DNA of 64,000 nucleotides, from NCBI RefSeq assembly GCF_000263195.1, contig NC_018748.1, positions 992,001-1,056,000 on the forward strand. Direction: 5' to 3'. The stretch is from Emticicia oligotrophica DSM 17448. GTDB taxonomy: Bacteria; Bacteroidota; Bacteroidia; Cytophagales; Spirosomataceae. The translations under genes and the position numbers were made by a program. Of this stretch, positions 1 through 64,000 are shown one piece after another. The notes below the pieces were generated by a model. That model ran no database searches, was not told the origin of the DNA, and worked only from the letters and a program-made list of their open reading frames with translations. The stretch's first letter is position 1. Every line of letters begins with the position of its first letter.

Positions 1-621
1 AATGTTAATAACGGAGCTAAAACACGTTGGGCAAATTTCTTCCACGGTTTCTTTATTTTAGCTTTCGTTTTATTAGCTTCTCATTTGATAGAATTAATCC
101 CAAATACTGCTTTAGCAGCCATGCTAATTACAGTTGGTATAAAATTAGCACATCCTAGAGAGTTCATTCATACTTTCAAGATTGGTAGAGAACAATTAGG
201 AATTTTCTTAGTTACTATTTTCTTTACTCTTTTCGAAGATTTATTGGTTGGTATCGCCGCTGGTATGTTGCTAAAAATTATCATTCACATGTATCATGGT
301 GCTTCGGTAACGGCTCTTTTCAAAGCCCCTGTAGTAGTTTCATTTACCGATGATACTTATTTAGTTGAAATTGATAGAGCTGCAATTTTTACAAATTATT
401 TGGGTATTAAGTCTAAACTTGAAGCTATTCCTCCAGGATTCAAAGTAATTGTTGATTTAAAGGGCACGAAATTGGTTGACCACTCTGTTATGGAAAACTT
501 ACACCATTTTGAACACGATTATACGCAAAGCGGTGGAACTGTTCAATTAATAGGCTTAGACAATCACGTACCGGTTTCTGAACACAGATTAGCTGCACGT
601 GTGAATTCTGCATTAGCATAA
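1..621 (+). CDS. SulP-family anion transporter, C-terminal part (5' truncated by window edge)
   Basis: The reading frame is open from the first base, so the gene starts upstream of the window. The visible N-terminal residues (NVNNGAKTRWANFFHG) match the conserved stretch of SulP sulfate/bicarbonate/anion permeases just before the last membrane helices. Hydrophobic segments follow (FILAFVLLASHLIELI, then LGIFLVTIFFTLFEDLLVGIAAGMLL in two pieces). The last ~95 residues form a STAS-type domain, with VIVDLKGTKLVDHSVMENL as the usual strand-helix core. The protein sits in the inner membrane with the STAS domain in the cytoplasm. The transported anion cannot be told from this part. A strong hairpin terminator follows, so it is the last gene of its unit. 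Confidence 0.85.
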   Translation, partial: NVNNGAKTRWANFFHGFFILAFVLLASHLIELIPNTALAAMLITVGIKLAHPREFIHTFKIGREQLGIFLVTIFFTLFEDLLVGIAAGMLLKIIIHMYHGASVTALFKAPVVVSFTDDTYLVEIDRAAIFTNYLGIKSKLEAIPPGFKVIVDLKGTKLVDHSVMENLHHFEHDYTQSGGTVQLIGLDNHVPVSEHRLAARVNSALA

Positions 622-630
622 TATTGCCTA

Positions 631-665
631 ATTAGCGTTAGTCGTGAATGACTAACGCTAATCTT
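631..665 (+). terminator. Rho-independent-type hairpin after the SulP gene
   Basis: ATTAGCGTTAGTC (631-643) pairs with GACTAACGCTAAT (650-662) around a 6-nt loop. The following sequence (CTTTCG) is only weakly T-rich. Confidence 0.7.
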
Positions 666-693
666 TCGCTTCGATAAAAATACTGTTTGAAAA

Positions 694-1971
694 ATGAATG
701 CTAGACACTTTTTGTGCTATTTTTTAATAGTGCCCATAACAACCTTTGCTCAAAAACAAATAACTTTTCATTTTCAACAGACCGTTGTTTCACAAACCAA
801 ACCCAGTATTAGTGCCCCTTATAGTGGAAATAACAGCCTAGTATCCAATAAAGAAACGCAAGCCTCTATCACGGCAACCTTTTTTACTGGTTCAAAATTA
901 TGGAAGGGAGCAGAAGGCTACTTTGATGCTGAATTATCTGGTGGAAGTGGCCTCAGTGGTGCAAAAGGAATTGCGGGCTTTACAAATGGTGAGGCCTTTA
1001 GAATTGGGGATTCTGCTCCAAAAATCTACTTAGCAAGATTTTACCTAAAGCAAACAATTCCTTTAAGCAAAGAGTATATTCTCGTTGCAGATGGAATTAA
1101 TCAAGTTGCTACAAAATACCCAACCAAATATCTGAGATTCGTAGTTGGCAAGTTTTGCTTATCTGATTTTTTCGATAATAATTCTTACAGCCATGACCCT
1201 CGAACTCAATTTTTGAATTGGGCCTTAATGAGCAATGGAGCTTGGGATTATGCCGCCAACGTACGTGGCTATACCACTGGATACGTGATTGAATACGGCA
1301 GCCCCCAATTGGGAGTAAGGTTTAGTACAACGGCTGTACCCACAACAGCAAATGGCCCCGATTTGAATTATAATTTTGCTAAAAACTATTCACATTCTTT
1401 CGAAATAAATAAATCAATTGGGCAAAAAACAATCATTCGGGCTTTGGCTTACTATACCAAAACTTATATGGGCAATTATACAGAAGCAGCCCAAAGTACC
1501 GATAAAAACATTATAAATACTCGCAAGGATGGACGTACGAAAGTTGGATTTGGATTAAATGCCGAACAACAATTAAGTCCGAATTCTGGCTTATTCTTTA
1601 GAACAAGTTGGAATGATGGCCGAAACGAAACTTGGGCTTTCACCGAAATCGACCAATCAATTAGTCTTGGATTTTCGAATAATGGCACCAAATGGAAACG
1701 CCCGAATGATACTTTCGGCGTTGCAGTTGTTGCTAATGGAATCTCAAAACAACACCGAAATTACCTAAGTGAAGGAGGATATGGTTTTATGGTTGGCGAT
1801 GGTAAACTCAATTATGGTTTAGAAAAAATCTTTGAAACGTATTATAATATTCACTTACACGATAAACATTTTTGGCTAGCTCCCAATTATCAATTTGTTG
1901 TGAATCCTGCCTATAATAAAGACCGAGGGCCCGTCAATGTGTTTAGTTTAAGAGCACATGCCGAATTTTAA
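694..1971 (+). CDS. Carbohydrate porin, OprB-like outer membrane protein
   Basis: 425 residues with a Sec signal peptide (MNARHFLCYFLIVPITTFAQ) and amphipathic, aromatic-rich beta segments ending in a C-terminal phenylalanine (HAEF), as expected for an outer membrane barrel. The N-terminal third, with GAEGYFDAELSGGSGLSGA and GEAFRIGD, resembles Bacteroidota members of the OprB carbohydrate-selective porin family. The central segment describing a periplasmic/plug constriction is not resolvable by eye. It lies between two hairpin terminators together with the DUF2490 gene, so the two may be co-transcribed. The family call rests on recalled similarity; an unspecified alginate-export-type barrel is the alternative. 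Confidence 0.6.
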   Translation: MNARHFLCYFLIVPITTFAQKQITFHFQQTVVSQTKPSISAPYSGNNSLVSNKETQASITATFFTGSKLWKGAEGYFDAELSGGSGLSGAKGIAGFTNGEAFRIGDSAPKIYLARFYLKQTIPLSKEYILVADGINQVATKYPTKYLRFVVGKFCLSDFFDNNSYSHDPRTQFLNWALMSNGAWDYAANVRGYTTGYVIEYGSPQLGVRFSTTAVPTTANGPDLNYNFAKNYSHSFEINKSIGQKTIIRALAYYTKTYMGNYTEAAQSTDKNIINTRKDGRTKVGFGLNAEQQLSPNSGLFFRTSWNDGRNETWAFTEIDQSISLGFSNNGTKWKRPNDTFGVAVVANGISKQHRNYLSEGGYGFMVGDGKLNYGLEKIFETYYNIHLHDKHFWLAPNYQFVVNPAYNKDRGPVNVFSLRAHAEF

Positions 1972-2044
1972 GCCTTTTCTTTAAAAGAATTAATCATATC
2001 ATTAATATTTGCTTTATTTTTCAGTAATCTTTTATAAAAATCCA

Positions 2045-2839
2045 ATGAGAAACTTTCAAAAACTCTTATTTTTAGCAATTTTAGTTACAACTTTTTCACC
2101 TACTTTTGCTCAAATTAAAAGTCAAAACAACAATATTTGGCTACACTACGTTGGTAAAAATATGCTTAACAAAAAGCTTTCGTTTACGCTAGAAGCTACT
2201 ATGCGATATGCCAACGGCTTTAGTGAAAAACAGCAATATTTCATTCGTCCTTCATTCGACTATCAGTTTACCAAGCACTTTATCGGAAGCATCGGTTTTA
2301 GTCATTATAATACTTATGTTTATGGTATCCCTGCCATAAACAAACGCCCTATTCCAGAAAATCACCCTTGGATTCAAGGTACTTTTAACCATCAATTTGG
2401 TGATTTAAAGCTAACCAATCGTTTACGTAATGAATTTCGTTTTGTAGGGATTGCCTCAAGTACGGTACCCACACCAACAAGTCAAAGCGATTATACGATT
2501 AGCGATTACAAATTCCGTGACCGTTTTCGTTACATGATTTTAGCTACATATCCACTCGTAAAGAAAGATAACAAGCCCAAATTACTCGGAATCATCGGCG
2601 ACGAAGCATTCATGAATATTGGTAAATTAGGCACTGATGTTAGCAAAAATAATGTTGGAAAGACCTTCATGAACCAAAACCGTATTATTGCTGGTTTGGG
2701 GTATGTCATCAATCCTCACCACCAAATTCAGGTGTGCTATATTCAACAAAACATCTGGAACTTCCCTGATACTATTGAGGAAAGTAACCCAACTGTTCGA
2801 TTATCTTACCTTACCAATCTTTCATTTGCCAAGAAATAA
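2045..2839 (+). CDS. DUF2490 family outer membrane protein
   Basis: 264 residues from the ATG at 2045. A longer frame opens with TTG at 2009, but the ATG is directly followed by a proper signal peptide (MRNFQKLLFLAILVTTFSPTFAQ), so it is the better start. The mature part has the DUF2490 pattern: an early NNIWLHYVGK segment, then alternating strands with many aromatic residues, including RLRNEFRF and DRFRYMILATYPL. Members are predicted small outer membrane barrels of unknown role. It lies 73 nt after the porin with no terminator between, and a hairpin terminator follows, so the two are probably one operon. Confidence 0.7.
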   Translation: MRNFQKLLFLAILVTTFSPTFAQIKSQNNNIWLHYVGKNMLNKKLSFTLEATMRYANGFSEKQQYFIRPSFDYQFTKHFIGSIGFSHYNTYVYGIPAINKRPIPENHPWIQGTFNHQFGDLKLTNRLRNEFRFVGIASSTVPTPTSQSDYTISDYKFRDRFRYMILATYPLVKKDNKPKLLGIIGDEAFMNIGKLGTDVSKNNVGKTFMNQNRIIAGLGYVINPHHQIQVCYIQQNIWNFPDTIEESNPTVRLSYLTNLSFAKK

Positions 2840-2860
2840 TTGCTTTATATGTAAGCTACT

Positions 2861-2896
2861 AAAAAGCCCTATTCTTCATTGAACGGGGCTTTTTTT
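2861..2896 (+). terminator. Intrinsic terminator after the DUF2490 gene
   Basis: AAAAAGCCC pairs with GGGGCTTTTTTT around 2871-2882, and the stem runs directly into a T tract (2890-2896). Confidence 0.85.
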
Positions 2897-2931
2897 ATTT
2901 GATTCTTTCAAAATCCTCAAACAATCATTGA

Positions 2932-2939
2932 TAGATTTG
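2932..2939 (+). promoter_or_regulatory. Possible -7 promoter element for crtZ
   Basis: TAGATTTG fits the Bacteroidota -7 consensus TAnnTTTG and lies 33 nt before the crtZ start. I do not see a TTG at the expected 17-23 nt upstream, so only the -7 half is supported. Confidence 0.35.
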
Positions 2940-2972
2940 TGTTAAATATAAAATTTATAAACAGTTTTATAT

Positions 2973-3431
2973 ATGATGATTTTAGCTAAGTTTTTGATTA
3001 CTATAGGGACTTTTGCATTTATGGAATTTGTAGCGTGGTTTTCTCATAAGTATATCATGCACGGCTTTGGGTGGGCATGGCACGCTGACCATCATAACCA
3101 CCATAAAGGCTTTTTTGAGAAAAACGATTATTATGCAGTTGTATTTAGCGTTGTCGCTTCCTCTACAATTATTTATGGCAACACTAACCCTGAGTTTTGG
3201 TATTTAACTTGGTTTGGAGCAGGTGTTACACTCTATGGTATCGCCTATGTTGTATTTCATGATATCATAGTTCATCGCCGTGTAAAAATCAAGTTCGTGG
3301 CAAAAAGTAAATACATGAAACGTATTATGAATGCTCATTATATTCATCATAAAGTACACACCAAAGAGGGTGGAGAAGCTTTTGGGTTTTTGTATGCTCC
3401 TAATAAATACGAGCCCAAAAAGAGAGATTAA
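2973..3431 (+). CDS. crtZ: Beta-carotene hydroxylase, CrtZ type
   Basis: 152 residues, the usual length for bacterial non-heme di-iron carotene hydroxylases of the fatty-acid-hydroxylase superfamily. All four histidine boxes are visible in order: HKYIMH (HX4H), HADHH (HX2HH), HDIIVH (HX4H) and HYIHH (HX2HH). Hydrophobic segments between them place the enzyme in the inner membrane. CrtZ adds 3-hydroxyl groups to the beta-ionone rings of beta-carotene to give zeaxanthin, which fits the yellow-orange pigments of many Cytophagales. No other carotenoid gene is nearby, so it stands as a single-gene unit with its own hairpin terminator. Confidence 0.88.
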   Translation: MMILAKFLITIGTFAFMEFVAWFSHKYIMHGFGWAWHADHHNHHKGFFEKNDYYAVVFSVVASSTIIYGNTNPEFWYLTWFGAGVTLYGIAYVVFHDIIVHRRVKIKFVAKSKYMKRIMNAHYIHHKVHTKEGGEAFGFLYAPNKYEPKKRD

Positions 3432-3461
3432 AATAACCTAAACTAATATAATTCTTTTACT

Positions 3462-3501
3462 AACGTGACATAACTTCCCCAGAAGTTTGTCACGTTTTTT
3501 T
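3462..3501 (+). terminator. Intrinsic terminator after crtZ
   Basis: Outer stem AACGTGACA (3462-3470) pairs with TGTCACGTT, inner stem AACTTC pairs with GAAGTT, and a T run ends at 3501. Confidence 0.88.
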
Positions 3502-3687
3502 ATCTAAAAATTATTATGATACCTTACAATAACCATTCCCAATTTTTTTTCATCCACATTTAATTTTACTTTTAAGGTTAATTCATTGACTATAAGTATT
3601 TTATAATTTATGAATATTATTTACATTACCTACTTTTTTAGCACGATTTTTGTAGTATTTTGACTAATTATAGTTGATTATTATTTC

Positions 3688-4455
3688 ATGAAAATTGCTG
3701 TTCTATTCCTATTATTTATTGGTTTTACAATTACTGGTTTTGCCCAAACTTCGACCGATATTACTGAAACTATTTACCGAAGTTTTTACAACGAAACTGT
3801 TACTATCAAACCCGAAAACCCTGATAAAGCCATTAAGCGTCGATATTGTATTTTTATAGATACAACTCAAAGTTCTATTTTTAGTAAAAATTTAGAACAA
3901 AGTATTGAATTAGATGATTATTATCAGTCAATTGTTTATCGTCATTGCAGAAACTTTAAAGCATCAAAAAAGTTAAATCAACTTTGGTCTTTTAAAGATG
4001 ACTCGCTCTTTCAATCACTGCCCCAAAAATGGTTTGAAGCTCAAGAATTAAATAACAAAACCTATATTTTTTGTCCCAAAAGTATTCGTGGGCATTACTC
4101 GTTTCACCTATCAGATTCTACCATTGTGGTAACTAAAGGAGAAGGACCAGAAACACATTTTATAAAAACTGTGAAGAAATTACAGAACTCAATCATGATT
4201 GATTGTTTTCAAGGAAGTAAATTTACTATCAAGATTCTTGACACTAAAACCCAATTAGCCATTTGGAAAATCGAAGATAATATATATGAACATAGCGTTA
4301 TATATCGTCTTTCCGTACCCGTGAATAGTTTCAAATATTATCACAAAATAGTGAATCATAGTATTGAAGATAAAATCCCCGATGACCTCGTATTTGATGA
4401 GATTGACTTTGAAGATATTTTATCCTTTACTGGTAAAATGAAAGCAAGATTTTAA
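3688..4455 (+). CDS. Exported protein of unknown function
   Basis: 255 residues with a clear Sec signal peptide (MKIAVLFLLFIGFTITGFAQ); the rest is soluble. I recognise no family. The mature part is rich in Lys, Asp and Ser, with a KAIKRRYCIFIDTTQSSIF segment and several beta-like stretches, and no repeats or metal motifs. It is preceded by a 256-nt AT-rich intergenic region and followed by a bidirectional hairpin, so it is probably transcribed alone. A periplasmic or surface location is inferred from the signal peptide only. Confidence 0.7.
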   Translation: MKIAVLFLLFIGFTITGFAQTSTDITETIYRSFYNETVTIKPENPDKAIKRRYCIFIDTTQSSIFSKNLEQSIELDDYYQSIVYRHCRNFKASKKLNQLWSFKDDSLFQSLPQKWFEAQELNNKTYIFCPKSIRGHYSFHLSDSTIVVTKGEGPETHFIKTVKKLQNSIMIDCFQGSKFTIKILDTKTQLAIWKIEDNIYEHSVIYRLSVPVNSFKYYHKIVNHSIEDKIPDDLVFDEIDFEDILSFTGKMKARF

Positions 4456-4490
4456 TATAAATTACTGATAATCGCTGTTGAAAGAATGCG

Positions 4491-4516
4491 GGCCATAATT
4501 TTTTTATGGCCTTTTC
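4491..4516. terminator. Bidirectional terminator between convergent genes
   Basis: GGCCATAA (4491-4498) pairs with TTATGGCC (4504-4511) and is followed by TTTTCTT on the plus strand. It lies between the convergent genes ending at 4455 and 4517. Confidence 0.75.
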
Positions 4517-5638
4517 TTATAGTTTACAACTCAAATATAAACCCTCAGAGTGTTCGAATAATTTATGATTAAAATCGTAATATGGTTCTATTCTTAACGA
4601 AATATTTACTTTTTCTGACAAGCTCCAATCTTTTACCAGCCTCATTATCAACAAATTACGCCTATTTTCATAATATCCTTCGTTATTAAACTTTCGTGAA
4701 CTCGACTGCATCAAATCATTACCAAACGGTGCGTTAAAGAAGCTTCCAAACCAATAACTAAAACCAACTTGATATTTCTGATTCTTCCAATAAGTATTCA
4801 TGTAATAGCCCGAACCTTGCAATGGAGACTCGAAATAACCTACGTAATAATTATCCATAGTCACCGAACTTTGTCCACTAAATGCCTTCTTTAACCTTAG
4901 CCCTAAAGCAGGATTCATAAGTGTACGAACGGGTTGTAAGCTTTGAATATTTTGCCCTCCTAAATGCAATACACTAGCTTGCGTAAGAGCTTGAACCTTA
5001 AAATCTCTAATACTTATCGATGGACTGTAAAAAGACACCCCAGCCCAAATTCGCTCTTGATTCGTTCTTCCTGCAATTGTGGTTTGTTGCCAGTCGAGCC
5101 AGCCATCAAAGAATGTATCTTTCTTTTCGTATTTAGCCTGAAATCCATGTTCTAGAGGTTGATTGAGCAAACGCTCAAACGACACCAAAGGCTCTATCAT
5201 TCGGTGGTTGATATTTCCTTCTATATTACCAAATAAAAAACGCCAATCCTTTTGTTTGACCTGTACAGTAAATGTTGGTTCGATTTCTTTCAGACCATTA
5301 TAGCCATATTCTTTCCTAACAAATACTCCAGCCTTAATTTGTACTTTTTTATGAACTTCATAACCAATGCTTGGGTTCACATAATAGCCAATAAGTGTGT
5401 ATCCATCAGCAATTTCGTTGAAGTATTCGTTGTTTTTAATATAAATTAAGGAATTTAAGTTAAATTGTACTTTTCCAATTTCAATGCCTTTAAAATTATG
5501 TTTACTTTCAAGATTGTTATTATCTACTTGTGCGTATACATGTATGTGTACACACAGCATAAAACACATACAAAAAAATAAATATTTTAAAAAACCACTC
5601 ATCATCAAAAAAGACCTTTTATCATTTTTTTTGAGCAT
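4517..5638 (-). CDS. Predicted outer membrane beta-barrel protein, unknown function
   Basis: 373 residues when started at the ATG at 5638. The frame is open 15 codons further, but those residues do not look like protein start sequence. A second possible start is the MM pair about 12 codons in, which begins the signal peptide (SGFLKYLFFCMCFMLCVHIH, then VYAQ). The mature protein alternates aromatic and polar residues over many short strands (for example GYYVNPSIGYEVHKKVQIKA) and ends SLRIEPYYDFNHKLFEHSEG followed by LYLSCKL. This is typical of a barrel, but I cannot assign a family. It is convergent with the upstream exported protein and divergent from recA. Confidence 0.65.
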   Translation of the reverse strand: MLKKNDKRSFLMMSGFLKYLFFCMCFMLCVHIHVYAQVDNNNLESKHNFKGIEIGKVQFNLNSLIYIKNNEYFNEIADGYTLIGYYVNPSIGYEVHKKVQIKAGVFVRKEYGYNGLKEIEPTFTVQVKQKDWRFLFGNIEGNINHRMIEPLVSFERLLNQPLEHGFQAKYEKKDTFFDGWLDWQQTTIAGRTNQERIWAGVSFYSPSISIRDFKVQALTQASVLHLGGQNIQSLQPVRTLMNPALGLRLKKAFSGQSSVTMDNYYVGYFESPLQGSGYYMNTYWKNQKYQVGFSYWFGSFFNAPFGNDLMQSSSRKFNNEGYYENRRNLLIMRLVKDWSLSEKVNISLRIEPYYDFNHKLFEHSEGLYLSCKL

Positions 5639-5893
5639 TGTATTAGATAATTGTATTACCTTTGTGATGTTCAACCACTCCACATAGGAAGTGATTTTGA
5701 TGAGAGTACATAAAAAAACACAACAAGATTTATTGAAAATTTCAAAAAATTAAATTGTACTTTTTTAATACAACACAAACAAAAACACACAAAAATATAT
5801 TGTTAAAAAATAGACTAAATTGAAATATAAGCAAAATTTACTTAAATAGTAAAACTTTATAGTAATAACATTAAAATCCAAATCTAAAATAAA

Positions 5894-6979
5894 ATGGCAG
5901 CAGACAAAGAAACTAAAGGTGACGACAGAGCTAACAAATTGAAGAGTCTCCAAACTACTATGGAGAAGTTAGATAAAACGTATGGCAAAGGAACAGTCAT
6001 GCGTTTGAGTGATGCAAAAGTAATGGAAGTTCCTTCTATTTCGACTGGCTCTCTTGGTCTTGACCTTGCTTTGGGTGTAGGTGGCTTCCCGAAAGCTCGT
6101 ATCATTGAAATTTATGGCCCAGAGTCTTCGGGTAAAACAACACTTGCGATGCAAGCCATTGCAGAATCTCAAAAACAAGGTGGTATTGCTGCTTTCATTG
6201 ATGCTGAACACGCTTTCGACCGCACTTACGCCGAAAAACTAGGCATTGATACTAAAAACTTACTTATCTCACAACCTGACTACGGTGAGCAAGCTCTTGA
6301 AATTGCCGAGCATTTGATTAGCTCAGGAGCCGTTGATATTATCGTGATTGACTCAGTAGCGGCCCTTGTTCCAAAAGCCGAACTTGAAGGCGATATGGGT
6401 GATAGCAAAATGGGCTTACAAGCACGTATGATGTCGCAGGCTATGCGTAAACTAACCGGTACAATCAACAAAACTGGTTGTTGCTGTATCTTCATCAACC
6501 AATTACGTGATAAGATTGGTGTGATGTTTGGAAGTCCAGAAACAACTACTGGTGGTAATGCCTTGAAATTCTATGCTTCGATGCGTATTGATATTCGTAG
6601 AATAGGTCAAATCAAAGATGGTGAAGATATCCTAGGTAACCGTACTCGTGTAAAAGTTGTTAAGAACAAACTAGCTCCTCCATTCAAAGTAGTAGAATTT
6701 GATATTCTTTACGGACAAGGTGTATCGAAAGCTGGAGAAATACTTGACCTTGCGGTTGACCTTGAAATTGTAAAAAAATCAGGTTCGTGGTTCTCTTACG
6801 GCACCTCAAAATTAGGCCAAGGCCGTGATGCCGTTCGTGATATGTTGAAGGATAATCCAGAATTAATGGCTGAATTAGAAGATAAAATCAAGGCTGCCGT
6901 AGCTTCTGATGCCGATGCGTTGATGGATAGTAAGCCAGGTGACCAAGATGGTATAGTAGAAGACGATACCCAAGAATAA
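5894..6979 (+). CDS. recA: RecA recombinase
   Basis: 361 residues, close to the usual 340-360. Walker A is GPESSGKTT near residue 75, the L1-region segment is [16 protein letters not shown], and the L2 region is [19 protein letters not shown]. It also has the Walker B aspartate in IIVIDSV and an acidic C-terminal tail ([13 protein letters not shown]). RecA forms ATP-dependent filaments on single-stranded DNA and drives strand exchange in recombination and repair. It is transcribed alone, with a 255-nt AT-rich upstream region and a strong terminator after it. I see no LexA-type operator, as expected for many Bacteroidota. Confidence 0.98.
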
Positions 6980-7016
6980 CGATGAAAAATTAGATTATAG
7001 GAAATAAGTAAACGTT

Positions 7017-7047
7017 AAAAAGACAGCCTTTTAGGCTGTCTTTTTTT
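7017..7047 (+). terminator. Intrinsic terminator after recA
   Basis: AAAAAGACAGCC (7017-7028) pairs with GGCTGTCTTTTT (7034 onward) and is followed by a T run. Confidence 0.9.
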
Positions 7048-7067
7048 ATTACAATAAACTGATAATT

Positions 7068-7502
7068 TTATAATGTAGAATCAGACTTAGCTTCGGTTTT
7101 AGGCTCTGTATGATTCGGAAAAGTTTGAACTGGCACTGGGTGACTTAGAAATTCTACATCTGTAATAAAATACTTAGTATCTCCATTCCAAGGGAATTGA
7201 AAGAATTTTTCGGAATATTTTAAAGTTATACGCTCGCCAGTTTTTAAGGCTCTTTGTAATTTCGTAATCACTGAATCGGTCTTGCAAGAAAAATCAAAAT
7301 AACGAGGTGTTAGCGTACCTGTTTCTCCTGAATAACCTCCTTCATTGAGTACTCCTTCGTAAGTTTTAAAAACGTAGCCACGCTCGCTTAGTTTGGAAAT
7401 TGTTCCTGCTCTTTCTCCTTTTGAGTAATACCCTGCCGTAAGATAATACCCTACTGCTATCAATAATAATAGTATAATAATTAAAGTGGCTTTAAGTTTC
7501 AT
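7068..7502 (-). CDS. Small membrane-anchored protein of unknown function
   Basis: 144 residues starting at an ATG. The N-terminus is one hydrophobic helix (ATLIIILLLLIAVGYYL) with a Lys-rich start and no obvious cleavage site, so it is probably an inner-membrane anchor with the rest in the periplasm. The soluble part contains GTISKLSERGYVFKTYEG and LKTGERITLKYSEKFFQFPW, a pattern I associate with a small conserved Bacteroidota protein lacking a defined function. The end is charged and probably disordered (HTEPKTEAKSDSTL). It is convergent with recA and divergent from the sulfatase, so probably monocistronic. Confidence 0.65.
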   Translation of the reverse strand: MKLKATLIIILLLLIAVGYYLTAGYYSKGERAGTISKLSERGYVFKTYEGVLNEGGYSGETGTLTPRYFDFSCKTDSVITKLQRALKTGERITLKYSEKFFQFPWNGDTKYFITDVEFLSHPVPVQTFPNHTEPKTEAKSDSTL

Positions 7503-7723
7503 TTTTATTGAGTTTTTGTATTTTTAATGATACAAAAGAACGGATTTTTTAGAAAAATGCAAATAATTATGTGTTGTAAGGCTATCCTTAAGGAGCACCT
7601 CAACATATAACTTATGACAGGTTTTTTCTAAACTTGTCACAAAACCCATTCAACGAAAAACAGGATAAGTTTATTCAGAAAAAAGTTTAACTTGCTTACC
7701 CGAATTAATTCAACCTTAATATC

Positions 7724-9112
7724 ATGCGAAAACTTATTTCTTACTCACTGATTCTATCATCACTGATAGTATTAGTTTCAGCAAAACCAAGTCACGAAAA
7801 TATTCTTACAAAACCCAATATTATTTACATTATGGCCGATGATTTAGGCTATGGTGATATTGGATGTTACGGACAAAAAACATTAAAAACCCCCAATCTC
7901 GATAAAATGGCTGCTGAAGGTATTCGCTTCACCGATTTTTATTCAGGAAATACGGTTTGTGCTCCCTCGCGATATGCCTTAATGACAGGCCTACACATGG
8001 GGCACGCCTATATACGTGGTAATGGAGAATTTCCGATACGTGAAAACGAACAAGTTTTACCGAAAATCATGCAAGAAAATGGTTATACTACAGCCATGTT
8101 TGGCAAATGGGGATTAGGTCAAAGTCATAATACAGGTTCGCCAGAAAAACAAGGCTGGGACGAGTTTTTGGGTTATGCCACCCAAGGGCATGCTCACCGA
8201 TTTTATACCAATAATTTATGGGCAATTCAAAATGGAAAATGTGTGAGTTATCCGATGGATTCTCTTCAACATTCTCATCCATTTATTACTGAAAAAGCCT
8301 TTGATTTTATAAAAAAAGGTCATGAAAAGCCATTTTTTCTCTACTGGGCTATTACAATGCCACACGCCGAAATGTATGCTCCTCCTGCTACTTTAAAGAA
8401 ATATTTGAATTCGGATGGAAGCAGTATTTTTGAAGAGAAAAAACCATTTGTACAAATGGCCAAAGGCGGACGCTCATATCGGTCACAAGATAAACCAAAT
8501 GCCAATATGGCTGCCATGATAGACCACATGGATGCAGATATTGGCCGCTTAATTGCTCTTCTCAAAGAATTAGGTTTAGATAAAAATACTTACGTTTTCT
8601 TCACTTCTGATAATGGACCCCACAATGAGGGTGGCCGAGATATGGAGTTTTTTGATAGTAATGGCTCACTCAAAGGTTTCAAAAGAGATTTGTATGAAGG
8701 AGGTATTAGAGTACCGATGATTGCTTGGGGAGCGAATATCCCCAAAGGGAAAATAACCCATGAGCCATTAGCAAACTGGGATGTATTGCCCACTTTTACT
8801 AATTTAATTCGAGCAAAAACACCTCAAAACATTGATGGTATTTCATTTGCCAATATTTTAGCTGGGAAGAAAATTAAACAAAAGCACGATTATTTGTATT
8901 GGGAATTCCATGAAAGAGGCTTCGACCAAGCAGTAAGAAAAGGTAAATGGAAACTAGTGAAACAAAAAGGAAACACTGAATTATTCGATTTGAGCACAGA
9001 CCTTGCAGAAACAACAAATTTAGCAGTAAAATACCCTAAAATTGTGGCAGAAATGGAGAAAATCATGCAAACTTCAAGGGCCGATTCGGAGTTATTTCCT
9101 GTGAAGAAATAG
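7724..9112 (+). CDS. Arylsulfatase (S1-family sulfatase), exported
   Basis: 462 residues with a Sec-type signal peptide over the first ~20. The sulfatase signature CAPSR is at residues 79-83; Cys79 would be converted to formylglycine. Asp39-Asp40 (MADDLGYGD) are the expected calcium ligands, and the second metal segment is FFTSDNGPHNEGG. GKWGLGQ and the C-terminal KGKWKLVKQ-ELFDLSTD region complete the family pattern. It would hydrolyse a sulfate ester in the periplasm, but the substrate is not predictable here. No sulfatase-maturing enzyme gene is in the window. Its stop codon is only 3 nt from that of the convergent anti-sigma candidate. Confidence 0.92.
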   Translation: MRKLISYSLILSSLIVLVSAKPSHENILTKPNIIYIMADDLGYGDIGCYGQKTLKTPNLDKMAAEGIRFTDFYSGNTVCAPSRYALMTGLHMGHAYIRGNGEFPIRENEQVLPKIMQENGYTTAMFGKWGLGQSHNTGSPEKQGWDEFLGYATQGHAHRFYTNNLWAIQNGKCVSYPMDSLQHSHPFITEKAFDFIKKGHEKPFFLYWAITMPHAEMYAPPATLKKYLNSDGSSIFEEKKPFVQMAKGGRSYRSQDKPNANMAAMIDHMDADIGRLIALLKELGLDKNTYVFFTSDNGPHNEGGRDMEFFDSNGSLKGFKRDLYEGGIRVPMIAWGANIPKGKITHEPLANWDVLPTFTNLIRAKTPQNIDGISFANILAGKKIKQKHDYLYWEFHERGFDQAVRKGKWKLVKQKGNTELFDLSTDLAETTNLAVKYPKIVAEMEKIMQTSRADSELFPVKK

Positions 9113-9115
9113 AAA

Positions 9116-10933
9116 TTACATAAAATTAACCCTTACATTCAAACCAATATTTGATGGGCGAATTTGCATGTAACTATTTACATCAAGCGATTGTGACAAA
9201 CTATAACGATACGTAGGTTCTATCCAAACTGTTTTACCACCTTTCAATGGATATGCCAAAGCAACTGAGGCATTTAGATAATAAGCATATTCTTTATTGT
9301 TTAGGATTCTAACTGCCTCAGCTCCTCCTAAGACAAATACTTTATGTTTTTTGTCAGAAACTAAATAAGAGTTATCAAGTTTTAAGCCAACAGTATGCAA
9401 AAACTTATTTTGACTAACGGCCTCCCCTACCCCTACGAGCGTATAATTTGCGTTCGTTAAGTCAACCTCATAAACACCATTATTTACTTCATAATTCAAC
9501 GATTGACGCAACCCCGCATACGAAAGTGAAGCACCAGCGGAGAACCTGCGAGTAATTGGCTGCATCATGCCTACACGAGCTTGTACACCTAAACGTTGAG
9601 CATCAAGAGCATTGAGGGTACCTACTTGCTGAATATATGTGCTAGTTTGTGGTAAAATCGTCAGAGCTTGGTAAGTTTGCAATGGCATTACACTTCCAGT
9701 AAATATCATTTTTCTACGTACACGCTCTTCTGGTTCTTCCATTGGAGTTTCAGTATTAAAAGCAATTTCACCTAATGGCAAATAAACACTTTGTTGCTTA
9801 AAATTCTTAGCATTGAGCAATTCTAAGTCAGCAACCCCTACATTATTTTGATTATACGCAACCGAAACTTCTTGATTATCAGTGTTTGAAGGCAATACTG
9901 GACTAGTATTTTGTGCAATACTACTTTCATTCTTCTCGACTTCTATGCTTGAATTTAAAGGTGTTTTACGCTTCGGAATGCGTTTAACTAACTGGATATT
10001 AGCAGATTGATTGACCAAATCAGTTTTCGATTTTAAAGCCTTATTTTTACTGATAGAGGCAATTTTTGATACATTTTCTAAAGAAATTGCTATTTCATTT
10101 GCTTCTTTGCCAATACGTGTTTTACCTTCTATTACTTTTGGCTTATTCGAAGCAATTTTGCTTTGCCCAGAAGAAGTAGCCGTTGAATTCAAACCTTTTG
10201 TTTGATTTATGGCAACTGTAGTATTTGTTGGGTTATTTCTGTAAAGTAACCATCCAAAACCTAAAAGTAGAGCAATACTCGCTGCGATTCCTACACGGAA
10301 AGCAAACGGCCAAGCAATTACACGACGTTCTTTTTCATCGGTAATAGCAGCCTTAATCGTCTCCCAAGATTCTCCTTTAGGCTCAGCTTCAAAATCTTTA
10401 AATTTAGCTCCAAGCTGTGTAGCCAACAGGATATTTTCCCAAGTTGATGTCTGCGGCTCTGCCTCGTAGTTTTTAAACTTCTCGCTCAGTGAAATTGGTG
10501 TATCTGCTGAAACAAGTCCAGCCATGATTTTATCCCAAGATTCTGACATTGGTTCGGCTTCATAATCATTGAACTTATCACTCAACAGAGATTTTTCGTT
10601 GATTGGTATAGCTGCTCTAATTTTATCCCAAGATTCGGCAGTTGGCTCTGCTTCGTAGTCATTAAACTTAGCTTTTAATTGGGTAGCTAATTGAATCTTG
10701 TACCAAGTATCATCTTGAGGTTCGGCTTCATAATTTTCAAATTTCCTACTTAAATCAGTAGCAAATTTTACTTCATCCCAAGACTCTGGCTGTGGTTCAG
10801 CCTCATAAGTGCTAAGTTTATCTTTTAAATCTAGAGCAAAACGAATCGCCTCCCAAGAATTCTCTTGAGGTTCGGCTTCGAAATTCTCAAATTTTGCAGA
10901 TAAAAGTTTCCTTATGTCGTCTTGGTTTTTCAC
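9116..10933 (-). CDS. Candidate membrane-spanning anti-sigma factor with seven cytoplasmic repeats and a barrel-like C-terminus
   Basis: 605 residues. Residues 1-200 carry seven copies of a motif FxxYEAEPxxxSWxxI; the EAEP starts fall near 19, 44, 69, 94, 125, 157 and 182, so the spacing is 25 residues with two longer gaps of 31-32. One transmembrane helix follows (about 208-231, FRVGIAASIALLLGFGWLL). A Ser/Thr/Asn/Lys-rich linker runs to about residue 400, and a ~200-residue C-terminal part looks like short outer-membrane strands, ending NVRVNFM. The gene lies 69 nt downstream of an ECF sigma gene on the same strand, the usual sigma/anti-sigma order. Single F-x-x-x-E-x-x-P-x-x-x-x-W motifs are typical of Bacteroidota anti-sigma-type proteins beside ECF genes. 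The layout recalls the dual-membrane-spanning anti-sigma factors reported in Bacteroides thetaiotaomicron. The function is inferred from motif and context. Confidence 0.7.
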   Translation of the reverse strand: MKNQDDIRKLLSAKFENFEAEPQENSWEAIRFALDLKDKLSTYEAEPQPESWDEVKFATDLSRKFENYEAEPQDDTWYKIQLATQLKAKFNDYEAEPTAESWDKIRAAIPINEKSLLSDKFNDYEAEPMSESWDKIMAGLVSADTPISLSEKFKNYEAEPQTSTWENILLATQLGAKFKDFEAEPKGESWETIKAAITDEKERRVIAWPFAFRVGIAASIALLLGFGWLLYRNNPTNTTVAINQTKGLNSTATSSGQSKIASNKPKVIEGKTRIGKEANEIAISLENVSKIASISKNKALKSKTDLVNQSANIQLVKRIPKRKTPLNSSIEVEKNESSIAQNTSPVLPSNTDNQEVSVAYNQNNVGVADLELLNAKNFKQQSVYLPLGEIAFNTETPMEEPEERVRRKMIFTGSVMPLQTYQALTILPQTSTYIQQVGTLNALDAQRLGVQARVGMMQPITRRFSAGASLSYAGLRQSLNYEVNNGVYEVDLTNANYTLVGVGEAVSQNKFLHTVGLKLDNSYLVSDKKHKVFVLGGAEAVRILNNKEYAYYLNASVALAYPLKGGKTVWIEPTYRYSLSQSLDVNSYMQIRPSNIGLNVRVNFM

Positions 10934-11002
10934 AATTTGAACCCCACTGAAGGGAGTATATTATTTTTGTTTGGCTTGCCGCCAATTTATATCTTTAATT
11001 AT

Positions 11003-11542
11003 CTAAAGCATCACACCCATTTCTTGCAAAGTTTTACGTAAGTGTACCTTTGCACGTGAGAGCTGAGATTTGGATGTACCTTCCGAAATTTGCAAGATTT
11101 TTGCGATTTCGTTGTGTTCATACCCATCAATCAAGTACATATTCACTACCATACGGTAGCCATCGGGCAACTGATTAATCACAGCTACAATTTCTTCGTG
11201 GCTAAGCTGAGATATAACGCTAATATCGGCATCACTTTGATTTTCAATTACCTCATAATCAACGAATTGCCGCTCATTTGAATTTTGACGATAATGGTCA
11301 ATAGCCGTACGAACTACTAATGATTTCACCCAATATTCAACCGACTCTGGTTTTTGCAAATCGTTGATTTTATTAAAAATCTTTATAAATGCCTCTTGAA
11401 AAATATCTTCGGCTTCCATTACTGTTCGGGCATAGCGACGACACACACCCAAAAGACGACCTTTATAGAGGTTATAAAAGGCAGCTTGGGCTCTAGGGTC
11501 ATTACGCTGACAACCAAGAACTAATTCAACTTCATTTCGCAT
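11003..11542 (-). CDS. ECF-family RNA polymerase sigma factor (sigma-70 family)
   Basis: 179 residues with sigma region 2 (FYNLYKGRLLGVCRRYARTV, then MEAEDIFQEAFIKIF, the classic -10 recognition helix) and region 4 (LPDGYRMVVNMYLIDGYEHN, then EIAKILQISEGTSKSQLSRA as the -35 helix-turn-helix). It directs RNA polymerase to a dedicated promoter set when released from its anti-sigma partner. The next gene on the strand is the seven-repeat membrane protein, its likely partner. Upstream lies a PepSY-like lipoprotein gene 63 nt away on the same strand, which may belong to the same unit. Confidence 0.95.
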   Translation of the reverse strand: MRNEVELVLGCQRNDPRAQAAFYNLYKGRLLGVCRRYARTVMEAEDIFQEAFIKIFNKINDLQKPESVEYWVKSLVVRTAIDHYRQNSNERQFVDYEVIENQSDADISVISQLSHEEIVAVINQLPDGYRMVVNMYLIDGYEHNEIAKILQISEGTSKSQLSRAKVHLRKTLQEMGVML

Positions 11543-11605
11543 CCGAAAAGGGTTGCTGTGTTTATAGATTCAATTAAAAGGTTAGTTATGATGGTGCTTT
11601 TTTTC

Positions 11606-13021
11606 TCAACCCCGTCGGGCAGAAATAAAATTAGCATTAGCATCAAAATTTATATAATAATAGTCATTCCCGACTTTTATTGCTATCATATAACCAAAAA
11701 GTTTGTTTTCAACGTAGGCAATAAATCCTTTTTGAAAATTCCACCCTTTAAAATTCGCATCGAGATATTCTTTTGCTTTACTAGGAATATCCTTTGCCTC
11801 CAACGGCATCTGACTTAACAGTGGCTCAGGTAATTTCAGGATTATCTCCTTCATATTTAGCACATTACCTTTATCATCGAAGGTGTAATCATAGGTAATA
11901 TTATTACTTAAAATAATTACCCAATAAGCTTTTTTATTTTTCTCATTAATAAGTGCCGTATTAATGTACTTGAAATTAGGGTACTTATTTGTAAGGAAAG
12001 TGATAATAGGGGCTGGTAAATCTTTTGGTTGAATATTTTTAACCTCAAAATCATCATTAAAACCACCAACTAACTGCTCCTTTTTGACAAATTTTTGTTC
12101 GTTATCAAACTGCAATGAATATCGCTTATCGCCATAAATAATTAAAATATTATACGTTTGAATTTCTCCATTATTCAAGAAGATAAGTCCTCTATCAAAT
12201 TTCCAGCCCTTGAATTCTTTATCAAGATATGCCTTTATTTTAGATGGAATTTCATTAAAAGAAAGAGGTTTATCTTCTATCCTACCAATTGGTGGTCCAT
12301 TAATTCCAAAAGAAGAAGACTTTAAAACATTACCTTTATCATCAAATAAAAAATCATACGTTGTATAATCTTTACTTATAACAACCGAGTAGCTCTTTAC
12401 ATCATCAAGCATGACAACGGCCGCTTTGATACATTTATAATCGCTTCCGTATTTAGTACTTAGATAATCAAGTATAACTTGTGGTAATTCATTTTTTTCA
12501 ATGAAATACATTTTGGGTGGCTTTTGCCCAGCTGGCTTAGCATCTCTATCGTCGGTAACAGAGAGAATGAGTGTTCCTGTTGCATCAAAAATGAGCGTGA
12601 GTTCGTCGGCACTACTCAATTTGATTCGAACTTTATAGCCTTCAACTTGTCCCGATTTATTTATTTGCTGACAAACATCTAAATAAACCGCACCCACGAA
12701 ATTAGTCGCAATATAATTTTTGACTATATCTGGCAACCCAACCTGTCCACTTTGCTTGTACATTTCAGAAATTACGCCAACATTATTGACAATGGCCGAC
12801 ATTCGTTCGAGTTTCAAATCAAAATCAGATTGAAAAACCCTATTTTTTTCAATAGTAGTGAAACGTACTTTGGTTGCTTCTGGATAGTTTGTCTTTATGG
12901 CATTGATTGCTGCTTTGGGAACTAACTCATCGACGTTTTGCTGTGGCTGTAAATCCGTGACGCTATCGCAGCTCCACAGGATAAGCCCAACAAAAAACAT
13001 ATATATATATAATTTTCTCAT
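11606..13021 (-). CDS. PepSY-like repeat lipoprotein
   Basis: 471 residues with a lipoprotein signal (GLILWSC, lipidated Cys18). The mature part has six tandem copies of a PepSY-like/beta-lactamase-inhibitor-like unit. Each begins with a (L/I/V)P-x-x-x-x-x-(Y/F/I)-(L/I)-x-x-x-(Y/F) helix, near residues 34, 97, 179, 258, 335 and 412, followed by strands. Copies at 258 and 412 share a KGW-F signature, and those at 179 and 335 share a TKY/NKY one, so the last four look like a duplicated two-unit block of about 155 residues. Such domains are secreted and thought to be ligand- or inhibitor-like; no activity is predicted. It lies directly upstream of the ECF sigma gene. Confidence 0.72.
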   Translation of the reverse strand: MRKLYIYMFFVGLILWSCDSVTDLQPQQNVDELVPKAAINAIKTNYPEATKVRFTTIEKNRVFQSDFDLKLERMSAIVNNVGVISEMYKQSGQVGLPDIVKNYIATNFVGAVYLDVCQQINKSGQVEGYKVRIKLSSADELTLIFDATGTLILSVTDDRDAKPAGQKPPKMYFIEKNELPQVILDYLSTKYGSDYKCIKAAVVMLDDVKSYSVVISKDYTTYDFLFDDKGNVLKSSSFGINGPPIGRIEDKPLSFNEIPSKIKAYLDKEFKGWKFDRGLIFLNNGEIQTYNILIIYGDKRYSLQFDNEQKFVKKEQLVGGFNDDFEVKNIQPKDLPAPIITFLTNKYPNFKYINTALINEKNKKAYWVIILSNNITYDYTFDDKGNVLNMKEIILKLPEPLLSQMPLEAKDIPSKAKEYLDANFKGWNFQKGFIAYVENKLFGYMIAIKVGNDYYYINFDANANFISARRG

Positions 13022-13170
13022 TGATGATTCGTTTCTAACGCTTCAGTATCAGAAAGACGCTGCCAAATAAAATTTGGTTGCATTTAGCAAACAAATATAG
13101 CTAAATATGTGATTAAAAATTGTAAGAGAGGCTCGAATAAAGCTTATATCTATCATTTAAATTAATAGAA

Positions 13171-13199
13171 AAGGGGTAAATCCGAAAGATTTACCCCCT
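13171..13199 (-). terminator. Intrinsic terminator after the Gfo/Idh gene
   Basis: GGGGTAAATC (13173-13182) pairs with GATTTACCCC (13188-13197). Read on the minus strand, it is followed by TTTTCTATTAAT. It closes the 13.2-19.3 kb cluster. Confidence 0.82.
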
Positions 13200-13229
13200 T
13201 AAAGCATTTTTAAATTAAAAATCAGAAGA

Positions 13230-14429
13230 TTAACTCCATGTTTCTAATTCAATAATTTCACCCGTAGTTTTCTTTTTCAAGATTACTTTTTTATCACCAT
13301 TTGGTAAAATTTCATCTTTGATAAACCAATGGTCAGCATCATACTCGTTATAAACAGACGGTTTTTCTACACCTACTCGGCCTCTCCATTCTGGTAATTG
13401 TACTGGTTCCCAAAGCTTTGTTCTTGCCGATTTATAAGCGGCATCAATAATAGCATTTACTACATAACCATCGTAAAAAGTTTCGTTGGGCTCTTTGCCT
13501 TGTTCTAAGGCATTAAACATATCGGTAAACATATTTGTATAGCCTAACTCATGGGCTTCATCGCCAACAGGGAATTGCCAACCACTTGAACTTTCAGCTT
13601 TTTCAGCAACATAACCTCCTTCTCCTGCACCACTCGTAAACATTTCAAAACCTGTTCGTAAGAAAGAATTTATCCAAATAGTGCCTTCGGTTCCCATTAC
13701 CTCATCACGCAAATCCATGCCTCCTCTGAAGGTCCATGACACTTCAAACTGACCAATTGAACCATTTTCGTACTTAACTAAACCAATGGCGTGATCTTCG
13801 GCATCAATTGGTTTTACTTGGGTATCAGCCCAACACATTACCTCAACAGGTTTAATATCTTTACCAATAAAATTTCTTGAAATTTCTATACAATGGCAAC
13901 CCAAATCTAAGATTGCTCCGCCACCTGCCATGTTGATATCCCAGAACCAATCTGAATGAGGCCCAGGGTGGGTTTCACGGGATTTTGCCCATAAAATACG
14001 ACCAATTGCACCAGTTTTTACAGAATTGAGCGATTTCATGAATTTTGGTGTATAGCATAAATCTTCTAAGTAACCAGCGAAAACACCTGCTTCTTCGCAG
14101 GCTTTGGTCATTCTTAGAGCCTCTTCGGCATTACGACCGAGAGGTTTTGTGCATAAAACTGCTTTTTTATGCTTTACGCAAAGATGTACGGCCTCTTCAT
14201 GCAAATTATTAGGCAGGGCAATTACAACCACCTCTGTTTCTGGGTGCTGAATGGCTTCTTCCATATTTGTGAAATAAAGCGGCACAGCATAATCATTTGC
14301 AAAACGAATTGCTGTTTCTTCTCTACGAGCATAAACTACTGAAACTCTGTCTCTTCCACGTTGGCCATGTAATGAATCGGCATAAAATCGACCAATAAAT
14401 CCGCCACCAAGGATACATACTTTTGCCAT
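13230..14429 (-). CDS. Gfo/Idh/MocA-family NAD(P)-dependent oxidoreductase
   Basis: 399 residues from the ATG at 14429; the frame extends 29 codons further upstream, but only this ATG is followed at once by the Rossmann motif ([18 protein letters not shown], GxGxxG-like). The conserved lysine lies in [15 protein letters not shown], the counterpart of the family's EKP. A C-terminal alpha/beta substrate domain includes [17 protein letters not shown], the usual histidine-containing segment. Members oxidise or reduce sugars, inositols and keto-sugar derivatives. It is the last gene of the catabolic cluster, 244 nt after the metallo-hydrolase gene. That gap contains a hairpin at 14514-14550, so it may also have its own promoter. 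Confidence 0.9.
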
Positions 14430-14513
14430 AGTTTTATTGAGTGTTGTTTGAGTGAATAGATGATTTTTACTAAATCTAAAGTAATGGTAAACATCAAATT
14501 GACAACATTTTAC

Positions 14514-14550
14514 CACAGAGTTTTTACATTATTCTTTGTGTAACTCTGTG
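14514..14550. terminator. Possible hairpin between the metallo-hydrolase and Gfo/Idh genes
   Basis: CACAGAGTT (14514-14522) pairs with AACTCTGTG (14542-14550) around a 19-nt AT-rich loop. It has no T tract on either side, so it may be an attenuator, a processing site, or incidental. Confidence 0.4.
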
Positions 14551-14673
14551 ACAAATATTATCAATTAAATAGTTTTTTTAATTAATGATTAACTCCTGAC
14601 AAATTTTTACTTAATAATTACTTCCTAACAAATTTAGCTTACTTTCAATTATATAAATTCTTTATTTAACTAA

Positions 14674-15528
14674 TTATGAGTTACTCATTTCAATAGTAAT
14701 TCCCTCTCCCATTTCAAGGACTTTATACTTTGTTTGATAATGTAAACAAGCTTCCACAAAAACCTGTGGATTTTCGGTATTAAACTCAAAAAGGTGATAA
14801 TGGTGCGGAATAACCAATTTTGCCCCAATTTCAAGCCCTAATTTTGCTGCTTCTTCGGCACTCAGATTTCCAGCAACCCGACGTTCAGGTTTATTACCAT
14901 TGATAGGTAAGAATGCAATATCTAAAGAAAAAGGCTTCAATATTTCTTCTAAGCCATCAAACCATAGTGTATCACCTGAATGATAGACCGAAAATCCACC
15001 GAATTGTACCACAAAGCCCATATATTTACATTCACCTCTTTCATTTCGCTCGACTTCATTATGAGCTGCAGGAATACCCGTGATTTTAAACCCTAAATAC
15101 TCATAAGAAAGACCATCGTTTAATCCAATCGGGAAATCTAATTCACACTGAACTCTATCAGCCACAAATGCTCTATTGGCTTCGGGAATAATAAATTTAA
15201 TTGCTGGGTTATTCTTAAGAATTGGGATTAAAGTTTCGGCATCAAGATGGTCAGTATGATTATGGCTTGAAGTAACGATATCAATGCAATCTAAAACTTC
15301 GGGCGAAATCACCAATTCGCTTATACGCACATGTGGTTTATCAGTATTCTGATATTTTTTACTTAGTGAATCAGACAAATATGGGTCGAAAAGTATCGTT
15401 TTCCCTTGCCATTTGATTAAAAATCCACTTTGTGCCAACCACCAAACTTTAAAGCCATTGGTATCATCGAATGACTTAATGTCGTTCAATAAATCATTAT
15501 CTTTTTGCTTTGGTTGAATTAAATTCAT
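14674..15528 (-). CDS. Metallo-beta-lactamase-fold hydrolase, UlaG-like
   Basis: 284 residues. The metal motif SSHNHTDHLD (HxHxDH type) and the downstream YHSGDT and IPHHYHLF segments mark an MBL-fold enzyme. The N-terminal VWWLAQSGFLIKWQGKTILF is typical of the UlaG/L-ascorbate-6-phosphate lactonase branch. Such enzymes open phosphorylated lactones or hydrolyse phosphate- and sugar-linked esters in the cytoplasm. There is one nucleotide between the preceding stop codon and this ATG, so it is translationally coupled to the MetE-like gene. A sugar-lactone role is inferred from its neighbours (dehydrogenases and sugar kinase). Confidence 0.85.
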   Translation of the reverse strand: MNLIQPKQKDNDLLNDIKSFDDTNGFKVWWLAQSGFLIKWQGKTILFDPYLSDSLSKKYQNTDKPHVRISELVISPEVLDCIDIVTSSHNHTDHLDAETLIPILKNNPAIKFIIPEANRAFVADRVQCELDFPIGLNDGLSYEYLGFKITGIPAAHNEVERNERGECKYMGFVVQFGGFSVYHSGDTLWFDGLEEILKPFSLDIAFLPINGNKPERRVAGNLSAEEAAKLGLEIGAKLVIPHHYHLFEFNTENPQVFVEACLHYQTKYKVLEMGEGITIEMSNS

Positions 15529-15529
15529 T

Positions 15530-16549
15530 TTACCTCATTTGTTTAGCTGCTGCACACATATTAGCTATTTTTTGTTTGGTTGCCCAACGAGCAGTCTGCG
15601 ACATTCCACAGTCGGGAGCGACAGCTAATTTTTCAGCAGGAACATATTTCAAACATTTTTCAATGCGTTCTCTGACATCCTCAACCGTTTCGATGTAATA
15701 GCTTTTTACATCAATTACCCCAACGGCTACGTCCATTTTTTCGGCAAAACGCTCTAGTAAATGCACTTCTGCAAAGTTTAGTACGGTCATTTCAGAATGA
15801 AGCTCATCTACTTTTAAATCTAAAAAATCAGGTAACATAGGTGCGATGGTTTTCTTTCCAACCGAACGCCCCTTGTAATTCCCGAAGCATAAATGCGTGG
15901 CAATTCGGGTTTTACCTACAATATTTTTCACCGTTCGATTGAAAATATCAACAAATCTTTTGGTGTCTTCTTTATAGGCATAACATGACATCGACGGTTC
16001 ATCAATGCAAATTTCTTGAGCACCTGCAGCTACTAAATCTTCTAACTCTTTGGCCACTATTGGCAATAAAGCTTCGGTTATTTCCCAGCGGTCTTTATAA
16101 ATTTCTCCTGCCACCATACGTCCAGAAAGTGTGTACGGGCCAGGAATGGATGCCTTTAAAATTTTATCGGCTGGAGCCAAACGCTTCAGTCTTGTATATT
16201 CCTCAACCACACCCAAGCCTTTTGGTGCAGTAAGTGGCTCAATGATGGTATGTTTGCCACGTTGGTCATGTGCAGGTGAGCCAAACTTGCGGGTTTCTTC
16301 ATGATTTGGCTGAATTCCCTTGATAAAACCATAAAAAGATAAGTTAAAATCGAGGCGAGTTTGTTCGCCATCCGTAATCACATCAAGGCCAGCCGTTACT
16401 TGGTCATGAATGGCATTCACAACCGCATCTTCAATCATCTCATTGATATCAGCAGGGCCAAATTTATCTAAATTTTCGGAGGCAAACTCAAGCCAACTCG
16501 GAAAAGGCCAAGAGCCAACTACGGTGGTTTTTATAGGAATTGGTTGCAT
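15530..16549 (-). CDS. Cobalamin-independent methionine-synthase-like protein (C-terminal MetE domain only)
   Basis: 339 residues, half the size of MetE, corresponding to the zinc/homocysteine-binding C-terminal barrel without the N-terminal folate domain. The zinc ligands can be placed: His219 and Cys221 (THLCFG), a glutamate in DELHSE (Glu253 most likely), and Cys314 (APDCGM). VVGSWPFPSWL is the family's opening, and DGEQTRLDF and GPYTLSGRM are conserved MetE segments. Such stand-alone proteins transfer a methyl or related group from diverse donors to a thiol. In this cluster it sits between a SIS isomerase (26 nt) and an UlaG-like hydrolase (1 nt), so the substrate is probably sugar-related rather than methyl-folate. 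That is an inference. Confidence 0.85.
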   Translation of the reverse strand: MQPIPIKTTVVGSWPFPSWLEFASENLDKFGPADINEMIEDAVVNAIHDQVTAGLDVITDGEQTRLDFNLSFYGFIKGIQPNHEETRKFGSPAHDQRGKHTIIEPLTAPKGLGVVEEYTRLKRLAPADKILKASIPGPYTLSGRMVAGEIYKDRWEITEALLPIVAKELEDLVAAGAQEICIDEPSMSCYAYKEDTKRFVDIFNRTVKNIVGKTRIATHLCFGNYKGRSVGKKTIAPMLPDFLDLKVDELHSEMTVLNFAEVHLLERFAEKMDVAVGVIDVKSYYIETVEDVRERIEKCLKYVPAEKLAVAPDCGMSQTARWATKQKIANMCAAAKQMR

Positions 16550-16575
16550 AGTTTTTATGAGAAATGAATAATTGA

Positions 16576-17379
16576 TTATGATTGTTTTGAAACATAGCTT
16601 TCGATACCTACTTTTTGGTACATTTTCGAAATTCGATGGGCGTGTTCATCGTAGGCAGCTTGAAAAATTTCGGTTGCTTTTTCTGCCCCAATTACTGCTC
16701 CAGCCGTAAGCACTTTTGGTGGATGCCCTGCCTGCGTGAGCAAGTTTGCCAATTCAGCTTTTATGCTATTGATAAGCATACACGAGCCAACAGTAGAACC
16801 CGGTGAAACGGGCGTTTCTAAACCATCTACATATATCATGGCATCGCCCACTGGAGCTCCAGAATCAAGTACGATGTCACAAAAATCTTGGAGTTTTTTA
16901 CCATCTTGTTTTTTGCTTGTACTGGCTTCTGAATGAAGTTTTGATATAATTCCAACTGTTTTTATGCCTTTACTTTGAAAAATCTCAGCCATTTCTATCG
17001 GCACAACATTACAGCCTGATGAAGAAATAACCAAAGCCGTATCTAGCTCGTTGAGGTCGAAATTTCGTAAAATTTGTGCGGCGAGTCCTGATACATTCTC
17101 TAAAAACATCGCTTGGCGTTGACCATTAGCTCCAACCACTAGATTATGAAAGGTAAGCGATAATTCAACGATTGGATTAAACCCCGGAAATGAACCATAT
17201 CTTGGCCACATTTCTTCAACCATAATTCGGCTGTGTCCACTTCCAAAAACGTGTACCATTCTTCCGACCAAAATTGATTTCGAAAACATTTCGGCAGCCC
17301 GCAAGATATTCGCTTCTTGGGTAGCCACAGTTTCGATTAAACCTTGGCATTTTCTCAGATATTCGGCAGTATAACTCAT
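16576..17379 (-). CDS. SIS-domain sugar isomerase family protein
   Basis: 267 residues from the ATG at 17379. The frame runs 63 codons further upstream, but that part overlaps the ROK gene and lacks family features. MVHVFGSGHSRIMVEEMWPR is the first SIS phosphosugar loop and VISSSGCNVVPIEMAEIF the second; GIKTVGIISKLHSEASTSK follows. The length and the G-S-G-H-S signature fit the UPF0309/sugar isomerase domain type, related to MurQ and GmhA. It would bind a phosphorylated sugar in the cytoplasm and isomerise, or eliminate from, its carbonyl end. It lies 22 nt after the ROK kinase gene, which could supply its phosphosugar. Confidence 0.85.
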   Translation of the reverse strand: MSYTAEYLRKCQGLIETVATQEANILRAAEMFSKSILVGRMVHVFGSGHSRIMVEEMWPRYGSFPGFNPIVELSLTFHNLVVGANGQRQAMFLENVSGLAAQILRNFDLNELDTALVISSSGCNVVPIEMAEIFQSKGIKTVGIISKLHSEASTSKKQDGKKLQDFCDIVLDSGAPVGDAMIYVDGLETPVSPGSTVGSCMLINSIKAELANLLTQAGHPPKVLTAGAVIGAEKATEIFQAAYDEHAHRISKMYQKVGIESYVSKQS

Positions 17380-17401
17380 TAAAATTATAAATTGTTGATG
17401 A

Positions 17402-18292
17402 TTATTTTTCTTGATTGAAGGCAAATGCGGCAGCTCCAATGGCTCCTGACAAATCAGCAAATTCGGCTTGCTTGATAAGCGTTGTTTTTCCTTTGGGTCT
17501 GAACTCAAAAAGCTCAATAAATGCATGTAGAGGCTCAAATAATGCACTACCTGCGGTTGTAATTCCACCAGCTAATACAATGATTTCGGGCGAAAGAGCA
17601 TTAATTAATGAAGCAATCCCAATGGCTAATTTTCTAATTGAATCAAGCCAAAGCCAAGTAGCAAAAGGTTCGTTTTTATGATAAGCATTGACCAACTCAT
17701 GAGTTGATTGAAATCGACCCATCGAGCGGCGAACAATCGAACAATTTCCGATAGCATATTCTAAACTACCGGGCATACCCAAAATGCTCAATTCATCATC
17801 GGTTGCATTGAGTGAAAGATGACCCAAATGCCCCGCCATTTGACTTAAACCTTGGTGTAACTGCCCATTAATCATGATTCCCCCTCCTACGCCTGTACCG
17901 AGTGTCAATAAAACGGCATTTTTGTATCCTTGCATAACGCCAAATTTTGCTTCGGCCATCAGAGCAGCGTGTGCATCATTCAAAACATAGGTTTTGATTC
18001 CAAAATATTCTTCCCAAACAAAGTTTTCTAAACCAAATAAGCGATTGGGTAAATGTGCAATACTCCGATTATCTTCATGGGCAAGACCTGGAGCCGAAAG
18101 TCCAACCATTTCAATGGGTTCTTGGTGAAAACTCCTCAAGAAATTGACCATTTCAAGGACATTCTCTCGCCATTTACCTTTAGCATCATCTTTTGTGGGA
18201 ATGTAATGTTGTTTCAAGATTTTTCCATCTTCCTGCATCAATATTCCTTTGACATTTGTACCACCAAGGTCAATTCCAATTGCTACTTTCAT
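17402..18292 (-). CDS. ROK-family sugar kinase lacking the zinc cysteines
   Basis: 296 residues. AIGIDLGGTNVKGILM is the N-terminal ATP-binding loop, LNDAHAA carries the catalytic Asp106, and LTLGTGVGGGIM is the second phosphate loop. Typical ROK kinases then have GH followed by CxCGxxGCxE, which binds structural zinc. Here the GH is present (GHLGHLSL), but the motif reads S-I-L-G-M-P-G-S-L-E (169-178), with all three cysteines replaced. The fold is otherwise intact, so an active zinc-free sugar kinase is the likely reading. It sits 22 nt before the SIS gene, and a tandem repeat array separates it from the SDR gene upstream. Confidence 0.88.
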   Translation of the reverse strand: MKVAIGIDLGGTNVKGILMQEDGKILKQHYIPTKDDAKGKWRENVLEMVNFLRSFHQEPIEMVGLSAPGLAHEDNRSIAHLPNRLFGLENFVWEEYFGIKTYVLNDAHAALMAEAKFGVMQGYKNAVLLTLGTGVGGGIMINGQLHQGLSQMAGHLGHLSLNATDDELSILGMPGSLEYAIGNCSIVRRSMGRFQSTHELVNAYHKNEPFATWLWLDSIRKLAIGIASLINALSPEIIVLAGGITTAGSALFEPLHAFIELFEFRPKGKTTLIKQAEFADLSGAIGAAAFAFNQEK

Positions 18293-18370
18293 TATTTTTC
18301 AAGTTTAACCCTTATTAAGGCTATGACTTCATTTCTATCACATTTATTTATTTTTCTAAACTCCGCCCAC

Positions 18371-18531
18371 GGAAGCTGAGAGAAGCCAAAAACAGTAACT
18401 GAGCGAAATCGAAAACGGTAGCTGAGCGAAGTCGAAAACGGTAGCTGAGCGAAGTCGAAAACGGTAGCTGAGCGAAGTCGAAAACGGTAGCTGAGCGAAG
18501 TCGAAAACGGTAGCTGAGCGAAGTCGAAGCT
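18371..18531. repeat. 23-bp tandem repeat array, about seven copies
   Basis: CTGAGCGAA starts at 18399, 18422, 18445, 18468, 18491 and 18514, exactly 23 bp apart. A degenerate copy (CTGAGAGAA) lies at 18376. The unit can be written GGTAGCTGAGCGAAGT plus CGAAAAC. The middle copies are identical and the first two diverge. The array lies in the 248-nt gap between the SDR and ROK genes, ending about 10 nt after the SDR stop. CTGAGCGAAGTCGAAG-type words are, as I recall, widely scattered in Bacteroidota genomes. A frame crossing the array is spurious. Confidence 0.95.
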
Positions 18532-18540
18532 AAGCCCATT

Positions 18541-19320
18541 TCAATACTGTCCTTCCGAAACTTCCCATCCTCCATCAACATAAAGGGTTTGGCCAGTTGC
18601 AAATTTAGAAGCATCCGACATAAAGAATACAGCAGCTCCATCAAGGTCTTCTGGTCGGCCATTTCTGCCCCCATCTAATGGCTGTTTACTTTTGACGAAG
18701 CTCATTATTTTCTCATCTTTGCTGGCTCGTTCTGACATCGGTGTTTCGACCAAGGCGGGAGCTAAAAGATTGATTCGAATATTTTGAGCAGCATAGTACG
18801 CAGCTAACGACTTGGTAAATCCTGTGACAGCCGATTTAGCCGCAGCATAGGCATGGGTAACAAAGTATTTGGGTGAAGGTGAAAAGCCCAAAACTGAACC
18901 CATATTTAAGATGCTTCCACCCTTTCCCAACTCCAAAAATTTTTGCACAGCCGCTTGATTCGACAACATCAAACTTGTCAGATTCAGGTCAAAAGTTTGA
19001 CGCCACCCTTCAAGCGTTAATTCATGAAGAGGGCCATCTCCATATTTTCTACCACTGCCACCAGCTACGTGATAAAGTCCATCGAAACTCCCGAACTCAT
19101 TTATACATAAATCAATGGCATTTTTGGCCGTATTTTCCTTGGTTGCATCGGCGGTTAAGGTACGAGCCCTCTCACCTAAAAGTACTTCAGCCGCAAGACA
19201 ACTTTCGGGGTTTCTTCCTACAACAATTACTTTGGCACCTTCACGTACAAAAGCCTTTGCAGCTGATAATCCCAAGCCCGTTGTTCCACCAATTATTACG
19301 ATAGATTTGCCCTTCAGCAT
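18541..19320 (-). CDS. Short-chain dehydrogenase/reductase (SDR)
   Basis: 259 residues from the ATG at 19320; a TTG two codons earlier is less likely. The cofactor motif is IIGGTTGLGLSAAKAF (TGxxxGxG). An Asn-Ser-Tyr-Lys style active site is seen in LNMGSVLGFS (serine) and YAAAKSAVTG (YxxxK). The C-terminal GQTLYVDGGWEVSEGQY is typical of classical SDRs. It would oxidise or reduce a hydroxyl or keto group with NAD(P) in the cytoplasm. It is the first gene of the minus-strand catabolic cluster, directly divergent from an AraC regulator, and is followed by the 23-bp repeat array before the ROK gene. Confidence 0.92.
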   Translation of the reverse strand: MLKGKSIVIIGGTTGLGLSAAKAFVREGAKVIVVGRNPESCLAAEVLLGERARTLTADATKENTAKNAIDLCINEFGSFDGLYHVAGGSGRKYGDGPLHELTLEGWRQTFDLNLTSLMLSNQAAVQKFLELGKGGSILNMGSVLGFSPSPKYFVTHAYAAAKSAVTGFTKSLAAYYAAQNIRINLLAPALVETPMSERASKDEKIMSFVKSKQPLDGGRNGRPEDLDGAAVFFMSDASKFATGQTLYVDGGWEVSEGQY

Positions 19321-19431
19321 TTGCAAATAAAGTATTTATTAATTTTTTTTAGTTATTAAAATACAAATTTTCAGTTGAATATTCATATATTCCACTCAAA
19401 AAGCAAAATTTTACGATACTATTTTGATTAT

Positions 19432-20304
19432 ATGTTAAAAAAGCCACTTTTACAGAAACTTCCCCTTACACTTGGTTCATCTTTTCTAATTGACAGATTT
19501 GAAAGTCCGTACTTCGAAACACCTTGGCATTATCATGAAGAAATTGAGATTGTGCTTTGTGATGGAGGTTTCGGTAAAAAATTTGTAGGCAATCACGTAT
19601 CTGATTACGTAGAAGGCGATTTGGCAATTTTAGGCAAAAATTTACCTCATTGGTATCGGGCAGATGATGGCTTTTATACTCAAAAGCAAGTCACTAAACC
19701 CGCTTCAATTGTTATTCATTTTCTGGCTGATTGTTTTGGCGAATATTTCTTTGAAATTGAAGAAATGAGCGAAATAAAAAAATTACTCGAAATGGCTCAA
19801 TACGGCATTGAGTTTTGGGGCGAAACTAAAGCACTTGTAAGCAAGCAAATGAAAGCTTTATTAAAAGCCGATAAAATAGAACGAATGCTGGGTTTGATAA
19901 AGATTTTACAGTTGATGTCTCAAAGCAAAGAATATCGCCTATTGTCGGGAAGTGGCATGCTGGGTTTAAGCCAAAAAGATACTGACCGCATGAATACCAT
20001 TTTTGACTATGTACTTAAAAACTTCAAGAACGAAATCAATATTAGCGAAATAGCCAATAAAACTCGGTTTTCAGAAGCTGCTTTTTGTAGATACTTTAAA
20101 CAACGTACCCAAAAAACTTTTGTTGAGTTTGTCAACGAAATCAGAATTGAATATGCTTGTAAACTTTTACAGGAAAACGACCTCAATGTTTTAGAAATTT
20201 GCTACGAATCCGGCTTCAAAAACTTATCAAATTTCAACCGACAATTCAGGAAATACACGAATAAAAATCCAAAATCATATCGTGAATTGGTTATGCACAA
20301 GTAA
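19432..20304 (+). CDS. AraC-family transcriptional regulator with cupin sensor domain
   Basis: 290 residues from the ATG at 19432; an upstream TTG at 19375 is less likely. The N-terminal ~170 residues contain a cupin-like sugar-sensing domain (ETPWHYHEEIEIVLCDGGFG, then YVEGDLAILGKNLPHWY). The C-terminus has the two AraC helix-turn-helix motifs (EINISEIANKTRFSEAAFCR and LNVLEICYESGFKNLSNFNR). It is divergent from the SDR gene with 111 nt between the start codons, so it probably controls the 13.2-19.3 kb cluster in response to its substrate. The ligand is unknown. Confidence 0.92.
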   Translation: MLKKPLLQKLPLTLGSSFLIDRFESPYFETPWHYHEEIEIVLCDGGFGKKFVGNHVSDYVEGDLAILGKNLPHWYRADDGFYTQKQVTKPASIVIHFLADCFGEYFFEIEEMSEIKKLLEMAQYGIEFWGETKALVSKQMKALLKADKIERMLGLIKILQLMSQSKEYRLLSGSGMLGLSQKDTDRMNTIFDYVLKNFKNEINISEIANKTRFSEAAFCRYFKQRTQKTFVEFVNEIRIEYACKLLQENDLNVLEICYESGFKNLSNFNRQFRKYTNKNPKSYRELVMHK

Positions 20305-20360
20305 ATACTCACATTATTAAATTAAATTTAATAAGTATCTTCGCAATTAATTTATCCTTT

Positions 20361-21041
20361 ATGAAAGCCCTACTTTTAGAAGACGACCCAACATTATCAA
20401 AAGAAATACAAAGTTTTTTGTTATCAAAAGATATCGAATGTGATGTTGTTTTTGATGGGGAATTGTTTTTTCGGCAAGTTAAAAGACAAGATTACGGCAT
20501 CTATCTTTTAGATATAAACGTACCGAAAATTAATGGTTTTGATGTGTGTAAACAAGTACGTGAGACCAATAAACTCACGCCTATCATTATGCTTACTGCT
20601 TATGGTGATATTCAAGATAAAACAGATGCCTTTGGTTTTGGGGCTGACGATTATTTGGTCAAACCTTTTCATTTTGAAGAACTTTTTTTAAGAATTACTT
20701 CATTACTACGCCGCAGCAATAAGCCACAAGGAACGGATAAAATTATAATCATCGACGACCTACAAATAAACACGAGCGAAATGCTGGTTCGTAGAAAAGA
20801 TGAGTTAATTGACCTCACACCCAAAGAATATCAATTGCTTTTACTTTTGGCTAAAGCCAAAGGACGAACACTCTCGAAACAAAGCATTGCCGAACAAATC
20901 TGGGATGTACACTTTGATTCAAATATGAATACAATTGAGGTTTATATCAATTTTCTTCGCAAAAAAATCGACCGAAATCACGCAACAAAACTCATTCATA
21001 CTCGTCCAGGATTTGGTTATTACCTAAAAATCGAAGACTAA
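20361..21041 (+). CDS. OmpR/PhoB-family response regulator
   Basis: 226 residues. The receiver domain has the acidic pair in LLLEDDPTL, the phosphorylation site Asp51 (YLLDINVPKINGFD), a threonine/alanine switch in IIMLTAYGD and the conserved lysine in DDYLVKPFHF. A winged-helix output domain follows (TPKEYQLLLLLAKAKGRTLS ... NTIEVYINFLRKKID). The stop codon is immediately followed by the histidine kinase ATG. It probably activates the adjacent metal-efflux genes, the standard CzcRS/CusRS arrangement; this is a context inference. Confidence 0.95.
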   Translation: MKALLLEDDPTLSKEIQSFLLSKDIECDVVFDGELFFRQVKRQDYGIYLLDINVPKINGFDVCKQVRETNKLTPIIMLTAYGDIQDKTDAFGFGADDYLVKPFHFEELFLRITSLLRRSNKPQGTDKIIIIDDLQINTSEMLVRRKDELIDLTPKEYQLLLLLAKAKGRTLSKQSIAEQIWDVHFDSNMNTIEVYINFLRKKIDRNHATKLIHTRPGFGYYLKIED

Positions 21042-22409
21042 ATGACCCTCAAAAGACGCATTGCTATTAATATTGCCGTGGCCTTTTCGATTTTATTCGG
21101 CTTGGCGGCTTTTATTATTTTCTATTCATTTTCTTCGTTTAGAAGAGAAGAATTCAGGCAACGGCTGGAAGAGAAAGCCTTGACAACCGCTAAACTCTTG
21201 GTAGAGGTAAAAGAGATTGATAATCAAATACTTAAACTCGTTGACCAAAATACAATCAATAAACTCTACAACGAGAAAACATTGGTTTTTGACCAAAACT
21301 TCAAGTTACTTTATAGCAGTATTGATGACGCAACAATTAGCTGGAATGTAGAAGACCTTAAACACCTTAAACGTGAGAAATCATTCTTTCGCTCGGAAGG
21401 AGAAAAAGATGTTTTGGGTATTTATTATGATTTTGAAAAGGCAGACTACTACATTTTACTTTCAGCCGAAGATAAATATGGCATTAACAAGCTCGATTTT
21501 TTGCTTTTTACGTTGGTTGTTACCTTTTTAGCAGGAACAATTTTAGTTTGGTTTTCAACCTATTTTTTCATTGAAAGATTACTTAAACCATTGGATAATT
21601 TCCAAAAACAAATTACCAATATTTCAGTCAATCAATTAGATATTCAGTTGGAAGAAACCAAACACAACGATGAAATTAATCTTCTAACTAAAGCATTTAA
21701 TATCATGTTGGCACGTATTGAAAAAGCCTTTCAAAACCAACGTGAATTTACTTCGAATGCTTCGCACGAAATTCGAACCCCATTGGCACGTATCACTTTT
21801 AAGGTACAAAATTTGCTACAAAACCCAGAGCATTCACCTGAGACAATTACTTCACTTAAAAGCATCAACGATAATGTGCATCAGCTTTCTGATTTGGTCA
21901 ATTCTTTGCTTTTACTTTCAAAATTCAACAAAGAAGATGCACAAAAACGCTTCGAAAAAATACGCATTGATGAGGTAATTTTTTCGGCTAATGAGCAAAT
22001 AAAGAAGTCTAATCCCCAGTTTTTTCTCAACTTCGAAATCATTGACCATGAATCTCTCGAACTTTCCATGGAGGTCTATGGTGTACGTTCATTGCTCGAA
22101 ATTGTTTTTATCAATTTACTCAAAAACGCTTGTCTTTATTCAACAACGCCACAAGCCCAAATTACAATCGAACAAACTGCCCTACATCAATTACAAATCA
22201 AGATAAGTAACCAAGGAGATACCCTTAGTACAACCGAACAAGAAAAGTTATTTCAACCATTCATGCGTGGTCAGAATGCTAATAAAGCTAATGGCTCGGG
22301 TTTAGGGCTAAGACTTTCCAAACGCATTCTCGATTACCATTCGGCGAGCATTGAGTATAGCATCGAAGAACCAAACACCAATATATTTACGATTATTTTC
22401 TCCAATTAA
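21042..22409 (+). CDS. Membrane sensor histidine kinase (CusS/CzcS-like)
   Basis: 455 residues. Two transmembrane helices (about 9-31 and 150-175) flank a short periplasmic sensor region. A HAMP-like linker (LLKPLDNFQKQITNISVNQL) leads to the dimerisation helix with phospho-acceptor His242 (NASHEIRTPLARI). The ATPase domain has an N-box (FINLLKNACLYS), F-box (LFQPFMRG) and G2 (NGSGLGLRLSKRIL). There is no spacer from the response regulator, so the two are translationally coupled. It lies at the head of the RND-pump operon, so sensing of a periplasmic metal ion is the likely job. Confidence 0.93.
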   Translation: MTLKRRIAINIAVAFSILFGLAAFIIFYSFSSFRREEFRQRLEEKALTTAKLLVEVKEIDNQILKLVDQNTINKLYNEKTLVFDQNFKLLYSSIDDATISWNVEDLKHLKREKSFFRSEGEKDVLGIYYDFEKADYYILLSAEDKYGINKLDFLLFTLVVTFLAGTILVWFSTYFFIERLLKPLDNFQKQITNISVNQLDIQLEETKHNDEINLLTKAFNIMLARIEKAFQNQREFTSNASHEIRTPLARITFKVQNLLQNPEHSPETITSLKSINDNVHQLSDLVNSLLLLSKFNKEDAQKRFEKIRIDEVIFSANEQIKKSNPQFFLNFEIIDHESLELSMEVYGVRSLLEIVFINLLKNACLYSTTPQAQITIEQTALHQLQIKISNQGDTLSTTEQEKLFQPFMRGQNANKANGSGLGLRLSKRILDYHSASIEYSIEEPNTNIFTIIFSN

Positions 22410-22487
22410 GTTTTTTTTAATCTAATCTTAAAGGTGTTTTTAATTTGCAAGTCTGAGTTTTGCACTCCAAAAAATTCAGAACGTGTA

Positions 22488-23741
22488 ATGTTGAAGAAAC
22501 TAACCTTTTTCCTTTTACTATTTGCCAATACTCAAGCGGTATTTTCACAACAAAACCTCAGTCTCAAACAATGCGAGGAAGCATTCGTTAAAAAAAACTT
22601 ACTACTGTTGGCCGAGCAATACAATATTGACATGGCCAAAGCAAGTGTCATTCAAGCCAAAATTTGGGAATTACCAGTCGCTTCAGGCGAGTTTAACGCC
22701 ATAAACCCGCAAAATAAACGCGTGCTTGATATTGGAGCCAAAGGGCAAAAAGCAGTCGCAGTTCAACAGCTTATTTATTTAGGAAAGAAAAAACAAAGCG
22801 AAGTTGAATTTGCTAAATCTACCATTGGTATTGCTGAATTTCAGTTTGAGCAGCTCCTACGAAATCTTCGCTATGAGGTGCACCAAAGCTTTTATAGCAT
22901 CTATTTCAACCAACAAAAAATCAATAATATCACTCGCCAAATTTCTAACATTGATACGCTTGCCAAAGGTTATGCTCTTCAAGCACAACGAGGCAATTGG
23001 CCATTGCGTGATGTTGTCCGTTTACAATCATTATCATTCAATTTGAAGAATGATTTATTGGCTGCCCAAAAAGAAATCAACGAGGAGCAGATGACGCTTA
23101 AAATACTTACTAATTATCAAGAAAATATCAATCCAGTTGTTGATGATGAGTCTCTTAGCCCCTATTTCAATGCATCAACACTGCCTCTTTCTGAGTCATT
23201 ACTCAATACAGCTTTGGAGAAAAACCCTGATTATTTGAGTTTCTTGAAAATCATTGAAAGTAATGAATTGATGATAAAATGGCAGAAATCACTTGCTAAA
23301 CCAGACCTTACAGTTGGGGCATCTTATGACCAACGCGGTGGGGCTTTTGGAAATCAAGTAAACTTTACCTTTGGCATTCCGATTAACTTATGGAATCGAA
23401 ACAAAGGAAACATAAAAATTGCCGAAGCTGAACTTGAAAAATCGAAAAAACTACAAGAACAAAAAATAAATGAAATCCGTAGTCAACTGAGCAACGCTAC
23501 CCAAACTTGGCAACAACACCGCCTTCAATACGCTCAGATCACGGCCTCTAATTCTGAAAACCTTGAAGCGGTTTACAAAGGTGTACTTCAAAATTTCCAG
23601 AAACAAAATATATCCTTACTCGAATTCACCGATTTCATGGAAAGCTACAATGAGAGTATTTCGCTACTTATCGAGCTTCGCAAACAAGTTATTTTATCGG
23701 GTGAAACCATCAGCCACATCGTTAACGTAAAATTATTTTAA
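22488..23741 (+). CDS. TolC-family outer membrane factor of a metal RND pump (CzcC-like)
   Basis: 417 residues from the ATG at 22488; an upstream GTG at 22434 adds an unlikely extension. Signal peptide MLKKLTFFLLLFANTQAVFS precedes two similar alpha-helical halves with long coiled-coil stretches (for example NIKIAEAELEKSKKLQEQKI) and the strand segment VGASYDQRGGAFGNQVNFTF. This matches outer membrane factors such as CzcC and CusC, which form the exit duct through the outer membrane. It is the first of three pump genes, and the adaptor gene starts 3 nt after its stop. Confidence 0.9.
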   Translation: MLKKLTFFLLLFANTQAVFSQQNLSLKQCEEAFVKKNLLLLAEQYNIDMAKASVIQAKIWELPVASGEFNAINPQNKRVLDIGAKGQKAVAVQQLIYLGKKKQSEVEFAKSTIGIAEFQFEQLLRNLRYEVHQSFYSIYFNQQKINNITRQISNIDTLAKGYALQAQRGNWPLRDVVRLQSLSFNLKNDLLAAQKEINEEQMTLKILTNYQENINPVVDDESLSPYFNASTLPLSESLLNTALEKNPDYLSFLKIIESNELMIKWQKSLAKPDLTVGASYDQRGGAFGNQVNFTFGIPINLWNRNKGNIKIAEAELEKSKKLQEQKINEIRSQLSNATQTWQQHRLQYAQITASNSENLEAVYKGVLQNFQKQNISLLEFTDFMESYNESISLLIELRKQVILSGETISHIVNVKLF

Positions 23742-23744
23742 GAA

Positions 23745-24824
23745 ATGAAAAATATACTCCTACTAATTATAATCACTGGCAGTTTATTAGCGTGCAATAA
23801 GCCAGAAAAAAAACAAGAAACCCAAACTACTTTTGTTTTGAGTCCAAAAATGCTTCAAACAACTAAAACAGAGGTTGTTTCGATGCAAAATCTACGTAAT
23901 GAACTGAATTTCTACGGAAAAATTACAGCCGATAACAACAAGATGATTGAAGTATATCCAGTTGTGGGTGGTAATGTGACTAAAGTATTCGTTGAACTAG
24001 GTGATTATGTAAAAAAAGGACAACTTTTGGCTACAATTCGTAGTACGGAAGTAGCCAGTTATGAGAAAGAATTAGACGATGCACGTAACGACCTATTAGT
24101 GGCAAAAAACAACTTGAAAGTTGCCCAAGAACTCTTTGAAGGCAAACTTACTGCAGAGCGTGAAGTAATTGAGGCAAAAAGTCAGCTCGAAAAAGCTAAA
24201 TCACAATTGCACCGAATTGAGGAAACCTACCATATTTATAACATCAAACAAGGAGCCGTTTATGAAGTCCGCTCACCTTTGAGTGGCTTTGTTATTCAAA
24301 AAAATATCAACCAAGATATGCTCCTTCGAAACGACCGCACCGATAATATTTTCGACATTGCTGAAATTGATGATGTTTGGGCCATTGCCAATGTCAACGA
24401 AAGTGATATCAACCAAGTAAAATTAGGCATTGATGCGGCCGTAACTACGCTTAGTTACCCAGACAAAGTATTTAACGGAAAAGTTGATAAAATTTTCAAT
24501 ATCATCGACCCCGAAACTAAAGCGATGAAAGTACGCATCAAACTCAATAATGCTAACTACTTACTTAAGCCTGAGATGCGTGCCAATATCAAATTATCTT
24601 ATACCGAAAGCCAACAAATGCTAGCTGTACCATCGGAATCGGTGATTTTTGATAAAAGCAAAAACTTCGTAATGATTTTCAAAGACCGTAATAATATCGA
24701 AACTCGTCAGGTGGAAGTTTTCCGTCAGGTAGGCAATACCTCTTACATTTCTTCGGGCTTAAAAGCAGGCGAAAAAGTAATGACCGCCAATCAGCTATTA
24801 ATCTATGACGAGCTAAATGACTAA
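23745..24824 (+). CDS. RND periplasmic adaptor (CzcB/CusB-like membrane fusion protein)
   Basis: 359 residues, a lipoprotein with lipidated Cys17 (ITGSLLACNKPEKK). The lipoyl-like hairpin domain is split around a helical hairpin: VVGGNVTKVFVELGDYVKKG, then two coiled-coil helices (residues ~103-160), then VRSPLSGFVIQKNINQD. The barrel and proximal domains follow, with the family's VPSESVIF segment near the end. It links the inner-membrane pump to the TolC partner. I see no extra Met/His-rich N-terminal extension that would point to copper or silver. It lies within the pump operon, 76 nt before the RND gene. Confidence 0.92.
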   Translation: MKNILLLIIITGSLLACNKPEKKQETQTTFVLSPKMLQTTKTEVVSMQNLRNELNFYGKITADNNKMIEVYPVVGGNVTKVFVELGDYVKKGQLLATIRSTEVASYEKELDDARNDLLVAKNNLKVAQELFEGKLTAEREVIEAKSQLEKAKSQLHRIEETYHIYNIKQGAVYEVRSPLSGFVIQKNINQDMLLRNDRTDNIFDIAEIDDVWAIANVNESDINQVKLGIDAAVTTLSYPDKVFNGKVDKIFNIIDPETKAMKVRIKLNNANYLLKPEMRANIKLSYTESQQMLAVPSESVIFDKSKNFVMIFKDRNNIETRQVEVFRQVGNTSYISSGLKAGEKVMTANQLLIYDELND

Positions 24825-24900
24825 CACCTTAGTCTGCAATTGAAAATATAATTATTACGCTCCTCAAAAGAGTAGTTCAAATAAATTAGGCCTAAAGCTT

Positions 24901-27900
24901 ATGAACAAATTCATTAAAAATATTATTGCATTTTCGCTCAAAAACAAACCTTTTACCTTCTTTTGGGTAGGAATTTTGGTTATTTCGGGCTTTATTTCTT
25001 TCAAGAATATGCCCATCGAGGCATTTCCTGATGTAACCAATACACAAATCATCATCGTTACGGAATGGAACGGCCGTAGTGCCGAGGAAATCGAACGTTT
25101 TGTAACAACGCCCATCGAAATTTCGATGAATTCGGTGCAGAAAAAAACTAGCGTACGTAGTATCACGATGTTTGGTTTATCAGTCATCAAAATCATTTTT
25201 GAAGATGATGTTGAAGATTTTTTTGCTCGCCAACAAGTAAATAACTTACTCCGTAGCGTGTCACTTCCTGAGGGTGTAGAGCCCGATGTTCAGCCCCCTT
25301 ATGGACCAACGGGTGAAATTTTCAGATATACCTTAAAAAGTAAATCACGTGATTCTCGCGACCTACTCACCATTCAAAACTGGGTCATTGACCGTCAACT
25401 TCGCTCCGTACCTGGAGTAGCTGATTTAGTGGCTTTTGGAGGACAGGAAAAAACTTATGAAATTAGTGTTGACCCTAATCGACTATCGAAATATGATATT
25501 ACACCTCTTCAAGTTTATGAAGCGGTAAATAAAAGTAACTTAAACGTGGGTGGTGATATCATTGAAAAAAACAAACAAGCGTATGTTGTTCGTGGAATTG
25601 GTCTATTGAGCTCGATACAAGACATTGAAAATATTATTGTAGATGATGCGGGTGGAAATCCGATTTTAGTCAAAAACTTAGCTGATGTCCACGAAGCAGC
25701 GATGCCACGAGTGGGTCAAGTAGGATTGAATGATAATGATGATGTAGTGGAAGGAATTGTGGTAATGCGTAAGGGCGAAAACCCTAAAGAAGTACTCGAA
25801 AGAGTTAAAGCGAAAATAGCAGACCTCAACGAACGAATTTTGCCATCGGATGTAAAAATGGAGACATTTTATGACCGAGATAACCTCATGAACTACACCA
25901 CAACGACGGTTATGCACAACATGTTTGAGGGTATTTTGTTTGTGACGGTCATCGTATTTCTATTTATGGCCGATTGGCGTACGACTATCACGGTTTCTAT
26001 CATTATTCCGCTTTCATTGCTTTTTGCTTTCCTGTGCCTTAAACTTAAAGGTATGAGTGCCAATTTACTTTCTCTCGGAGCAGTTGACTTTGGAATTATC
26101 ATTGATGGAGCGGTGGTAATGGTTGAAGGTATTTTTGTAACGCTCGACCACATGGCCCACAAAAAAGGCATGGAGGCCTACAATAAATTTGCTATTGGAA
26201 GTACCATCAAAAAAACAGGAACGGAGTTAGGAAAGGCCATTTTCTTCTCGAAACTAATCATTATTACAGCCTTAATGCCCATTTTTGCTTTCCAAAAAGT
26301 AGAAGGTAAAATGTTCTCTCCGTTGGCTTATACTTTAGGTTTTGCTTTATTGGGTGCTTTGTTGTTTACGCTTACTTTAGTACCTGTACTTTCACATATT
26401 TTCTTGAATAAAAACGTAAGAGAAAAGAACAATCCATTTGTAAATTTCTGGAATAAACTTGTAGAAAGAGGCTTTGCTTGGACCTTCGCCAACAAACGTC
26501 TTTCGCTTATAGTTTCAATCGCTTTTATGCTTATAACTTTCTTTTCAGCGAAGTTTTTAGGCACAGAATTCCTTCCCCAACTCAATGAAGGAGCACTTTG
26601 GGTAGAAGCTAAATTTCCGATGAGTCAGAGTTTGCAAGAAACTGTTCAAAAAACAGCCATTCTCCGCAATGAACTTCGCCAATTTCCTGAAGTAAATGGT
26701 GTTTTATCGCAAGTAGGTAGAAGCAACGATGGTACAGACCCAAGTGGTTTTTACTATGTACAAATGCAGGTAAACCTCAAACACAAAGACGAATGGAAAC
26801 GTAAAATCACCATGGATGATTTGGTTCGCCAGATGGATGATTCACTTTCAAAATACCAAGGTATAGGCTATAATTATTCTCAACCTATCATTGATAATGT
26901 GGCTGAGAGTGTTGCAGGTATCAACGCCTCAAATGCCGTGAAAATTTTTGGCGATGACCTCAATGAACTTGATAAAATTGCCAACCAAGTAATCAAACAA
27001 ATCGAAAAAGTAGAGGGTATCAAAGATGTGGGTATTCTTCGAAATGTGGGTCAGCCTGAAATTAGTGTGATTCTCGACCGTGAGCGAATGGCCGCCTATG
27101 GAGTAACTTTAGCCGATGCCCAAGCCGTACTCGAAATGGCTTTCGGTGGGAAAACTGCTACCCAAAAGTTTGAAGGTGAAAAGAAATTCGATGTACGTGT
27201 TCGCTATTTAAAGAATTATCGCAAAGATGAAGAAGATATGAAAAACTTAAAAGTGCCAACGATTCAAGGAGTAAAGATTCCACTCAAAGAAATTGCCACT
27301 GTTAAGAAAATTACAGGTCCAGCCTTTATTTACCGTGATAATAATAAGCGTTTTATTGGGGTAAAATTCTCAGTTCGTGACCGTGATTTAGGTAGTACAA
27401 TTGCCGATGCCCAACAAAATGTCAATAAAAGCATTAAACTACCTACTGGTTACTCCATTGGTTGGACTGGCGAATTTGAAAACCAAGTACGTGCCACCAA
27501 ACGTTTAGGCGAAATGGTACCAATCAGTTTAGTTGGAATCTTCGTGCTATTATTTATCATGTTTGGCAATGTAAAAGACTCGCTTTTAGTATTGGCCAAT
27601 GTGCCATTTGCCATCATCGGCGGTATTATTGCATTACACGTAACTGGCATCAATTTTGGTATTTCGGGCGGTGTAGGTTTTATTGCATTATTTGGTATTT
27701 GTATCCAAAATGGGGTTATTTTAATTTCTGAATTTCATAAAAACTTAAAAGCAAGAATGACACTCGATGATGCTATTTTAGAGGCAGTGAAAGTCAGAAC
27801 ACGACCAGTTGTCATGACTGCCCTCATGGCCTCAATTGGTCTTTTACCAGCAGCCATTAGTACGGGAATTGGCTCAGAATCACAGAAACCATTAGCCATT

Positions 27901-28002
27901 GTTATCATCGGTGGGCTAGTTACTGCAACCATTCTTACGTTACTTGTTTTCCCGATTATTTTCTGGGTTTTCAACCGAGTCAAACACGGAACTATCAAAT
28001 AA
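24901..28002 (+). CDS. Heavy-metal efflux RND transporter (CzcA/CusA family)
   Basis: 1033 residues, the usual length. Twelve transmembrane helices are arranged as one, then five, then one, then five, around two large periplasmic loops. The TM4 proton-relay triad of the heavy-metal branch is present: Asp396, Asp402 and Glu409 in DFGIIIDGAVVMVE, with the same spacing as CzcA. The gene is the third of the CzcCBA-like unit and is followed by a weak hairpin. It exports divalent or monovalent metal ions from the periplasm or cytoplasm by proton antiport. Which metal (Zn/Co/Cd or Cu/Ag) is not fixed by what I can see. Confidence 0.93.
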   Translation: MNKFIKNIIAFSLKNKPFTFFWVGILVISGFISFKNMPIEAFPDVTNTQIIIVTEWNGRSAEEIERFVTTPIEISMNSVQKKTSVRSITMFGLSVIKIIFEDDVEDFFARQQVNNLLRSVSLPEGVEPDVQPPYGPTGEIFRYTLKSKSRDSRDLLTIQNWVIDRQLRSVPGVADLVAFGGQEKTYEISVDPNRLSKYDITPLQVYEAVNKSNLNVGGDIIEKNKQAYVVRGIGLLSSIQDIENIIVDDAGGNPILVKNLADVHEAAMPRVGQVGLNDNDDVVEGIVVMRKGENPKEVLERVKAKIADLNERILPSDVKMETFYDRDNLMNYTTTTVMHNMFEGILFVTVIVFLFMADWRTTITVSIIIPLSLLFAFLCLKLKGMSANLLSLGAVDFGIIIDGAVVMVEGIFVTLDHMAHKKGMEAYNKFAIGSTIKKTGTELGKAIFFSKLIIITALMPIFAFQKVEGKMFSPLAYTLGFALLGALLFTLTLVPVLSHIFLNKNVREKNNPFVNFWNKLVERGFAWTFANKRLSLIVSIAFMLITFFSAKFLGTEFLPQLNEGALWVEAKFPMSQSLQETVQKTAILRNELRQFPEVNGVLSQVGRSNDGTDPSGFYYVQMQVNLKHKDEWKRKITMDDLVRQMDDSLSKYQGIGYNYSQPIIDNVAESVAGINASNAVKIFGDDLNELDKIANQVIKQIEKVEGIKDVGILRNVGQPEISVILDRERMAAYGVTLADAQAVLEMAFGGKTATQKFEGEKKFDVRVRYLKNYRKDEEDMKNLKVPTIQGVKIPLKEIATVKKITGPAFIYRDNNKRFIGVKFSVRDRDLGSTIADAQQNVNKSIKLPTGYSIGWTGEFENQVRATKRLGEMVPISLVGIFVLLFIMFGNVKDSLLVLANVPFAIIGGIIALHVTGINFGISGGVGFIALFGICIQNGVILISEFHKNLKARMTLDDAILEAVKVRTRPVVMTALMASIGLLPAAISTGIGSESQKPLAIVIIGGLVTATILTLLVFPIIFWVFNRVKHGTIK

Positions 28003-28008
28003 ATTCTA

Positions 28009-28044
28009 AAAATTCTTGGGTCTAAGAATAGCTCAAGGATTTTT
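28009..28044 (+). terminator. Imperfect intrinsic terminator after the RND pump gene
   Basis: AAAATTCTTG (28009-28018) pairs with CAAGGATTTT (one mismatch), followed by a T-rich stretch. Confidence 0.6.
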
Positions 28045-28210
28045 AATTTTTCCGTTAAAATATTACTAGCCATTACAACGTTTTCCATAAAAAAAACGTC
28101 ATTCTTACATGCGACACTTTTTTTTCATTTATATTTAAACCATATTTGTTAAAAAACTGTCAAACCAAAGAGACTTTTCTGTAGTAACGCTATTAAATAA
28201 AAATATTCGC

Positions 28211-28648
28211 ATGAAAAAGATTGCCATTCTATTTGTATCTTTATTTTCGCTTGCCATTACTTCATGTAAGGATAAAACTGTGCCTGTTTCTGAGAAAATT
28301 AAGAGAAGTTGGGCGGCTAATATTGTAAAAGAAGGCAGTACAACTGTATATACTAAAGGTGCAGCATCCAATACCAAGCCTGGTTATTCATCATTTACGC
28401 TTAATTTATTATTTGCTCCAAATGTAACTTTGAAAGAAGCAGATGGTAATTCTTTTACAGGACAATATGAGTTAATAGGCGATACCAAATTAGTTTTAAA
28501 GAACCTCTCTCCAGTTCCAACTGGTACGGGTGGAACCATCGAATTTACCATCAATTCAGTAACGGATACAGCTTTAGATATTACACGTACATCAGCAAGC
28601 CAAAAGACTGGTGGAACTATTAATAACTATAATTTGGTTGCACAATAA
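28211..28648 (+). CDS. Small lipoprotein of unknown function
   Basis: 145 residues with a lipoprotein signal (LFSLAITSC, lipidated Cys19). The mature part has beta-rich, glycine- and threonine-rich segments (SFTLNLLFAPNVTLKEADGN, then SFTGQYELIGDTKLVLKNL), which suggest a small lipocalin-like or immunoglobulin-like barrel, but I cannot name a family. It lies alone between two terminators, about 200 nt after the RND pump gene. Confidence 0.7.
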   Translation: MKKIAILFVSLFSLAITSCKDKTVPVSEKIKRSWAANIVKEGSTTVYTKGAASNTKPGYSSFTLNLLFAPNVTLKEADGNSFTGQYELIGDTKLVLKNLSPVPTGTGGTIEFTINSVTDTALDITRTSASQKTGGTINNYNLVAQ

Positions 28649-28670
28649 GCAGACATTGAAATATTTATAT

Positions 28671-28700
28671 GGAAGGTGAACTGAGAAGTTCACCTTTTTT
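28671..28700 (+). terminator. Intrinsic terminator after the small lipoprotein gene
   Basis: AAGGTGAACT (28673-28682) pairs with AGTTCACCTT (28687-28696), followed by TTTT. Confidence 0.9.
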
Positions 28701-28718
28701 ATGTAAAAAGCATTAATT

Positions 28719-28748
28719 TTGTGAATCTTAGGAAAATAGTCAATTTTG
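28719..28748 (+). promoter_or_regulatory. Promoter of thiL, placed almost at the start codon
   Basis: TTG (28719-28721), a 19-nt spacer, and CAATTTTG (28741-28748; one mismatch from TAnnTTTG). The thiL ATG begins only 5 nt after it, so transcription would start at or within a few bases of the ATG. Confidence 0.5.
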
Positions 28749-28752
28749 CATC

Positions 28753-29775
28753 ATGGAAAGAACAGAACTCAAAACGCTTGGAGAATTTGGCTTAATTGAC
28801 CGAATTAAAACAAAATTTACCAATAAAAATGCCGAAACCATTAAAGGAATCGGCGATGACGCCGCCGTAATTGACGTAGGCGATAAGTACATGTTGGTTA
28901 CTACCGACATTCTTTTTGAAGGTATCCATTTCGACCTGGCTTATACACCTCTACGCCATTTAGGCTATAAAGCGGTAGCGGTAAATATCTCTGACATTGC
29001 TGCAATGAACGGCCTTGCTAAGCAAATTACGGTTACGATTGGTCTTAGTAATAGAATATCGGTAGAAGCCATCGACGAGCTTTACGAAGGAATAAAATAT
29101 GCTTGTGATGATTATAACGTTGACCTTATTGGCGGTGATACCAGTTCATCGGCCTCGGGCTTTGTAATTTCTATCACGGCTACTGGTTTTGTTGATAAAG
29201 ATAAAATTGTTTATAGAAATGGGGCAAAACCCAACGATATTCTATGTGTAACGGGCGATTTAGGTGCGGCTTACTTTGGTTTACAAGTATTAGAGCGGGA
29301 AAAACAAGTGTATTTGGCGAACCCAAATATGCAACCCGAACTCAATGAAAAAGAATATTTAGTGGGTAAAATTCTTAAACCAGAAGCTCGTACCGATATT
29401 GTTCATGAATTAAAAGAGGCGGGCGTTGTGCCAACTTCAATGATTGATATTTCGGACGGTTTGGCTTCGGAAATACTACATATTTGCACACAATCGAGAG
29501 TTGGTGCAATGGTATTTGAAGACAAACTACCTATTGAAGATATCACAATGCTTACCGCTACTGAGTTTAATATTAGCCCTATCACCGCTGCACTGAATGG
29601 TGGAGAAGATTATCAGCTTTTGTTTACCATTAATCAAGCAGATTTTGAGAAAATCAAAAATATCAGTGATATTCTGCCAATTGGATATATTACTGCCGAT
29701 ACAAAAGTTGAATTAGCACTCAATAGTGGCGGAACAGCAGCCATCAAAGCCCAAGGCTGGAATCATTTAAGCTAA
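28753..29775 (+). CDS. thiL: Thiamine-monophosphate kinase
   Basis: 340 residues, the usual size. Conserved segments include IKGIGDDAAVIDVGDKYMLV, TDILFEGIHFDL, HLGYKAVAVNISDIAAMNG (the conserved N-S-D-A motif), LIGGDTSSS and MIDISDGLASEI. ThiL phosphorylates thiamine phosphate to thiamine diphosphate, the active cofactor. It appears to be a single-gene unit with a terminator on both sides. Confidence 0.96.
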   Translation: MERTELKTLGEFGLIDRIKTKFTNKNAETIKGIGDDAAVIDVGDKYMLVTTDILFEGIHFDLAYTPLRHLGYKAVAVNISDIAAMNGLAKQITVTIGLSNRISVEAIDELYEGIKYACDDYNVDLIGGDTSSSASGFVISITATGFVDKDKIVYRNGAKPNDILCVTGDLGAAYFGLQVLEREKQVYLANPNMQPELNEKEYLVGKILKPEARTDIVHELKEAGVVPTSMIDISDGLASEILHICTQSRVGAMVFEDKLPIEDITMLTATEFNISPITAALNGGEDYQLLFTINQADFEKIKNISDILPIGYITADTKVELALNSGGTAAIKAQGWNHLS

Positions 29776-29797
29776 TTAAGAGACTGCTAAACGCCGA

Positions 29798-29832
29798 AAC
29801 ACCCTGAGAATGAAACTTCAGGGTGTTTTTTG
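29798..29832 (+). terminator. Intrinsic terminator after thiL
   Basis: ACACCCTGA (29799-29807) pairs with TCAGGGTGT (29818-29826), followed by a T run. Confidence 0.9.
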
Positions 29833-29938
29833 TTTTGCACTTAATTATCTAAATATTGAACGATTTTGCATTTTCGACACCTTTTTCGCAAAAAAATATT
29901 TAATTTGTATTCCATTTTAATTTCAATCCTTATAAACA

Positions 29939-30460
29939 ATGCAAAGACGTTCGGCAATAAAAAATCTTGCCCTAACGATTGGTAGTACACTTGTGCTCCC
30001 TTCGTGGGCAAACGCATGGACCACGGAGTCTTTCCCAATGACTTCGTTTAGCTTGACTACCTCACAAGAAACACTTTTGGCAGAAATCGTTGAAACGATT
30101 ATTCCTAAAACTGACACACCCGGTGCCAAAGAATTAAACCTTCATCAGTTTACAACCACCATGGTGGCCGATTGCTACGATAAAAAAGCACAGGATATTT
30201 TTACGAAAGGTATTGAAGCGGTCAATGCTGCTTCACAAAAAACTTACTCAAAAGCATTTGCAGATTGTGATTCTAGTCAAAAACTTGAATTACTCAAAAA
30301 GATGGAAGCTTCAGAAAATGCTGATGAAAAGGCATTTATCAGATTAGTGAAAAACCTTACGATTCAAGGATATTTAACTTCTGAGTATGTGATGACCAAT
30401 ATTCGTCCATTCGAATTTGCTCCAGGCCATTATTATGGCTGTGTTCCTGTGAAAAAATAA
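29939..30460 (+). CDS. Gluconate 2-dehydrogenase subunit 3-like small subunit (LacC-like), Tat-exported
   Basis: 173 residues with a Tat-style start (MQRRSAIKNLALTIGSTLVL, then PSWANA). The mature part contains LLAEIVETIIPKTDTPGAKE and CYDKKAQDIFTKG, typical of the small subunit that accompanies FAD-linked GMC dehydrogenases (gluconate, fructose and glucoside-3 dehydrogenase). It carries the twin-arginine signal for the complex, while the large subunit encoded next has none. The folded FAD enzyme is probably exported by hitchhiking. The gap to the large subunit is 54 nt. Confidence 0.88.
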   Translation: MQRRSAIKNLALTIGSTLVLPSWANAWTTESFPMTSFSLTTSQETLLAEIVETIIPKTDTPGAKELNLHQFTTTMVADCYDKKAQDIFTKGIEAVNAASQKTYSKAFADCDSSQKLELLKKMEASENADEKAFIRLVKNLTIQGYLTSEYVMTNIRPFEFAPGHYYGCVPVKK

Positions 30461-30514
30461 TATTCAAAGGAAGGCTTTATTAAAAAGCACCTCCTTAATC
30501 AACCTACTAGCAAA

Positions 30515-32230
30515 ATGTCAAACCTAAATATAGATTCAGTTAAAGCCCAAACTTTCGATGCCATCGTTATTGGCTCTGGAATTAGTGGTGGCTGGGCAGC
30601 CAAAGAACTTACAGGCAAGGGTCTTCGCACGCTTGTACTTGAGCGTGGACGTGAAGTAAAACACGTAACCGATTACCCAACAACTATGACACAGCCCTGG
30701 CAATTTGAGCACCGCAATCAACTCAAAAAAGAGGTGCGTGATGCCAATCCAATTGTGAGTAAATGCTACGCTTTTTATGAAGGTACTGAACAATTTTTCG
30801 TGAAAGATGCAGAGCATCCTTATGTACAAGAAAAACCTTTTGACTGGATTCGTGGCTACCAAACAGGAGGTAAATCACTGCTTTGGGCTCGCCAAACCCA
30901 ACGCTGGTCAGAATTTGACTTCGATGGCCCAGCCCGCGATGGTTTTGCCGTAGATTGGCCTATTCGCTACGCCGACCTTGCACCGTGGTATAGTTATGTA
31001 GAAAAATTTGCTGGAATTTCAGGAAATAAAGATGGTCTTCCAAACTTGCCTGATGGTGAGTTTCTACCTCCGCACGAAATGAACTGCGTGGAAAAACATT
31101 TTAGCCAGGAAATTGCTAAAAATTATAAAGACCGCCACGTGATTATGGGTCGTGCGGCACATCTTACACAACCAAAACAAATTCACTTTGACCAAGGTCG
31201 TGCAACTTGCCAACACCGTACGATTTGTGAGCGTGGGTGTCCATACGGTGGATATTTCAGTAGTAATGCTTCTACCCTACCTTGGGCAGCTAAAACTGGG
31301 AAAATGACCCTTCGACCAAACTCGGTTGTTCATTCGATTATTTTTGATGAGAAAAAAGGTAAGGCCAAAGGCGTGAGAGTGATAGATGCAAATACCAAAG
31401 AAATGATTGAGTATTATGCTCGTATTATCTTTGTCAATGCTGCTGCTCTTAACTCAAACCTTATTTTATTGAATTCTACTTCAAGTCGATTCCCTAATGG
31501 ACTGGGCAATGACAGTGGTTTATTAGGTAAGTATGTTGCTTTTCATAATTATACCGCAACCATCAATGCTGAATATGAAGGCTATTTAGATAGCACTACC
31601 GATGGGCGTCGTCCGAACTCGCCTTATATTCCACGTTTCAGAAATGTCTTTAAACAAGAGACCGATTTCTTGCGTGGGTATGCCGCTGGTTTCAATGCAG
31701 GCCGCTACACGCACGAAGATAGAAGCGGAATGGGTACTGATTTAAAGAAAAGTTTAGCGAATCCGATTCCAAATAATGTATGGAACGTAGGCTCACACAT
31801 GATGGGTGAGACTATCCCGAAGGAGTCTAATTTCGTTGCTTTAGATAAAACTTTAGTTGACCCTTGGGGTATTCCTCAACTTAGAATCTCGGTTGATTAT
31901 GATGACAATGACCGTAAAATGGTGAAAGATTTCTTTGACCAATTTACAGAGATGTTTACTAAAGCGGGCTTTAAAAATATCCGAACTCATGATTCTAACC
32001 GCACACCGGGGCTTGATATTCATGAAATGGGCGGAGTTAGAATGGGTAAAGACCCTAAAACTTCCCTACTCAATAAATGGAATCAACTTCATGCTTGTAA
32101 AAATGTCTTTGTAACCGATGGTGCTTGTATGACCTCAACTTCTACACAAAACCCTTCGCTTACTTATATGGCACTTACTGCTCGTGCGGCTGATTATGCA
32201 GTAAAAGAAATGAAGAAAGGAAACCTATAA
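30515..32230 (+). CDS. GMC oxidoreductase, large FAD subunit of a periplasmic sugar dehydrogenase (LacA-like)
   Basis: 571 residues with no signal peptide. The FAD-binding loop is GSGISGG (20-26), and the catalytic pair is His503 (IHEMGG) and Asn546 (QNPSLT). Cysteines 232, 238 and 242 are arranged C-x5-C-x3-C, the spacing I recall for the 3Fe-4S cluster of Burkholderia FAD glucose dehydrogenase. Together with the small subunit it should oxidise a sugar, possibly the C3 hydroxyl of a glycoside as in Caulobacter LacABC. No dedicated cytochrome c gene accompanies this pair. It is very similar in length and layout to the protein starting at 57223. Confidence 0.9.
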   Translation: MSNLNIDSVKAQTFDAIVIGSGISGGWAAKELTGKGLRTLVLERGREVKHVTDYPTTMTQPWQFEHRNQLKKEVRDANPIVSKCYAFYEGTEQFFVKDAEHPYVQEKPFDWIRGYQTGGKSLLWARQTQRWSEFDFDGPARDGFAVDWPIRYADLAPWYSYVEKFAGISGNKDGLPNLPDGEFLPPHEMNCVEKHFSQEIAKNYKDRHVIMGRAAHLTQPKQIHFDQGRATCQHRTICERGCPYGGYFSSNASTLPWAAKTGKMTLRPNSVVHSIIFDEKKGKAKGVRVIDANTKEMIEYYARIIFVNAAALNSNLILLNSTSSRFPNGLGNDSGLLGKYVAFHNYTATINAEYEGYLDSTTDGRRPNSPYIPRFRNVFKQETDFLRGYAAGFNAGRYTHEDRSGMGTDLKKSLANPIPNNVWNVGSHMMGETIPKESNFVALDKTLVDPWGIPQLRISVDYDDNDRKMVKDFFDQFTEMFTKAGFKNIRTHDSNRTPGLDIHEMGGVRMGKDPKTSLLNKWNQLHACKNVFVTDGACMTSTSTQNPSLTYMALTARAADYAVKEMKKGNL

Positions 32231-32246
32231 TCTTTCGAAGACTACT

Positions 32247-32280
32247 TTAAAAAGTGTTGGCAATCGCTAACACTTTTTAA
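32247..32280 (+). terminator. Intrinsic terminator after the first GMC pair
   Basis: TTAAAAAGTGTT (32247-32258) pairs with AACACTTTTTAA (32269-32280). Confidence 0.8.
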
Positions 32281-32436
32281 TTATTCATTATTTTCAATAT
32301 TTTTTGAATTTTCATTTTAAATAAAATATATTATACTTACAATCTATTTTTAATATACAATTGTTTTTATTTAAATTGTTTTATTAAAATTAATCATTTG
32401 TTCAATAAATAAAATACATTAGTATCCAAATTAATT

Positions 32437-32468
32437 TTGGCTTTTAGTTGAATTAGTGGCTAATTTTG
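32437..32468 (+). promoter_or_regulatory. Promoter for hisB
   Basis: TTG (32437-32439), a 21-nt spacer, and TAATTTTG (32461-32468), a full match to TAnnTTTG. The hisB ATG is 28 nt further on. The region upstream, 32281-32436, is AT-rich with nothing else recognisable. Confidence 0.65.
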
Positions 32469-32496
32469 TATTTTGAAATCAGATTTACCAAAGATA

Positions 32497-33630
32497 ATGC
32501 AAAAACTCCTTTTTATCGACCGTGATGGGACTATCATAGATGAGCCGAAAACAGATTTCCAAATTGACTCACTCGAAAAACTAGAATTTCTTCCAAAAGC
32601 ACTTTCTAACCTACGAAAAATTGCCGAAGAAACTGACTACAAACTCATTATGGTAACAAACCAAGATGGTTTAGGAACTGATTCGTTTCCTGAAGACACC
32701 TTTTGGCCAGCTCATAATAAAATGCTCAAAACGCTCGAAAATGAAAATATTCATTTCTCAGCTATTCATATCGACCGTAGTTTTCCGCACGAAAATCTTC
32801 CTACGCGTAAGCCTGGTACTGGTATGCTTACCGAATATTTGGAAGGTAAATACGATTTAGCGAATTCATTTGTGCTTGGTGATAGAGCTACTGATGTACA
32901 ATTGGCCGTAAATTTAGGAGCAAAAGCCATTTTTATTACTGATGGATTAACCAATAATCTCATTGATGGTTTTACTCCTGAACAAAAGGAAGCAACCAAA
33001 TTAGTGACGAATGATTGGGACGAAATTTATGAGTTTTTGAAATTACCAGTAAGAATTGCTTCTATCGAACGCAATACAAAAGAAACAAAAATAAAAATCG
33101 AACTAAATCTTGATGGTTCTGGAAAATCAGAGATTCATACAGGTCTTGGTTTTTTTGATCACATGCTTGATCAAGTTGCCAAGCACTCAGGAGCTGATTT
33201 AAAAATTTCAGTTGATGGAGACTTACATATCGACGAGCATCATACCATTGAAGATACAGCACTTGCTTTAGGTGAAGCATATTTGAAGGCATTGGGTGAT
33301 AAAAAAGGCACTAATCGCTATGGTTTCTTATTACCAATGGATGAGGCTCTGGCACAAGTAGCCATTGATTTCTCTGGTCGCCCTTGGTTAGTTTGGGATG
33401 CCGATTTCAAGCGTGAAAAAATCGGAGAAATGCCAACCGAAATGTTTTATCATTTTTTCAAATCATTTTCTGATACTTCAAAATGTAATTTGAATATTAA
33501 ATGTGAAGGACAAAACGAGCACCACAAGATTGAAGCTATTTTTAAAGCATTTGCCAAATCTATTAAAATGGCTGTGAAGCGAAATTTGAATGAAATGAAT
33601 TCACTTCCGAGTACTAAGGGAGTGCTATAA
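32497..33630 (+). CDS. hisB: Bifunctional histidinol-phosphatase / imidazoleglycerol-phosphate dehydratase
   Basis: 377 residues from the ATG at 32497. The N-terminal half is a HAD-family histidinol-phosphatase ([14 protein letters not shown] with Asp8 and Asp10, [18 protein letters not shown]). The C-terminal half is imidazoleglycerol-phosphate dehydratase with the histidine-rich metal segments [19 protein letters not shown] and [14 protein letters not shown]. This two-domain form is known in enterobacteria and many Bacteroidota. No other histidine gene is in the window, so hisB is separate here, with its own promoter and terminator. It works in steps 6 and 8 of histidine synthesis. Confidence 0.96.
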
Positions 33631-33648
33631 ATACTTCTTTTCAGTTCT

Positions 33649-33665
33649 CTTCGGCTTCGCTCAGG
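33649..33665. repeat. Solitary copy of the 23-bp repeat core (inverted orientation)
   Basis: CTTCGGCTTCGCTCAGG matches CTTCGACTTCGCTCAG, the reverse complement of the core in the 18.4-kb array, with one mismatch in 16. It sits between hisB and the ruvC terminator. Confidence 0.6.
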
Positions 33666-33680
33666 AAACTAACTGATTGC

Positions 33681-33714
33681 GAACTATGGCACACTTTGAA
33701 CTGTGCCATAGTTC
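33681..33714. terminator. Bidirectional terminator between hisB and ruvC
   Basis: GAACTATGGCACA (33681-33693) pairs with TGTGCCATAGTTC (33702-33714), a 13-bp stem directly before the ruvC stop codon at 33715. Confidence 0.85.
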
Positions 33715-34278
33715 TTAATTCTTCAATCTATCAGGGTTTTCACTCACGAAAGCATCCCAACCTTTTTTCTTCGAACTATTGCCAGTGAGAGCCTTAGTTT
33801 TTCCGTGCATATAGTGGCAAACTGCCACCCCAAGAGCATCAGTAGCATCGAGGTATTGAGATTCTAATTTTACCTTTAATAAATGTTCGAGCATATAGGC
33901 TACTTGTTCTTTGGTTGCATTCCCATTGCCCGTAACCGATTGTTTTACTTTTTTAGGTAAATATTCTACGATAGGCACATCTCGCTGTAAAGCAGCAGCA
34001 ATAGCCACACCCTGTGCCCTTCCAAGCTTCAGCATTGACTGCACGTTTACGCCATAAAAAGGAGCTTCGATAGCCATTTCATCGGGTAAGTATTCAGTAA
34101 TCAGCTGTGTAATTCGTTCAAATATTTTCTTCAATTTCAGCTCATGTGAGTTATATTTGTCGAGTTTAATAACCCCATACTGAATTAACGTCAAGGCGTT
34201 ACCATTCACAGATATGATTCCATATCCCATTACACGCGTACCGGGGTCAACTCCTAAAATGATTTTTTCTTGATTCAT
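33715..34278 (-). CDS. ruvC: Crossover junction endodeoxyribonuclease RuvC
   Basis: 187 residues. Catalytic acidic residues are visible in ILGVDPGT (Asp11), MAIEAPFYG and the DATDALGVAVCH motif. RuvC cuts Holliday junctions during recombination, with RuvAB. The C-terminal tail (KGWDAFVSENPDRLKN) is slightly longer than in E. coli. It starts 2 nt from the start codon of the divergent flippase-like gene, so their promoters must lie within each other's coding sequence. Confidence 0.95.
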   Translation of the reverse strand: MNQEKIILGVDPGTRVMGYGIISVNGNALTLIQYGVIKLDKYNSHELKLKKIFERITQLITEYLPDEMAIEAPFYGVNVQSMLKLGRAQGVAIAAALQRDVPIVEYLPKKVKQSVTGNGNATKEQVAYMLEHLLKVKLESQYLDATDALGVAVCHYMHGKTKALTGNSSKKKGWDAFVSENPDRLKN

Positions 34279-34280
34279 AC

Positions 34281-35267
34281 ATGCAAATTAACTCAAAATT
34301 CCCATATTTCAGTTCATCTAAAAACGTATGGTGGATAAAAACTGTTCTTTTGCTCATCCTCCTATTTTTACTTTATAAATTACTCAACGAAAAAATTAAA
34401 CACTTCGAAGAAATCAAACAGAGTTTTGATGTTTTCAAGTCAACTCAAAATCAGTTTTTAATAGTTTTGGTTATAGCTATAACTCCCATTAACTGGGCAT
34501 TTGAGGCACTCAAATGGCAAAAATTAGTCAGTAAAGTAGAAAGAATTTCTTTTTTTGAAGCTTATCGTGGGGTTTTAATTGGACTAACTTTTGCCACCGC
34601 AACCCCCATGATGATTGGCGATTATGCAGGCAAAATCTTAATGCTCAAAAGCAATAAACGCTTAGAAAGTATTGGAGCGGTGCTATTGGGTAATAGTTTA
34701 CAACTTTACACTTCGCTTCTATTCGGCACAATCAGTTATTCATTATTTATTTTTTGGAGTAAGCCTTCATTTTTAATCTTCCATATCATCATAGTTTCAC
34801 TCTTTTTGGTTAGTCTTACACTTGGTTTTATACTTGCACGAAACTTGCCCAATCTTAATCAGTTTCTATCTAAAAACAAGTGGTTAAGCCAATTAAAACC
34901 ATACATTGGTATTTTGGAGAATTATTCAATTGCTGAAACCAAAGTTTTGCTTTTGATTGCCATTGGAAGATACCTTATATTTTCTACCCAATTCTACTTA
35001 ATGTTTCATATTTTTCAAGTTGATTTATCTGCGAGCGTTTTGTGGGTGGGTATTGGCTTAATTTTTTTGGGGAAAACGGTGGCTTCGGTACTCAATTTCT
35101 TGGGTGATTTAAGTATTCGCGAGCTTACGTCTATTTATTACTTTAGTTATTTTGGGGCAAATTTGGCCGCAGTGTCATCAGCTACCTTTACTATATGGTT
35201 GGTCAATGTATTATTACCCATTATTTTTGGTATTTTCTTCATCATCAAAATTCGACTGATTCCTTAA
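34281..35267 (+). CDS. Flippase-like/UPF0104 membrane protein
   Basis: 328 residues with about eight transmembrane segments. The pattern (IGLTFATATPMMIGDYAGKI; LGNSLQLYTSLLFGTISYSL) matches the lysylphosphatidylglycerol-synthase TM/flippase-like family, widely seen beside glycosyltransferases. It lacks the soluble catalytic domain of full-length MprF. The glycosyltransferase gene follows after 8 nt, so it probably moves or exports a lipid-linked sugar product. The start codon is 2 nt from ruvC's, on the opposite strand. Confidence 0.82.
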   Translation: MQINSKFPYFSSSKNVWWIKTVLLLILLFLLYKLLNEKIKHFEEIKQSFDVFKSTQNQFLIVLVIAITPINWAFEALKWQKLVSKVERISFFEAYRGVLIGLTFATATPMMIGDYAGKILMLKSNKRLESIGAVLLGNSLQLYTSLLFGTISYSLFIFWSKPSFLIFHIIIVSLFLVSLTLGFILARNLPNLNQFLSKNKWLSQLKPYIGILENYSIAETKVLLLIAIGRYLIFSTQFYLMFHIFQVDLSASVLWVGIGLIFLGKTVASVLNFLGDLSIRELTSIYYFSYFGANLAAVSSATFTIWLVNVLLPIIFGIFFIIKIRLIP

Positions 35268-35275
35268 AACAAACT

Positions 35276-36448
35276 ATGCTTTCATCCATACTCATTATTA
35301 TAAGTTTGCTTTATTGCCTCATGACCCTAACGCTGGTAGTGATTTGGGCGAAAAATAAAGCATTTAAACTTAAAACAGAAAATTCAGATTTTGAAGCAAA
35401 AGCTATTCAAGTCTCGGTGATTATACCTGTTAGAAATGAAGCCGAGAATATTGGTTATTTATTGCAAGATTTAGAGAAGCAAGTTTTGGCAAAGAATTTA
35501 TTTGAAGTAATCATTGCAGATGATGATTCAAGCGATGAAACCCTCAATATTGTGCGAGACTTTCAAGCCCAAAGTTCGCTCAACTTAATCATTAATCAAC
35601 TTCCACCTAAAACCAATAATACTTCTCCTAAAAAAAGAGCCATTGATTCTTCCATACAATTGGCCAAAGGAGAATTGATTACCACAACGGATGGTGATTG
35701 TAGAGTCGGAGAAAAATGGCTATCAACTATTTTAACATTTCAAGCAAAAACCGATGCCCACTTAGTGAGCAGTGCCGTCACGTTTTTACCTTCGAACCAA
35801 TCTCAGCAATCTTTTATCCAATCATTTTTTACAGATATTCAAATCATTGAATTTGCCAGTTTGGTTGGTTCGGGAGCTTGTGCCATGCTTGCCCATAGAC
35901 CCAACATGTGCAACGGAGCAAACCTTACTTATCGAAAAAGTATTTTTCATGAAGTAGATGGTTTTAAAGGCAATGAAAACTTGGCTTCGGGTGATGATGA
36001 ATTTTTAATGCATAAAATTGCCAATAGATACCCAGACAAAGTTTTGTTTCTGAAAAGCCAAGAAACCATTGTAGAAACGCAAGCTCATTTAAGTCTAAAA
36101 TCATTTTATAACCAACGTAAACGCTGGGCCAGCAAATGGCGACATTATAATAATTGGCAAACCACGGCTCTGGCTGTTTTTGTGTTTGCTGCTAATTTAG
36201 GTTTACCTCTCTCTTTGGTTGGTTGGTTATCTAATGCCATTACAGGTCCTGTTTTTTTACTTATAATTACTCTCAAACTTTTGATTGAATTTATTTTTTT
36301 AGCACTGATGCTGGGCTTTTTACGAAAAAAAGCACTAATTTGGTTAATCCCAATCGTACAAATCATTTATCCATTTTATGTTGTCTTCTTTGGACTAATT
36401 GCCCAAAAACAAAGCGACTATATATGGAAAGGCCGTCAACTCAAATAA
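35276..36448 (+). CDS. Membrane-bound family 2 glycosyltransferase
   Basis: 390 residues from the ATG at 35276; the frame extends upstream into the flippase gene but has no family features there. An N-terminal membrane helix (ILIIISLLYCLMTLTLVVIW) is followed by the GT2 domain: VSVIIPVRNEAENIGYLL, then IIADDDSSDETL and TTTDGDCRV (DxD), with QRKRWASKW as the QxxRW motif. C-terminal helices complete an inner-membrane enzyme. It probably transfers a sugar to a lipid or polysaccharide carrier, with the flippase-like partner. The acceptor is unknown. Confidence 0.9.
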   Translation: MLSSILIIISLLYCLMTLTLVVIWAKNKAFKLKTENSDFEAKAIQVSVIIPVRNEAENIGYLLQDLEKQVLAKNLFEVIIADDDSSDETLNIVRDFQAQSSLNLIINQLPPKTNNTSPKKRAIDSSIQLAKGELITTTDGDCRVGEKWLSTILTFQAKTDAHLVSSAVTFLPSNQSQQSFIQSFFTDIQIIEFASLVGSGACAMLAHRPNMCNGANLTYRKSIFHEVDGFKGNENLASGDDEFLMHKIANRYPDKVLFLKSQETIVETQAHLSLKSFYNQRKRWASKWRHYNNWQTTALAVFVFAANLGLPLSLVGWLSNAITGPVFLLIITLKLLIEFIFLALMLGFLRKKALIWLIPIVQIIYPFYVVFFGLIAQKQSDYIWKGRQLK

Positions 36449-36471
36449 TCATTCATCAAACACCCTAAACT

Positions 36472-37683
36472 ATGAAGTATCTCCTACCTCTACTCATTTT
36501 ATCAATTACTACATTTGCCCAAGATAAAGCAGAAAAACGCTTACTCCGTAAAGCAGATAAAATTCATGCTCGGGCTTACACGGTCGATACACATGCCGAT
36601 GCTCCTATTAATATGTTGGAGATGGAAGGTTTTGATGTTGGTCAAAAACATAATTATGCAGAAGATGGCACTCAAATAGATTTTCCTCGTATGAAAGAAG
36701 GCGGCATGGATGCCATGTTTTTTGCTGTTTATTTAGGGCAAGGCAAGCGAACTCCCGAAGCAAATGTCGAAGCAAAAGAAAAAGCCTTAAAGATATTTAC
36801 AAAAATTCATGAGGCGGTAAAAAATAATGCCGATAAAGTGAGTTTAGTAACTACAGCCAAAGAAGGTTTTGCCGCCCATAAACAGGGAAAACTCGGAGTA
36901 TTCATCGGCATGGAAAATGGCTGGCCTGTGGGCACAGATTTGAATAACCTCAAGATATATTATGATTTAGGTTTAAGATATATCACTTTGGCTCATTCGT
37001 TCAATAATGATTTAAGCGATTCTTCGGGCGACCCTAATGGTGCCGAACATGGCGGACTCAGTAAATTAGGAGAAGCTTGTGTAGCAGAAATGAACCGTTT
37101 GGGTATCATGGTGGATGTTTCTCACCTTTCTGATTCAGCTTTTTATGATGTCATGCGTGTAAGCAAAGTGCCAGTAATTGCTTCACACTCTTCGTGCCGA
37201 GCTTTGTGCGATGTCAAACGCAACATGACTGATGATATGATTAAACTCTTAGCCTCAAAAGGCGGAGTAATTCATATCAATTTTGTAGCAGATTTCTTAA
37301 AGAAACCTTCGGCCGAAGTAGCAGTCTCAATCAAAACAATTAGAATGCAAGTGCAAAAAGCAGATGCTACGCCTGAAGACAAAAAACGCCTCAATGCCGA
37401 ACTCCGTCAGGTAAAGTATAAGTATCCAGAAGATATGCCGACTGTAAAAGATGTAGTTAACCATATCGACCATGTAGTAAAACTCGTAGGAGTTGACCAC
37501 GTAGGCATAGGCATGGATATGGATGGAGGAAGCGATGTGATTGGCATAGAAGATGTGAGTAAAATAAAAAACGTAACAATCGAGCTTCTTCGAAGAGGCT
37601 ATTCGGTTAAAGATATTAGAAAAATTTGGGGAGAAAATACGATGCGAGTATTAGCTGAATCCGAAAAATTCGCCAAGAAATAG
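36472..37683 (+). CDS. Membrane dipeptidase (peptidase family M19)
   Basis: 403 residues with a signal peptide (MKYLLPLLILSITTFAQ). The binuclear zinc ligands fall in YTVDTHADAPI (HxD), in IASHSSCRALCDVKRNM and in VDHVGIGMDMDGG. The fold is an amidohydrolase-like TIM barrel. It hydrolyses dipeptides, in Bacteroidota usually in the periplasm. It lies 23 nt after the glycosyltransferase, so the three genes from 34281 may form one operon. The 514-nt gap to susC follows. Confidence 0.92.
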   Translation: MKYLLPLLILSITTFAQDKAEKRLLRKADKIHARAYTVDTHADAPINMLEMEGFDVGQKHNYAEDGTQIDFPRMKEGGMDAMFFAVYLGQGKRTPEANVEAKEKALKIFTKIHEAVKNNADKVSLVTTAKEGFAAHKQGKLGVFIGMENGWPVGTDLNNLKIYYDLGLRYITLAHSFNNDLSDSSGDPNGAEHGGLSKLGEACVAEMNRLGIMVDVSHLSDSAFYDVMRVSKVPVIASHSSCRALCDVKRNMTDDMIKLLASKGGVIHINFVADFLKKPSAEVAVSIKTIRMQVQKADATPEDKKRLNAELRQVKYKYPEDMPTVKDVVNHIDHVVKLVGVDHVGIGMDMDGGSDVIGIEDVSKIKNVTIELLRRGYSVKDIRKIWGENTMRVLAESEKFAKK

Positions 37684-38197
37684 TGCTATTTTACCTAAAA
37701 ATCATTAAAATCTCACACAACTTCACTTCTTAGGTACTTTTTCAAATATTTTGACTTAAAGTAATACTATTTTATCTCCACTCAATAAAACTTGTCTATA
37801 CATTCAAGAAAACGCCAAAGTTTTGTATATTTGCAAATCATATAACTATTTCGATAATTTATGTAATTAATTTTTTTCTGAATTAGATAAAAAATTAGAA
37901 ATAGAAATATTTTGTAGTTTTCTATAAAATATTTAATATTGCATCAAATTGATACAATACGTAAAAATGGCTCTTAAATGATACCTATTAAGTTTATGAA
38001 GTCATTAACATCTTCATCAAAAGAATATAAAATTTTAAAGAAAAATTTGGAACAAGACAATAGACTCACTATAATTGTATCAAATACACTTAATGTGGAT
38101 TTTTTTAGAGAAGTTTGACCTAATCAGAGATATATAATATATATAAGAGGAAAGACCTTAATCAATTTTTTTTCTAATTTTTAACTTAATCAAAACT
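37684..38197. other. 514-nt AT-rich regulatory gap upstream of susC
   Basis: No convincing gene is present. A -7-like element TATATTTG lies at 37826-37833, without a clear TTG at the usual distance. A near-palindromic operator (listed separately) is at 37934-37967, and an isolated half-site ATTGTATC is at 38074-38081. A 46-codon frame from 37978 to 38118 starts with ATG but has no recognisable RBS and overlaps the half-site. The last 40 nt before susC are AT-rich with GAGGAAAGA at about 38148, a weak RBS-like word. Confidence 0.7.
37934..37967 (+). promoter_or_regulatory. Operator-like element upstream of susC, shared with the 49.5-kb regulator region
   Basis: Core ATTGCATC-AAATT-GATACAAT (37938-37958), an 8-5-8 inverted repeat with one mismatch, flanked by TAAT and by TAAAAA. 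The 34-nt stretch matches 49483-49516 at 29 positions in the same orientation. It lies 230 nt before the susC ATG. Confidence 0.75.
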
Positions 38198-41100
38198 ATG
38201 AAACAAAACTACTTTGTTCCTATCAAAGGAGCTCTGTTTTGCGGGTTGCTATGGCTCATGTCCGTAGTTGCATTTGCTCAAAAATCCGTAAGTGGTAAAG
38301 TAAGTGATGCTAAGGGTGATGGTGTGCCAGGGGCAAGTATCACCGTAAAGGGCACAACAACGGGTACAATCAGTGATGCAACTGGTAACTTCAAAATCAA
38401 TGTTCCAAATTCTGGGGGAACTTTAGTTTTCAGCTCAATTGGTTACAAAACTCAAGAAGTTAAATTAACTGGACAAGCATCAGTTAATGTAACATTAGAA
38501 GATGATGCTGCTGCTCTTGATGAAGTTGTTGTAACAGGTTACTCAATCGACAAAAGACGTGAGTCAACTGGTGCGATTTCAACTGTAAAATCTAAAGATT
38601 TAACAGCTGTACCATCAGGTAACGTTGAACAACAATTACAAGGTAGAGTATCTGGTCTTACAGTAGTAACGAACGGTCAACCTGGTACTGCCAGCCAAAT
38701 CCGTGTTCGTGGTTTTGGTGCTTTCGGTGGTAACGAACCACTTTATGTTGTTGATGGTATGCCAGTATCTTCAACTGACTTCTTAAGCCCAGACGACATC
38801 GAGTCAACTACTGTATTGAAAGATGCTTCTACTGCTTCTATCTACGGTGCTCGTGCTGCGAATGGTGTGATTGTTTACACTACAAAGAAAGGTACAAAAG
38901 GTGCAAAGAAATTAAATGTTACTTATGATGGTAACTTTGGTATTACTGACCCAGGTAAAGGTCAAGCGATGATGAATCCAACTGATTTCGCTACTTGGAC
39001 TTGGAATGCAAAAAGAAATTCAGGTGAGGCTTTCGGTCACCCACAATTCGGTTCAGGAGCAACTCCAGTTATTCCTGACTACCTAAGTGTAGGTGGAACT
39101 CCTGGTGTTATCGGATCAGTTGATTTAGCTGCTCAAAAATTGAAATACAACGTTGATCCAGCTGCTGGTGCAATTTACCAAGTTATTAAGGCTAATAAAG
39201 CTGGTACTGACTGGTATGGTGCTATCACTCGTCAAGCTCCATTACAAAGACACTCATTAGGCTTCAGTGGTGGTGGCGAAAACAGCCGTTTCTATGTAGG
39301 TTTCTCTCTACAAGATCAAAAAGGTATCTTGATTAGCAACGGAATGAAGCGTTATGCTTTCCGTATCAACTCTGAATTTAACGTATTGAAAAACTTACGT
39401 ATCGGAGAAAACATCCAGATGACTTACTTACAAATCTTAGGTCAAACTGGTGCTGCAGGTGGTAATGGTATCGCTGCTGACGAAAACGACATCCTTCAAG
39501 CGTTCCGTATGCCATCAATCATTCCTATCTATGATGAATTCGGTGGATACGCTGGTACAGCTGCAAAAGGTTTCAACAACCCACGTAACCCAGTAGCTAA
39601 CCAAAATGGTATTAAAAGAAATCGCAATTTTAATGGTTTAGCCAATGGTAACGTATATGTTGAATACGATCCAATTCCAGGTTTAACGCTACGTTCTTCA
39701 ATTGCTGGTAACTACCGCAATAACTACGGATGGGGATATACTCGTTGGCAATATGAAAACTCAGAGAATAACTCGGCATTTGGTTATAACGAATTCAGTG
39801 GATATTCTTTTGGTTGGACATTTACAAACACGGCAAGCTACAAAAAAGCATTTGGCAAGCATAACATCGAGGTGTTAGCGGGTCAAGAAGCTTTAAACAC
39901 TGGTGCTGGTAGAAACATGAATGCGAATGGTCTAAACCCATTCTCACAAGATGGTGACTATGTAACATTAACTACATTAGCCAACAGAAACCCACCCGCA
40001 AGTAACTTGTTTAAAGGAGTAAACTTCTACTCTTTATTTGGTAGAGCAATCTATACCTTAAACGACAAATATATCGTAACTGGTGTTATTCGTCGTGACG
40101 GTTCTTCAAGATTCGGTGTTAATAGCCGTTATGGTATCTTCCCAGCGGTATCTGCTGCATGGCGTGTATCATCTGAGTCTTTCATGAAAAACCTTCCATG
40201 GGTACAAGACTTGAAAGTACGTGGTGGTTATGGTACAATGGGTAACTCAAACAACGTTGACCCTAACAACCAATACAGTCTATATGCTGCAAACGTAGGT
40301 AACTCAGGATATGACATCAACGGTTCAAACTCAAGCATCGTAGATGGTTACTATCGTACACGTATCGGTAACCCAGATGCAAGATGGGAAACATCAGTTA
40401 CTAAAAACATCGGTATCGATGGTTCATTCTTGAAAGGTAAATTAGACGTTATTTTTGACTTGTGGCAAAAAGATACAAAAGACTTATTGTACCAATTGCC
40501 AATTACAGCAACTGCTGGTTTCCAAGCTGCTGCTCCTTCAGTAAACGTTGGTCAGATGGTTAACAAAGGTATTGATATCCAAATCATCAACCGTGGTAAA
40601 ATCACTTCTGACTTAGGTTATGATATCAACGTAACTGGTAGTTTCTTGAAAAATGAAATTACTAAGATTGCTGATGGTCAAACTTACTTAACAAACGTTA
40701 ACCCTGGTTTCCGTGGTTTGACTCCAATTCGTAACCAATTGGGCTATGGCTTATCTTCATTCTATGGTTTCCAAGTATTAGGCTTGTTCCAATCTAAAGC
40801 TGAAGTTGATGCAGCTCCAGCTCAAGATGGTAAAGGTGTTGGCCGTTTCCGTTATGCTGACATCAATAACGATGGTAAAATCGATGCTAACGACCGTACT
40901 TATTTAGGAAGTCCAATCCCTAAATTCACTGGTGGTGTAAACTTCACATTGACATACAAAGGATTTGACTTATCTGCTTATTTGTACACATCAATTGGAA
41001 ACAAAATCTTCAACGCATCTAAATGGTTTACAGATTTCTATCCTTCATTCTCAGGAGCTGCTATCTCTGAGCGTGTGAAAGAATCTTGGACTCCACAAAA

Positions 41101-41422
41101 CACTGGTGCAAAAATTCCGATTTTCGAAACAGCATCTAACTTTAGTACAAATACTCAAGCTAACTCATTCTACGTAGAAAATGGTTCATACTTGAGATTA
41201 CAAAACGTTGCGATTGGTTATAACTTCTCTAAAGCGTTATTGGATAAATTGAAATTGAGCAGAGTTCGTGTATTTGCTGCAACAAACAACTTGTTTACTA
41301 TCACTAAATACGAAGGTTTAGATCCTCAAGTTGGTGGTAACGCAGATACTAACTTTGGTATCGACGTAGGTAACTACCCAATGACAAGAAGCTTTACTGC
41401 CGGTATTAACTTAGGATTCTAA
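38198..41422 (+). CDS. SusC/RagA-family TonB-dependent outer membrane transporter
   Basis: 1074 residues with a signal peptide, then a carboxypeptidase-like domain (SVSGKVSDAKGDGVPGASIT), the SusC-type TonB box region (ALDEVVVTGYS) and the plug (YVVDGMPVSS; ATSIYGARAANGVIVYTTKK differs only slightly from the family pattern). The barrel follows and ends with a C-terminal phenylalanine (TAGINLGF). It imports an oligosaccharide or glycoside bound by the SusD partner, energised by TonB. Codon choice (AAC, TTC, GGT, CGT) is visibly more biased than in neighbours, suggesting high expression. SusD lies 88 nt downstream after a stable hairpin. Confidence 0.97.
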   Translation: MKQNYFVPIKGALFCGLLWLMSVVAFAQKSVSGKVSDAKGDGVPGASITVKGTTTGTISDATGNFKINVPNSGGTLVFSSIGYKTQEVKLTGQASVNVTLEDDAAALDEVVVTGYSIDKRRESTGAISTVKSKDLTAVPSGNVEQQLQGRVSGLTVVTNGQPGTASQIRVRGFGAFGGNEPLYVVDGMPVSSTDFLSPDDIESTTVLKDASTASIYGARAANGVIVYTTKKGTKGAKKLNVTYDGNFGITDPGKGQAMMNPTDFATWTWNAKRNSGEAFGHPQFGSGATPVIPDYLSVGGTPGVIGSVDLAAQKLKYNVDPAAGAIYQVIKANKAGTDWYGAITRQAPLQRHSLGFSGGGENSRFYVGFSLQDQKGILISNGMKRYAFRINSEFNVLKNLRIGENIQMTYLQILGQTGAAGGNGIAADENDILQAFRMPSIIPIYDEFGGYAGTAAKGFNNPRNPVANQNGIKRNRNFNGLANGNVYVEYDPIPGLTLRSSIAGNYRNNYGWGYTRWQYENSENNSAFGYNEFSGYSFGWTFTNTASYKKAFGKHNIEVLAGQEALNTGAGRNMNANGLNPFSQDGDYVTLTTLANRNPPASNLFKGVNFYSLFGRAIYTLNDKYIVTGVIRRDGSSRFGVNSRYGIFPAVSAAWRVSSESFMKNLPWVQDLKVRGGYGTMGNSNNVDPNNQYSLYAANVGNSGYDINGSNSSIVDGYYRTRIGNPDARWETSVTKNIGIDGSFLKGKLDVIFDLWQKDTKDLLYQLPITATAGFQAAAPSVNVGQMVNKGIDIQIINRGKITSDLGYDINVTGSFLKNEITKIADGQTYLTNVNPGFRGLTPIRNQLGYGLSSFYGFQVLGLFQSKAEVDAAPAQDGKGVGRFRYADINNDGKIDANDRTYLGSPIPKFTGGVNFTLTYKGFDLSAYLYTSIGNKIFNASKWFTDFYPSFSGAAISERVKESWTPQNTGAKIPIFETASNFSTNTQANSFYVENGSYLRLQNVAIGYNFSKALLDKLKLSRVRVFAATNNLFTITKYEGLDPQVGGNADTNFGIDVGNYPMTRSFTAGINLGF

Positions 41423-41435
41423 TTTAAACCAATTG

Positions 41436-41463
41436 GGAGGTCAAACTCAATAGTTTGACCTCC
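41436..41463 (+). terminator. Strong hairpin between susC and susD
   Basis: GGAGGTCAAACT (41436-41447) pairs perfectly with AGTTTGACCTCC (41452-41463) around a 4-nt loop. TTGAAAAG follows instead of a T tract, so it is more likely a stabiliser or attenuator than a full terminator. Confidence 0.75.
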
Positions 41464-41510
41464 TTGAAAAGTAAGTTTTAACAAATTCAATTAAAAATGT
41501 CATTATCAAA

Positions 41511-43244
41511 ATGAGAAAATATATTTTCAATAAATTAACTTTAGCAGCAGCTTGTCTTACATTGATTGGCTACTCATGTAAGGAAGATTTCCTTACAGTA
41601 CTTCCGACTGGTGCGATTGCTAAAACCCAGTTGACAACTAAAAAAGGTTTAGAGGGTGCGTTAATTGCAGCTTACGGCCAAATGAGTGGATACGGTACTC
41701 GTATGGTGAACCCACAAAACTGGGTTTGGGGTAGTATCCGCGGTGGTGATGCAAACAAAGGAACTGACCCAGGTGACTTCTCTGACATCAACCCGATTCA
41801 AACGTTCCAGTATCTTTCTACACAAGGTGTAATCAACGATAACTATCGTGGTCTTTACGAAGGTGTAGCTCGTGCAAACAACGTATTGGGTTTATTGAAA
41901 GATGCTCAAGCTGACGTAAGTGCTGAAGACAAAACACGTATTTCAGCAGAAGCAAAATTCTTGAGAGCTCACTTCTACTTCCAATTGAAGAGAAACTTCA
42001 ACAATACGCCTTATGTTGATGAAACTGTTGACGTAGGTAGTGGTATTGAGAAAATCAAAAATGATGTTGATTTGTGGCCAAAAATCGAAGCTGATTTCAA
42101 AGCAGCTTACGATAACCTTCCTGCAACACAAGGACAGGCTGGTCGTGCTAACAAATGGGCAGCTGCTTCTTACTTAGCAAAAACTTATATGTATCAAAAG
42201 AAATTTCCTGAAGCAAAATCTTTGTTTGATGCAATCATTGCTAATGGTGTAACTGCTAATGGTAAGAAATATGCTTTAGTTGCTAACTTTGGAGACTTAT
42301 TCAAAGCAACTAACGATAATAGTTCTGAGTCAGTATTCGCATTACAAGCTGCTGCAAACACTGGTAGTGTAAACAACGCTAACGCTGATGGTGACTTGAA
42401 CTGGCCTTATAACACAGGTCCTAACGGTCCTGGTAACTGCTGCGGTTTCTTCCAACCAAGCTTTGAGTTAGGTAACTCATACCGTACAAAAGATGGTTTA
42501 CCATTATTAGACGGTTCATATAACGATGCTGCCAATGCATTGAAAACTGATATGGGTATTCAATCAAGCACAGCATTTACTCCAGATGCAGGTGAACTTG
42601 ACCCTCGTCTTGACCACACTATCGGTCGTCGTGGTATCATGTTCTTAGACTGGCAAAAACACCCAGGATTTGACTGGATCCGTAACCAAGCTAACGGTGG
42701 ACCATACTCTCCAAAGAAATATTCTTACTACAAATCTGACAAAGGTTCGTTGCAAGATAATAGCTCTTGGACTCCTGGTTACACAGCGTTAAACTATTAT
42801 ATCATTCGTTTCTCGGATGTATTATTGATGGCAGCTGAAGCTGAAATCGAAGTAGGTAGCTTAACAAAAGCACAAGAATACGTAAACATGGTTCGTAACC
42901 GTGCTTCAAACCCTTCGAGTTTCGTAACTCAAGATGGTGGCCCTGCTGCTAAATATGTAATCAAGCCTTACTCAGGAACTTGGACTGACAAAGCTGCTGC
43001 TCGTACTGCGGTTCGTTTCGAACGTAAATTGGAGTTAGCTATGGAAGGACACCGTTTCTACGACTTAGTACGTTGGGGTGAAGATGTTACCGCAATCAAT
43101 GCTTACTTGAAGTACGAAAACAGATTCTTGCCAAATACATTGCCAAGCTCTGGATACCAAGCTAAGCACGCTTTATTGCCACTTCCACAAGCTCAAATCG
43201 ACTTAGTTGGTTCTGACATTTTGAAGCAAAACCCTGGATATTAA
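41511..43244 (+). CDS. SusD/RagB-family surface glycan-binding lipoprotein
   Basis: 577 residues, a lipoprotein with lipidated Cys23 (TLIGYSCKEDFL). The N-terminal tetratricopeptide-like helices are typical (FLRAHFYFQLKRNFNNTPYV; AASYLAKTYMYQKKFPEAKS). The C-terminal SusD segments are RFSDVLLMAAEAEIEVG, VNMVRNRAS, and FERKLELAMEGHRFYDLVRW. It caps the SusC channel and binds the substrate at the cell surface. Its codon bias is strong, like that of SusC. Confidence 0.97.
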   Translation: MRKYIFNKLTLAAACLTLIGYSCKEDFLTVLPTGAIAKTQLTTKKGLEGALIAAYGQMSGYGTRMVNPQNWVWGSIRGGDANKGTDPGDFSDINPIQTFQYLSTQGVINDNYRGLYEGVARANNVLGLLKDAQADVSAEDKTRISAEAKFLRAHFYFQLKRNFNNTPYVDETVDVGSGIEKIKNDVDLWPKIEADFKAAYDNLPATQGQAGRANKWAAASYLAKTYMYQKKFPEAKSLFDAIIANGVTANGKKYALVANFGDLFKATNDNSSESVFALQAAANTGSVNNANADGDLNWPYNTGPNGPGNCCGFFQPSFELGNSYRTKDGLPLLDGSYNDAANALKTDMGIQSSTAFTPDAGELDPRLDHTIGRRGIMFLDWQKHPGFDWIRNQANGGPYSPKKYSYYKSDKGSLQDNSSWTPGYTALNYYIIRFSDVLLMAAEAEIEVGSLTKAQEYVNMVRNRASNPSSFVTQDGGPAAKYVIKPYSGTWTDKAAARTAVRFERKLELAMEGHRFYDLVRWGEDVTAINAYLKYENRFLPNTLPSSGYQAKHALLPLPQAQIDLVGSDILKQNPGY

Positions 43245-43282
43245 TTTTAAACAAACGTTTAAAATCAAATATTAAAATTAAG

Positions 43283-43320
43283 AAAACGTCATGCGAGAAT
43301 ACTTCTTGCATGACGTTTTT
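43283..43320 (+). terminator. Intrinsic terminator after susD
   Basis: AAAACGTCATGC (43283-43294) pairs with GCATGACGTTTT (43308-43319) and continues into T. Confidence 0.88.
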
Positions 43321-43331
43321 AGTTATCTTTG
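43306..43331 (+). promoter_or_regulatory. Promoter of the ASPIC/FG-GAP lipoprotein gene
   Basis: TATCTTTG (43324-43331) fits TAnnTTTG. TTG at 43306-43308 lies 15 nt upstream, shorter than the usual spacer and inside the susD terminator. The ATG is 25 nt downstream. Confidence 0.4.
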
Positions 43332-43355
43332 TTTCTAAAAGCCTCTTACATTCCC

Positions 43356-46300
43356 ATGCAAAAATTTCCTTTTTATATTGTCATTATATTTAGCCTTTTT
43401 ATCTTTTCATGTAAAGAAAAAACAGTATTTACTGAACTCAAATCAGGCGATACTGGCATTACTTTCTCTAACCGTATTGCTGAAAATGATACCCTCAATA
43501 TCCTGACATTTGAGTATGTTTATAACGGTGGTGGAGTAGCCATGGGAGATTTTAATAATGATAATCTAACCGATATTTACTTCACTGGAAATACAACACC
43601 CAATAAACTATACTTAAATCGAACCCAAAAAGGGGAGAAACTAAAGTTTGAGGAAGTAACTGAGAAAGCAGGGGTAAATGGCCATAATAGGTGGTCATCA
43701 GGCGTAGCTTTAGTCGATATAAATAATGATAATTTATTAGACATCTATGTGTGTGCTACTGCTCGTAAAGCGGTTGGACAACGCACAAACTTGCTCTATG
43801 TAAACCAAGGAATTGGGAAAGATGGAATACCTACTTTCAAAGATTTAGCCCAAGAATACGGCATCGCCGATACTACTCACACAACAAATGCAGCATTTTT
43901 TGACTATGATAACGATGGAGACCTTGATTTATATTTAGTAGTAAACGAAATGGATGATACCCGTTTCCCGAATAAATATCAAGAAAAAGGAGAAATCACG
44001 AGTTCAAAACGCTCTGATAGGCTTTATAGAAACGACTTTGATAAAACTAAAAATCATGCCGTATTTACAGATGTATCTAAGGCAGCTGGCATTTTTGATG
44101 ATGCTTATGGTTTAGGTATTAATATTACTGATATTAACCAAGACGGCTGGAAAGACATCTACATAACAAACGATTTTCTAACAAATGATTTGCTATACGT
44201 AAATAACCACGATGGTACATTTACTGAAAGAGCAAAAGAATACTTTAAACATACATCGTATTCAGCAATGGGTAATGATGTATCAGATATAAACAATGAT
44301 GGTTTGGTTGATATAATTGCTGTTGATATGATGCCTGAAAGTAATTATCGTAAAAAGATGATGACTCCGGCTAATAGTTACGTAACTTATCAAAACAACG
44401 ACCGCTTCGGTTATTTATATCAATTTCCACGCAATACCTTACAGCTCAATCAAGGTAAAAACCCAAGTACAGGTCACCCCATTTTTAGTGAAATTAGCTT
44501 TGTGGCTGGGGTTGCTCAAACTGACTGGAGTTGGACTCCAATGGTAACCGATTTTGATAATGATGGCTACCGAGATATAATTATTACCAATGGTTTTCCG
44601 AGAGATATAACTGATCAAGATTTCCTAGCTTATCGCAATGAAGTGAATGCTCTCATGGAAAAATCAATGTTATTAGAGTATGTACCTAAGGTAAAACTTA
44701 AAAACTACGCTTATAAGAATAAAGGGAAAGATGGTGCTTTCCAGTTCGATGATGTAACTGATAAATGGGGTATTACAGAGCCTACATCAGCCAATGGTGC
44801 TGCTTATGCCGATTTAGACAATGATGGTGACCTTGACTATGTAGTAAATAATATTAACGACTCAGCCTCGGTTTATTTGAATAATTCGATTCAGCTTAAG
44901 CCTCAAGAAAGTAATTATTTAAGAGTTAAATTTATAGGTAATAAAAAAAATGTAGCTGGTATCGGTGCAACAGTTGAAATAAAGTATGGAAATGGCGAAA
45001 AACAATTATACGAACATTCTCTCTATCGTGGATATTTATCAACCGTTGAACCCATTGCCCATTTTGGACTAGGAAAACATACAAAAGTTGCCCAATTAAA
45101 AGTAATTTGGGGAAATGGATATATTCAAACGCTTAATAATATCAATACTAATCAAGTCATTACACTTGAAGAAAAAAATGCAACTCCTCCACTTCCCGAA
45201 GTACAATTAGCTAAGGCAAACTTACTTTTCACAGATATTACAGACCAATTAAAAATTAATTATAAACACGAAGAGGAAGACTACATTGACTTCAATGTTC
45301 AGAAGTTAATTCCACATAAATTATCTCAATTCGGACCTTCACTTGCAGTTGGCGATGTAAATGGTGATGGAACTGAAGACGTATTTATTTCTGGTTCGTC
45401 TCACCACAAAGGTAGATTCTTATTACAGGATAAATCTGGAAGTTTTATTGTCAAAGACCTACTTGATGGCCTTGGAGATGCCGAAAAAACGGCTGAAGAT
45501 ATGGGTACACTTTTATTCGATGCCGATGGAGATAATGACTTAGACCTTTACATTGTAAGTGGAAGTTCGGAATTTCCTGCCAATGCCCCCGAACTCCAAG
45601 ACCGCTTTTACAGAAATGATGGCAAAGGAAATTTCAAACTTGATGTGAATGCACTACCTAAATTTCTCAAGAGTGGTTCTTGCGTAAAAGCAGCTGACTA
45701 CGACCATGATGGAGATTTAGACCTTTTCGTAGGCGGACGAGTTGAACCTTCGGCCTATCCAAAACCTGTATCAAGTTATATACTAAGAAATGATAAAGGA
45801 AATTTTAGTGAGGTAACGGATAAAGTTGCTCCGCAGCTAAAAAATATTGGTTTAATTTGCGATGTTACGTGGTCAGACTTTGATAATGACGGCTGGCAAG
45901 ACTTAGTAATGGCAGGAGAATTTATGCCGATTACTTTCTTGAAAAATAATAAAGGTGTCTTCGGCTTCGCTCAAACGGCTAATACATCACTTGCTGATAA
46001 AATTGGTTGGTGGAATAGTATTACGTCTGGAGATTTTGACAATGACGGTGACATTGACTACATCGTTGGTAATATGGGAGTTAATACGCTCATGCATGCG
46101 TCGGCTGAGCACCCTTTTAGAATTTATGCCAATGATTTCAATAATGATGGTTTTTATGACGCTATTCCAACCGTATATTTCAAAGACTTAGAAGGCAAGC
46201 CACAGGAATTTCCATATAATACACGTGATGATTTAGCGAAGCAGTTTATCCAAACACGTCAACGTTTCCAAAACTATGCTAAGTTTTCACAAGCAACAAT

Positions 46301-46922
46301 TAAAGAAATATTAAAACCAGAAGAACTACAAAAAGCCCTTGTTCTAAGTGCAAATTGGCTAAAAAGCAGTTATATTGAAAATAAAGGTGCTGGTAAATTT
46401 GAAATGAAAGAATTACCTCTTCAAGCTCAATTTGCACCTGTTTTTGGCATGACTACCCAAGATTTCGACCAAGACGGTAATCTTGATGTACTCTTGGCAG
46501 GAAATGATTATGGTATTGAACTAGGTACTGGCCGTAACGATGCCTTGAATGGATTGCTCTTAAAAGGAGATGGAAAAGGGAATTTCACCCCCATTTCAAT
46601 CGAAAAAAGTGGCTATTGTGTAACAGGTGATGCTAAAGCCTTGGTAAAAGTGATGAGTCCAGCAGGACAACTTCGTACAATTACTTCACAAAATAAAAAT
46701 TCACTTAAAGTATTCGACTATCATTTTCCAGTAAAAACAATTCCACTGCAGGCTAACGAAACTACTGCGTTGATTAAGCTTAAAAATGGACAAATACGTA
46801 GAGAAGAAATTGGTTTTGGCTCTTCGTTTTTATCTCAATCTGCTCACAATCTTATAATTAGTTCAGATATAAAAAGCGTTGAATTAATCAATACGAAAGG
46901 GAATAAGAGGATAATTAAATGA
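43356..46922 (+). CDS. FG-GAP/VCBS-repeat lipoprotein with an ASPIC/UnbV domain
   Basis: 1188 residues from the ATG at 43356, a lipoprotein with lipidated Cys19 (SLFIFSCKEK). Many FG-GAP repeats with calcium-type loops (DFNNDNLTDIYF, DYDNDGDLDLYLV, DYDHDGDLDLFVGG, DFDNDGDIDYIVGN) form beta-propellers. An ASPIC/UnbV-type domain lies in the middle, about residues 525-608 (VAGIGATVEIKYGNGEKQL, then VIWGNGYIQTL). This architecture is common next to SusCD pairs in Cytophagales, where it is probably surface-exposed and binds carbohydrate, though the function is not established. It has its own terminator and promoter, so it is a separate unit from susCD. Confidence 0.9.
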   Translation: MQKFPFYIVIIFSLFIFSCKEKTVFTELKSGDTGITFSNRIAENDTLNILTFEYVYNGGGVAMGDFNNDNLTDIYFTGNTTPNKLYLNRTQKGEKLKFEEVTEKAGVNGHNRWSSGVALVDINNDNLLDIYVCATARKAVGQRTNLLYVNQGIGKDGIPTFKDLAQEYGIADTTHTTNAAFFDYDNDGDLDLYLVVNEMDDTRFPNKYQEKGEITSSKRSDRLYRNDFDKTKNHAVFTDVSKAAGIFDDAYGLGINITDINQDGWKDIYITNDFLTNDLLYVNNHDGTFTERAKEYFKHTSYSAMGNDVSDINNDGLVDIIAVDMMPESNYRKKMMTPANSYVTYQNNDRFGYLYQFPRNTLQLNQGKNPSTGHPIFSEISFVAGVAQTDWSWTPMVTDFDNDGYRDIIITNGFPRDITDQDFLAYRNEVNALMEKSMLLEYVPKVKLKNYAYKNKGKDGAFQFDDVTDKWGITEPTSANGAAYADLDNDGDLDYVVNNINDSASVYLNNSIQLKPQESNYLRVKFIGNKKNVAGIGATVEIKYGNGEKQLYEHSLYRGYLSTVEPIAHFGLGKHTKVAQLKVIWGNGYIQTLNNINTNQVITLEEKNATPPLPEVQLAKANLLFTDITDQLKINYKHEEEDYIDFNVQKLIPHKLSQFGPSLAVGDVNGDGTEDVFISGSSHHKGRFLLQDKSGSFIVKDLLDGLGDAEKTAEDMGTLLFDADGDNDLDLYIVSGSSEFPANAPELQDRFYRNDGKGNFKLDVNALPKFLKSGSCVKAADYDHDGDLDLFVGGRVEPSAYPKPVSSYILRNDKGNFSEVTDKVAPQLKNIGLICDVTWSDFDNDGWQDLVMAGEFMPITFLKNNKGVFGFAQTANTSLADKIGWWNSITSGDFDNDGDIDYIVGNMGVNTLMHASAEHPFRIYANDFNNDGFYDAIPTVYFKDLEGKPQEFPYNTRDDLAKQFIQTRQRFQNYAKFSQATIKEILKPEELQKALVLSANWLKSSYIENKGAGKFEMKELPLQAQFAPVFGMTTQDFDQDGNLDVLLAGNDYGIELGTGRNDALNGLLLKGDGKGNFTPISIEKSGYCVTGDAKALVKVMSPAGQLRTITSQNKNSLKVFDYHFPVKTIPLQANETTALIKLKNGQIRREEIGFGSSFLSQSAHNLIISSDIKSVELINTKGNKRIIK

Positions 46923-46930
46923 TTGAATTG

Positions 46931-46962
46931 AAAAGTGATGCAACCTTCGTGTATCACTTTTC
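46931..46962 (+). terminator. Intrinsic terminator after the FG-GAP/ASPIC gene
   Basis: AAAAGTGAT (46931-46939) pairs with ATCACTTTT (46953-46961). Confidence 0.75.
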
Positions 46963-46996
46963 ATTATCTTTTCAACCTCTTAAACTTCCACTTACT

Positions 46997-48661
46997 ATGA
47001 AAACTATCATCAAATTTTTCGTTTTATTGCTCTTACCAACCTTACTTTTTTCTCAAAATGCAAGTTGGCAAGTCAGTGGAAAAATAATAGATAAAAGCAA
47101 GAAGGCTGTTCCATTTGCCAATGTATATATCAACAATACGACCATTGGCACTGTTACTGACCAAAATGGTAGTTTTTCATTGAGAATTCCTGCAAGATTT
47201 CAAAAAATCGACCTTGTTGTTTCATTTGTAGGTTACGAAACCTTAAAGAAAACCCTTTTACAATCAGAGAAAAAACTTCAAAATTTAGTTTTTACATTAC
47301 AAAATGGCATTGAATTAAAAGAAGTACAGGTAGTAGCCAAACACGACAACGAGTGGCGAAGAAAATGGAAAATTTTTAATCGTGGACTTTTGGGTGAATC
47401 CGAATTCTTTAAAGATTGTAAAATCTTAAATCCAGAAGTAATTGTTTTAACTTACGATAAAAAGAAAAATGTGGTTGCCACCGCTCGTGAGCCTCTAATT
47501 ATTCAGAACGATGCTTTTGGTCTAAAAATTAGATTTCAAATGGATAAGTTTGAATCGGATGGTGAAAAAACTTATTTCTCAGGACTTAAATATTTTGAGA
47601 AAATGACGCCTGCTTCGCCACAAGAACAAAAGCTTTGGGAAAGGCATAAAAAGAAATCTTACCGAGATTCATTCCGAAATTTCCTGGTGGCTTTAAAAGA
47701 CAATAAAGTACAAGAAAATGGATTTGCCATTTTTAAGGTACGATTGCCCAAAACGATGTATTTTGGCAGAACAACTGTTGAACAAGAAGTGCGTGACGGA
47801 ACAATACTGCCTTGCGAAGCAAAAGATATTTGTATGTTCGACCGTCAAACCGAAGAGTTTGTGATTTATTCAGATTATCCATTGATGGTATTTGTAACTA
47901 ACCGTTTCAACCCAATAAAACTTTTCACCGATTACCCTTATTATTATTCGATTGTGAATTTAATAAATTTTCACGCAACTTTTGGCGAAAATGGTTGGCT
48001 TTCCAAACCCAACGGCATTCTGATTCAGGGATATTGGGGGCATGAAGGCTTTGCAAATATGTTGCCTGATGATTATTTTTCCGAAGATTTTCAGAAACGA
48101 GATAGCACACTTGCTCAAAATGATATCCGAGCTATTGCATCGACTACGCTCGAAACACAACCTGAAATACAACCTGTGGACTTACCAAGTCCTCATCTTA
48201 TTGCTTCAAAAGGTTTTAAAACGGACTCAATAGCAACCAAGGAAATCTCGGTACAGGGAGTAATTTATGACTCAAATCCTACTGCCGAACTAAGCGAAGA
48301 ACGAACGATTCCACAGTTAGTATCAAATGATATTAATGTAAAAATTAGTGAAAGTGATTATAACCTAACCATATTTGATTTACTACGACGAATTCCAGGC
48401 TTAATGGTTATCAATGAACAAGGGCAATATAGGATTCATTTCAGAAGTACAAACACCAATTTAGGTGGCGGCGGTGGCTCTATCACGCCCGCTCTTTTAC
48501 TCGACGGCAACTTTATTGATGATGAATCAACTGTAATGAATCTGTTAAATAACTTCAGTGTACGTGATATCAAATCTTTAGGAGCAATTAAATATGGTAA
48601 TAGTGCTGCTTTCGGGGCAAGGGGTGGAAATGGTACAATAGTAATTATTACCAACAAATAG
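46997..48661 (+). CDS. TonB-type protein with carboxypeptidase-like and plug domains but no barrel
   Basis: 554 residues from the ATG at 46997; the upstream frame (46919) is a run-on of the preceding gene's end. A signal peptide (IIKFFVLLLLPTLLFSQ) and a carboxypeptidase-like domain (WQVSGKIIDKSKKAVPFANV) are followed by ~300 residues without a clear family. The C-terminus has a TonB-plug-like stretch (LLRRIPGLMVINEQG; ALLLDGNFID; SLGAIKYGNSAAFGARGGNG, then TIVIITNK). The protein ends there, and no barrel follows. Whether it is a regulatory or accessory surface protein is unknown. Its promoter is not obvious, and a bidirectional terminator follows. Confidence 0.78.
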   Translation: MKTIIKFFVLLLLPTLLFSQNASWQVSGKIIDKSKKAVPFANVYINNTTIGTVTDQNGSFSLRIPARFQKIDLVVSFVGYETLKKTLLQSEKKLQNLVFTLQNGIELKEVQVVAKHDNEWRRKWKIFNRGLLGESEFFKDCKILNPEVIVLTYDKKKNVVATAREPLIIQNDAFGLKIRFQMDKFESDGEKTYFSGLKYFEKMTPASPQEQKLWERHKKKSYRDSFRNFLVALKDNKVQENGFAIFKVRLPKTMYFGRTTVEQEVRDGTILPCEAKDICMFDRQTEEFVIYSDYPLMVFVTNRFNPIKLFTDYPYYYSIVNLINFHATFGENGWLSKPNGILIQGYWGHEGFANMLPDDYFSEDFQKRDSTLAQNDIRAIASTTLETQPEIQPVDLPSPHLIASKGFKTDSIATKEISVQGVIYDSNPTAELSEERTIPQLVSNDINVKISESDYNLTIFDLLRRIPGLMVINEQGQYRIHFRSTNTNLGGGGGSITPALLLDGNFIDDESTVMNLLNNFSVRDIKSLGAIKYGNSAAFGARGGNGTIVIITNK

Positions 48662-48666
48662 TTTAC

Positions 48667-48698
48667 AAACTGAAAGGGTGCAAATCCCCTTTCAGTTT
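48667..48698. terminator. Bidirectional terminator overlapping the NrtR-like stop
   Basis: AAACTGAAAGGG (48667-48678) pairs with CCCTTTCAGTTT (48687-48698). It lies between the convergent genes ending at 48661 and 48697. Confidence 0.85.
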
Positions 48699-49425
48699 AC
48701 TGACCTACAAATCTATAAACATAGGGTGCTTTATTAGCTGCACCTGTCATTTTCTTTTCTATGCGTTCTAAAATTCCCAAGCTTAAAATCTTTCTTTGAA
48801 AATTCGAACGAACTAATTTTTCACCTAATATAGTTTCATATAATCGCTGAATTTCATTTATTGTAAACGTTTCAGGCAATAAATTAAAACCTACTAACTT
48901 TGTATCTAGGTCCGAACGCAGCGTTTCGAGGGCTTTCTGTAAAATTTGATTATGGTCAAATACCAATGATGGCACTTTATCGAGGTCGTACCATTCACAA
49001 GAATCTGATAAATCATCAGGGGCGGGATTTGCTTTAGAGAAATCAATCAAAGCGTAATAGCCTATCGAAATAAACCTATCCAGCAGAAAATGATTAGGTT
49101 TTAAAATAATTCCATTACCCTCCATAATTTTTTGGTGTGTCTGGTCGTACCTTCTATCCTTGCTTCCAAAAACATAGAACTGCTCTAAATAAATATCTCT
49201 CAAACCCGTACGTTCCTCTAAAACTCTCAATGCAGCATCGGATAAATCTTCTTCAATACTAATAAATCCTCCCGGTAATGCGTAAAAGTCAGTATTCTTA
49301 AATTTTAAAAGTAGAATTTTTAATTGATTATTAGAAAACCCAAATATCACGCAATCAATCGAAACACTGGGCAAGAGTCGTGGTTTACTTTCCAAATATT
49401 CTTTTCGGTTAATATTTTTTGTCAT
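48697..49425 (-). CDS. NrtR-like transcriptional regulator (Nudix sensor plus winged helix)
   Basis: 242 residues. The N-terminal Nudix-fold domain carries a degenerate Nudix box: aligned to GX5EX7REUXEEXGU, it reads G53...E59...R67-V68-L69-E70-E71-R72-T73-G74-L75. Two of the catalytic glutamates are thus replaced (Val68, Arg72), and hydrolysis is unlikely. The C-terminal part (EIQRLYETILGEKLVRSNFQ, RKILSLGILERI) is a winged helix-turn-helix, as in NrtR-family and Bacteroides AraR-type sugar regulators. The divergent intergenic region holds a perfect palindrome. The ligand is probably a sugar or its derivative, and the gene may autoregulate and control the neighbouring PQQ dehydrogenase and the distant susCD. 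Confidence 0.85.
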   Translation of the reverse strand: MTKNINRKEYLESKPRLLPSVSIDCVIFGFSNNQLKILLLKFKNTDFYALPGGFISIEEDLSDAALRVLEERTGLRDIYLEQFYVFGSKDRRYDQTHQKIMEGNGIILKPNHFLLDRFISIGYYALIDFSKANPAPDDLSDSCEWYDLDKVPSLVFDHNQILQKALETLRSDLDTKLVGFNLLPETFTINEIQRLYETILGEKLVRSNFQRKILSLGILERIEKKMTGAANKAPYVYRFVGQ

Positions 49426-49442
49426 TAGAGTTCAGGTTTGTA

Positions 49443-49472
49443 CAAAAATAAAGAAATATTTGTAATATTCAA
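49443..49472 (-). promoter_or_regulatory. Promoter of the NrtR-like gene
   Basis: On the minus strand, TTG (49470-49472 complement) is separated by 19 nt from TATTTTTG (49443-49450 complement), a full match to TAnnTTTG. The ATG is 17 nt downstream. The operator at 49483-49516 lies just upstream of it. Confidence 0.65.
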
Positions 49473-49482
49473 AGAAAGACCA

Positions 49483-49516
49483 TAATATTGTATCTACTTG
49501 ATACAATAATTAAAAA
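49483..49516 (+). promoter_or_regulatory. Perfect palindromic operator between the NrtR-like and PQQ-dehydrogenase genes
   Basis: ATTGTATC-TACTT-GATACAAT (49487-49507) is an exact 8-5-8 inverted repeat, flanked by TAAT and TAAAAA as in the element upstream of susC (37934-37967). It is ~58 nt from the regulator start and ~187 nt from the dehydrogenase start. Confidence 0.8.
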
Positions 49517-49703
49517 GCAAAGGATTACAAGCTAATGAATAGTAAAGTCCTAAAAATCCTAAAAAAAAGCCTATTTGTCGAGAACTTTAGAGGATGTGCC
49601 GATTTATCAAGTTTCAGTCGATAAGTATTTGCATTTTTGTTTGTCCAATCATATTTATCTGTCTCCAATATACATGAATCTAAGTTTACCTTATTCCAAG
49701 AAA

Positions 49704-52526
49704 ATGAAACAAATCAAAAAAGCACTACCCTGCTTGTTTGCTGCAATTACTACCTTTAGCAGCATCAATCTAATGGCTCAAAACGCACCTGACGAGAATC
49801 GCTTTACTAAAGTAGTATTGGGCGAAAAACTCGATGAACCAATGGAAATGACTTTGCTAAAAGATGGCAGAGTACTTTTTGTTGAGCGTAAAGGAGCATT
49901 GAAACAATACAATCCAGAAACTGGTGAAATCAAAACTCTGGCTACAATTCCTGTAAATACCAAATATACGAATGCCAAAGGCGTAAAACGTGAAGCCGAA
50001 GAAGGTTTGATGGGCTTAATTCATGACCCAAATTTTGAGCAAAACCACTGGATTTATATGTATTATGCCGATACCGATGTCAATCAACACGTGTTGGCTC
50101 GTTGGGAATTACGTGGAGAAGAATTAGTAGCTAGTTCTAAGAAAATCCTTTTAACTGTTCCGACTCAACGTGAAGAATGTTGCCACACTGGTGGAGGTAT
50201 GGTTTTCGATAAATCTGGTAACCTTTACTTAACAGTTGGAAATAATACTTCAAACAGTGGTACGCCTGGTTATGCAAACCTTGACGAAAGAAAAGGTTGG
50301 GAATACTGGGATGACCAACGTGGGGCTGGAAATACAAATAATTTATTGGGTAAAATCCTCAGAATTAAGCCAGAAGCAGATGGTACTTACTCAATTCCCA
50401 AAGGAAATCTTTATGAAACAATGCCTAACAATGGGGATGGTTTAGTAAAGAAGGAAATCTATACAATGGGGCACCGCAACCCTTGGAGACCAACGATTGA
50501 TAGCAAAACTGGTTTCTTATATTGGGGAGAAGTTGGGCCAGATGCCTCAGTTGATAGCGAACAAGGACCACGTGGTTATGATGAGTTTAACCAAGCTCGT
50601 AAAGCTGGAAATTTTGGTTGGCCGTACTTCATAGGTGATAACAAAGCGTATGCCGATTGGGATTTTGAAACTGGTAAGCCTCGCCCAGGTTCAAAATTTG
50701 ACCCTGCAAACCCTGTAAATGATTCTCCGAATAATACTGGTTTAAAAAATCTTCCACCAGCACAAAAAGCATTTATTTGGTATCCTTATGGTATTTCTGA
50801 AGAATTCCCATTGGTAGGAAGTTCAGGCCGTAGTGCCACAGGTGGCCCTGTTTTCCGCAAAGCAGATTATCCAAATGCTAAACGCTTATTCCCAGATTAT
50901 TACGAGGGTAAGTGGTTAATTGTAGAATTTATGCGTGGTTGGATTATGTCGGTAACTATGGATGAAAAAGGCGATTATAAATCAATGGAACGTTTCATGC
51001 CAAGTACTGATTTTGGTAGTGCAATTGATATGGATTTTGGTCCAGATGGCGACTTATATGTTTTAGAATATGGTTCGGCTTGGTTTAGAGGTAATGATAA
51101 TGCACGCCTCGTAAAAGTAGAGTATAATGGTGGAAACCGTATGCCAAAAGTTGTTGCCAAAGCAGATAACCTTACAGGCTCCGCTCCTCTGAAAGTAAAT
51201 CTTTCATCAAAAGGAACTGTTGACCCTGACGGAGATAAACTCAGCTACTTATGGGAAATTAAAAGTAAAGCAGGCAAAAAAGTATTCAAAACTGAAAATG
51301 CAACTGTATTACTAGATAAAGCAGGTATCTATGATGTAACTCTTACTGTGAAAGACGGAAAAGGCGAAGAAAATAGTGAATCATTGGAAATTAAAGTAGG
51401 AAATGAGCCTCCAGCAGTGGCTTTCAACATCAAAAAAGGCAATAAAACATTCTATTTCCCTAGTAAACCAATTGAATATGACGTAACGGTTTCTGATAAA
51501 GAAGATGGAAACCTTACGAATGGAAAAATCAAGCCAGAACAAGTAGCTGTTTCAATTGATTATATTCCTGTAGGTTATGATAAAATTGAAGCTTCTCAAA
51601 ATCATCGTGGTGTAGATGCAGTAGCGTTTGCATCAATGGGCGAGCGTTTGATGGCTAAAAGTGACTGTAAATCTTGTCATATCGTAGATGTAAAATCAGT
51701 AGGTCCAAGCCTTAAAGATGTTGCAAACAAATATAAAGGCGATAGCAAAGCCGTTGAGTATCTTTCTAAGAAAATTATCAATGGCGGTGGTGGTGTTTGG
51801 GGCGACCACGTAATGGCTGCTCACCCGCAAGTTTCAATGGCAGAAGCTAATTTGATGGTTGACTATATCTTGAATATCAACGAACCAAAAACGGCTAAAT
51901 CAATGCCTACGCAAGGTAGTTATTCAACAAAAATACCTGAAGGACAAAAATCAAACGGAACATATATTTTGCGAGCTGCTTACAAAGATAAAGGTACAAA
52001 AATGATGAAATCGTTGGCTACTGAAGATGTAGTGGTATTAAAAAGCCCAACTTTAAATCCTGAATTAGCCGATGTTTCGAAAGGTACGCAGTTAGTAATT
52101 ACGCCGGGAAGATCATTCTCAATGGTAGGTGATAACTCATATATTGGTTATAAAAACATTGACCTTAATGGCATAAGCGAAATAGAACTTTCGGCACAAG
52201 CTCAAACACGTGTAGGTGCAGCGGGTGGTGTAATTGAATTACGTATTGATTCTCCAAATGGCCCATTATTAGCTTCAAGCGAAAAAATTGAGCCTCGTGA
52301 AATGCGTATGGGGCCACCACCAGCCACAACTAATAACAATGCAAATGGTGCTGCAGCTCCGGCTCAACAAGCTCCACGCCCTCAAATGACCCCAATTAAG
52401 GCAAAACTTTCAGTTCCTGCTAATGCTGGGCAACACGATGTTTACTTTGTTTTCCGCAATGAAAAAGCTAAGGAAAAACAAATCATCGTATCGCTTTCAA
52501 ATATAGAGTTTAAAGCCGCTGAGTAA
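49704..52526 (+). CDS. PQQ-dependent sugar dehydrogenase fused to PKD, cytochrome c and C-terminal carbohydrate-binding-like domains
   Basis: 940 residues from the ATG at 49704; a frame opening with TTG at 49575 is unlikely. Signal peptide MKQIKKALPCLFAAITTFSS is followed by a soluble GDH-type PQQ propeller (CCHTGGGMVFDKSGNLYLTV, GHRNPWRPTIDSKTG, GEVGPDASVDS) of about 450 residues. A PKD-like Ig domain follows (residues ~475-568; VDPDGDKLSYLWEI), then a class I cytochrome c domain with CKSCH at residues 655-659. The last 150 residues look like a sugar-binding beta-sandwich (GAAGGVIELRIDSPNGPLLA), with a Pro/Ala/Asn-rich insert near residue 880. It would oxidise a sugar in the periplasm and pass electrons through its own heme. 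The expected product is a lactone. Confidence 0.9.
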   Translation: MKQIKKALPCLFAAITTFSSINLMAQNAPDENRFTKVVLGEKLDEPMEMTLLKDGRVLFVERKGALKQYNPETGEIKTLATIPVNTKYTNAKGVKREAEEGLMGLIHDPNFEQNHWIYMYYADTDVNQHVLARWELRGEELVASSKKILLTVPTQREECCHTGGGMVFDKSGNLYLTVGNNTSNSGTPGYANLDERKGWEYWDDQRGAGNTNNLLGKILRIKPEADGTYSIPKGNLYETMPNNGDGLVKKEIYTMGHRNPWRPTIDSKTGFLYWGEVGPDASVDSEQGPRGYDEFNQARKAGNFGWPYFIGDNKAYADWDFETGKPRPGSKFDPANPVNDSPNNTGLKNLPPAQKAFIWYPYGISEEFPLVGSSGRSATGGPVFRKADYPNAKRLFPDYYEGKWLIVEFMRGWIMSVTMDEKGDYKSMERFMPSTDFGSAIDMDFGPDGDLYVLEYGSAWFRGNDNARLVKVEYNGGNRMPKVVAKADNLTGSAPLKVNLSSKGTVDPDGDKLSYLWEIKSKAGKKVFKTENATVLLDKAGIYDVTLTVKDGKGEENSESLEIKVGNEPPAVAFNIKKGNKTFYFPSKPIEYDVTVSDKEDGNLTNGKIKPEQVAVSIDYIPVGYDKIEASQNHRGVDAVAFASMGERLMAKSDCKSCHIVDVKSVGPSLKDVANKYKGDSKAVEYLSKKIINGGGGVWGDHVMAAHPQVSMAEANLMVDYILNINEPKTAKSMPTQGSYSTKIPEGQKSNGTYILRAAYKDKGTKMMKSLATEDVVVLKSPTLNPELADVSKGTQLVITPGRSFSMVGDNSYIGYKNIDLNGISEIELSAQAQTRVGAAGGVIELRIDSPNGPLLASSEKIEPREMRMGPPPATTNNNANGAAAPAQQAPRPQMTPIKAKLSVPANAGQHDVYFVFRNEKAKEKQIIVSLSNIEFKAAE

Positions 52527-52551
52527 ATTAAACCCTAAGATAAACAGTACC

Positions 52552-52585
52552 GAGAATTGGGCCTAAAAACCCAATTCTCATTTTC
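52552..52585 (+). terminator. Intrinsic terminator after the PQQ dehydrogenase
   Basis: GAGAATTGGG (52552-52561) pairs with CCCAATTCTC (52570-52579), followed by ATTTTC. Confidence 0.85.
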
Positions 52586-52669
52586 AAAAACAACCCACTC
52601 CTACCCTGCCTGTTCATACATCCTCTTTTAATTCAAAGAATTTAAAACAATCATTACTAACTTAATACA

Positions 52670-53596
52670 ATGCAAAACAGAAGAGAATTTTTGAAAAGCT
52701 CAGGAGCTTTAGCTCTTGGCGGATTATTATTGCCAAACTTTGCTGATGCTTTTGGCGAACCACAAAAAGTAAAAAACTTTGGCGTGCAATTATTCACCAC
52801 AATGTCGGTAATAGATAAAGATGTTACGGGTACACTAAAGCAAATTGCAGGTATTGGTTATAAAGAAATCGAATCAGCTTTTAGCATGAAAGGTGGTTTT
52901 TATGGCATGAAATCTAAAGAATTTGCAAAATTAGTTTCAGATTTAGGCATGAGTTGGCAAGCTCATCATGTTAGCGGAGCACCTTTCAATCGCCCAGCTC
53001 CACGTCCAGCGGCTGAAGGGGCAGCAGCACCTGCTCGCCCAGCAATGCCACCAATGAAAACTTTATTAAACAACACCCAAGAAATCGTTGATGAAGTAGC
53101 AGAAGGTGGAGCAAAGTATTTGGTTTGTGCTAGTATTCCTGTAAAAACAATGGATGAAATTAAACTCTCGCTTGAAATTCTACAGAAAGCAGGAGAAGCG
53201 GCTAAAAAAGCAGGCTTAACATTCATTTTCCACAACCATACTGCCGAATTTGAAACTGTGGAAGGCCAACGTCCATTCGATTTAATGGCCTCACAAATCA
53301 GCTCCGATTTACTTAAATTTGAACTTGACCTTGCTTGGGCAACCAAAGCAGGAGTAAATATTCCAGAATTATTCAAACAACACCCTGGCCGTTTCCCTCT
53401 TTTCCACGTAAAAGATTTGAATAAAGAAACGCAAAAACCAGTAGAGGTTGGTACGGGTTACATCGATTTCAAACCGATTTTTGCCGCTGCTAAAACGGCA
53501 GGTGTGAAACACTACTTTGTTGAGCAAGATGGAGCTCCATCTCCAGTTGATAACCTAACAACCAGCTTCAATAATTTGAAAAAAATTGTAGCTTAA
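52670..53596 (+). CDS. Sugar phosphate isomerase/epimerase-like protein, Tat-exported
   Basis: 308 residues with a Tat signal (MQNRREFLKSSGALALGGLL). The TIM barrel segments match the xylose-isomerase-like family: GVQLFTTMSVIDKDVTGTL, GYKEIESAFS, LTFIFHNHTAEFE, KFELDLAWATKAGVN and PLFHVKDLNK, including a His-x-x-x-Glu metal-ligand set. A Pro/Ala-rich insert (about residues 105-125; APAPRPAAEGAAAPARPAMP starts the core) lies between barrel strands. Exported family members in Bacteroidota act on non-phosphorylated or 3-keto sugars, so 'phosphate' in the family name need not apply. A similar protein is encoded at 60618-61604. Confidence 0.88.
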   Translation: MQNRREFLKSSGALALGGLLLPNFADAFGEPQKVKNFGVQLFTTMSVIDKDVTGTLKQIAGIGYKEIESAFSMKGGFYGMKSKEFAKLVSDLGMSWQAHHVSGAPFNRPAPRPAAEGAAAPARPAMPPMKTLLNNTQEIVDEVAEGGAKYLVCASIPVKTMDEIKLSLEILQKAGEAAKKAGLTFIFHNHTAEFETVEGQRPFDLMASQISSDLLKFELDLAWATKAGVNIPELFKQHPGRFPLFHVKDLNKETQKPVEVGTGYIDFKPIFAAAKTAGVKHYFVEQDGAPSPVDNLTTSFNNLKKIVA

Positions 53597-53607
53597 TTTT
53601 AGTACGA

Positions 53608-53682
53608 CATCCCCCTGCCCCCCTTCAAAGCAGGAATTATTCCTCGAAAAGAAAAATCTATCTTTGAAGGGGCAGAGGAATG
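53608..53682. repeat. Imperfect inverted repeat between the isomerase and esterase genes
   Basis: CATCCCCCTGCCCCCC plus TTCAAAG (53608-53630) pairs with CTTTGAAGGGGCAGAGGAATG (given here in parts: CTTTGAAGGGG and CAGAGGAATG; 53662-53682) with a few mismatches and a 2-nt length difference. The loop is 31 nt. C-rich/G-rich arms stand out in this AT-rich region. Confidence 0.75.
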
Positions 53683-53729
53683 TAAAAACGAGCAAATCTC
53701 CATCTATTCACTCTATAATAATTACTAAA

Positions 53730-55385
53730 ATGAAATCAAATCGACGTAATTTTATTCAAAAATTAGGACTTAGCACCGCTAGTTTGGGGCTTGGTTCTAC
53801 TTTTTCTGCTGAAGCCAAAGGTTTTCAACCGAAAGGAAATGAAGATGAACAATTACTTTTTATCGGAGATAATATTGCTGTGGCCAACACACAATATGGT
53901 AAAGTGAGAGGATATATTTTACGTGGTATTCACACATTTTTGGGTATTCCCTATGGGGCAGACACTTCAGGTGACAACCGTTTTATGCCACCACAAAAAC
54001 CCAAACCTTGGACAGAGATAAAACCAGCAGTTTGGTGGGGAAATTCGGCTCCACAAATTATGGAAAAACGCTATGCCGACCAATACGCATCGTTTGTAGA
54101 CCACTGGAATTATGATGATGTGAGTGAAGACTGCCTTAGAATTAATGTCTGGACTCCTGCTCTTGATTCAAAGAAACGACCTGTAATTGTTTGGCTACAT
54201 GGTGGTGGTTTTGTCAATGGAAATGGTATTGAGCAAGATGGTTATCATGGTGAAAATCTAAGTCGATTTGGTGATGTAGTTTTCTGTTCGCTCAACCATC
54301 GTTTAGGTGCATTAGGTTTCACGAACTTAGCAAAAGTTGGCGGTGATAAATTAGCAGCCTCGGGCAATGTTGGTATGCTTGATATTGTAGCTGCTCTCGA
54401 ATGGGTACGCGATAATATTGCTAATTTCGGAGGAAATCCCAATAATGTAACTATCATCGGGCAATCAGGTGGCGGGGCTAAAGTTTGTACACTTACAGCA
54501 ATGCCTTCGGCTAAAGGTTTATTTCATAAAGCGGTAGCTCTGAGTGGTTCTTCATTGAGTGGATTATCAAAAGAATATTCCGAAAAATTGGGCGAAATGG
54601 TGCTAAAAGAAGCAGGCTTAGGCACAAATGAAATAAGTAAATTGCAACAAATTCCGTGGAGAGAATATATTGATATTGCCAACCGAGCAACAGCCAAAAT
54701 GGCCGACGAAGCTAAACGTATGAATTTAGTTCGTGGCGGTTTTGCTCCAGTTGCAGATGGTCGTTTCTTAGATGAAGGTGCTTTTTACTCAAGTAATTCA
54801 CATTTCTCGGCCGATGTACCGATGATTATCTGTACGACTTTTAATGAGCAATCTCCAAGCCGAGTTGACTCATCGCTCGAAAATATTGGTATAAACGAGG
54901 TCAAAGAAAAATTAAAATCTCGTTTTGGCGAAAAAACTGGTGAAATTGTAGATGGTTATGCTAAAGCTTTCCCTGATAAAAAACCAGTTGAAATTTGGTC
55001 GATGGTTATGAGTAATCGTAAAAATGCCATTGCAACGGCAGATGCGAAATCTAAGCAAAAAGCTCCCGTTTATTTGGCTTGGTTTGGCTATCAACCACCT
55101 TTATTCGATGGCCGTATGCGAGCGTTTCACTGCGATGATATTTGTTTTTGGTTCTATAATACCGACCTTATGCTTACCCATACAGGAGGTGGTGCCAGAC
55201 CAAGAAGGCTTTCAGAAAAAATGGCCAAATCTTTTGTAAATTTTGCCCGAACAGGAAATCCAAACGGTGGAGGTTTACCAAATTGGCCAAAATATTCTTC
55301 TGCAAATGGCGAAACAATGATTCTCAATGATGAATGTATCGTGAAAAATGACCCTGACCGTGAAGCAAGAAAAACTTTGAGTTAA
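53730..55385 (+). CDS. Type-B carboxylesterase/lipase family protein, Tat-exported
   Basis: 551 residues from the ATG at 53730; the frame opens 22 codons earlier in repeat-derived sequence. A Tat-like signal (MKSNRRNFIQKLGLSTASLG) is followed by the alpha/beta-hydrolase fold. The oxyanion segment is VIVWLHGGGFVNG, the nucleophile elbow is IIGQSGGGAKV, and a conserved glutamate/aspartate and a histidine (FHCDDICFWF) complete the triad. It would hydrolyse a carboxylic ester in the periplasm, possibly an acyl group on a carbohydrate. Substrate unknown. Confidence 0.9.
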   Translation: MKSNRRNFIQKLGLSTASLGLGSTFSAEAKGFQPKGNEDEQLLFIGDNIAVANTQYGKVRGYILRGIHTFLGIPYGADTSGDNRFMPPQKPKPWTEIKPAVWWGNSAPQIMEKRYADQYASFVDHWNYDDVSEDCLRINVWTPALDSKKRPVIVWLHGGGFVNGNGIEQDGYHGENLSRFGDVVFCSLNHRLGALGFTNLAKVGGDKLAASGNVGMLDIVAALEWVRDNIANFGGNPNNVTIIGQSGGGAKVCTLTAMPSAKGLFHKAVALSGSSLSGLSKEYSEKLGEMVLKEAGLGTNEISKLQQIPWREYIDIANRATAKMADEAKRMNLVRGGFAPVADGRFLDEGAFYSSNSHFSADVPMIICTTFNEQSPSRVDSSLENIGINEVKEKLKSRFGEKTGEIVDGYAKAFPDKKPVEIWSMVMSNRKNAIATADAKSKQKAPVYLAWFGYQPPLFDGRMRAFHCDDICFWFYNTDLMLTHTGGGARPRRLSEKMAKSFVNFARTGNPNGGGLPNWPKYSSANGETMILNDECIVKNDPDREARKTLS

Positions 55386-55414
55386 GATAAATTAGAGTCA
55401 AGAGTCATTAAATT

Positions 55415-55556
55415 ATTCATTACCGTCAGCTTTAGCAGACGGACAAGTAAAGTAAAATTCTTATCGGCTTTAGCCAAAATTCAACAAAAGTTTTGGATAA
55501 AGCCGATATAGTTTAGGTTAACTTTTTTCCGTCAAATAAAGCAGATGGCAATGAAT
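55415..55556. repeat. Nested 142-bp palindromic element (MITE- or REP-like)
   Basis: Outer arms begin with ATTCATTACCGTCAGCTTTA at 55415 and end at 55556 with the reverse of ATTCATTGCCATCTGCTTTA, with a few mismatches. Inner arms ATCGGCTTTAGCCAAAA (55463-55479) and TTTTGGATAAAGCCGAT (55491-55507) pair almost perfectly. The first outer arm can also fold on itself (CCGTC...GACGG). It has no coding potential. Confidence 0.75.
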
Positions 55557-55657
55557 TAAAAAATCAAACATAATTATTAAAAAAACTGTATTAAGCATAA
55601 AATCCTGACGATAAATCTACTATATTTGACTTTTATTCAACCTCATACTACGACACA

Positions 55658-56530
55658 ATGAAACGTTTACTTTGGCTATTTTTGCTAATAGGCTCTTTTG
55701 CTGCTTATGCTCAGCAAGGAACTATCAAAGAAAGCTTAAAAATCAAAAGTGCTACACTCGGCAAAGATGTAGAATACAGCATTTATCTACCCGCAGATTA
55801 CGACAAAACCAATCGCCAATATCCTGTACTTTACCTACTTCATGGCTATACAGATGACGAAACCGGCTGGACACAATTTGGGCAAGCTCCTGAAATAGCC
55901 GACCGAACTATCAATAGTGGTCAAGCTCCTCCGATGATTATCGTCATGCCCGATGCTGGCGTTTCTTGGTATATGAATAGTTTCGATGGAAAAACTAAAT
56001 TTGAAGATTTTTTCATAAAAGAATTCATCCCTTATATTGAATCAAATTACAGAATCCGTGCGAAAAAAGAATTTAGAGCTGTAGCTGGTCTTTCGATGGG
56101 AGGTTTAGGAACTTTACTCTTCTCTACTAAACACCCAGATATGTTTGTGGCGGCTGCTCCGCTAAGTGCTGCAGTTTGGACAGACGAGGAAATTATAGCA
56201 ACTGATAATACACGTTGGGAAAATATTTTCAGCGATTTATATGGTAAAAACCTCAAAGGGAAAGAGCGTCTCAATGAACATTATTACAAAAATGCACCTA
56301 TAAAAATCGTTGAAACGGCGAATGCAGAAGATTTGAAAAAAGTAAAATTCTATATCGACTGTGGCGATGATGACTTCTTAATTAAAGGCAATATGGCTTT
56401 ACACGCCATGATGATTGACAAAAAAATTCCACACGAATTTAGAGTACGCGATGGTGGCCACACTTGGTCTTACTGGCGAACGGCTTTACCCGAAGTCATG
56501 AAATTTGTGGGAGAAAATTTTCATAGATAA
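55658..56530 (+). CDS. Alpha/beta-hydrolase esterase (esterase D / feruloyl-esterase-like), exported
   Basis: 290 residues with a signal peptide (LLWLFLLIGSFAAYAQ). The hydrolase fold has YPVLYLLHGYTDDETGW, IIVMPDAGVSWYMNSFDG and nucleophile Ser146 in VAGLSMGG. The catalytic histidine lies in VRDGGHTWSYW. Such enzymes cleave acetyl or feruloyl esters on carbohydrates. A -7-like TATATTTG is at 55621-55628 without a clear TTG partner. It is followed 66 nt later by the second GMC pair. Confidence 0.9.
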   Translation: MKRLLWLFLLIGSFAAYAQQGTIKESLKIKSATLGKDVEYSIYLPADYDKTNRQYPVLYLLHGYTDDETGWTQFGQAPEIADRTINSGQAPPMIIVMPDAGVSWYMNSFDGKTKFEDFFIKEFIPYIESNYRIRAKKEFRAVAGLSMGGLGTLLFSTKHPDMFVAAAPLSAAVWTDEEIIATDNTRWENIFSDLYGKNLKGKERLNEHYYKNAPIKIVETANAEDLKKVKFYIDCGDDDFLIKGNMALHAMMIDKKIPHEFRVRDGGHTWSYWRTALPEVMKFVGENFHR

Positions 56531-56596
56531 ATCTAATCGTAAATGATTGATTAAATATTCGGATACATCATTTAACTCATACAAAACTTATAATAT

Positions 56597-57127
56597 ATGA
56601 ATCGCAGAGAAGCCATACAGAGAGTAACTTACCTATTGGGAGGAGTTCTATCAGCACCATTAATGGCTGGTGCAATGGGCGAAGTGCTAAACACTGGTGA
56701 AAGTGTGGCAGTAACAGCCGACCAAACAGCTTTATTAGCCGAAGTGGCTGATATTATCATTCCAACAACTGGAACCCCGGGAGCAAAAGCAGCAGGAGTA
56801 GAGAAATTTATTGTGAGAGTGATGCGTGATTGTTATGAGAAAGCCGAGCAAGAGAAATTCTACGCAGGTTTAGCGAAGCTTGATACCGATAGCCAAGCAA
56901 AATTTGGTAAAGGTTTCATGGCTCTTAATGTAGCACAGAAAAACGAAATGGTTAAACAAAGTACTGTTGATAATAAAGCGTTTTTCTTAACAATGAAAGG
57001 GTTGACAGTAACGGGCTATTTTACATCGGAAATAGGAGCTACACAAGCATTAGAATATCTACCAATTCCGGGTAAATTCGAAGCGTGTATTCCATTAAAA
57101 CCAGGTCAAAAAGCTTGGGCTTTATAA
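56597..57127 (+). CDS. Gluconate 2-dehydrogenase subunit 3-like small subunit (LacC-like), second copy
   Basis: 176 residues with a Tat-type start (MNRREAIQRVTYLLGGVLSA). The same conserved segment as the protein at 29939 is present (LLAEVADIIIPTTGTPGAKA; CYEKAEQEKF). It is the export and assembly partner of the GMC large subunit, whose gene begins 95 nt later. The two copies in the window are clearly related but distinct. Confidence 0.88.
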   Translation: MNRREAIQRVTYLLGGVLSAPLMAGAMGEVLNTGESVAVTADQTALLAEVADIIIPTTGTPGAKAAGVEKFIVRVMRDCYEKAEQEKFYAGLAKLDTDSQAKFGKGFMALNVAQKNEMVKQSTVDNKAFFLTMKGLTVTGYFTSEIGATQALEYLPIPGKFEACIPLKPGQKAWAL

Positions 57128-57222
57128 TTTCATCTAAAGAACTCAGCAGAAATTTGAGTTCACCCTATCAACGTGGTGAAAACCATTCAGTAAATAACCA
57201 ACTCTCAAATTAGTATTAAACA

Positions 57223-58938
57223 ATGGCAAACTTAAATATAGATTTAATTAAAGACCAAACTTACGATGCCATCGTAATCGGCTCAGGAATTTCTGGTGGA
57301 TGGGCAGCTAAAGAACTGACAGAAAAAGGCTTAAGAGTATTGATGCTCGAAAAAGGTCGCCAACTAGAGCACGTAACTGGCTACGAAAATGCCATGAAAG
57401 CACCATGGGAAAGCCAATATAATGGACGCCTCACGGTTGCCCAGAAAGAAAGCCACCCAAAACTTTCTCGTGATTATCCATACAATGAAATGACCGAGAA
57501 ATATTGGATGAACGACTCTGATGCACTTTACAAAGAAGATAAACGCTTCGACTGGTTCAGACCAAATATTGTTGGTGGAAAATCAATCATGTGGGGTCGT
57601 CAATCTTATCGTTTGAGCGATATAGATTTTGAGGCAAACTTAAAAGATGGCATTGCCGTTGACTGGCCTATTCGCTATAAAGATATAGCTCCGTGGTATT
57701 CTTATGTGGAGAAATTTGTTGGTATTTCAGGTGAAAAACTAGGTTTACCTCAATTGCCAGATAGTGAATTTCTTCCGCCAATGGAAATGTATTGTGTTGA
57801 GAAAGAAGTTCGTAAGCGTTTGGAAGCTAATTTCCCAGGCCGTACCATGACTATTGGCCGTGTAGCCAATCTTTCAGAAGCACGTAAAGAACAACTCGGA
57901 GTTGGTCGTGCGGCTTGCCAGTATCGTAATAAATGTTCTTTGGGCTGCCCGTTTGGAGCATATTTTAGTACACAATCGTGTACTTTACCTCCAGCTGCTA
58001 AAACAGGTCGCTTAACACTTCGCCCTGACTCAGTAGCTAAAGAAATTTTATTTGATGAGAAAACTCAAAAAGCAACGGGTGTTCGTATCATTGACACACA
58101 AACACTTGATGTGCGTGAGTTTTATGCAAAAATTATCTTTGTTTGTGGTAGTACATTAGGTTCAACAACTTTAATGTTGAATTCAAAATCAAATCGCTTC
58201 CCTAATGGCTTTGGTAATGATTCTGGTCAACTTGGTCATAACCTTATGGACCACCACTTCCGTACGGGTGCTTCGGGTGAATGGGAAGGAGATTTAGATA
58301 AATATTATTACGGACGTCGTGCTAATGGTATTTATGTACCTCGCTACCGTAATATCGGTAACGACAAGCGTGATTATATCCGTGGTTTTGGTTATCAAGG
58401 TGGCGGTAGCCGTCAGGGCTGGCAACGCAATGTAGCTGAACTAAGCTTCGGTGCTGATTTCAAAGAAGAATTAACTAAACCGGGTGTTTGGACAATGGGC
58501 TTTGGTGGTTTTGGAGAAACACTTCCTTACTACGAAAACCGCGTTTATCTACACCCAACCGAAAAAGATAAATGGGGACTTCCACTACCTGTTTTCGATG
58601 CAGAGTTGAAAGAAAACGAGAAGAAAATGCGTATTGATATGCAAAATGATGCCATTGAAATGCTCGAAAAATCAGGTGTGAAAAATGTAAAAGGTTATGA
58701 CCGTGGCTCATATTTGGGTATGGCCATTCACGAAATGGGAACTGCTCGCATGGGCCGTGACCCTAAAACTTCAGTATTGAATGGCAACAACCAAGTGTGG
58801 GGAGCGAAAAACGTATTCGTAACTGATGGCTCAGCAATGACCTCAGCTTCATGCGTAAACCCATCGCTTACTTATATGGCTCTTACAGCTCGTGCTGCTA
58901 ATTTCGCAGTTAGTGAATTGAAGAAAAAGAATTTGTAA
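57223..58938 (+). CDS. GMC oxidoreductase large FAD subunit, second copy (LacA-like)
   Basis: 571 residues, the same length as the protein at 30515. FAD loop GSGISGG (20-26), cysteines 232, 238 and 242 in C-x5-C-x3-C spacing, and catalytic His503 (IHEMGT) and Asn546 (VNPSLT) are in identical positions. The residues around the substrate pocket differ substantially (for example ERFDWFRPNIVGG replaced by related text), so the two copies probably handle different sugars. No signal peptide; exported with the small subunit. The heme lipoprotein at 59064 is a candidate electron acceptor. Confidence 0.9.
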   Translation: MANLNIDLIKDQTYDAIVIGSGISGGWAAKELTEKGLRVLMLEKGRQLEHVTGYENAMKAPWESQYNGRLTVAQKESHPKLSRDYPYNEMTEKYWMNDSDALYKEDKRFDWFRPNIVGGKSIMWGRQSYRLSDIDFEANLKDGIAVDWPIRYKDIAPWYSYVEKFVGISGEKLGLPQLPDSEFLPPMEMYCVEKEVRKRLEANFPGRTMTIGRVANLSEARKEQLGVGRAACQYRNKCSLGCPFGAYFSTQSCTLPPAAKTGRLTLRPDSVAKEILFDEKTQKATGVRIIDTQTLDVREFYAKIIFVCGSTLGSTTLMLNSKSNRFPNGFGNDSGQLGHNLMDHHFRTGASGEWEGDLDKYYYGRRANGIYVPRYRNIGNDKRDYIRGFGYQGGGSRQGWQRNVAELSFGADFKEELTKPGVWTMGFGGFGETLPYYENRVYLHPTEKDKWGLPLPVFDAELKENEKKMRIDMQNDAIEMLEKSGVKNVKGYDRGSYLGMAIHEMGTARMGRDPKTSVLNGNNQVWGAKNVFVTDGSAMTSASCVNPSLTYMALTARAANFAVSELKKKNL

Positions 58939-58960
58939 TTGATAATTCGATGGTTTCTAA

Positions 58961-58995
58961 GGAAGTCTTCGCTTCGAGCGAAGACTTCCTTTTAT
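58961..58995 (+). terminator. Intrinsic terminator after the second GMC pair
   Basis: GGAAGTCTTCGCT (58961-58973) pairs with AGCGAAGACTTCC (58977-58989), followed by TTTTA. Very stable stem. Confidence 0.92.
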
Positions 58996-59063
58996 TTTGG
59001 ACATCATTAAATTAAACTTAAATTTGAATCAATTTAAAGGTTTTAATTCAATAATCACAGCTC

Positions 59064-60575
59064 ATGAAGTTTTTTAAGATACTTAGCTATTTTTCATTTA
59101 TTGGTTTATTATTCACACTAAGCTGCAATAAACAATCAGAAGGAGAAAAACTGGCTCAAACGTATTGTGCTTCGTGTCATCTTTTTCCAGAACCTAAGTT
59201 ACTCGACAAAACCACCTGGAAAAACGGTGTTTTGCCCGTTATGGCTCAGCAGTTGGGCCTACAAATTATAAATGGCGAAGTTTATCCTAATATTCAACAA
59301 GGGGCTGATGGTAAGTTTGAAAGTCTCGCTAGTATCACTCCAGAAGAGTGGGAAAAGATTGTTGTATACTATGAAACCAACGCCCCTGAAAAACTTCCAA
59401 CCCAAAATCGTGAACTAATTTCAGCTATTAATCAGCAGTTTTTGGTCAAACCAATGACTATCCCACAAAGTAGTTTCCCTTCGCTTACCTACATTAAGAT
59501 AGATACTGCTAATCAACAGATTATTGCCGCCAGCGAAGCAACTTTAAGTGTATTTGATAAAACTACTAAACAGGTAGCAGCTAATAAAGTAAATGAAACT
59601 ATTGTAGATATCGACTTTGGAAATAGCTTAGCACAAAAGGGAAATAGAACGGGAACTTTCACAAATATTGGAATTTTGAATCCTAACGACCTCACCAAAG
59701 GTGAAATTCATAGTTTTCTTTTAAATGAAAAAAAGGTGTTTCAATCTAATGTCAAAATTATTGAAAATTTACCTCGACCTGTTCAAAGCAATGCCGTTGA
59801 TTTTGATAAAGATGGCTTAATTGACCAATTGATTTGTGGGTATGGAAATAAAAATGGAGCTTTAAGTTGGTATAAAAACTTAGGAAACAATCAATATAAA
59901 GAACAAATAATCAGGCCATTTCCGGGAGCAATCAAAGCTTATATTGATGATGTAAACAAAGATGGTTTGCCTGATATTTGGGTACTTTTTGCCCAAGCAC
60001 AAGAAGGTATATTTTTATTTTCCAATAAAGGAAAGGGCTTGTTTGAAACTAAAGAAATTTTACGATTCTCACCTATTTTTGGTTCTTCATTCTTCGAGTT
60101 AGTTGACCTAAATAAGGATGGTTTTAAGGATATTATTTATACCAGTGGTGATAATGCCGACTATTCGAAAAACCAACTCAAAAACTATCATGGAGTTTAT
60201 GGATTTCTGAACGATGGCAATAATAATTTCAAACAAACATTCTTTTACCCTATCAATGGAAGCTTCAAGGCAATGGCTCGTGATTTTGATAAAGATGGAG
60301 ATTTAGATATTGCTACTATTGCCTATTTCCCTGACTTCAAAAATCAACCTAAAGAAGGTTTTGTCTATCTGGAAAATAAGGGGAATTTTAATTTTAAAGC
60401 GTCATCAATTAAGGAAGTAAACGCAGGAAACTGGCTTGTAATGGATGCCGCCGACATTGATGCCGACGGCGATGATGATATTGTGCTTGGAAATTTTGAC
60501 CGAAATAAGCGTGGGGCAATTAATAATTCTAAAAAAGACACCTCAGTTTTACTTTTGGTCAATAAGTTAAGGTAA
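59064..60575 (+). CDS. FG-GAP-repeat lipoprotein with an N-terminal heme c motif
   Basis: 503 residues, a lipoprotein with lipidated Cys21 (LLFTLSCNKQ). A single heme-binding site CASCH (35-39) is followed by FG-GAP calcium loops (DFDKDGLIDQLICG, DVNKDGLPDIWVLF, DLNKDGFKDIIYT, DFDKDGDLDIATIAYF, DIDADGDDDIVLGN). Such heme c plus propeller lipoproteins are found in Bacteroidota; the propeller probably binds a partner or ligand. Next to the GMC pair, it is a plausible electron acceptor, replacing the missing LacB-type cytochrome. That is inference. Confidence 0.85.
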   Translation: MKFFKILSYFSFIGLLFTLSCNKQSEGEKLAQTYCASCHLFPEPKLLDKTTWKNGVLPVMAQQLGLQIINGEVYPNIQQGADGKFESLASITPEEWEKIVVYYETNAPEKLPTQNRELISAINQQFLVKPMTIPQSSFPSLTYIKIDTANQQIIAASEATLSVFDKTTKQVAANKVNETIVDIDFGNSLAQKGNRTGTFTNIGILNPNDLTKGEIHSFLLNEKKVFQSNVKIIENLPRPVQSNAVDFDKDGLIDQLICGYGNKNGALSWYKNLGNNQYKEQIIRPFPGAIKAYIDDVNKDGLPDIWVLFAQAQEGIFLFSNKGKGLFETKEILRFSPIFGSSFFELVDLNKDGFKDIIYTSGDNADYSKNQLKNYHGVYGFLNDGNNNFKQTFFYPINGSFKAMARDFDKDGDLDIATIAYFPDFKNQPKEGFVYLENKGNFNFKASSIKEVNAGNWLVMDAADIDADGDDDIVLGNFDRNKRGAINNSKKDTSVLLLVNKLR

Positions 60576-60617
60576 ATTTTTCTTGCTACAAGATATAACA
60601 GAAAAACAGCCCTATTC

Positions 60618-61604
60618 TCAAACTAAGATTTCTTTCGCATAAGCAACACATTTAGCTACTTCTTTCACAGCATTTGAGCCTTCTGGAACATCATATTCCA
60701 ACTCAACCGTTGCTGGGAATTTGTATTTCTTGGTTTTCATTAAGTTCAAAATTTCTTTGAGAGGAGTATCTCCTTTACCCCACTCCAAATTACCTTTACC
60801 ATCTGCCGTACGGTCTTTGATGTGCATACTCGTAATGCGGTCGTGTTTAGCTTGGATTAAAGCCAACAACGATTCCTTCGTATTCTTCCCTCCTACTGCA
60901 ATGTAGTGACCACAATCGAGATTCATCGAATTGTATGGTGATTGGCTCAATGCTTCGTCCCAGAGCGTATCAGTAGCCTGTAAGTGTGCATGATAACCAA
61001 CATATACTTTGTGTTTTGAACCAAAATCACCCAAACGCTTCGTTTGTGCCGAATCTGTTGGTAATTCTAAAGTAACAGAAGTTGCTCCCAATGCTTTGGC
61101 AGCTTTCATACCATATTCAATCTCGGCATCAGTATTATTAGCACCAAAAGCGTTAGGCTTAAAAGCATAAATCGTTACACCTGCGTCATTAAACTTCTTA
61201 CGAATTTCTTTAAATTTATCCATCGAAGTCGATGCCCTCCAAGCAGCCACTTGCTTGCCATATTCAGCCAATTGTGCTTTTTGCTCATCTGTCAACTGTG
61301 GACGCTGTCCTCCACGTGCTGGTGGCGAAAATTTTACAGGACTTTTCGGTTTTCCAGCAAAATCTTCAGCGGGGTCGCCCATCATTTCAATGGCACTTAC
61401 ATTCGCATCAATGCAAAATTGTAATAATTGGTCAATATCATGAGGCATACTTCTAAATGAATACGTAATCGCACCAATTTGAACACCCCCGAATTTTGAA
61501 TTGGGTTTATCAAGCCAATTTATTTTGTTTTTGCTAAGTAGAAGTCCGAGTGTGGCCATCGGAGCAACACTTATAAAATCTCTACGAGAAAGTTGATTTT
61601 TCAT
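60618..61604 (-). CDS. Sugar phosphate isomerase/epimerase-like protein, Tat-exported, second copy
   Basis: 328 residues with a Tat signal (NQLSRRDFISVAPMATLGLL). Barrel segments include GVQIGAITYSF, ANVSAIEMMGD, SVTLELPTD, VYVGYHAHLQATD, MNLDCGHYIAVGG and SMHIKDRTADGKGNLEWGKG, with metal-binding Glu/Asp/His residues. Residues ~85-105 hold an insert (PPARGGQRPQLTDEQ) similar in character to that of the first copy. The gene is convergent with the heme/FG-GAP lipoprotein, with only 42 nt between stops and no visible terminator there. Substrate unknown. Confidence 0.88.
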   Translation of the reverse strand: MKNQLSRRDFISVAPMATLGLLLSKNKINWLDKPNSKFGGVQIGAITYSFRSMPHDIDQLLQFCIDANVSAIEMMGDPAEDFAGKPKSPVKFSPPARGGQRPQLTDEQKAQLAEYGKQVAAWRASTSMDKFKEIRKKFNDAGVTIYAFKPNAFGANNTDAEIEYGMKAAKALGATSVTLELPTDSAQTKRLGDFGSKHKVYVGYHAHLQATDTLWDEALSQSPYNSMNLDCGHYIAVGGKNTKESLLALIQAKHDRITSMHIKDRTADGKGNLEWGKGDTPLKEILNLMKTKKYKFPATVELEYDVPEGSNAVKEVAKCVAYAKEILV

Positions 61605-61886
61605 TGTTTATTAAGATTTGAATAGATAGAGTTTGGATAAATTAATTTATAAAATAATACTGTAAAATTCTTTATTGGGAATAGACTCATCATTAAATTA
61701 ATTCAATGAATAAAAGAACAAAGGAATGTCTTCAATTCATTAGACTGAATCAGTTTAGTATATTATTTTTATTTACGCTAAAATCGTAATTTTAAGCAAT
61801 ATCAGAAAAGATAATTGAAAATAAATTTCTTGATAAATCGCTGATTTTCAAAAGCTTACTTAATATCAATAAAAATTAATTTCTAG

Positions 61887-62762
61887 TTATTTAGTTGGGA
61901 ATCCACTATTTCTTAAGACATCAAAAAACATCCTAGTTTCTTCTACTTTACTACTTCCATTAATATCAAAATACCAGAAAGTCTCCAGCTCACCTTTGTG
62001 CATAGAGCTATTCATATCGCCACTTTGAGTTTTATGACAAGCTTTTACCCAGTCGGCAACAATCATATAGCTATGTTTATTATTTTCACCAAAACCATAC
62101 GAGCGGTCGAAATAGAAAACAGGGGCAGTAGATAATATTTGGGTTTCGGGATAAGCCTCTAATTGTGTAAATGAATAGGTATAATTTTTATTAAGTGAAC
62201 GACCACCTAAAATTACAGGCTTTTTATCTTTCATTCGCTGCACTGCTCTTAATGCCAAAATTGAAGCTGTTTTATGATGAGCGTGCTGCTCTTCACTTGG
62301 AATCAGGCAAATCACATAATCATACTGTCCTTCCTTCAGAATTTTGTCTAACTTTCTATCACAGAAATCAATATCCCAGCGTTGTCCAGCCAAAAAGGGT
62401 AGCGGGTCGAGCTGATAATAATCATCTACTTGGTCGAAAAAATAAAAATTTCTAATCCCCATTATTTCTCCCGAACATAAGAGTTCTTTTTTTCGAAGTA
62501 AAGGAAGATACGTACGTCCAACCGTAGAATCAGTTAAGTTTTTTCCGTAGTATGATGAAGCAACCAATCCATTATAACCTCCCGAACCATCAGTAATTAA
62601 AGCCAAATCAGCAGTACCTTTCATTTCGTGAGTAATTTTAAAGATAGTCGCTGGAAACATCGTTTCATCATCTGGATGAGCAGTAACAATTAAGACCCTC
62701 GGGCCTTGCGAAATGCCCATATAACTAACCAATAGTAGGATAAATACAAGTATCTTTTTCAT
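61887..62762 (-). CDS. PIG-L family deacetylase, exported
   Basis: 291 residues with a signal peptide (MKKILVFILLLVSYMGISQ). The metal motif AHPDDE (residues ~28-33; VLIVTAHPDDETMF) and a second histidine segment (EEQHAHHKTASILALRA) are diagnostic of the LmbE/PIG-L fold. Such enzymes remove N-acetyl groups from sugars such as GlcNAc derivatives. It is followed downstream (61605-61886) by a 282-nt AT-rich gap in which I see no feature. Confidence 0.92.
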   Translation of the reverse strand: MKKILVFILLLVSYMGISQGPRVLIVTAHPDDETMFPATIFKITHEMKGTADLALITDGSGGYNGLVASSYYGKNLTDSTVGRTYLPLLRKKELLCSGEIMGIRNFYFFDQVDDYYQLDPLPFLAGQRWDIDFCDRKLDKILKEGQYDYVICLIPSEEQHAHHKTASILALRAVQRMKDKKPVILGGRSLNKNYTYSFTQLEAYPETQILSTAPVFYFDRSYGFGENNKHSYMIVADWVKACHKTQSGDMNSSMHKGELETFWYFDINGSSKVEETRMFFDVLRNSGFPTK

Positions 62763-62803
62763 AGAATAGAGTAGTGAGTAAGCATTAAGGAAGGCCTAAA
62801 ATA

Positions 62804-62837
62804 AAAACGTTCAGTAAACTAAATTACTGAACGTTTT
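62804..62837 (-). terminator. Intrinsic terminator after the HEAT/heme gene
   Basis: AAAACGTTCAGTAA (62804-62817) pairs with TTACTGAACGTTTT (62824-62837). It lies on the minus strand just downstream of the gene at 62846. Confidence 0.85.
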
Positions 62838-62845
62838 TTGATTTT

Positions 62846-64000
62846 TTACTTTAAATTCGATAAAAATTCTACTACATCTCGAATCTCTCTTTTTGAAAGC
62901 AATGAGCCCATTGGAGGCATACTCGATGGCATATTTTCTCGTTTAGCAATGCGTGAAAGTGGAATTTCCAAAGGTTCGGCATCAGAAGTGGTAATAACTA
63001 ACTCATGCTCAGTTTCTTTGGCTAAAATACCCGTTACTTCTTGACCATCTTTTAGTTTCAAGGAAACAGTTCCGTAACCAGGTGAGAGGCGAGCACTTGG
63101 CTCAACAAGAGCTTGTAGAAGCTGCTCACGTGTGAGTTTACTACCAATTTTGGCTAAATTTGGTCCAACAGAACCACCTTCTCCACCCAAATTATGACAA
63201 CGCACACATTGGGCAGTAGAGTTATAGTTGAAAATATTTCGACCTTCATTACGGTTTCCACCAAATAATGATTCCATATATTCATCCATTGGCGAAGCCC
63301 CCGGTTTTATTGCGGCCACCTTCGCTTTTAAATCTTCTGAACCTGTAGCATCAACGGCTTCTTTCAATTCTAAAGAAACACTTGGCGAAAGTTTTTTATC
63401 GCTTAATTGTCCAATCAAATCAGATAAAATATCTTTTGTTTTATCAAGAGCTAATTTACCTAATACAATTAACATCTGCTGTTGTTCTTTTATACCGCCT
63501 TTTGTGAAAATTGTATTGACAATTGCGGGTAAGCTTTCTTTCGAAACATTATTATTATTTAATAAACTCAAAGCTACTGTTCGCACACTTTCGTTTTTAT
63601 CATCCATTCCTTGCTTAATTGCTACTTCTATTTGCGAATAGTTAAGTTTATTCAACGCTGGTAAAATAGCTGCTTTTACTTTGGCATTATCAGAACTTGT
63701 ATAAATACTAGCTAACTCACTATTGAAATCTGGGATATTCAATTCAGTTAATAAACCAGCCATTGCGATGATAGTTTCTGGATTTGTCTCTTTCAAGAAA
63801 TTACCAATATATGGCTGAATTTTAGCTTTTACCAAAGCTCCATCACGCTCTAATTTTCCACGATATCTACCATCTACTCTATCCAAAACCGATGGGTTAT
63901 TCCAAGTACCTAAAGTAGCTAAAGCTTCGGCTTTGATATTATCTTTAATATCAGTTCTTGTAGAAAAATTAATCAATAAATCAACTTCTTTGGCAGTTCC
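62846..64000 (-). CDS. HEAT-repeat protein with a C-terminal heme c domain (5' truncated by window edge)
   Basis: At least 385 codons; the frame is open through the last base, so the start lies outside the window. Helical HEAT-like repeats (KVKAAILPALNKL, ESVRTVALSLLNNN) precede a cytochrome-like domain with heme motif CVRCH, then GGSVGPNLAKIGSKLTREQL and LLQALVEPSARLSPGYGT. The last part (VSLKLKDGQEVTGILAKETE) matches the haem-binding C-terminal domain (TIGR02603 type) best known from Planctomycetes and Bacteroidota. The N-terminal part of such proteins is often a PQQ-type dehydrogenase propeller, but that portion is not visible. It probably transfers electrons in the periplasm. Confidence 0.85.
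   Translation of the reverse strand, partial: GTAKEVDLLINFSTRTDIKDNIKAEALATLGTWNNPSVLDRVDGRYRGKLERDGALVKAKIQPYIGNFLKETNPETIIAMAGLLTELNIPDFNSELASIYTSSDNAKVKAAILPALNKLNYSQIEVAIKQGMDDKNESVRTVALSLLNNNNVSKESLPAIVNTIFTKGGIKEQQQMLIVLGKLALDKTKDILSDLIGQLSDKKLSPSVSLELKEAVDATGSEDLKAKVAAIKPGASPMDEYMESLFGGNRNEGRNIFNYNSTAQCVRCHNLGGEGGSVGPNLAKIGSKLTREQLLQALVEPSARLSPGYGTVSLKLKDGQEVTGILAKETEHELVITTSDAEPLEIPLSRIAKRENMPSSMPPMGSLLSKREIRDVVEFLSNLK

Follow-up and report, generated by a model that had tools for sequence, protein, structure and literature searches.

What would an anti-sigma factor gain from carrying the same short motif seven times? The question is raised by a locus within 64,000 nucleotides of Emticicia oligotrophica DSM 17448 (the window; NC_018748.1, positions 992,001 to 1,056,000), where an earlier note, made from the letters alone, had placed a protein with seven sigma-binding-like motifs beside an ECF sigma factor. 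Three genes follow one another on the reverse strand: a PepSY-like gene (11606..13021, matching PF11396 over three stretches), which is the first of a putative operon, the gene of the partner ECF sigma factor (11003..11542, 179 aa) and a candidate anti-sigma gene of Dma-type architecture (9116..10933, 605 aa, GTG start). The sigma ORF carries Pfam Sigma70_r2 and Sigma70_r4_2 (sigma-70 regions 2 and 4) and ends 69 nt before the anti-sigma start (gap 10934-11002, reverse strand), so the array protein does lie next to an ECF sigma gene. Among the 25 of 112 NCBIfam models listed, the superfamily model TIGR02937 was the only one above cut-off for this sigma factor. On its other side the anti-sigma gene meets a sulfatase gene (7724-9112, forward strand) tail to tail, 3 bases apart. 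Elsewhere in the window, 20361-28002 (forward strand) encodes a two-component system, an outer-membrane efflux protein and an AcrB-type pump, and resembles an ordinary RND efflux cluster (scanned apart from ORF 23745-24824).

The motif copies are confined to the N-terminal 200 residues. As 27-residue units they begin at residues 10, 35, 60, 85, 116, 148 and 173, a spacing of 25, 25, 25, 31, 32 and 25 residues, which bears out the seven copies with two longer gaps read by the earlier note. All are encoded on the reverse strand: copy 1 at 10826..10906 (residues 10-36), copy 2 at 10751..10831 (residues 35-61), copy 3 at 10676..10756 (residues 60-86), copy 4 at 10601..10681 (residues 85-111), copy 5 at 10508..10588 (residues 116-142), copy 6 at 10412..10492 (residues 148-174) and copy 7 at 10337..10417 (residues 173-199). 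The pattern F-x-x-[YF]-E-A-E-P-x-x-x-[ST]-W fits six of them exactly, the exception being copy 2, the lowest-scoring, with L in place of F. Copy 5 is gapped in the aligned relatives with four and six copies, and copy 7 is the nearest to the membrane and the one at which MAFFT aligns single-copy homologues. When the residues of the protein were shuffled 20,000 times, the slightly looser pattern that detects all seven never arose. A profile run against the whole genome also scored each copy singly (E 1.2e-12 to 6.7e-15), values that are not independent because the profile included those copies. Tandem Repeats Finder reported no repeat at the DNA level, where the copies are pairwise 49-69% identical.

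Pfam, NCBIfam and PDB sequences were searched with the protein, with its relatives and with the repeat profile, and nothing relevant to the N-terminus came up. No Pfam anti-sigma family was found in the N-terminus of the window protein, and no PDB sequence matched the repeat profile, in both cases at E up to 10. A likeness to the N-terminal motif of FecR was considered and was supported by no search. Arrays of anti-sigma motifs are not described in the titles and abstract openings found, a scope that leaves most of the subscription literature outside.

Behind the array the predicted layout is that of a protein crossing the whole envelope. Residues 207-232 (10238..10315, reverse strand) form a hydrophobic stretch modelled by AlphaFold2 as an inner-membrane helix (block pLDDT 47-69). 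Residues 234-399 (9737..10234, reverse strand) are predicted to be a disordered, presumably periplasmic tether, with pLDDT below 50 throughout and a pN near 0.5, where the C-terminus has about 0.1. Residues 410-604 (9122..9706, reverse strand) make up, by predicted strands and Foldseek, a C-terminal beta barrel of outer-membrane type. The full-length model was built on 21 aligned homologues (mean pLDDT 54.7, pTM 0.35). In ten-residue blocks from residue 401, 12 of 21 have pLDDT of at least 81 and the other nine 48-74, and the repeats appear as low-confidence helices between E-A-E-P loops (pLDDT 39-69). All 24 Foldseek matches at E <= 0.001 are titled as outer-membrane barrel proteins, including pOmpT and the transmembrane domain of OmpA, with NspA next at 1.5e-3. 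The fits are loose over those 24 matches (rmsd 7-23 Å) and the target-normalised TM-scores for OmpA (0.56) and NspA (0.58) come with an rmsd of 7-9 Å, so that the fold class of the barrel is supported and its detail is not. Pfam barrel matches occur in relatives only, the autotransporter barrel matching weakly in three of nine genus members (best E 0.0085). The suggestion of a barrel behind a single inner-membrane helix therefore stands, the helix at moderate confidence from AlphaFold2 and the barrel from AlphaFold2 and Foldseek together, and the further suggestion that the protein spans both membranes agrees with the layout of the published Dma family, as described in passages of PMC13088901. 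On these models the protein probably extends from the cytoplasm as far as the outer membrane.

Profiles of the 27-residue motif fetched 133 loci (the best matches of each search), all with a motif ORF, which reduce to 107 distinct ORFs. In 106 of the 107 the same strand carries an ECF sigma ORF upstream, and the remaining ORF begins at a contig edge. A sigma ORF was counted if its end lay no more than 300 nt ahead of the open frame and no more than 600 nt into it; overlaps between the two are overstated, because frames run from stop to stop. An earlier, stricter rule had linked 67 of 80, the other 13 being 12 sigma ORFs that overlap the frame and the contig-edge case. Moreover, a stretch resembling a membrane helix follows the motifs in 104 of the 107. 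The profile searches thus place the motif with proteins adjacent to ECF sigma factors.

Is the array a peculiarity of one strain? A genome search placed the window genome among 11 genomes of one genus, the named matches being Emticicia species and MAGs labelled Emticicia or Cytophagaceae. Copy number was counted in 12 genomes, these 11 and one named MAG: two have seven copies, eight have four to six, one shows at least five up to the point where its contig ends, and in one the gene is lost. Seven copies are found in the window and in E. aquatilis, six in two MAGs and E. aquatica, five in MAG EMPMRC01, at least five in MAG HJF.15 (the contig-edge case) and four each in BO119, 21SJ11W-3, C21 and E. 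agri. Even in this close group, then, seven copies are not the norm. In a second genus, one genome (G537) carries five copies 29-33 residues apart; a paralogous pair in the window genome has one. When the window is compared with E. aquatilis, the best match of every copy is the copy at the same position, and in relatives with fewer copies whole units are absent from the alignment, from which it follows that copy number shifts by gain and loss of units. The gap between the sigma and anti-sigma genes, 69 nt in the window, is 86-112 nt in five other relatives with five to seven copies and 35-38 nt in four relatives with four, lengths that rest on start codons of our choosing; a coupling of gap length to copy number, with two clades only, is a guess.

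The sigma gene has an orthologue at 86-96% identity in eight of the ten other genomes of the genus and was not seen in two, G005 and G006. In G005 the contig terminates within the anti-sigma gene. A closer inspection of G006 showed that its anti-sigma gene is a two-frame remnant of the last ~64 codons (L071, 3280-3472), at a locus that retains recA, a 144-aa gene and the sulfatase. Neither a sigma nor a PepSY gene match was present within the 11 kb read there, and the sigma factor has no orthologue elsewhere in the genome (best 37% identity against 86-96% for orthologues). This joint loss fits the view that sigma and anti-sigma are a working unit, as judged from a single draft genome (90% complete, 4% contamination) in which PepSY was looked for at the locus only.

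The copies are old, and their core is constrained. Between the window and E. aquatilis, with synonymous sites close to saturation, pN is lowest in the motif core (0.016), followed by the C-terminus (0.09), the rest of the repeats (0.19) and the tether (0.50). The same ranking was obtained with each of four other species tested, for which the value outside the core may be inflated because the alignment used (A5) pairs some copies from different positions. Among 63 copies from 12 arrays, W is present in 63, E10, P13 and I21 each in 62 and F6 in 53; W and P or A were required by the search pattern, which also restricted positions 6, 9, 12 and 21, leaving E10 as the sole free count. A recognisable copy occupies each 25- or 31/32-residue register of these arrays (29-33 in G537), and a few copies are altered, such as one in E. 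aquatica with G for E10.

The first profile suggested a narrow distribution. At E 0.001 it matched 14 of 395 genomes of the phylum set, with more than one match in the window genome only, and at E 0.01 it matched 36 of 222 genomes of the family. A broader profile at E 0.05 matched 51 of 395 phylum genomes and at least 154 of 390 genomes of the order, and the matches listed included ORFs with two matches in G024 and G726 (order) and in G127 and G288 (phylum). G304 encodes a four-copy protein for which the profile showed a single match (L151, ORF 2311-3204 of the reverse complement). These ORFs led us to survey another Bacteroidota family (f18), in which 72 of 195 genomes match. In its best 30 loci (L152-L181) all 30 ORFs lie behind a sigma ORF, and HMM counts of one, two, three and four copies occur in 3, 15, 10 and 2 of them, with some more copies visible by eye; the resulting multi-copy fraction (27/30) is biased upward because the profile came from multi-copy proteins of three f18 genomes and the best scorers were taken. 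The f18 ORFs are 232-383 aa long, with one membrane helix, a motif that often reads E-V-x-P-P and a spacing of about 24-42 residues, and they are seemingly too short to hold a tether and a barrel. An expansion unique to Emticicia and the neighbouring genus is thus ruled out by this survey.

Pooled over the 107 ORFs, counts of one to seven copies occur in 67, 17, 10, 6, 2, 3 and 2, the single-copy figures being upper bounds because divergent copies escape the profiles. Of the 63 ORFs of at least 380 aa, 49 are single-copy, whereas 26 of the 44 shorter ones have two to four copies, many of these coming from the survey seeded with multi-copy proteins; ORF length is a mere proxy for the barrel, and lengths may be clipped by the ends of the loci. 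The statement in the earlier note that most such proteins carry one copy accordingly holds for the long ORFs and fails as a general statement. What is new here is that arrays are not confined to Emticicia, and to judge from these ORFs they exist in at least two architectures, a long one with a barrel (four to seven copies) and a short one (two to four).

Upstream of the PepSY gene, reading by eye located a promoter-like element, TGCAACC-N16-CGTCT (13055..13082, reverse strand). Its two blocks recur in the upstream regions of all eight Emticicia relatives examined (9/9 with the window), amid diverged sequence, and L073, from another genus, has a version with N17. The PepSY gene itself lies upstream of the sigma gene in the same eight regions and in L073 and L074; no PepSY match occurs in the 9 kb around the homologous sigma/anti-sigma pair of L072. 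We take the element to resemble an ECF promoter, and from this resemblance autoregulation is inferred. Within the window genome the exact pattern has two sites against one for a reversed control, and sites with one mismatch number nine in both; within the window, sites with two mismatches are fewer than chance. The evidence for the element is therefore its conservation and not the number of sites, which does not beat the control, and no regulon is claimed from these counts. The second exact site (with N17; G000:C5:3902912-3902940, L183) precedes an ORF that resembles, by eye, a DsbD-type membrane protein. The spacer of the element in the window contains an inverted repeat, CCAAAT-N3-ATTTGG; L145 and L146 have a shorter one, CCAAT-N4-ATTGG, matching on both sides, and L147 has none. 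This repeat could be the site of a second regulator.

How, then, might the seven copies work? Our preferred reading, which we regard as about evenly poised between right and wrong, is that the protein is a Dma-type anti-sigma factor in which each repeat docks sigma as a module of its own and the array as a whole acts as a multi-site buffer. Each repeat, as modelled, would be a short helix, an E-A-E-P loop and a second helix, and each such module would hold the partner ECF sigma factor or one of its two domains. In this way a single anti-sigma molecule would retain several sigma molecules beside the inner membrane. Through the tether and barrel this store would be coupled to a signal at the outer membrane, and a signal disabling the protein would free it. 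The sigma factor probably transcribes its own operon, in which case the multi-site buffer would determine where the threshold of a positive feedback lies. At the level of sequence the proposal is founded on the seven copies, their conservation, the linkage to sigma genes and one joint loss; the helices, the membrane helix, the tether and the barrel are predicted. Separate docking modules are favoured because most long homologues have a single motif, the cores are kept across copies and the spacing is loose; likewise, the range of about 24-42 residues in f18 suits independent modules better than one rigid fold. Against this reading, an AlphaFold2 model of the sigma factor and the seven repeats as one in-frame chain gave no confident docking (pTM 0.28), with the repeats at pLDDT 28-48, a range not comparable like for like with that of the full-length model because only four alignment rows covered the repeats.

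The alternative that survives best, to which we give a real but minor share of belief, is that neighbouring repeats jointly wrap one sigma molecule (1:1) in the manner of the helices of CnrY and class I anti-sigma factors, the extra copies raising affinity or rebinding (avidity) and not the number of sigma molecules held. Known anti-sigma factors touch both sigma domains with separate helices, according to passages of PMC7406223, and the low-confidence helices of the model begin a little ahead of the W in one repeat and end near the F in the following one, so that the functional unit may be shared between copies. Against a joint wrap stand the loose spacing and the long ORFs counted as single-copy, where one motif seems enough, though profiles under-count divergent copies. 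The best-scoring copy is the first in 28 of 40 multi-copy arrays and the last in six, a hint that the copies may be unequal. This, and the L that replaces an aromatic residue in copy 2 of the window, would suit an arrangement in which the sigma site is a single copy, either the first or the one nearest the membrane, and the rest are weak or serve as spacer; we think this distinctly unlikely, as the core residues are kept across copies in Emticicia, whereas the evident spacer, the tether, evolves freely. That the motif binds something else, e.g. core RNA polymerase, another repeat or the PepSY-like protein, is left room by the failed docking and by a contact shown in no structure, and is highly improbable given the linkage to sigma in 106 of 107 ORFs, the L072 pair with no PepSY match nearby and the direct control of its sigma factor by Dma1 in its authors' account (passages of PMC13088901).

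If the multi-site buffer is correct, one inhibitor may hold several sigma partners at once. A wider generalisation, advanced tentatively as somewhat short of probable, is that Bacteroidota use arrays of an anti-sigma module of ~25 residues, in at least two architectures, as an evolvable sigma buffer tuned by copy number, which would store several sigma molecules and let them go at once, for the long form when a signal arrives at the outer membrane. The control of the numerous ECF sigma factors of Bacteroidota is poorly known, and one survey found class I anti-sigma factors beside only 6% of them (as given in passages of PMC7406223). The motif flags likely sigma partners from sequence alone. 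Moreover, the natural copy numbers of one to seven offer a ready series for asking whether anti-sigma valency sets the threshold of a response.

Among known systems, CnrY (class II, Cupriavidus metallidurans) is the nearest parallel to the single unit, being a minimal two-helix element of which helix 1 binds sigma domain 4 and helix 2 domain 2 (described in passages of PMC7406223); by analogy, it illustrates that a unit of this small size could be enough to grip a sigma factor. Its two helices wrap one sigma factor in the crystal structure, and the window repeat is modelled as a helix-loop-helix at low confidence. CnrY has one copy of its element. The class I anti-sigma domain (ASDI) differs in having ~100 residues and being seen by family models, whereas the window unit has ~25 and is without a Pfam match at E up to 10. 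As an analogy only, from an unrelated eukaryotic protein, the disordered Drosophila protein ASCIZ carries seven LC8-binding motifs for one partner (PMC10046861). Closer in kind are the short f18 proteins, in which a related motif is repeated in tandem and whose genes immediately follow that of an ECF sigma factor, as here; by length they seem to have no tether or barrel. Closest of all in its predicted order of parts is the Dma family, which, as portrayed in passages of PMC13088901, has an N-terminal anti-sigma region, one membrane helix, a long disordered tether and a C-terminal barrel, and adjoins an ECF sigma gene in a short operon. That family already has this order of parts, so the idea of one protein across both membranes is nothing new in kind. 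A sigma factor of group ECF21 is among the marks of the family; the one in the window is placed by TIGR02937 at superfamily level. The window protein is best described, by the modelled likeness in order of parts, as an anti-sigma factor of Dma type in which the N-terminal motif has been multiplied. Compared with Dma1/2 as described, and not by sequence, the window protein stands apart by its seven N-terminal motifs, and the seven copies are the unusual part.
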